Shown here piece after piece: positions 1 through 21,579 of a stretch of 21,579 nucleotides of DNA. The stretch covers positions 1 to 21,579 of the IMG/VR virus record IMGVR_UViG_3300025767_000149; one strand, given 5' to 3'. The stretch's first letter is position 1; every line of letters begins with the position of its first letter. The notes below the pieces were generated by a model, which had not been told where the DNA came from, did not search any database, and worked only from the letters and a program-made list of their open reading frames with translations. The position numbers and the translations under genes were made by a program. The stretch comes from a virus.

Positions 1-2
1 CA

Positions 3-83
3 GATCATGGACACACCCTTGCGCCTGCATTGCGTGAAGCCTGTGAGACACTAAAGGAAATCAAGGGAGACACTGATGAGTGA
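3..83 (+). CDS. C-terminal end of an unidentified phage protein (5' end outside window)
   Basis: An open frame enters the window and ends at TGA 81-83. It encodes 26 residues ending GDTDE, rich in charged residues (LREACETLKE), which looks like the helical tail of a normal protein. The stop overlaps the next gene's ATGAGTGA start by 8 bases, the same tight coupling seen at other joins in this arm; this supports real coding. Too little is present to name a family. Confidence 0.6.
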   Translation, partial: DHGHTLAPALREACETLKEIKGDTDE

Positions 84-375
84 TTATGATTTCAAGGAAC
101 GGAGTGACTTAGCAATGATTGTAGTCACTAACGTAACAGAGAACGATGATGGTTCAGCCACCTACACCTTCGACATTGATGATGTGTCCAGCAAGCAGAT
201 CACTGAGTTGGGACTAGAGTTTATCCTGACCTGTGCTGCTTATGGGCTGGACATTCATGATGCACTTGAGGATATTAGGTGGATGGGGCAGCAGAGAGAT
301 CTTGCTAATAAGATCGAAGGTCCATATACACCAGAAGAAGTGAAGGAGATGTTCGATGAAGACAAAAGTTCGTAA
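76..375 (+). CDS. Conserved phage hypothetical protein, 99 aa
   Basis: A small acidic protein of unknown function. The start ATG at 76 follows an AAGGGAGA ribosome binding site. The central part (NDDGSATYTFDIDD, then ELGLEFILTCAAYGLDIHDAL) has the look of a small phage protein family with a two-strand plus helix core that recurs in early regions of marine podoviruses and siphoviruses; I recognise the pattern but not a function. It has no signal peptide, no membrane segment and no cysteine cluster. It overlaps the upstream gene by 8 bases and the downstream gene by 20 bases, so it belongs to one early operon. Confidence 0.8.
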   Translation: MSDYDFKERSDLAMIVVTNVTENDDGSATYTFDIDDVSSKQITELGLEFILTCAAYGLDIHDALEDIRWMGQQRDLANKIEGPYTPEEVKEMFDEDKSS

Positions 376-544
376 GTTCTACTATGAGTATGGCGGGGAA
401 GACTTCACATGGGATGTTATGGAAGAGGGTGGCGGTAAGGAGCATGGACAATACTATGACACGCTAATGTTCTCTTGCACAACAGAACAGGATGCTATTG
501 ATGCCGTAGAACTCTTGATTGAACTTCAACAAGGAACGCAGTGA
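356..544 (+). CDS. Small phage protein, 62 aa, paralogue of the N-terminus of the 1041-1592 product
   Basis: The start ATG at 356 lies inside the end of the previous gene and is preceded by AAGGAG at 343-348, a good ribosome binding site at normal spacing. The product has an aromatic, strand-like N-terminus (FYYEYGGEDFTWDVMEEGGG) and then a helix (TEQDAIDAVELLIEL). The order W-D-(V/I)-x-E-x-x-G-G, hydrophobic FS, T-x-x-(D/E)-A-I-D also appears in the first ~45 residues of the product at 1041-1592, so the two are probably duplicates of one beta-beta-alpha module. Function unknown. Confidence 0.75.
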   Translation: MKTKVRKFYYEYGGEDFTWDVMEEGGGKEHGQYYDTLMFSCTTEQDAIDAVELLIELQQGTQ

Positions 545-545
545 C

Positions 546-839
546 ATGACTAATGCTAAAGAGAAACTGGTAGCACGACTGCTTGATGGTAGTGATGACA
601 TCTTCACTGAGTTTGTTGTCGTCGGCCTAGAGGATGGCCTTGAGACTATCGTTACTGAAGTGGAACGTCTGGTCAACATCAAGAACCTGTCAGACATCCA
701 ACACACAGACCTGAATGAACTCTACCATGATGGCAAGGCTACCATTCGTGTGCTGAAGTATTACACTACTAACTACTACACAGATGAAACTGCACTAATG
801 ACCGATGCGTGGGATAAACTGTTGGGGGATGTGTTCTGA
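546..839 (+). CDS. Conserved phage hypothetical protein, 97 aa
   Basis: I place the start at ATG 546, one base after the preceding stop and 9 bases after AAGGAA 531-536. An upstream TTG at 519 would add nine residues but would sit inside the previous gene with no better ribosome binding site. The product begins MTNAKEKLVARLLDG, is acidic and mostly helical, and ends with an aromatic stretch (RVLKYYTTNYYTDE) before GDVF. No known domain is recognised. Its TGA overlaps the next ATG (TGATG), which supports translational coupling. Confidence 0.75.
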   Translation: MTNAKEKLVARLLDGSDDIFTEFVVVGLEDGLETIVTEVERLVNIKNLSDIQHTDLNELYHDGKATIRVLKYYTTNYYTDETALMTDAWDKLLGDVF

Positions 840-1048
840 TGTCACACTGGCATTACCAATTGATGAAGCACACCACACCTGAAGGACACACGTACTATGC
901 AGTGCATGAGTATTATCCTCTGGACAGTGGCCCTGCATGGACTGAGAACCCTGTCACTGTAGATGGCGAGAGCATTGACGACATTCGTAAGATGCTTGTC
1001 TGTATCCTCAAGGACTGTGACACACACGGAGTGAAAGACTATGGGTGA
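839..1048 (+). CDS. Conserved phage hypothetical protein, 69 aa
   Basis: The start overlaps the previous stop as TGATG. The product reads MSHWHYQLMKH, then HEYYPLDSGPAWTENP and ends DTHGVKDYG. A short HYQLM(K/R)H start followed by HE-(V/Y)-Y and WT(E/x)NP is a pattern I associate with small conserved phage proteins of unknown role. It has no membrane segment, metal motif or catalytic signature. The gene overlaps the following one by 8 bases. Being unusually rich in His, Tyr and Trp for its size, it could be a small binding protein, but nothing in the sequence identifies a partner. Confidence 0.75.
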   Translation: MSHWHYQLMKHTTPEGHTYYAVHEYYPLDSGPAWTENPVTVDGESIDDIRKMLVCILKDCDTHGVKDYG

Positions 1049-1592
1049 CACTCCAACAGTAACTTATTCCTACAACAAGTTGGAAAAAGTGTGGGATATC
1101 TTTGAGACCGTAGGTGGTGAAACACAACTTTTATTCTCTTTTCATACAAAGAAGGAGGCCATTGATCATATTAAGTGGCAAACAAAACCTGACGAAGAAG
1201 AAGAGTCTTTTGATGATACCGACGAAGAAATAACCTTAGAAAAAATAGACAGGTATATTGAGGAGCAAAAGGTTCTAGCAGATAAAGAGGAAAGATCCAA
1301 GTTTCACAAAGACTATTCTGATGGTCATGAACAGAGAGAACTTCGTAGGCTTGAGACTGTTAGGAAACTCTTAGTTGCAGGTGCTAGTAATATGCGTTGG
1401 GGTTATGGCTGTGTTTACATCCAGGAGGGTGATACAACATTCTGCTTCTATCTGCTGAAACAAAAATGGTCAGCAGCAAAAAACCCAACAGGTGGAAAAG
1501 TTTCTTGGCGTAAAAGGAAGTCTTACTATTGTAAATCCCCAGAAGATTTCGTAGAAAAGTATGTACTAAAAAGCAAGAAGGTGGAAGGATGA
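1041..1592 (+). CDS. Unknown phage protein, 183 aa, AT-rich relative to neighbours
   Basis: The N-terminal ~45 residues (VWDIFETVGG, then FSFHTKKEAIDHI) match the layout of the 62-residue product at 356-544. Next comes a very acidic, helical linker (DEEEESFDDTDEE, residues ~50-65), a charged coiled-coil-like segment, and a C-terminal basic half (residues ~110-183) rich in Tyr, Trp and Lys (KQKWSAAKN, WRKRKSYYC). Codon use is visibly richer in A and T (AAA, GAA, TTA) than in the flanking genes, which suggests a separate origin for this gene or for its distal part. The start overlaps the preceding gene by 8 bases. No function can be assigned. Confidence 0.75.
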   Translation: MGDTPTVTYSYNKLEKVWDIFETVGGETQLLFSFHTKKEAIDHIKWQTKPDEEEESFDDTDEEITLEKIDRYIEEQKVLADKEERSKFHKDYSDGHEQRELRRLETVRKLLVAGASNMRWGYGCVYIQEGDTTFCFYLLKQKWSAAKNPTGGKVSWRKRKSYYCKSPEDFVEKYVLKSKKVEG

Positions 1593-1661
1593 CGCAGACG
1601 ATGGTGCTGTGCTAGTCCCCGTGTTCAGGAAAGTTAAGGCTGCACTAGGAAAGGAATACAC

Positions 1662-2333
1662 ATGATCAAGGCAACTCTCAAGGACCACATGGGTTCTGAC
1701 CTGTCGGTAGTGAATGCCGCACGGGTGTCGTTTGGAAAAGAGAGTGAGGGTGTCCTTGCTTGGAAGCAAGAGACAGCGGACATGACCAGTCCTGTAAGAG
1801 TACCCACTGAGGCTGATGAGAGGCTAATCCGCTATCTGGCAAAGCACAACCACATCAGTCCCTTCGGCCACTGCTTCGCCAGCTTCCACGTTAAAGCCCC
1901 GATCTTCGTAGCACGTCAGCTTGCCAAACATTCCTTCCTCCGCTGGAATGAAGTCAGTCGTCGCTACGTGGATGACGAGCCAGAGTTCTATGTGCCTGAT
2001 GTCTGGCGTGGACGTAGTGAAGACAAGAAACAGGGTAGTTCAGGTGAAGTTAAGGTGCCTTACCTAACACCACACGAGTTCTATAGGTCTGCTTTGTATG
2101 AATACAATACCCTGCTTGAATACGGAGTAGCACCTGAGCAAGCCCGTATGGTTCTGCCTCAGTCTACAATGACCGAATGGTGGTGGAGTGGTAGTCTTGA
2201 CGCCTTCGCCCGCATGTGTAACCTACGCTGTGCCACTGATACGCAGTACGAGACACGCATCGTAGCTGACCAGATCAGCAGTGTGATGGGTGATCTCTTC
2301 CCTGTATCATGGGGGGCACTGATGAATGACTAA
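1662..2333 (+). CDS. thyX: Flavin-dependent thymidylate synthase ThyX
   Basis: Makes dTMP from dUMP using methylene-tetrahydrofolate, FAD and NADPH. It supplies thymidine nucleotides for phage DNA together with the RNR and MazG encoded downstream. Its 223 residues are normal for the family. Visible motifs are HISPFGH (64-70), the signature region KHS-x7-S at 89-99 running into RRY, ARMVLP (161-166) and CNLR (186-189). The classical RHR-x7-S signature is altered to KHS-x7-S here; the terminal Ser99 is kept. A good ribosome binding site (AAGGAA) precedes ATG 1662. Family assignment is firm, because the surrounding NEVSRRY block and overall length agree; the effect of the altered signature on activity is inferred only. 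Confidence 0.95.
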   Translation: MIKATLKDHMGSDLSVVNAARVSFGKESEGVLAWKQETADMTSPVRVPTEADERLIRYLAKHNHISPFGHCFASFHVKAPIFVARQLAKHSFLRWNEVSRRYVDDEPEFYVPDVWRGRSEDKKQGSSGEVKVPYLTPHEFYRSALYEYNTLLEYGVAPEQARMVLPQSTMTEWWWSGSLDAFARMCNLRCATDTQYETRIVADQISSVMGDLFPVSWGALMND

Positions 2334-2499
2334 GTATGCGGTGATGATAGAGGTTGATCATGGTGAGTGGATGTACCTGTCTCAGGACAACCCGTTCACC
2401 TACAACAGCAAGCCTCAAATGTTTGACACAAGAGAGCTTGCACAGGAAGCTGCAAGCAACTGGAACACAGGATGGGTGGTTGAGTATGGCAAGGAATAG
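2326..2499 (+). CDS. Small phage protein, 57 aa
   Basis: ATG 2326 overlaps the end of thyX by 8 bases and the frame runs to TAG 2497-2499. The product starts MTKYAVMIEVDHGEWMYL and continues FDTRELAQEAASNWNTGW to VVEYGKE. A strand pair, then a T-x-x-x-A-x-x-A helix, then a final strand recall the small module at 356-544, so this may be another distant member. Coupling on both sides (8 bases with thyX, 14 bases with the next gene) and sensible amino-acid composition support real coding. Function unknown. Confidence 0.75.
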   Translation: MTKYAVMIEVDHGEWMYLSQDNPFTYNSKPQMFDTRELAQEAASNWNTGWVVEYGKE

Positions 2500-2971
2500 T
2501 CAGTCAGTAATCGAGGGAGATTCTGCGGAGAATAAGTTCATTAATCTCCGCAAGGATACCTTTGTCCGTCTCGCCAATAAGGAAGAGAACATCTTCGAGC
2601 ACTGGGATCTGATGGACTCAGAGCTAGGCCGCATTGATGTCAAGGCACCCAAGCGTAAGCACCGAGGGGGTGACATTGACTTCCACATCTGGTGGGAGTT
2701 GAAGACAGTCAAGCGTCCACCCAAGTGGGAGTCTAGCCCAGGCTGGGGGATACCCAACGGGATCGACAGGCTGATTGCAATAAGGTCAGAGGATGCCTAC
2801 TATCTGATCAAGCCTGAGGACATCATCGAAGACCTGAGGCAGAGGTGTAGGGACTACAGCAGGAAGCCCTTCGGCCTACATGCTAGGCCAGACCGAGGTG
2901 ACCTGATGACCACACTCCCACTTGACTATGTCAAGCAACATGCAAGGCACAGGATAGATGTTCACGATTGA
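2486..2971 (+). CDS. Probable PD-(D/E)XK-fold nuclease-like protein, 161 aa
   Basis: I start the gene at ATG 2486 (MARNSQ), preceded by the previous gene's end and with a 14-base overlap; the longer frame upstream is out-of-frame reading of the 57-residue gene. The product has an N-terminal helix with a conserved-looking Glu (AENKF, E15), an IDV strand (D51) and then WWELKTVK (E71-L-K73). A Glu helix, Asp, then E-x-K on a hydrophobic strand is the order of a PD-(D/E)XK nuclease core. The following WGIPNGIDRLIAI and YYLIKPEDI segments fit the later strands of such a fold. The sequence of residues is seen; nuclease activity is inferred. It could equally be an inactive or structural relative. 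Confidence 0.6.
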   Translation: MARNSQSVIEGDSAENKFINLRKDTFVRLANKEENIFEHWDLMDSELGRIDVKAPKRKHRGGDIDFHIWWELKTVKRPPKWESSPGWGIPNGIDRLIAIRSEDAYYLIKPEDIIEDLRQRCRDYSRKPFGLHARPDRGDLMTTLPLDYVKQHARHRIDVHD

Positions 2972-3182
2972 GTTCCTACCAGACCACACACTCGTTACCA
3001 GCCTGGACGAGGAGGACATGTGCGAGGATGTGCAGATGGTGATCACCGAGGAGTCTGTGTACTTCGTGCAGTACGATGAATCCCTGCAAGAGACACAGAC
3101 CATCCTGATTTCATACCAACAACTCTTGGATCTTTTTGCATCGCTTGACAGATCACAGGGTACTTACTATATCGAAAGGTAA
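2958..3182 (+). CDS. Small acidic phage protein, 74 aa
   Basis: ATG 2958 overlaps the previous gene by 14 bases and follows AGGA. The product is strongly acidic (SLDEEDMCEDVQ) with alternating strand-like segments (VYFVQYDE, TILISYQQLL) and a closing helix. It shows no recognised domain, membrane segment or metal site. Size, acidity and position just ahead of the replication genes would fit a small regulator or inhibitor of a host protein, but that is only a guess from context. Confidence 0.7.
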   Translation: MFTIEFLPDHTLVTSLDEEDMCEDVQMVITEESVYFVQYDESLQETQTILISYQQLLDLFASLDRSQGTYYIER

Positions 3183-3185
3183 GAC

Positions 3186-3260
3186 ATGCCAGTAGAGATT
3201 GTATCGACAGCACTTGGTGTGCTAATATACGCATCTATGTTTCTATTCTCGGGGGAATGA
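3186..3260 (+). CDS. Putative 24-aa single-span membrane peptide
   Basis: ATG 3186 follows AAAGGTAAG with good spacing, and the frame ends at TGA 3258-3260, which overlaps the primase-helicase ATG as ATGA. The product is MPVE, then a hydrophobic run (IVSTALGVLIYASMFLF), then SGE, so it reads as one short transmembrane helix. Overlap at its end and a good ribosome binding site favour translation. The same bases also carry a promoter-like site (3199-3228), so the open frame could be incidental. Confidence 0.5.
   Translation: MPVEIVSTALGVLIYASMFLFSGE
3199..3228 (+). promoter_or_regulatory. Candidate sigma70-type promoter upstream of the primase-helicase gene
   Basis: -35 like TTGTAT at 3199-3204, 18-base spacer, -10 TAATAT at 3223-3228 preceded by TGC (extended -10). 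Alone this would be weak, but the block GTGCTA, five variable bases, CGCATCTA is shared with the stronger site at 6737-6766, and the spacer length is identical. Predicted start of transcription is near 3235, 20-odd bases before ATG 3257. Confidence 0.4.
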
Positions 3261-4861
3261 TGAACGTTGTACAACTGCGGGGTGATGAACACCCACACCA
3301 ACCCTGTCCCTACTCCGACTGCAACTCCAGCAACGCCTTCTCCTGGAACGACGCAGGCTGGGGTAACTGCTTCTCATGTGACAGAGGATACCCAATGAAA
3401 GCTACTGAGTCTCCACCCCTTCACGACTGGGCCAAGGAGGAATACCCTGTTAAGCTTCGGGTTAACTCCAAGACAACCCAGCCTGACGGGGTTACCTACG
3501 AGGGTATACGATCCCTCGATCCTGACGTTGCCAAGTACTACGGCATCCAGCTACAGACATACCAGGGCCAGCCCCTTCGGTATGCCTACAAGTACCCTAA
3601 CAACACGAAGTATCGTGACTACCACGAAAAGAATAAGTCTTGGTACAAAGAGACAGGCTTGGGTGCTACCGACTTGTTCGGTCCAGACTTCAACGCTGGT
3701 ACGAGCAAGCGTATCTACATCACCGAGGGTGAGTTTGATGCGGCCAGCCTGTATCAGATCCTGGACAAGCGTTGGCCTGTAGTTTCCCTACCCTCTGCAT
3801 CCATCGGGGATAAGTTCTTCCAGAAGAATAAGGACTACCTCGACTCCTTCTCGGAGATTGTGTATGCGGGTGAGCTTGATGCTGCTGGTCGCAAGGCTGC
3901 TGACAAGTTCTACAGCATCTTCCCGAAGAAGTTCTGGTATGTCCCCATGACTAAGTACAAGGACGCCAACGACTTCCTCAAGGCTGGTGACACCGAAGAC
4001 CTCAAGTGGGCAGCGGTTAAGTCACAACGCTACTCGCCTGAGAACTTCTTCATCTCGGAGGATGCAGTCACCAATGCCATCATGAACGAGAACCCATACG
4101 AGTATGTACCGACAGGGCATCAGGGTCTCGATGACATGATCAGGGGTCTGGTCAAGGGTGGCCTGACATTCATCAAGGCACCACGAGGCACAGGCAAGAC
4201 TGAGGTTATCCGCTACTTAGAGATGGGGCTGCTGAAGAACAGTGACACTGCCACCTTCGCTGGCCTACACATGGAGGAGATGAAGTCTACCACCTATCGG
4301 GCAATGGCTACCTACGACTTGGGTGTCAACGTCCGCACCAAGGATGACGCCCGTGCCAACGGCTTCACTGAAGAGCAGGTAGCAGAGGCAGCACGGAAGG
4401 CTGTCCGAGGTGAACGCACGATCCTCTTCGAGATGCGGTCAGATGATAACCCCATGTCCCTGCTGGATCACATTAGGACTGCGGCCACTGTCTACGGTGC
4501 TGACTTCATCTTCATTGACCACGTACAGCGTCTAGCCTATCTGTCTCAGGCTGGTGTTGACGGGGCCACCTCGACACTCACCATGCTTGGCAGTCAGGCT
4601 GCACAGCTTGCCAAGGAGTTGAACATTGGTGTGGTCTTTATCTCACAGGTGAACGACGATGGACGTACCAAGTATGCAGGTGCCCTAGAAGAAGAGGCTA
4701 TCATCTGCATCAAGCTTGACCGTGACACTGAGACTGAAGATCCAATCGAGGGTAACACAACCACCTTCATCGTGGACAAGAACAGGCCATTCGCCAAGCT
4801 TGGCAAGGCAGGTTCAGTCTACTATGACCATGAAACCACAATCCTGAGGGAACACTTCTGA
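3257..4861 (+). CDS. T7 gp4-like primase-helicase
   Basis: A bifunctional replication protein that unwinds the fork and makes RNA primers. The 534 residues compare with 566 for T7 gp4. In order: a zinc-binding domain with Cys17, Cys22, Cys38 and Cys41 (CPYSDC and CFSC); a TOPRIM primase core with TEGEFDA (156-162) and AGELDAAGRKA (204-214); a linker; and a RecA-like helicase with Walker A APRGTGKT (308-315), Walker B FIFID (417-421) followed by HVQRL, and FISQVND (461-467). The first acid of the TOPRIM D-x-D pair appears as Glu206 (E-L-D). ATG 3257 overlaps the upstream TGA, and its own TGA overlaps the polymerase ATG, so the two replication genes are coupled. Confidence 0.95.
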   Translation: MMNVVQLRGDEHPHQPCPYSDCNSSNAFSWNDAGWGNCFSCDRGYPMKATESPPLHDWAKEEYPVKLRVNSKTTQPDGVTYEGIRSLDPDVAKYYGIQLQTYQGQPLRYAYKYPNNTKYRDYHEKNKSWYKETGLGATDLFGPDFNAGTSKRIYITEGEFDAASLYQILDKRWPVVSLPSASIGDKFFQKNKDYLDSFSEIVYAGELDAAGRKAADKFYSIFPKKFWYVPMTKYKDANDFLKAGDTEDLKWAAVKSQRYSPENFFISEDAVTNAIMNENPYEYVPTGHQGLDDMIRGLVKGGLTFIKAPRGTGKTEVIRYLEMGLLKNSDTATFAGLHMEEMKSTTYRAMATYDLGVNVRTKDDARANGFTEEQVAEAARKAVRGERTILFEMRSDDNPMSLLDHIRTAATVYGADFIFIDHVQRLAYLSQAGVDGATSTLTMLGSQAAQLAKELNIGVVFISQVNDDGRTKYAGALEEEAIICIKLDRDTETEDPIEGNTTTFIVDKNRPFAKLGKAGSVYYDHETTILREHF

Positions 4862-6732
4862 TGATCTTTGACTGCGAGACTGACAACCTACTGGAGGAAG
4901 CGACTAAGGTTCACGTCCTTGCCTACCAAGACGGGAATCAGGTTCGCCACACCCATGACTACAATGAGATGAGAACCATTCTCAACAACGCACCGATCCT
5001 GATCGGACACAACATCGTCCGCTTTGATGTGCCTGTACTTGAGCGTATCCTTGGTATCAACATCAAGGCCAAGCTGTACGATACTCTGCCTATGTCCTGG
5101 GTCATGTTCACTGACATGATGCAGCATGGTCTTGAGGTGCATGGGGAAAGGTATGGTGTGCCAAAGCCTAGCATTGCAGACTGGCAGAACTTGTCACCCC
5201 AGGAGTATGCACACCGCTGCACTGAGGATGTCAAGATCAACATCAAGTTGTGGGATGACCTGATCAAACGCTTCAAGCTTGTCTATGGCAACGACAAGGA
5301 GAGCATGGACCGCTACCTGCAGTACCTCACCTTCAAGATGAAGTGTGCAGCAATGGCGGAACAGTCGAAGTGGAAGCTGGACATTGAGTTGGTGGAGACC
5401 TCCCTCAACAAGATCGTCAAGCTACAGGATGAGAAGGTAGAGGAACTGATTGCAGTGATGCCACCTGTACCCCAGTATCGTAAGAAGCAGAAGCCGAAGA
5501 CGATGTTCAAAAAGGACCGCAGCCTGTCTGTACATGGGCAGGAGTGGTTCGATGAGTGCAAGAAGCAGGGACTTGACCCTAGCCAGGAGGAGCCACTCAA
5601 GATTCTCAAGGGCTACGACAAGGCCAACCCAAACTCTTCTGAGCAGGTAAAAGACTGGCTGCGCAGTATGGGTTGGGAACCCTGTACCTTTGACTTTAAG
5701 AAGGCAGAGGATGGTTCAGAGCGTACCGTACCTCAAGTACGCAAAGATGGGGAACTTGCTCCGTCAGTCACGTTGCTGATCGAGGAGCACCCCGAGGTTG
5801 AACTGCTGGATGGTCTGACTGTCCTGCAGCATCGTCGTTCCATCTTCGAGGGTATGCTTGAGTCTGTTGATGAGGATGGGTATGTCAAGGCAGAGATTGC
5901 TGGCCTGACAAACACCCTTCGCTTCAAGCACAAGAAGCCACTGGTCAATCTGCCTGGGGTGGACAAGCCCTGGGGCAAGGAGGTTAGGGGTTCTCTGATA
6001 TCTCGTGAGGGTCATGTGATGTGTGGTGCTGACATGGTGTCGCTTGAGGCTACAACTAAGAAGCACTTCATCTACCCGTATGATCCAGACTACGTTAATG
6101 AGATGTCTGAGCCTGGCTTTGATGAACACCTCGACCTTGCGGTTAGGTCTGGCTACATCAGCAGGGATGACTACAACTTCTACACCAATGCAGACGAGGA
6201 CACTGTCAGTGACAAGGGTAGGTTCAAGCAGATCAAAAAGGTCCGCAAGAAGTTCAAGCCTGTGAACTACGCCAGCGTCTACGGGGTCAGACCCCTGAAG
6301 CTGTCACGCACAACAGGCATGTCTATCTCTGAGGCTGCAGTCCTGATCGACTCCTACTGGGATCGTAACTGGGCAGTAAATCAGTTTGCATCTGATCAGG
6401 AGGTCAAGACTGTAGGTGGTCAGAAGTGGGTGAAGAACCCAGTCAACAACTTCTGGTACACCCTGAGGTTCGAGAAGGATATCTTCTCCACTCTCAATCA
6501 GGGTACAGGTGCCTACTGCTTTGACCAGTGGGTGGCACACTACCTCACCAAGCGGCCAAACATCATCGGCCAATTCCATGACGAGTCTATCAATGACATT
6601 CCGATTGGTGAGGAACAAGAGCATGAAGCAGCCCTCAAGTGGGCTATTCAGAAGGTCAATGAGAAGCTCAAGCTTAACGTTGATCTGGATGTCAGTGTTC
6701 AATTCGGAAATCGTTACTCCGACATTCACTAG
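4861..6732 (+). CDS. Family A (T7-like) DNA polymerase with 3'-5' exonuclease domain
   Basis: The replicative polymerase, 623 residues versus 704 in T7 gp5. The N-terminal proofreading exonuclease shows DCE (D4, E6), HN-x3-FD (50-56) and CTEDV (D123). The polymerase shows motif A DMVSLEA (D391), motif B R462-x3-K466-x3-Y470-x3-YG (474-475) and motif C QFHDE (571-575). Tyr470 lies where E. coli Pol I has Phe762 and T7 has Tyr526, so the enzyme belongs to the tyrosine type often found in virulent phages. The exo III tyrosine of the usual Y-C-x-x-D seems replaced (RCTED), worth an alignment. Start overlaps the helicase stop (TGATG). No clear thioredoxin-binding insert can be judged by eye. Confidence 0.95.
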   Translation: MIFDCETDNLLEEATKVHVLAYQDGNQVRHTHDYNEMRTILNNAPILIGHNIVRFDVPVLERILGINIKAKLYDTLPMSWVMFTDMMQHGLEVHGERYGVPKPSIADWQNLSPQEYAHRCTEDVKINIKLWDDLIKRFKLVYGNDKESMDRYLQYLTFKMKCAAMAEQSKWKLDIELVETSLNKIVKLQDEKVEELIAVMPPVPQYRKKQKPKTMFKKDRSLSVHGQEWFDECKKQGLDPSQEEPLKILKGYDKANPNSSEQVKDWLRSMGWEPCTFDFKKAEDGSERTVPQVRKDGELAPSVTLLIEEHPEVELLDGLTVLQHRRSIFEGMLESVDEDGYVKAEIAGLTNTLRFKHKKPLVNLPGVDKPWGKEVRGSLISREGHVMCGADMVSLEATTKKHFIYPYDPDYVNEMSEPGFDEHLDLAVRSGYISRDDYNFYTNADEDTVSDKGRFKQIKKVRKKFKPVNYASVYGVRPLKLSRTTGMSISEAAVLIDSYWDRNWAVNQFASDQEVKTVGGQKWVKNPVNNFWYTLRFEKDIFSTLNQGTGAYCFDQWVAHYLTKRPNIIGQFHDESINDIPIGEEQEHEAALKWAIQKVNEKLKLNVDLDVSVQFGNRYSDIH

Positions 6733-6736
6733 GGGG

Positions 6737-6766
6737 TTGACCCCTAAAAATTAAACGTGCTACAAT
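6737..6766 (+). promoter_or_regulatory. Sigma70-type promoter driving the single-stranded DNA-binding protein operon
   Basis: -35 TTGACC at 6737-6742, 18-base spacer, -10 TACAAT at 6761-6766 preceded by TGC, giving an extended -10. It lies in the 68-base gap after the polymerase stop, and the ribosome binding site AAAGGAAA follows before ATG 6801. The block ACGTGCTACAATT recurs as ACATGCTACAATT at the tRNA promoter (10926-10955). A 5-bp inverted repeat (AGGGG 6731-6735 / CCCCT 6741-6745) overlaps the -35 and could be an operator. Confidence 0.75.
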
Positions 6767-6800
6767 TCGCATCTAGCAACTGTCATGAAAGGAAATACAC

Positions 6801-7328
6801 ATGGCAACTCGTCTCGTTAAACTCCGTGGTGTTGGCTACTGGGCAAAGCTGTTTGAAAACAATCGTGACCTGACTGGTTATGACAATGCTCTGGCTGACA
6901 TTGGTGGTCAGACTACGATTGATGTGGATCTGGATGACCGTCACTTCGCACTCTTGCAGCGGTCGAAGTCGATGCTGCGTGGGTCGCCCTCGCCTGACAA
7001 CGCTGGCCTGACCCGTGTCAAGTTCAAGCGCAAATGGCAGGAACAGTATGGTGGTGGTGAGGCTAAGATCCTCCGTGCAGATGACACCTCCTGGGACATC
7101 AACACGGATGGCATGATCGGCAATGGCTCTGAGGTAGAGGTTACCCTCGCAGTCTACGACACCAGCCGTAAGAACATCGTTGGAACTCGCCTCGACAGCG
7201 TTAAGGTTCTGAACCATGTACCCTACGAGGGTGGCTCGAAGATCGAGGTGATGACTGTGGATGATGTGGATGCACCCAAGGCAGCACCTAAGCAGCCTCA
7301 GCTTGCGGATGATGAAATCCCGTTCTGA
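6801..7328 (+). CDS. Single-stranded DNA-binding protein (T7 gp2.5-type role)
   Basis: Coats single-stranded DNA at the fork and during recombination. At 175 residues the length fits phage gp2.5-like OB-fold proteins. It has a basic, aromatic core (KFKRKWQEQYGGG), a long strand-rich middle (GSEVEVTLAVYDTSRKN) and an Ala/Lys/Pro linker leading to an acidic tail. The tail ends LADDEIPF, close to the DDDIPF tip of bacterial SSB that docks partner proteins. Position after the polymerase and directly before an exonuclease supports the assignment. It is the first gene behind the 6737-6766 promoter, and its stop overlaps the next start (TGATG). The OB fold itself is inferred. Confidence 0.8.
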   Translation: MATRLVKLRGVGYWAKLFENNRDLTGYDNALADIGGQTTIDVDLDDRHFALLQRSKSMLRGSPSPDNAGLTRVKFKRKWQEQYGGGEAKILRADDTSWDINTDGMIGNGSEVEVTLAVYDTSRKNIVGTRLDSVKVLNHVPYEGGSKIEVMTVDDVDAPKAAPKQPQLADDEIPF

Positions 7329-8179
7329 TGAAAAACATCCACACCCTAGTACCTGATATCTATGCGGTGTTGGAAGGGCGTGGTGGTTGGGACAAAGCAA
7401 TCACCACGTTTCTTTCAGAAGGCATTGCAGAGGTAGCAGAGAGCAGGTTTAGTAAACCTCAAACACCCAGGGACTACCTGGGTTTATCAGCAATCGGAAC
7501 TCCCTGTGATCGTAAGCTTTGGTACAAGATCAATGCAAGCGACCAGGGGGAACCACTCACCCCAGAAACTCTAGGCACCTTCTTCTATGGTGACCTACTA
7601 GAGGTCTTCATCCTCGCACTAGCCAAGGCTGCAGGACATGACGTTCAGGGGGAGCAGGATCGCCTTGAAGTTCATGGGATCAAGGGTCATCGTGATGCAG
7701 TCATCGACGGTATCACTGTTGACGTTAAGTCCTGCACAGGCTTCAGCTTCCAGAAGTTTGCCAAGAACAACCTTCGGGAGGAAGACCCTTTCGGTTACAT
7801 CAGCCAGCTTAGTTCGTATGTATATGCTGGTAAGGATGACCCTCTGGTGAAGGACAAGACCAGGGGTGCCTTCCTTGCAGTACAGAAGGATCGCTTCAAG
7901 CTCTGCCTCGACATGTACGACTTCACCGAGGAGTTGGCCACCAAGGAAGCAGAGATGGAACGAGTCAAGACGATGGTCGCTGGTGACCTACCAGAGGAAC
8001 GACTACCACCTGTACCCCAGAGTTCTACTTCACCCAACACCAAGCTGAACACCCAGTGCAGCTACTGCGAGTTCAAGGGGATCTGTTACCCTGAGGCCCG
8101 CAAGTTCCTGTACAGCACTGGACCTGTCTGGTTGGTTGATGTGGAGTCTGAACCTAAAGTACCTGAGTTAATCGAATGA
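7328..8179 (+). CDS. RecB/Cas4-like PD-(D/E)XK exonuclease with predicted iron-sulphur cysteines
   Basis: Probable 5'-3' or host-DNA-degrading exonuclease, filling the place of T7 gp6. In 283 residues it shows an early Cys (TPCDRKLWY, C60), GDLLE (88-92), GHRDAVIDG (120-128), the catalytic VDVK strand (D132, K134), GYISQLSSY (Q160 and Y164) and a closing CSYCEFKGIC cluster (C244, C247, C253). One cysteine before the nuclease core and three after, as C-x2-C-x5-C, is the arrangement that holds a [4Fe-4S] cluster in Cas4 and AddB. Motifs are seen; the cluster and polarity are inferred. The gene overlaps both neighbours (TGATG and ATGA). Confidence 0.85.
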   Translation: MKNIHTLVPDIYAVLEGRGGWDKAITTFLSEGIAEVAESRFSKPQTPRDYLGLSAIGTPCDRKLWYKINASDQGEPLTPETLGTFFYGDLLEVFILALAKAAGHDVQGEQDRLEVHGIKGHRDAVIDGITVDVKSCTGFSFQKFAKNNLREEDPFGYISQLSSYVYAGKDDPLVKDKTRGAFLAVQKDRFKLCLDMYDFTEELATKEAEMERVKTMVAGDLPEERLPPVPQSSTSPNTKLNTQCSYCEFKGICYPEARKFLYSTGPVWLVDVESEPKVPELIE

Positions 8180-8526
8180 GCAGAGCAGGCAAAGCAAAGG
8201 GAAGGCTTGGTCAGCAAGAAATCAGGGACAGGCTGCTGGCTGAGTTCCCTGAGTTCGAGCCTGACGACATCAAGTCTACAACAATGGGGGATAGCGGGGC
8301 AGACATCCAGCTATCCCCTGCTGCTAGGAAGAAGTTGAACCTGGCTATCGAGGTGAAGCGTAGGAAGGATATGGGCAAGACCTTCTACGATTTCATGGAT
8401 CAGGCTAAGAATCACGTTAAGCAGAACGAAGACCCTGTAGTTTTCTTTCGGTCAGACAGAAAGGCTTGGCTTGTGGTGGTAGACCTAGACTTTTTCATGA
8501 AACTTCTTAAGGGGCGACAGAATTGA
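8176..8526 (+). CDS. Small PD-(D/E)XK endonuclease, probable Holliday-junction or branched-DNA nuclease
   Basis: The 116-residue product contains GDSGADIQLSPAARK (about residues 38-52) and then LAIEVKRRKD, so Asp of GAD and E-V-K make the core of a PD-(D/E)XK nuclease; a Gln/Asn-bearing helix (DQAKNHVKQN) follows. This order and size match small phage endonucleases that stand in for T7 gp3 in resolving branched replication intermediates. It starts inside the exonuclease stop (ATGA overlap), so the two nucleases are made together. No DNA specificity can be read from the sequence. The alternative is a nicking enzyme involved in host DNA breakdown. Confidence 0.75.
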   Translation: MSRAGKAKGRLGQQEIRDRLLAEFPEFEPDDIKSTTMGDSGADIQLSPAARKKLNLAIEVKRRKDMGKTFYDFMDQAKNHVKQNEDPVVFFRSDRKAWLVVVDLDFFMKLLKGRQN

Positions 8527-8572
8527 AACTTGACTGTCCTGTTCAAATCAGTATAACTAGAGGCTTTCTGTA

Positions 8573-8737
8573 ATGGAAATAGAGCTACACCTTCTCGTGC
8601 AAATAGACAAGTCTTCTGGCCTACTCAAACAGGAGACGGACGAAATACTCGACTCTGTTATGTCGGCAGTCAGTGACTTGATCTATGATCACGATGAACT
8701 ACATCTGAAATATATTGACTCGGAGATAGTGAGATGA
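8573..8737 (+). CDS. Small acidic phage protein, 54 aa
   Basis: ATG 8573 follows AGAGG at 8559-8563 and the frame ends at TGA 8735-8737, overlapping the mazG ATG as ATGA. The product begins MEIELHLLVQIDKSSG and ends HLKYIDSEIVR. It is acidic, with a strand followed by a helix (ETDEILDSVMSAVSDLIYDH). The coupled stop/start supports real coding in what would otherwise be a 207-base gap. No family recognised. Confidence 0.65.
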   Translation: MEIELHLLVQIDKSSGLLKQETDEILDSVMSAVSDLIYDHDELHLKYIDSEIVR

Positions 8738-9141
8738 TCAATGAACATGACCTTGATGCCTTTGGCTACTGGTCAGCTACACCCCCTGACACCAAGCCCA
8801 TGACTGTACCACAGATGGTCAAGGAGTTCGCAATTAAGACCCACCAGTTTCCTCAACCCTTCCTGTATGCTGGGTTGATTGCAGAAGAAGCAGACGAGTG
8901 GCGGTCTGAGTATCAGCGAGACACACGGGAGGAGCAACTCAAGGAGCTTGCCGATCTTGTCTATGTTATCTATGGCTTCGCCAATGCTAAGGGCTGGGAC
9001 TTGAACGAGGCAGTACGACGAGTACACGAGAACAACCTTGGCCGCTGCATCCAGCCTGATGGTTCTGTCCAGCGACGTGCTGATGGAAAGATTCTGAAGA
9101 ACCCCGACTTCCCCAAAGTCGATTTGACTGATCTAGTATAA
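8734..9141 (+). CDS. MazG-like nucleoside triphosphate pyrophosphohydrolase
   Basis: The all-alpha NTP pyrophosphohydrolase fold is shown by EEADEW (E52, E55) and, one helix later, ELADLVYV (E71, D74), giving the E-x-x-E ... E-x-x-D metal-binding set. The C-terminal part (NNLGRC, PDGSVQRRADGKILK, then PDFPKVDL) is the extension found in phage MazG-like proteins. Such enzymes remove pyrophosphate from dNTPs or, as proposed for marine phages, alter ppGpp and nucleotide pools; which applies cannot be told. Length 135 residues is usual for the single-domain form. It lies directly ahead of the RNR, consistent with nucleotide supply. Confidence 0.9.
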   Translation: MINEHDLDAFGYWSATPPDTKPMTVPQMVKEFAIKTHQFPQPFLYAGLIAEEADEWRSEYQRDTREEQLKELADLVYVIYGFANAKGWDLNEAVRRVHENNLGRCIQPDGSVQRRADGKILKNPDFPKVDLTDLV

Positions 9142-9147
9142 GAGGAA

Positions 9148-10842
9148 ATGATGAAATACAAATCTAACCTAAACCCTATGTTCCGAAGCAAGTTTTCGGA
9201 AGACATCTTTAACCACAAGTATCGGCATGAGGGTGCAGAGACTTGGGCATCCCTGGCCAAGACTCTTGTAGCAGATGTGATGTCTGTTGCAGGTGATGCT
9301 GTCTCTAGGGAGGACAAGGATCAACTCGAAGAGTACATCCGAGACCTTAAGTTTATTCCAGGTGGGCGCTACCTGTATTACGCTGGTCGTCCTAATAAGT
9401 TCTTCAATAATTGTTACCTGCTTCGTGCGGAAGAGGATACCCGTGAAGATTGGGCAAACCTGTCATGGAAGGCAGAGTCCTGCCTGATGACTGGTGGTGG
9501 CATTGGTGTTGACTACTCTGTCTATCGTGCAGAGGGAACACCCATCCAACGCACAGGTGGTCAAGCATCTGGTCCTATCCCCAAGATGAATATGATCAAC
9601 GAGATTGGTCGTCGGGTTATGCAGGGTGGCTCCCGTCGTTCTGCAATCTATGCCTCGTTGAATTGGAAGCATGGTGACATTGATCAGTTCCTCAAAGCCA
9701 AAGACTGGCAGGCTATGCCTGTAGGTAAGACAGGAAAAAGCTTGTGGGATATTAAGCAGGAAGACTTTAACTTCCCTGCACCCCTTGACATGACAAACAT
9801 CTCTGTCAACTACGATACAGAATGGTTGTTGAACTTTTGGCAGACAGGTGATGTTGGTAAGGTCTTCAAAGAGAATGTCCGTCAGGCCTTGAAGACAGCA
9901 GAGCCTGGTTTCTCCTTTAACTTCTTTGACAAGGAACGTGAAACTTTGCGTAACGCTTGTACTGAAGTTACATCTGAGGATGACAGTGATGTTTGCAACC
10001 TTGGCTCTTTGAACTTTGGTCGTATTGAAAGCATTGAAGAACTCCGTGATGTTGTACGTCTTGGCACAATGTTCTTGATCTGTGGTACACTGAAGGCTCA
10101 ACTGCCCTACGACAAAGTCTACCTAACTCGTGCAAAGAACCGTCGTCTGGGTCTCGGGTTCATGGGTGTGCATGAGTGGCTGATTAAGAAGGGTTACAGC
10201 TACGAGGTTACGCCAGAGTTGCACCAGTGGTTGTCTGTTTACAAGGGGGTTTCTGATAATGTTAGTAAGTCCTTTGCGGATCGCCTCTCTGTTACTCGGC
10301 CTGTAGCTAATCGAGCTATTGCACCGACAGGGTCTATCGGTATCCTTGCTGGGACTAGCACTGGTATCGAACCTATCTTTGCTGTTGCATACAAGCGGCG
10401 TTACCTGAAGGGTAAGGATAAGTGGGCCTATCAGTACGTTGTTGACAGCGCAGCACAGGAACTTATTGAGTTCTATGGGGCTAACCCTGAGAACGTCGAG
10501 AGTGCTTTAGATCTGGCAGATGACTACGAGCGTCGTATTAAGTTCCAGGCAGATGTACAAGACTACGTGGATATGTCCATCTCCTCCACTATCAACCTTC
10601 CAGCCTGGGGGTCTAAGCTTAACAATGAAGACACTGTGGACACGTTTGCTAACACTCTTGCCAAGTACGCACACCGTCTCAGAGGCTTTACTTGTTACCC
10701 TGATGGGGCACGTGGTGGTCAGCCTCTGACTTCTGTACCCTATGCTGAGGCAGTGTCTAAGTTGGGTGAAGAGTTTTACGAGCATGTAGAGACCCATGAC
10801 ATCTGTGATATCAGTGGTACTGGGGGTTCCTGCGGGGTATAG
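9148..10842 (+). CDS. nrdJ: Class II (adenosylcobalamin-dependent) ribonucleotide reductase, monomeric NrdJ/RTPR type
   Basis: Reduces ribonucleotides to deoxyribonucleotides using a B12-derived radical. In 564 residues it shows the finger-loop cysteine FNNCY (C89), the catalytic NACTE (N269, C271, E273), a partner cysteine in DVCNLGSLNF (C283), APTGSIGILAGTSTGIEP, and two C-terminal cysteines (C553, C562) that would relay reducing power. There is no NrdB-type small subunit gene nearby and no ATP cone, which fits the compact class II form; dependence on host cobalamin follows. ATG 9148 touches the AGAGGAA ribosome binding site; ATG 9151 has better spacing and may be the real start. B12-type RNR is a hallmark of the Cobavirus/SIO1 group. 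Confidence 0.93.
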   Translation: MMKYKSNLNPMFRSKFSEDIFNHKYRHEGAETWASLAKTLVADVMSVAGDAVSREDKDQLEEYIRDLKFIPGGRYLYYAGRPNKFFNNCYLLRAEEDTREDWANLSWKAESCLMTGGGIGVDYSVYRAEGTPIQRTGGQASGPIPKMNMINEIGRRVMQGGSRRSAIYASLNWKHGDIDQFLKAKDWQAMPVGKTGKSLWDIKQEDFNFPAPLDMTNISVNYDTEWLLNFWQTGDVGKVFKENVRQALKTAEPGFSFNFFDKERETLRNACTEVTSEDDSDVCNLGSLNFGRIESIEELRDVVRLGTMFLICGTLKAQLPYDKVYLTRAKNRRLGLGFMGVHEWLIKKGYSYEVTPELHQWLSVYKGVSDNVSKSFADRLSVTRPVANRAIAPTGSIGILAGTSTGIEPIFAVAYKRRYLKGKDKWAYQYVVDSAAQELIEFYGANPENVESALDLADDYERRIKFQADVQDYVDMSISSTINLPAWGSKLNNEDTVDTFANTLAKYAHRLRGFTCYPDGARGGQPLTSVPYAEAVSKLGEEFYEHVETHDICDISGTGGSCGV

Positions 10843-10876
10843 ACTTAAGACTGCACCCTAGTGGTCCCCTTAAGTC
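10842..10876 (+). other. Inverted repeat downstream of the RNR gene
   Basis: An exact 8-base inverted repeat, GACTTAAG (10842-10849) and CTTAAGTC (10869-10876), starts within the RNR stop codon. A shorter hairpin (CAC-CCTA-GTG) can nest inside. A second short inverted repeat, GAGCA 10884-10888 and TGCTC 10900-10904, follows. Neither is followed by a clean T run, so a simple intrinsic terminator is doubtful. It may protect the 3' end of the RNR message, act in termination with help, or form a protein site ahead of the tRNA promoter. Confidence 0.5.
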
Positions 10877-10925
10877 GGCACCTGAGCATGTGCATAAACT
10901 GCTCTTACCCTATACGTAAAAAGTA

Positions 10926-10955
10926 TTGCAGTCTGTAGCTTGTACATGCTACAAT
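10926..10955 (+). promoter_or_regulatory. Sigma70-type promoter driving tRNA-Arg and the downstream lysis/PhoH operon
   Basis: -35 TTGCAG at 10926-10931, 18-base spacer, -10 TACAAT at 10950-10955 with TGC in front. Spacer and the string A-C-(A/G)-TGCTACAATT equal those of the 6737-6766 promoter. Transcription would begin near 10962, a few bases before the tRNA at 10971. A 16-base near-palindrome, TAGCTTGT/ACATGCTA (10936-10951, 7 of 8 pairs), overlaps the -10 and is a candidate operator. Confidence 0.75.
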
Positions 10956-10970
10956 TACCGTATTAGATAA

Positions 10971-11047
<77 letters not shown>

Positions 11048-11063
11048 TACACAGGAGAAACCT

Positions 11064-11426
11064 ATGGCATACTGGGGCTACCACGCAATGTTTGACTGTG
11101 CTGCTTGTGACATTGACCTGATCAGTGACAAGGAGCATGTCTACAACTTCATCAAGGAACTTGTTCCTGCTATCGACATGGTTGCCTTTGGTGAACCGAT
11201 GATCGAACACTTTGCTACTCATGCTCCTGACAAGGCAGGCATTAGCTTCTGCCAGATGATCGAGACCAGCAACATCTCTGGTCACATGGTTGACCTGAAT
11301 GGTGATGCCTACATCGACATCTTCTCCTGTAAGCCTGTGGACATTGGCATTGCACAGGACACCATCCAGAAGTACTTCGATCCCAAGAAGATCCGAGTCA
11401 ACTTTGTAACACGCTCTGCGGGGTAA
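11064..11426 (+). CDS. SpeD-like (S-adenosylmethionine decarboxylase family) pyruvoyl enzyme, divergent
   Basis: At 120 residues it has the size of bacterial SpeD, which cleaves itself to form a pyruvoyl group and decarboxylates S-adenosylmethionine for spermidine synthesis. The N-terminus GYHAMFDCAACD follows the GKHLLADLYGCD layout, and SNISGH (69-74) followed by DAYIDIFSC (81-89) matches SHISIH and AAVDVFTC. Ser69 would be the pyruvoyl precursor, His74 and Cys89 the processing/catalytic residues. The residue before that Ser is Thr, where bacterial SpeD has Glu, and TWPE is lost. Some phage relatives are reported to use arginine or ornithine instead. Ribosome binding site CAGGAGAA precedes ATG 11064. 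Family likely; substrate unknown. Confidence 0.75.
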   Translation: MAYWGYHAMFDCAACDIDLISDKEHVYNFIKELVPAIDMVAFGEPMIEHFATHAPDKAGISFCQMIETSNISGHMVDLNGDAYIDIFSCKPVDIGIAQDTIQKYFDPKKIRVNFVTRSAG

Positions 11427-11428
11427 AC

Positions 11429-11950
11429 ATGTTTAAGAATCTATTTAAGAAGAAGCAACAGGAACTGCCCTGGATTATCGAGGGTAAGAAAGTCTTCGGT
11501 CTGCATGAAGGCCGAGACAAGACTGCTCTGACTAACTGGCTGAAGAGTGATGGTCAACGCCTGGGTGATGTAGAGAAGCTACCCTGGTGTGGTGACTACG
11601 TGGAGACTGCCATTAAGAACAGTCTGCCTGATGAACCTTTCACTGGTGCCGTTGGGAAGAACCCTTACTGGGCACGTAACTGGCTTAAGTTTGGCAAGCC
11701 TGTCATGTCCTGCTACGGGGCTATCATCGTCTTCTCCCGTGGTAGTGGTGGTCACGTAGGCTTTGTCGTTGGTGAGGATGACAACGACTACTATGTCCTC
11801 GGTGGCAACCAGAGTAACATGGTCAACATCGCCCGCCTAGACAAGTCTCGTTGCCTTGGGTTTACATGGCCTGTTACTCACCCTAACCCTGAGAGACCTC
11901 TGCCACGTATGACTGCAGGTAGTATCCCTAAAACAACGAATGAGTTCTGA
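11429..11950 (+). CDS. Endolysin-type cysteine peptidase/amidase (NlpC/P60- or CHAP-like, TIGR02594-type)
   Basis: Probable cell-wall hydrolase for lysis. The 173-residue product has a basic N-terminus (MFKNLFKKKQQ) with no signal peptide, then LPWCGDYVETAI (Cys54), NPYWARNWLKFG, a strand GAIIVFSRG, GGHVGFVVG (His109) and VLGGNQSNMV (Asn127). Cys, His and Asn in this order form the papain-like triad of this family. The C-terminal ~30 residues are Pro-rich and probably disordered. Without a secretion signal it would need a holin; the only visible candidates are the short membrane proteins at 3186-3260 and 13189-13389. It starts two bases after the SpeD-like gene. Confidence 0.85.
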   Translation: MFKNLFKKKQQELPWIIEGKKVFGLHEGRDKTALTNWLKSDGQRLGDVEKLPWCGDYVETAIKNSLPDEPFTGAVGKNPYWARNWLKFGKPVMSCYGAIIVFSRGSGGHVGFVVGEDDNDYYVLGGNQSNMVNIARLDKSRCLGFTWPVTHPNPERPLPRMTAGSIPKTTNEF

Positions 11951-11952
11951 CA

Positions 11953-12102
11953 ATGGCAAAGATCGCAACAGGTCAAGTATGGAAGCCTGACCGTAACAGG
12001 AAGAAAACTTCTCAGGGTGGGACAAAGTCTAGCCTTAAGCTGTCTAGTATGAACAAAAGCAAGAAGCGGTCCCATAAAAACTACCGAGGCCAGGGACGAT
12101 AG
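11953..12102 (+). CDS. Very basic small protein, 49 aa
   Basis: ATG 11953 lies two bases after the endolysin stop and the frame ends at TAG 12100-12102. Nearly a third of the residues are Lys or Arg, with a KKTSQGG patch (18-23) and a closing HKNYRGQGR. No cysteines, no membrane segment, little predicted order. Composition suggests binding to nucleic acid or ribosomes. Similar tiny basic proteins ending in YRGQG(R/K) occur near phoH in other phages, as I recall; no function is known to me. Confidence 0.7.
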   Translation: MAKIATGQVWKPDRNRKKTSQGGTKSSLKLSSMNKSKKRSHKNYRGQGR

Positions 12103-12114
12103 AAAGGTAATACT

Positions 12115-12813
12115 GTGGTACAGCAGAAGCCAAAGCCCCGCACTCGACGTGTTCGTACAAAGCACGATGAAACGAAACAGACTATCGAACTGCTACCCCG
12201 TAATGAGAACCAAGCCCAGTACATCAGGGCGCTGGAAGAGTCAGACCAAGTGATTGTCTTCGGACCTAGTGGTACTGGTAAGACCTACGTTGTGTCTACA
12301 TTTGCTGCCAACCTCTACCACCTGAAAGAGATCAACAAGATCGTGATCACTCGCCCTCATGTGGCAGTGGGTAAGGACATTGGCTACTTGCCTGGGACAC
12401 TGGAAGAGAAGGCAGCGCCCTGGGCATTGCCTGTTCTGGATGTTCTGGAAAAGAAGTTGGGGAAGGGTGTGGTCGAGACAGCAGTCAAGTCTGGCAACAT
12501 CGAGGTTGCTCCGCTGGCTCTAATGCGAGGGCGATCCTTCGAGGATGCCTTCATCATCTGCGACGAGAGTCAGAACATCACCTTCCACGAGTTGAAGATG
12601 TTGTTGACACGGGTCGGAGAGAATAGTAAACTTGTACTTAATGGTGATGTCATGCAGTCAGACTTGAAGGAGGCTGACGGTTTGTCTAAGGTGGTACACA
12701 TTGTCAAGAAGCACATGCTCCCCGTACCTATTGTGGAGTTTGGTGTAGAAGACATTGTCCGAAGCGACATGACAAAGCTGTGGGTAGAAACATTCATCAA
12801 AGAGGGTCTGTGA
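12115..12813 (+). CDS. phoH: PhoH-like ATPase
   Basis: A P-loop protein of the PhoH family, common in marine phages and linked to RNA metabolism; the exact phage role is unknown. The 232 residues start at GTG 12115 behind AAAGG. There is a basic N-terminal tail (KPKPRTRRVRTKH), then LLPRNENQAQYIRAL, Walker A GPSGTGKT (50-57), TRPHVAVGKDIGYLPG (79-94), Walker B FIICDESQN (146-154) and LNGDVMQSDL (175-184). All are standard for the family, and the length matches single-domain phage PhoH. It has no PIN domain. The TGA overlaps the next ATG (TGATG). Phosphate control cannot be inferred: no pho-box-like repeat is apparent upstream. Confidence 0.93.
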   Translation: MVQQKPKPRTRRVRTKHDETKQTIELLPRNENQAQYIRALEESDQVIVFGPSGTGKTYVVSTFAANLYHLKEINKIVITRPHVAVGKDIGYLPGTLEEKAAPWALPVLDVLEKKLGKGVVETAVKSGNIEVAPLALMRGRSFEDAFIICDESQNITFHELKMLLTRVGENSKLVLNGDVMQSDLKEADGLSKVVHIVKKHMLPVPIVEFGVEDIVRSDMTKLWVETFIKEGL

Positions 12814-13202
12814 TGACACCTAACTATCAGTGGAAGTGGGACGACCAGGAGGACTGGGTAGATGTCTATGTAGACCCAAAGGATGGCAGTGTTCTAGAGT
12901 ACCCCAGTGGGTACACGTACAGTAACACCCGTTGGGTTGACTTCGAGAAGTGTATTGATATCGAGACCAGACCCTACAAAGAGGACAGGGTCAACAGCCC
13001 CTCTCACTATGGCCAGGGTGTAATCGAATGTATTGACTACATCGAAGACTTCCTGACCAAGGAGGAGTTCATCGGTTACCTTCGTGGGAACATCGCCAAG
13101 TATATGCACCGCTGGCGCTACAAGAATGGTCTTGAAGATCTGAAGAAGGCACAGTGGTATCAGAACAGGCTGATCGAGGTGGTGTCCAATGACGATCTTT
13201 GA
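12813..13202 (+). CDS. DUF3310 / T7 gp1.7-related protein
   Basis: I start at ATG 12813, which overlaps the phoH stop; an in-frame GTG at 12780 lies inside phoH and is less likely. The 129-residue product has a variable acidic N-terminus, then VNSPSHYGQGVIECIDYIEDF and LRGNIAKYMHRWRYKNG, LKKAQWYQNRLIEV. The NxPxHY ... IE(C/x)ID ... GNxxKYxxRxxxKNG ... DLxKAxWY order is the DUF3310 signature. T7 gp1.7, a dGMP/dTMP kinase, carries a related domain, so a role in nucleotide metabolism is possible. The C-terminus overlaps the next gene by 14 bases. Confidence 0.85.
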   Translation: MTPNYQWKWDDQEDWVDVYVDPKDGSVLEYPSGYTYSNTRWVDFEKCIDIETRPYKEDRVNSPSHYGQGVIECIDYIEDFLTKEEFIGYLRGNIAKYMHRWRYKNGLEDLKKAQWYQNRLIEVVSNDDL

Positions 13203-13389
13203 GTGGATCTTGGTCGCCAACCTGGTCCTTGGTCTGTACCTAGCCTACGTCACTTACCAGCAGGGGCAGGAGTTGGACGAACTGGGGGAACTCTTCGGTA
13301 TGCAGGCAGAGATTAACGCTAGGTTCATGAAGAAGATCGTGAAAGAGAAGTTAGAATCTGGGGAGTGGACAGAACATGAAACCTTTTAA
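13189..13389 (+). CDS. Small single-span membrane protein, 66 aa
   Basis: The product begins MTIFEWILVANLVLGLYLAYVTYQQG, one hydrophobic span at residues 4-23, followed by an acidic/basic helix (ELDELGELFGMQAEINARFMKKIVKEKLESGEW). This places a charged helix on one side of the inner membrane. It overlaps the genes on both sides by 14 bases. One span plus a charged tail would fit a holin-like or i-spanin-like lysis protein two genes downstream of the endolysin operon start, but no spanin lipobox partner is seen, so this is only a possibility. Confidence 0.7.
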   Translation: MTIFEWILVANLVLGLYLAYVTYQQGQELDELGELFGMQAEINARFMKKIVKEKLESGEWTEHETF

Positions 13390-13588
13390 TGAGGGGATCA
13401 AAGCATTCAAGGAGGGTAGACTTGGAAACCCGTACAGGCAAAACACAAAAGACTACAGAGACTGGGAGTTTGGGTTCAGCAAAGCCTACTTCTCCAACCT
13501 CGACCGAGTTAGAGAACGAGAACAGTCTAGAACAGGAGGCTATCAGGTTCAGGGCATCAAGGAAGAAAGTCCTTACACCCCCGCCTAA
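13376..13588 (+). CDS. RMF-like small protein, 70 aa
   Basis: The first half, FNEGIKAFKEGRLGNPY (4-20) followed by WEFGFSKAYF (30-39), has the G-x(2)-A-x(3)-G-x(3)-NPY ... W-x-x-G-(W/F) pattern of ribosome modulation factor-like proteins, which bind ribosomes and dimerise them in resting cells. RMF itself is about 55 residues. The rest is polar and looks unstructured. The start overlaps the previous gene by 14 bases. From 13389 to 13588 a second frame is also open, which reduces certainty about how this region is read. A ribosome role is inferred from motif only. Confidence 0.65.
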   Translation: MKPFNEGIKAFKEGRLGNPYRQNTKDYRDWEFGFSKAYFSNLDRVREREQSRTGGYQVQGIKEESPYTPA

Positions 13589-13730
13589 ACCTGGAGAGCT
13601 TACGAACAGAACCTATCTTGCTGGTCAGGCTATGAACGCACTACTGATCAATAGCAGGGGCCAAGCCAGGATGGGGGATGTGAAGCAGGAAGCATATCAG
13701 TGGGCTGACTTCTTCCTGCGAGATGACTAA
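13389..13730 (+). CDS. Overlapping ORF, up to 113 aa, with a plausible coding C-terminus
   Basis: Open from ATG 13389 to TAA 13728-13730 in the +1 frame relative to the RMF-like gene. The first ~60 residues (within the overlap) are polar and low-complexity, as expected for an out-of-frame reading. From about residue 64 (PPPKPGELTNRTYLAGQAMNAL, then MGDVKQEAYQWADFFLRDD) it looks like a true helical phage domain. ATG 13389 lacks a good ribosome binding site; an internal ATG at 13632 would give 32 residues. A +1 frameshift near the CCCCC run before the stop at 13586-13588 would fuse the RMF-like protein to this tail. The 3' part is probably coding; its start is unresolved. Confidence 0.5.
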   Translation: MRGSKHSRRVDLETRTGKTQKTTETGSLGSAKPTSPTSTELENENSLEQEAIRFRASRKKVLTPPPKPGELTNRTYLAGQAMNALLINSRGQARMGDVKQEAYQWADFFLRDD

Positions 13731-13753
13731 TAAGAAACTAGAGTAATGACTAA

Positions 13754-13784
13754 GGGGGCTACCTTTCGGTGGCCCCCTCTTTTT
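13754..13784 (+). terminator. Strong intrinsic terminator between convergent arms
   Basis: Stem GGGGGCTACC (13754-13763) with GGTGGCCCCC (13768-13777), ten pairs including one G-U, a TTTC loop and TCTTTTT at 13778-13784. It ends the + strand arm. The minus-strand operon's last stop (TAA, complement of 13783-13785) lies in the T run, and the same hairpin, though with a poor U tract, can fold in the opposite transcript. Confidence 0.93.
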
Positions 13785-16700
13785 ATCTGCCTAGCTGTTG
13801 AACATCCGCCCTGATGATCTCTGCCCAGGTCATAATCTTTTCCCTGCGGGCTAGTTCATCCTCGATGGTGTCAGAGTCAACAATGAAGTCTCTTGCACTG
13901 TCAAACTGTTGACCAAACTGTACCTGAGAAAATGCTCTGACAGCATCATCATAGATGTCACCTGAGTAACCTCTTGACAGTTTTGCTTCCTCCATGACGT
14001 ACAGGTTTCTAAGGTAGCCCGATGCAGCCCTTGGGTCGTCCCGTCTGAGTTGATTCCAGAGGTGTTCAGTCTCCTCAACTTCCCTAAGTATCTCAGCCGT
14101 AACAAAGCCAGTAAACATGTTACGTCTCTGTTCCAAGTTCTCAACTTCATTGTATGGTACACCACCAGCAAGAGCGCCTGTTTGACCTACACCCTCTGCC
14201 CAGACTTGAAACCTGTCGTTAAGACTCTCAGACAGTCTTTTCTCTACCACCCAAGCAACGGCAGGGTTAGGTACTTTACTTCTTGAGTAGAGGTCAAACT
14301 CTCTGATGTTGAGTCTGGCCATCTCTCTCTGGATTTCAGTAGGTCTAGGTCTAGAACTAAAACCAAACTGGCGGGACAGGGGGTTGAATGCCCCAACAGG
14401 CTGACCTCCACTAAAGGGAGAGAAGGTCGGGATGTCATTCCTACCATTCAGAGTCTGTGTCTGCTGACGAATACTCCAGTCGGGTAGCATTCTACTGGCT
14501 CTCATCTGCAGGGTGTCAAGGTAGTTCTCTTCACCAGCCAGTGTACCTACAATCACATCACCTGCAGTAGCCTCACCAGCAAGGCTGGGCCTGTCAGTCG
14601 GACCCATGAACACATCACGAGTGAAGGGTGTAGGAGCAGAAGCAGGATCAAGCATACCCTGGAAGTCTCTTGCGATAGTTAGCGGGTAGGTGAATGTGGC
14701 TGCAATGTCACCGAGGAATCTCTGGAGATCAGGACTAAACTCTTTCTCCTCCACACTCTCAACAACAGCGTTGACGAAGCTGGTGTCAAAGCCAAGGTCA
14801 CCCATGCCTGCCGCAATCTCCATCATCTCTGATCCGACATTCTCAGGGTAGGGCATCTCATTACGCCAGCGATACAACAAGTCACCGATAAAGAAATTGG
14901 CTAACCAGGGACCAGCGGTACGGGAGATGTCTACAACACCTGTCTCTGTTTCCCGTTCATCATAGAAGACTTCTCCCTCGGTGGATGCAGCGGTGCTGTA
15001 ACCCAGGAGGACCAGAGACATACCAGTCATCTGACGGGCAAAACGATCCTGACCAGTCTTAAACTGATCACCGAACATAATATTGTCCAACCTGTTCAGG
15101 CCACCCGTAGCTACACCAATGAGGGTGTAGTCGTTAATGTGTTCAAGGTGGTTGGCAATATAACGGGGGAAGGGTACACCAACACCAGCGGAGATAACAA
15201 ACGGAAGCTTCTGGTGTGCAGACTCCAGGGCTGAAGCTGCCCTGCCGAAGGCACTCTCATCACCGTAGTAGCTACGCTGAAAGGTAAAACGACGTGCATC
15301 GTCCATAGCACCATCAACGATCTGCTGGGGTAGATCATCCAGTCGTCTACCTGTGGCTAGGAATTCTCTGATGTTTGTACCAATCTGAGGGTTGTTCACT
15401 TCTCTGAGTCTTCTATCCAGACCAGAATAAAAGCTGGCCTGTTTGAACACGCTGTCTGTAGCACTGTTCATAGTGTTGACGAATCTACCAATCCGAGCAG
15501 CAAAGCTCTGACCTTCCATAGCCGCCTCTGCTCTGCCTGTCTCAAAGAAAAGATTTCTGTATTCGAGGGGGTAGGATTCCTCAAGAAGACCTCTAGTGAT
15601 ACGAGCCTCATCCCGAGTCAGAGTCATACCCCTCAGGGTGGAAAGACTACCCCCCATCCAGTTTCTCTGTACCTGATCCCCAACCTGTCTGCCATAAGTA
15701 ACACTGGCAAAGTTCTTCCAGAACTGGTTGGACATGTCGATGAGGAGGTTGCCAGAGGAGGTCACAGTGTTGGCCATAGTGGTGCCAAGCTGAGAAGTCA
15801 TGAAGGCAATACGGATACTGTCTGCTTCCTGAAGACCCCTGTACATGGTTCTAAGAGGATTGGTTGTGTCGTAGGTGTCTGCCACAATGGTAGCCACAGT
15901 CCTGTCGTTCAGGCTGGACAGACCACGGCCACTGACATCAGCCAACTCTTCTGTTGCTGAAGCAAAGTCCTGCGTAGCCTGGGTTACAGCCCGTTCTGCT
16001 GCACCACGACCAGCACGGTCTGCGGCTCTGGCAATAATACTTGCTTCACCAAGGACTCGACCAGCACGAGACAGGTCCGACAGGTATATGTAAGAAAACT
16101 CTTCTCGGGACAGATTATATTTTGCCCTAATGTCATTCAATACTTCAGGGTCAATACTTTCGTTTTGAATACCCCGAACAACAGCGGATGTAATTCTTTC
16201 ATTCGGCCCAACACTAAGACCCCTAGTACCTAACTCATCAAGAAGATCGAGGGTTGCCGCAGTTACACCCCGAAGCGTGTCAACAGACAGGGACTGAGTG
16301 ATGTTGCGGTCTGTGTTTGTCGCACCGAGAATTTCTCTGCGTAGTCTGTTACCCTCTTCAACAAACTCTTTGCTGAGGGGATCAAGACGACGACCCGACT
16401 CCCTTGCTGACAAAATGTTTGCCACCTCAATAGCACGATCTGCCGCAGCCTGGGAAGCCTCTGCGGGTGCAGCAGACAGTCTCTCATTGGCAGTCTGTCT
16501 CGCAGCAGCACGGGCCTGCTGTCCTGCAGACTCACGAGTAGCAAACTCCTCCACCACACGACGCTGAGTTCTCACATCCAAGGCTCTGGTTGCAGACCCA
16601 AGGGCACCGCCAATAGTGGCACTGATTACTGCATCACGCAGGAGGTCACCTGTTCCGTACTCCTGGTCTGTGGTCTCCTCACGAATCTCACCCAGCATGG

Positions 16701-17301
16701 CACCCTGACCAGCGCCGATGGCACCTTCTGCAGCAGCCGAAGCAACAGCCCCACGTACTGCACCACCCCGTACCGTGCCAGCAACAGTATCCTGCACAGC
16801 ACGGGTAGCCACACCACGGTGAACAAGGTCAGCAATCTGCGCTCTGACCATAGCCTGTGCAGACTTGCCAGCCGCCCTTGCAGCCAACTTAGAACCTACG
16901 CCCCAACCACCTGTGGCAACAGTAGCACCAGTGGAGGGAGAGGTGATAAAGGCAGAGATGTAGTCAATGGCACCATCAACCATGCCCGTCCCACCACCAG
17001 CCGATCTGTCAAAGGCTGTGATTAAACCCCCGAATGCCTGCAGTTCTCTCTCAGAGGTACGTTCCCTGTCCCTAACATAAGACAAGTCCTGAAGTGCAGT
17101 ATATTCATTGGTAGACTGCCAACGCATGTGTTCCACAAAACGTTCTGCAAGACCCTGGGGTCCAGCCTCTGCAATCTCCTCCCTAGACATACCGTACCTA
17201 GACCCAGAAAAGAACCGAACAAGATCCCTCTGGAAGTCTGGGTTATCAGCCAGGTCTATGAACTTTTTTTCTTCTACTTCTTCTTCCAGATAAGAGGTCA
17301 T
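13783..17301 (-). CDS. Large internal virion / DNA-ejection protein, 1172 aa (T7 gp16-position)
   Basis: The largest protein in the window and the last gene of the minus-strand virion operon. Size, position and composition suit the large internal core protein of podoviruses that helps carry DNA through the cell envelope. It has an acidic N-terminus (EEEVEEKKF), a Gly/Ala-rich stretch at about 95-240 with small-residue repeats (GGTGMVDGAI, ATGGWGVGSK, GGALGSATRA) that could insert in membrane, an Ala/Arg-rich helical region to ~320, and a long helical remainder. No murein-hydrolase domain is present; that is a separate gene (18864-19583). ATG overlaps the upstream stop (ATGA). Arg is mostly AGA/AGG. 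The name is by analogy; sequence homology to gp16 was not tested. Confidence 0.75.
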   Translation of the reverse strand: MTSYLEEEVEEKKFIDLADNPDFQRDLVRFFSGSRYGMSREEIAEAGPQGLAERFVEHMRWQSTNEYTALQDLSYVRDRERTSERELQAFGGLITAFDRSAGGGTGMVDGAIDYISAFITSPSTGATVATGGWGVGSKLAARAAGKSAQAMVRAQIADLVHRGVATRAVQDTVAGTVRGGAVRGAVASAAAEGAIGAGQGAMLGEIREETTDQEYGTGDLLRDAVISATIGGALGSATRALDVRTQRRVVEEFATRESAGQQARAAARQTANERLSAAPAEASQAAADRAIEVANILSARESGRRLDPLSKEFVEEGNRLRREILGATNTDRNITQSLSVDTLRGVTAATLDLLDELGTRGLSVGPNERITSAVVRGIQNESIDPEVLNDIRAKYNLSREEFSYIYLSDLSRAGRVLGEASIIARAADRAGRGAAERAVTQATQDFASATEELADVSGRGLSSLNDRTVATIVADTYDTTNPLRTMYRGLQEADSIRIAFMTSQLGTTMANTVTSSGNLLIDMSNQFWKNFASVTYGRQVGDQVQRNWMGGSLSTLRGMTLTRDEARITRGLLEESYPLEYRNLFFETGRAEAAMEGQSFAARIGRFVNTMNSATDSVFKQASFYSGLDRRLREVNNPQIGTNIREFLATGRRLDDLPQQIVDGAMDDARRFTFQRSYYGDESAFGRAASALESAHQKLPFVISAGVGVPFPRYIANHLEHINDYTLIGVATGGLNRLDNIMFGDQFKTGQDRFARQMTGMSLVLLGYSTAASTEGEVFYDERETETGVVDISRTAGPWLANFFIGDLLYRWRNEMPYPENVGSEMMEIAAGMGDLGFDTSFVNAVVESVEEKEFSPDLQRFLGDIAATFTYPLTIARDFQGMLDPASAPTPFTRDVFMGPTDRPSLAGEATAGDVIVGTLAGEENYLDTLQMRASRMLPDWSIRQQTQTLNGRNDIPTFSPFSGGQPVGAFNPLSRQFGFSSRPRPTEIQREMARLNIREFDLYSRSKVPNPAVAWVVEKRLSESLNDRFQVWAEGVGQTGALAGGVPYNEVENLEQRRNMFTGFVTAEILREVEETEHLWNQLRRDDPRAASGYLRNLYVMEEAKLSRGYSGDIYDDAVRAFSQVQFGQQFDSARDFIVDSDTIEDELARREKIMTWAEIIRADVQQLGR

Positions 17302-18347
17302 CTGTTAAGCTCTTCATCTATGATAGAGTTAAAATCCCCAGGCTGCGTAGCCCCAGGAGTCCCACCTGTCATAGCAGTCATCGCATCTCCCATATCACTG
17401 TCACCTGGGACTGGGATTGCTACAGGTTCAACCGTTGACAGAGTTTCGAAGAAGGCTTGAGGGCCATCCTCAAAAAGTGTTGGGAGAACTTCGTTAATTT
17501 TAGCTGCATCTGGAATAGTCTGGTATGCCTGCACGACAGGGTTGGTAAAGTAACGGATGGCAGTCACTTCATTCATCCGACTGCCACCTGGAGTACTAAT
17601 AGCATCAACAGCAGCGTCGGTTAGGTTGTTGACCATAACTCTTAGATCAGCAGGGGCATTAGCAGCAAAACTAAAACCACTTTCCCCGCTAACAATAAGG
17701 TTAGGTCCAAAAGTTCCCTGCAGCCTACGCATAATCCCGTCTGTAACTTTCTTTTCTAAGTCGAGGTCAACTTCAGTTGTGCTAAGAGAGATGTCAAAAG
17801 GGGGAAGACGGTCGCTGTACCTACTGGGTGTATACAAGTCTTGAAGGCTTTCAATATCCTGGTTATTAAACACAGACTCAACGATAGCAAGAGTGGTCTG
17901 CTCAGGATTATTCAAGTCAGCACCACTTTCGAATACACCAAGAATTGTGGCAGCAACAGTGTTAGTGTCAGCCATGTCACCCAGTTGACGGGCTACCTCT
18001 TCGTTTACAGCAGAGATTTTTTCTGGGGAGTAGTTGTTCTCTTTAGCCTGTGAGAGGATTAGATCAAGTTGTCCAGATCTATACAAGGCTTCTGAGACAG
18101 GTCTATTGAAACCGAGGGCAACACCAGAGTTGATGCCCTGTTGGATAACTTCATCTTCTGCTCGTCTTTGTAGAAGGATGGGGAGAACAGCCTGACGGTA
18201 ACTGTCAACCCTAGCCTGCTCAATAGCACGACGACGGTCTTCTCGATCCTCTTCACGAATACGGCGAGCTTCCTCACGATCCATCTCTCTGTCACGTCTC
18301 TCACGGATGCCCTGCATCCCGAGGTAAAGACCTTCCCACATACCCAT
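17298..18347 (-). CDS. Probable internal virion protein, 349 aa, with charged coiled-coil start
   Basis: Begins MGMWEGLYLGMQGIRERRD and continues with a very charged helix of alternating Arg and Glu/Asp (about 13-50) that should form a long coiled coil or single helix. The rest mixes helical and strand segments, with a Gly/Thr/Pro-rich end (GGTPGATQPGD). No known domain. A strong ribosome binding site (AAGGAGAG) precedes the start. It is coupled to the 1172-residue gene by an ATGA overlap, and is one base from the gene before it. By position it belongs with the ejection or portal-to-tail proteins. Confidence 0.7.
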   Translation of the reverse strand: MGMWEGLYLGMQGIRERRDREMDREEARRIREEDREDRRRAIEQARVDSYRQAVLPILLQRRAEDEVIQQGINSGVALGFNRPVSEALYRSGQLDLILSQAKENNYSPEKISAVNEEVARQLGDMADTNTVAATILGVFESGADLNNPEQTTLAIVESVFNNQDIESLQDLYTPSRYSDRLPPFDISLSTTEVDLDLEKKVTDGIMRRLQGTFGPNLIVSGESGFSFAANAPADLRVMVNNLTDAAVDAISTPGGSRMNEVTAIRYFTNPVVQAYQTIPDAAKINEVLPTLFEDGPQAFFETLSTVEPVAIPVPGDSDMGDAMTAMTGGTPGATQPGDFNSIIDEELNR

Positions 18348-18348
18348 A

Positions 18349-18861
18349 TCAAGCTCTCCTTGCCATCAAGCCAACAGGCTGTTCTTCGGTCATCATCTCA
18401 GGCTCTTCCTCTACCTGAGGTCTCTCAGCCTTCATAGCAGGGGCTACAGGTTCAATACCCATCTTCTGCATCTTCTTCTCTGCAAGGGTAGCATTGCGGG
18501 CATAGGAGCGTTGCTGTCTGATCTCTTTGTTGTCGAAACCTTCCTCGTATTCTACACCCAGAGCATCAGCAGTAGACTTGATGTACTCGTGGATAACAGG
18601 TGCAATGATTAGGCTGACATCAACAGTGTGAATGCCACCCATTACAGCACTACGCAGGATACCCTCAACAAGCGTAACTAGATCCACCCCAACCTCAAGG
18701 AAGTACATAGCGTCTTCCATACGGTCAGGATCAGTCAGTCTGTCCAGGTGAATCTGCAGAGCCTGCTCAGGATCAACAACCTCAGGAGGTCTCTCGTAGG
18801 GAGCATTCCGAGGGGTTGTGGTCAGAGACTGGCCAGGGATAGGTCTGTCAAACATTGTCAT
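18349..18861 (-). CDS. Small virion-operon protein, 170 aa
   Basis: The N-terminus is Pro/Thr-rich (PIPGQSLTTTPRNAP), the middle is a hydrophobic helical domain (DAMYFLEVGVDLVTLVEGIL, then HTVDVSLIIAPVIHEYI) and the end is acidic and Pro-rich (ERPQVEEEPEMMTEE), probably flexible. I recognise no family; similar layouts occur in small structural proteins of marine podoviruses. It starts two bases after the murein hydrolase stop and ends one base before the next gene's start, so it belongs to the same transcript. A role in assembly of the internal core is inferred from position only. Confidence 0.7.
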   Translation of the reverse strand: MTMFDRPIPGQSLTTTPRNAPYERPPEVVDPEQALQIHLDRLTDPDRMEDAMYFLEVGVDLVTLVEGILRSAVMGGIHTVDVSLIIAPVIHEYIKSTADALGVEYEEGFDNKEIRQQRSYARNATLAEKKMQKMGIEPVAPAMKAERPQVEEEPEMMTEEQPVGLMARRA

Positions 18862-18863
18862 TG

Positions 18864-19583
18864 TTATTGCCCCGAGAAATCGTTGTAGTATGTGCTTAGC
18901 CTAGTTCCAAATTTATCACCAGGGTTGTAATTACCGCCAGAGCGTACAAACTGACGCATACCGCCAATACCACCAAGGTGTGCTACAGCACGAAGACCAT
19001 CTCGGGTATAACCCTGATCAAGAAAACCACTTCTTTCGATGGCACGATCAATATCTGCCATATGCCAAGCAAAGACATCATCCTGCAGCCTAGGGTCTAG
19101 ACGAAATTCTTCAGTGCTAAAGGATGCACCTGTATCATTCATATACTCTTCAAGACGGTCATCAGTAAACTGATAGCGTCCAGTTACATTCTGTTCCTTA
19201 CCACCACTTGTGGCTTGAATCTGGATATCGTAGCGATTGCTACTTTCCCTCATACCAAGTCTGTCAGCAAAGTCTGTAACCTCACCGAAGTCAAAAGTGC
19301 CAGAGGGTCTGTCAGAGGGTTCCCGATCAACCTCTGTAAGGTATTCTTCGATAGCATCCGCAGGATTACTCTGACGGATGTTTGAGATGTACCCAGATAT
19401 AAGGTTTGCAATACCCTCATCAGAGTCTTCAGAGACCTGCTGCATTGCTTCCTGTCTTCTACGAACAAGACCCTGACTTGCTTGGTCGATAAACTTAGAA
19501 GCAGTGCGACTCTCTGGCTTTGCTATATTCTCTTGAATAATGTCTGCCATCTCAGAAGCTTTTTTGTAGAGATTCTTATACAT
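18864..19583 (-). CDS. Virion-associated murein hydrolase (lytic transglycosylase-like)
   Basis: Probably opens the peptidoglycan during DNA entry. In 239 residues, ~1-95 are a helical, polar lead. Then a lysozyme/SLT-like domain: LGMRESSNRYD with catalytic Glu113, TGRYQFTDDRLEEY (134-147), DPRLQDDVFAWHM (163-175), DGLRAVAHLGGIGG (195-208) and GGNYNPGDKFGTRLS. The E-S-S, G-x-Y-Q-F and A-H-L-G-G-x-G-G blocks are the usual markers. In T7 this domain is fused to gp16; here it is a separate gene ahead of the large ejection protein. There is no signal peptide, as expected for a virion part. A TAGGATGA ribosome binding site precedes the start. Confidence 0.85.
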   Translation of the reverse strand: MYKNLYKKASEMADIIQENIAKPESRTASKFIDQASQGLVRRRQEAMQQVSEDSDEGIANLISGYISNIRQSNPADAIEEYLTEVDREPSDRPSGTFDFGEVTDFADRLGMRESSNRYDIQIQATSGGKEQNVTGRYQFTDDRLEEYMNDTGASFSTEEFRLDPRLQDDVFAWHMADIDRAIERSGFLDQGYTRDGLRAVAHLGGIGGMRQFVRSGGNYNPGDKFGTRLSTYYNDFSGQ

Positions 19584-19593
19584 TCATATCATC

Positions 19594-21450
19594 CTAGAAG
19601 ATGTCAAAGATGCTGCCACTGTCACTGCCACCACCACCGAACAAGAGGTCGGTCATGAATGCTGACCTGTAAGTAGACTCTCTGCTGTCAATCTGATTTC
19701 TCACAGCCTCCAAGTCTTTGTCTGCAAGGAGGATAGCCAACTGTCTGTCAAGACCACTCTGCTGTGCAGTGAAGGAGTAGCTCATGATGTCACGCTCCCT
19801 CTGCCAGATCTGAGCCAGGGATGCAGACGACAGGGCATTGACAGTCTTTGCAAACTCCATGTTGGCTTCGTTCTGAGCAGCGGTGTTAATGGTTGTAACA
19901 TTCTGACGCCACTGGGCATTGGCCTGCTCAACGATCAGAGAGTTCTGAGCATTGAACAAGTCTCTCTGCTGTCTCAGTTCTGCATTGAACTGACTTACAG
20001 CATTGGTCTGCCCAGCGTTGAACTGGTTGACTGCGTTAGTCTGAACAGCATTGAACTGAGAAGTCTGGGAGGCAAGGCTCTGGAAGAACTGTTCTGTCTG
20101 GTTTTCACTAGCAGCATTGAACTGGGCGGCAGCATTACGTGCAGCCTGGTCTGTGAACAACGACTGAATGTTCTGCTGAGTCTTGAACAACTCTGTCTGC
20201 TGTTGATTAGACAGATTGGTCAGGTCCATCTGCAGGAAGTTCTGAGCATTCTGAACAGCAGCCTGTTGACGATTGTTCAGGTTTGACATGTCAAGGTTTG
20301 CAAGAGCAGAGGCTTCTGCAAGAACCATAGCCTGTCTATTGTTCAGATTCTGTAGATTGGTTGTGTTAGCAATACGGCTATTCTCAAGAGCCACCTGCTG
20401 TTCAGCAGTAAAGTTCATGTTTGCTACATCAGCAATACGTGCAGCATTTGCTACGCGAGACTGGAATGCCTGATCAAACTCTAGGCCAATAAATTGTGCC
20501 CGCTGTTGTGCAGCAAGCATAGCACGTTGCTGTCTGTTTGACAAGTTCTGAACTTCAAACTGAGCAACAGTCTGAGCATCTGCCGCAGCAACAGGCAGAG
20601 CAGACTCCATAGCAGCCTGCACAATAGCCTGACCAGCCATACTGGATGCACCCAGACCCCTAGCAGCCATAGTGGCTGTAGCTGCCCTCATAGCTCCTGC
20701 AGCCCAGGAGGGAGTAGCACCACCCTCGAACTGATTCATCAGGCCTTCGAGTTGACCCTGTACAGTAGCCTGCTTGGAGGGGGTAGCTTCTGCAGCCTGA
20801 ACCTGTTCTGCAAAGGATGCAGCCTTAGCAGCATCAGCAGCACCAGTAATCAACTCACCATCCTGGATCTGTCTCTGGACAGGATTGTCCATCAGGATTG
20901 CAGTACCCTGAGCAGCCTCTAGGTTGGCTACAGAAGTCTGAGTCTGTTGTGCAGCGGTTACTTGAGCCTCAGGAGCCACCTGACCCTGAACAGCCTGTAG
21001 TGCTGCAGTTTGTGCCTGAACCTGGGGTGCTGCAGTCACAGCCTGCATAACAGACGCAGGGGTAGGAATAGCAACAGGTGCCTGAGCAGCAGTAGGGGCA
21101 GTAGTGGCAGTGATCGTTGGGGCAGGTGCAGCAGTCTGACCAGCACTGGGTGTGGTTATTAAACCCTGAGTTACATCCATAGGAGTAACCTGTGCAGTCT
21201 GCAGGGGTTGAGAAGCCTGTAGTGCCAGTTGTTGCTGACCCTGCTGTAGCTGCTCAACTGAACCACCAGTCTGAAAACCACGGATAGGGTTGTCCCCAAC
21301 CATCTGCTTCATAGTCTCCTGGTACTTACCCATACGAGAAGCAGCAGCAGGGTTAGCAGCCAGAAACTGGTCAACACTCTGTTGGTCTGCTGGCCCACTA
21401 TAACCAAACATACGAGCAAGGATACTTGCAGACTGTTGTGGTGTCATCAT
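19594..21450 (-). CDS. Internal virion protein, 618 aa, with 22-residue helical repeats
   Basis: Residues 1-60 are a short ordered start; ~60-230 are Gln/Ala/Thr/Pro-rich and probably disordered; ~235-300 are Ala/Gly/Met-rich helix (SWAAGAMRAATATMAARGLG); and 302-543 consist of eleven consecutive units of exactly 22 residues, often beginning NL(N/S)N(R/Q)Q or containing QFNA. The end is a charged helix and a Gly-rich FGGGGSDSGSIFDIF tail. A 22-residue (2 x 11) period indicates long right-handed helical bundles. By place and size it may match the T7 gp14/gp15 ejection proteins; this is inference. First gene after the tail-gene end at 21486, with start MM at 21450. Confidence 0.75.
   Translation of the reverse strand: MMTPQQSASILARMFGYSGPADQQSVDQFLAANPAAASRMGKYQETMKQMVGDNPIRGFQTGGSVEQLQQGQQQLALQASQPLQTAQVTPMDVTQGLITTPSAGQTAAPAPTITATTAPTAAQAPVAIPTPASVMQAVTAAPQVQAQTAALQAVQGQVAPEAQVTAAQQTQTSVANLEAAQGTAILMDNPVQRQIQDGELITGAADAAKAASFAEQVQAAEATPSKQATVQGQLEGLMNQFEGGATPSWAAGAMRAATATMAARGLGASSMAGQAIVQAAMESALPVAAADAQTVAQFEVQNLSNRQQRAMLAAQQRAQFIGLEFDQAFQSRVANAARIADVANMNFTAEQQVALENSRIANTTNLQNLNNRQAMVLAEASALANLDMSNLNNRQQAAVQNAQNFLQMDLTNLSNQQQTELFKTQQNIQSLFTDQAARNAAAQFNAASENQTEQFFQSLASQTSQFNAVQTNAVNQFNAGQTNAVSQFNAELRQQRDLFNAQNSLIVEQANAQWRQNVTTINTAAQNEANMEFAKTVNALSSASLAQIWQRERDIMSYSFTAQQSGLDRQLAILLADKDLEAVRNQIDSRESTYRSAFMTDLLFGGGGSDSGSIFDIF
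19822..20547 (-). repeat. Eleven tandem degenerate 22-residue (66-base) coding repeats
   Basis: Within the 618-residue gene, residues 302-543. Units start with NLSNRQ, NLNNRQ, NLNNRQ and NLSNQQ at multiples of 22, and later units carry QFNA at the matching half-period (11). At least eleven units in a row keep phase with no insertion or loss. Two further 22-residue units can be drawn downstream (to about residue 587) with weaker likeness. DNA-level identity is low, so these are old repeats held by protein structure. Confidence 0.8.
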
Positions 21451-21485
21451 GTTTTTTCTCTTCTCGGTTATAGTGTAGTAAACAA

Positions 21486-21578
21486 TTACTGTTCGTCAGC
21501 AGGCAGCGGTTCGTTGCCCTCGGCCAGCCACTCAAGATACTCTTGGTAGCAAGTGTTGGCGGGGTCGAAGGGGATGAA
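21486..21578 (-). CDS. C-terminal end of a tail-type phage protein (5' end outside window)
   Basis: Open from the window edge to TAA (complement of 21486-21488), 30 residues: FIPFDPANTCYQEYLEWL, then AEGNEPLPADEQ. The P-x-D-x-x-N-x-x-Y-x-x-(Y/F)-L-x-W-x-A-x-G-N-x-P-x-P-A-D tail is a widespread C-terminus of small phage proteins near tail fibre and structural genes. Its stop lies 35 bases before the 618-residue gene, in the same direction, so it is the preceding gene in the virion operon. Confidence 0.8.
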   Translation of the reverse strand, partial: FIPFDPANTCYQEYLEWLAEGNEPLPADEQ

Positions 21579-21579
21579 G

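Follow-up and report, generated by a model that had tools for sequence, protein, structure and literature searches.

A protein encoded on a viral contig carries a long tract built of 11-residue units, which are paired into 22-mers in the first half of the tract, and its relatives keep this register while their tracts range from 120 to 780 residues (n = 261), a more than sixfold range that equals some 10 to 70 hendecads. We tentatively favour the reading, to which we give close to an even chance, that this protein forms a modular helical shaft or tube belonging to the ejection module of HMO-2011-like podoviruses. Only in a few model phages is it understood how short-tailed phages move their DNA through the envelope of Gram-negative cells, and HMO-2011-like podoviruses are an abundant or even dominant group of marine phages that ranks with the most common viruses of the ocean. 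Hendecad proteins and phage proteins with 11-residue units are already known; the present family stands out by an unusually clean evolutionary record of unit gain and loss.

The stretch of DNA analysed, hereafter the window, is a viral contig of 21,579 bases whose gene complement is that of HMO-2011-like podoviruses. Its plus strand carries genes for DNA polymerase A, ThyX, ribonucleotide reductase, PhoH and MazG, named from their open reading frames, and its minus strand carries the structural genes. The ribonucleotide reductase reading frame (9148–10842, plus strand) encodes 564 residues, compared with 647 in HMO-2011. The repeat protein itself has 618 residues and is encoded at 19594–21450 on the minus strand, as are all features described below. 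It consists of a variable N-terminal part, a conserved helical domain, the 11/22-residue tract and a helical C-terminal domain. The conserved domain directly precedes the tract (residues 237–301; 20548–20742), stands out by its near-invariant columns in alignment A1 (PxWAxGAxR...RGLxxSSxA...SALPIAxxDA) and provided an anchor for measuring tract length. The C-terminal region (residues 544–618; 19597–19821), in which AlphaFold2 predicts helices, has been replaced in certain relatives by different domains.

Relatives of the repeat protein were found in 27 phage records and in hundreds of viral contigs. The best-matching annotated homologues, from Roseobacter phages CRP-1, CRP-2, CRP-13 and CRP-345 and from Puniceispirillum phage HMO-2011 (64–72% identity), are all annotated as "hypothetical protein", and remoter homologues occur in Pelagibacter, Vibrio, Aeromonas, Pseudoalteromonas and rhizobial phages. 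No family covered the repeat in scans of Pfam and PHROG, a PDB profile search with the protein returned no credible match, and a Foldseek search with its predicted model returned no match. A Fumerase_C match (E = 0.002) fell below the family cut-off and was disregarded. The repeat was likewise undescribed in the literature searched, which included the passages found in a comparative study of HMO-2011-type phages (PMC9038755), most subscription papers lying outside this search.

The first-pass annotation of the window had divided residues 302–543 (19822–20547) into eleven gapless units of 22, which we could confirm. NL(S/N)N(R/Q)Q opens units 1, 4, 5 and 6, and QFNA recurs at 11-residue spacing from unit 7 onward. 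The period is also statistically significant, as BLOSUM-scored autocorrelation at lags 22, 11, 33 and 44 exceeded that of all 5,000 shuffles after correction for all lags tested (z = 7.7 at lag 22, 5.2 at both lag 44 and lag 11, and 4.9 at lag 33). The proposed 22-residue unit, however, describes only part of the tract. In residues 302–433 (units 1–6; 20152–20547) the unit is indeed 22, with a weak 11-residue component (z = 5.9 at lag 22 and 2.1 at lag 11), whereas in residues 434–543 (units 7–11, the QFNA part; 19822–20151) the unit is 11 (z = 6.1 at lag 11). At the DNA level a single short 33-nucleotide array is detectable (19982–20059; 2.4 copies, 75% match), which means that most of the repeat is old.

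To follow the tract through its family, we collected homologues from phage records and from viral and genome contigs, and took as tract length the span between two conserved landmarks, the ALPIA motif on the N-terminal side of the tract and the WR position on its C-terminal side; 16 further open reading frames, in which no anchor was recognisable, were omitted. The resulting lengths bear out the expectation that unit number changes among relatives in steps of 22 or 11: in 260 of the 261 distinct tracts the difference from the window tract is divisible by 11, and in 249 of these it is divisible by 22 as well. The sole off-register tract (L108) has one extra residue next to the C-terminal anchor. 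An initial measurement that used the WR motif only had placed 165 of 175 tracts in register; the off-register cases that we inspected lacked the W and were re-anchored with hand-chosen motifs, which was a post hoc step. On a tree of the flanking domains, with the tract excluded, at least 28 changes of length class are needed, a count that is approximate given that the tree was a quick one of 158 columns.

Whole-unit changes of this kind might arise merely from unequal crossing-over within a flexible low-complexity spacer, with no selection on register, since repeats that recombine with one another automatically yield in-register change. Such an origin would suit the longest proteins of the family. 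Their best repeat lag is 110 residues (~50% identical in L181), and in the longest tracts (L181, L150, L155 and L191) five 22-mers make up a 110-residue super-repeat with ~40–50% identity, which fits with the frequent length steps of 110 residues. Unequal crossing-over can give in-register changes, yet it leaves the near-absence of small indels from the tract unexplained. In the tract, 17 of the 18 step sizes correspond to whole hendecads, with one off-register case in 261; by contrast, the control region between the WR anchor and the C-terminus, where small off-register indels are common, shows 43 step sizes, of which four are multiples of 11, matching chance. Furthermore, the repeats of the window are too diverged in DNA for easy crossing-over, and the hydrophobic pattern of the tract is position-specific, so that we regard a passive spacer as distinctly improbable.

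The first-pass annotation had also expected long helices in place of a globular fold. An AlphaFold2 monomer prediction made with 43 homologues agrees, placing long helices over nearly the whole conserved part of the protein and no beta strands, at modest confidence (pLDDT about 45–76 in the tract; pTM 0.27). AlphaFold is known to handle hendecads poorly (PMC11676326). The composition of the tracts is rich in Ala, Gln, Asn and Leu, with proline absent from 165 tracts and glycine at 1.4%. When family hydrophobicity was analysed on an 11/3 helix, the second harmonic reached 16.4, which is 16 times the shuffled mean and compares with a shuffled maximum of 1.5, whereas the first harmonic was at noise level (1.4 versus a shuffled maximum of 1.5). 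In the longest members the second harmonic rose to 16–35. On the 11/3 wheel, positions 1-5-9 and 3-7-10 form two hydrophobic faces ~170° apart, and the period-22 part of the tract shows these family-wide as two opposite stripes. Of the polar stripes between them, one carries neutral Gln, Ser and Ala with few charges (positions 2 and 6) and the other Asn and charged residues (positions 0, 4 and 8), and either stripe might face inward. In tubes of the phiX174 H type, amide and guanidinium side chains line the lumen. The predicted model and this pattern strongly suggest that each unit is alpha-helical, completing three turns in 11 residues and carrying its hydrophobic side chains on two opposing sides of the helix.

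Hydrophobicity in the tracts is most strongly periodic at 2.2 residues and only weakly so at 3.6, which could alternatively be read as the strand alternation of a beta-solenoid with 22-residue coils, in which the Asn found once every 11 residues might stack into ladders. The second harmonic of 11/3, however, also aliases to 2.2, and a tract that AlphaFold2 predicts as helical and strandless, with so little glycine and no proline, makes a beta-solenoid very hard to credit.

Two hydrophobic faces suit a barrel, a sheet or a multi-helix bundle, without proving any of these. In particular, the two stripes do not prove a barrel, because P22 gp26, a known trimer with heptad power that we used as a control, likewise gives a strong second harmonic when analysed at its own period, and because phiX174 H, the positive control, shows no significant harmonic by the same measure. 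The gp26 control also weakened our early idea of excluding a trimer on the strength of the two stripes. In the repeat protein, no heptad signal was seen at period 3.5 or at its second harmonic, either in the window or in the long members. The two halves of the window tract lean toward opposite hydrophobic faces, and the QFNA part alone is one-faced for large hydrophobic residues (first harmonic 7.9, second 1.3).

The tape measure proteins of siphophages also carry 11-residue units, and their lengths differ in whole blocks, for example of 44 residues (PMC3271669). The repeat protein shares with them the 11-residue unit, the whole-block length differences and an aromatic residue at a fixed register (Phe at position 10 in the QFNA part, in 62% of hendecads family-wide). 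It might accordingly be a capsid-internal rod, spool or tape-measure-like ruler, with a length that fits another part of the particle and with its release alongside the DNA being a by-product; a lack of correlation between tract length and host would fit such a particle-internal measure. Unlike the tape measures, which have one-faced units, the tract as a whole is two-faced, and it is encoded in a different operon. In the lactococcal TP901-1 tape measure, analysed as a control, the 11-mers place their hydrophobic residues overwhelmingly on one face (first harmonic 34.8, second 0.06), opposite to the pattern of the repeat-protein family. HMO-2011-type phages are moreover short-tailed, according to a description of the group, as distinct from this virus, in PMC9038755, and the tract as a helix would exceed a short tail. 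A ruler of tail length was judged unlikely on account of the short tails, and an internal ruler of any kind appears quite unlikely.

The repeat gene is the first of five minus-strand genes that run from 21450 to 13783 with gaps of at most 10 bases, encoding the repeat protein, a lysozyme-like protein and proteins of 170, 349 and 1172 residues. The lysozyme-like protein (239 residues; 18864–19583) matches PHROG endolysin family 26675 (E = 4e-11). The 170-residue protein (18349–18861), which has two hydrophobic segments by hydropathy, is a constant downstream companion of the repeat protein: its gene lies downstream of the repeat gene on the same strand at 265 of 299 loci, the other loci having none in the available DNA, and the two genes have a nearly identical distribution among phages. 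A PIPGxSLT motif is conserved near its N-terminus and a GLM motif near its C-terminus. The fast-evolving 349-residue protein (17298–18347), for which PHROG and Pfam scans found no homology, occupies the position of T7 gene 15 and P22 gene 20 as judged by gene order and size only. The last protein of the operon (1172 residues; 13783–17301) has a predicted fold resembling that of internal virion proteins, as Foldseek searches of BFVD with its AlphaFold2 model (pTM 0.67) matched such proteins from a Pelagibacter phage (E = 1.4e-7) and from a Synechococcus phage (E = 3.6e-6); several large polyvalent proteins were matched as well, TM-scores were low (0.2–0.3), and no solved structure was matched. 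For both the 170- and the 1172-residue protein, PDB profile searches gave nothing credible and PHROG and Pfam scans nothing usable.

With its lysozyme-like, 170-residue and 1172-residue proteins, the operon looks like an ejection module headed by the repeat gene, upholding the earlier assignment of the gene to an ejection operon, and we infer that the repeat protein is a virion protein. As in the ejection systems of T7 (gp14/gp15/gp16), P22 (gp7/gp20/gp16) and DEV (gp71–73), the operon ends in a very large protein of the internal-virion type; further shared features are lysozyme activity nearby, represented here by the lysozyme-like gene, and a helical character. Using hhalign, we found no homology between the repeat protein and T7 gp14, T7 gp15, P22 gp7 or P22 gp20. 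In the literature examined, the ejection proteins of T7, P22 and DEV are not described as variable-length hendecad arrays. The repeat protein also differs from T7 gp14, which has ~200 residues and several predicted transmembrane helices, in its greater size and in a highest 19-residue hydropathy of 1.04.

The order of genes in P22 (26-14-7-20-16) suggests a further comparison, as needle gene 26 precedes the ejection genes there in the same relative place as the repeat gene does here, and gp26 is likewise a long helical protein. The helical length of gp26-type needles varies between phages, to go by the title of a paper cited in PMC10925440. The repeat protein might thus form a trimeric needle or stalk that closes off the tail and penetrates the outer membrane, with a trimeric hendecad coiled coil changing in whole-unit lengths. 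Three relatives from a short-tract clade, the homologues in CRP-738 (L089) and CRP-235 (L092) and a third one (L211), end in a Peptidase_S74 domain. This domain, a trimerising chaperone, usually marks trimeric fibres, and together with the position of gene 26 in P22 it keeps the needle reading alive; the single main face of large hydrophobic residues in the QFNA part points the same way. However, gp26 is a heptad trimer, whereas the repeat protein has hendecads, no gp26-like heptads and no single dominant core face: the face expected of a two- to four-stranded coil is missing from the period-22 part and from all long members. The S74-bearing C-terminal region of the CRP-738 homologue, moreover, matches PHROG 4287, "DNA ejection protein", and with a 780-residue tract the needle would reach ~117 nm, in a phage whose tail is short. 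On this evidence we consider a needle unlikely. A LysM peptidoglycan-binding domain lies in the N-terminal part of the CRP-235 homologue (residues 71–110), which suggests that this protein may contact peptidoglycan.

In the helical shaft or tube that we favour, adjacent subunits would pack side by side through their two hydrophobic faces to form a rod or, if subunits are numerous enough, an alpha-barrel whose surface is rich in amides. Such a shaft would leave the virion together with the genome or before it, and guide the DNA through the envelope. The indel pattern suggests that only insertions and deletions of whole hendecads are tolerated, because others would rotate the faces out of contact. 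Two described structures provide precedents: phiX174 H contains hendecads and forms a decameric tube 170 Å long with an amide-lined lumen (PMC7354561), and DEV gp72 forms a nonameric helical channel with a lumen of 25 Å (PMC10925440). By analogy with these, and from its genomic context, the shaft may surround or guide the DNA.

Like phiX174 H, the repeat protein has helical hendecads rich in Gln and Asn, here with significant lags from 11 to 44. Unlike H, in which three hendecads are followed by heptads, it consists of hendecads throughout its far longer tract, with no heptads, and it comes from a dsDNA podovirus, whereas H comes from a microvirus. An hhalign comparison with H gave a homology probability of 0.4% over 14 aligned columns, and the 14-residue "NLSxQQ" match to H residues 213–226 was taken as coincidence. 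Our best reading is that the shaft would work like the H tube, a likeness of function for which kinship was not found. The more specific proposal, that HMO-2011-like podoviruses deliver their dsDNA through a modular alpha-barrel of bifaceted hendecad helices as a dsDNA counterpart of the H tube, is conceivable but doubtful.

The first-pass annotation had pictured a channel across the periplasm, and our data speak against the simplest form of this idea, in which channel length equals periplasm width. Two tract lengths, 164 and 219 residues, occur among phages that infect a single host strain, FZCC0040, and the tracts of SAR11 phages measure 164 and 318 residues, so tract length is not set by the host envelope alone. 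As one straight helix, the longest tract of 780 residues would measure ~117 nm, far exceeding the width of the periplasm. These same-host length differences weigh against a shaft or tube, as do the one-faced QFNA part, the S74 domain in three relatives and the lack of homology to known ejection proteins.

The geometry of the repeat protein can be read from its sequence, the 11-residue register having been kept through the many length changes, and this exact register makes the structural hypothesis directly testable. The natural series of tract lengths, in turn, allows one to ask whether shaft length matters for DNA entry.

Outside the tract, the family varies at both ends. Many homologues (L002–L081) have a variable Thr/Pro-rich N-terminal extension of roughly 400–1000 residues, which is missing from the window protein; in L039 a motif within this extension is duplicated. 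At the other end, six homologues (L082, L280, L287, L306, L316 and L326) carry an alternative C-terminal domain of ~80 residues (CWVAREVYG...KHGE) in place of the usual one.
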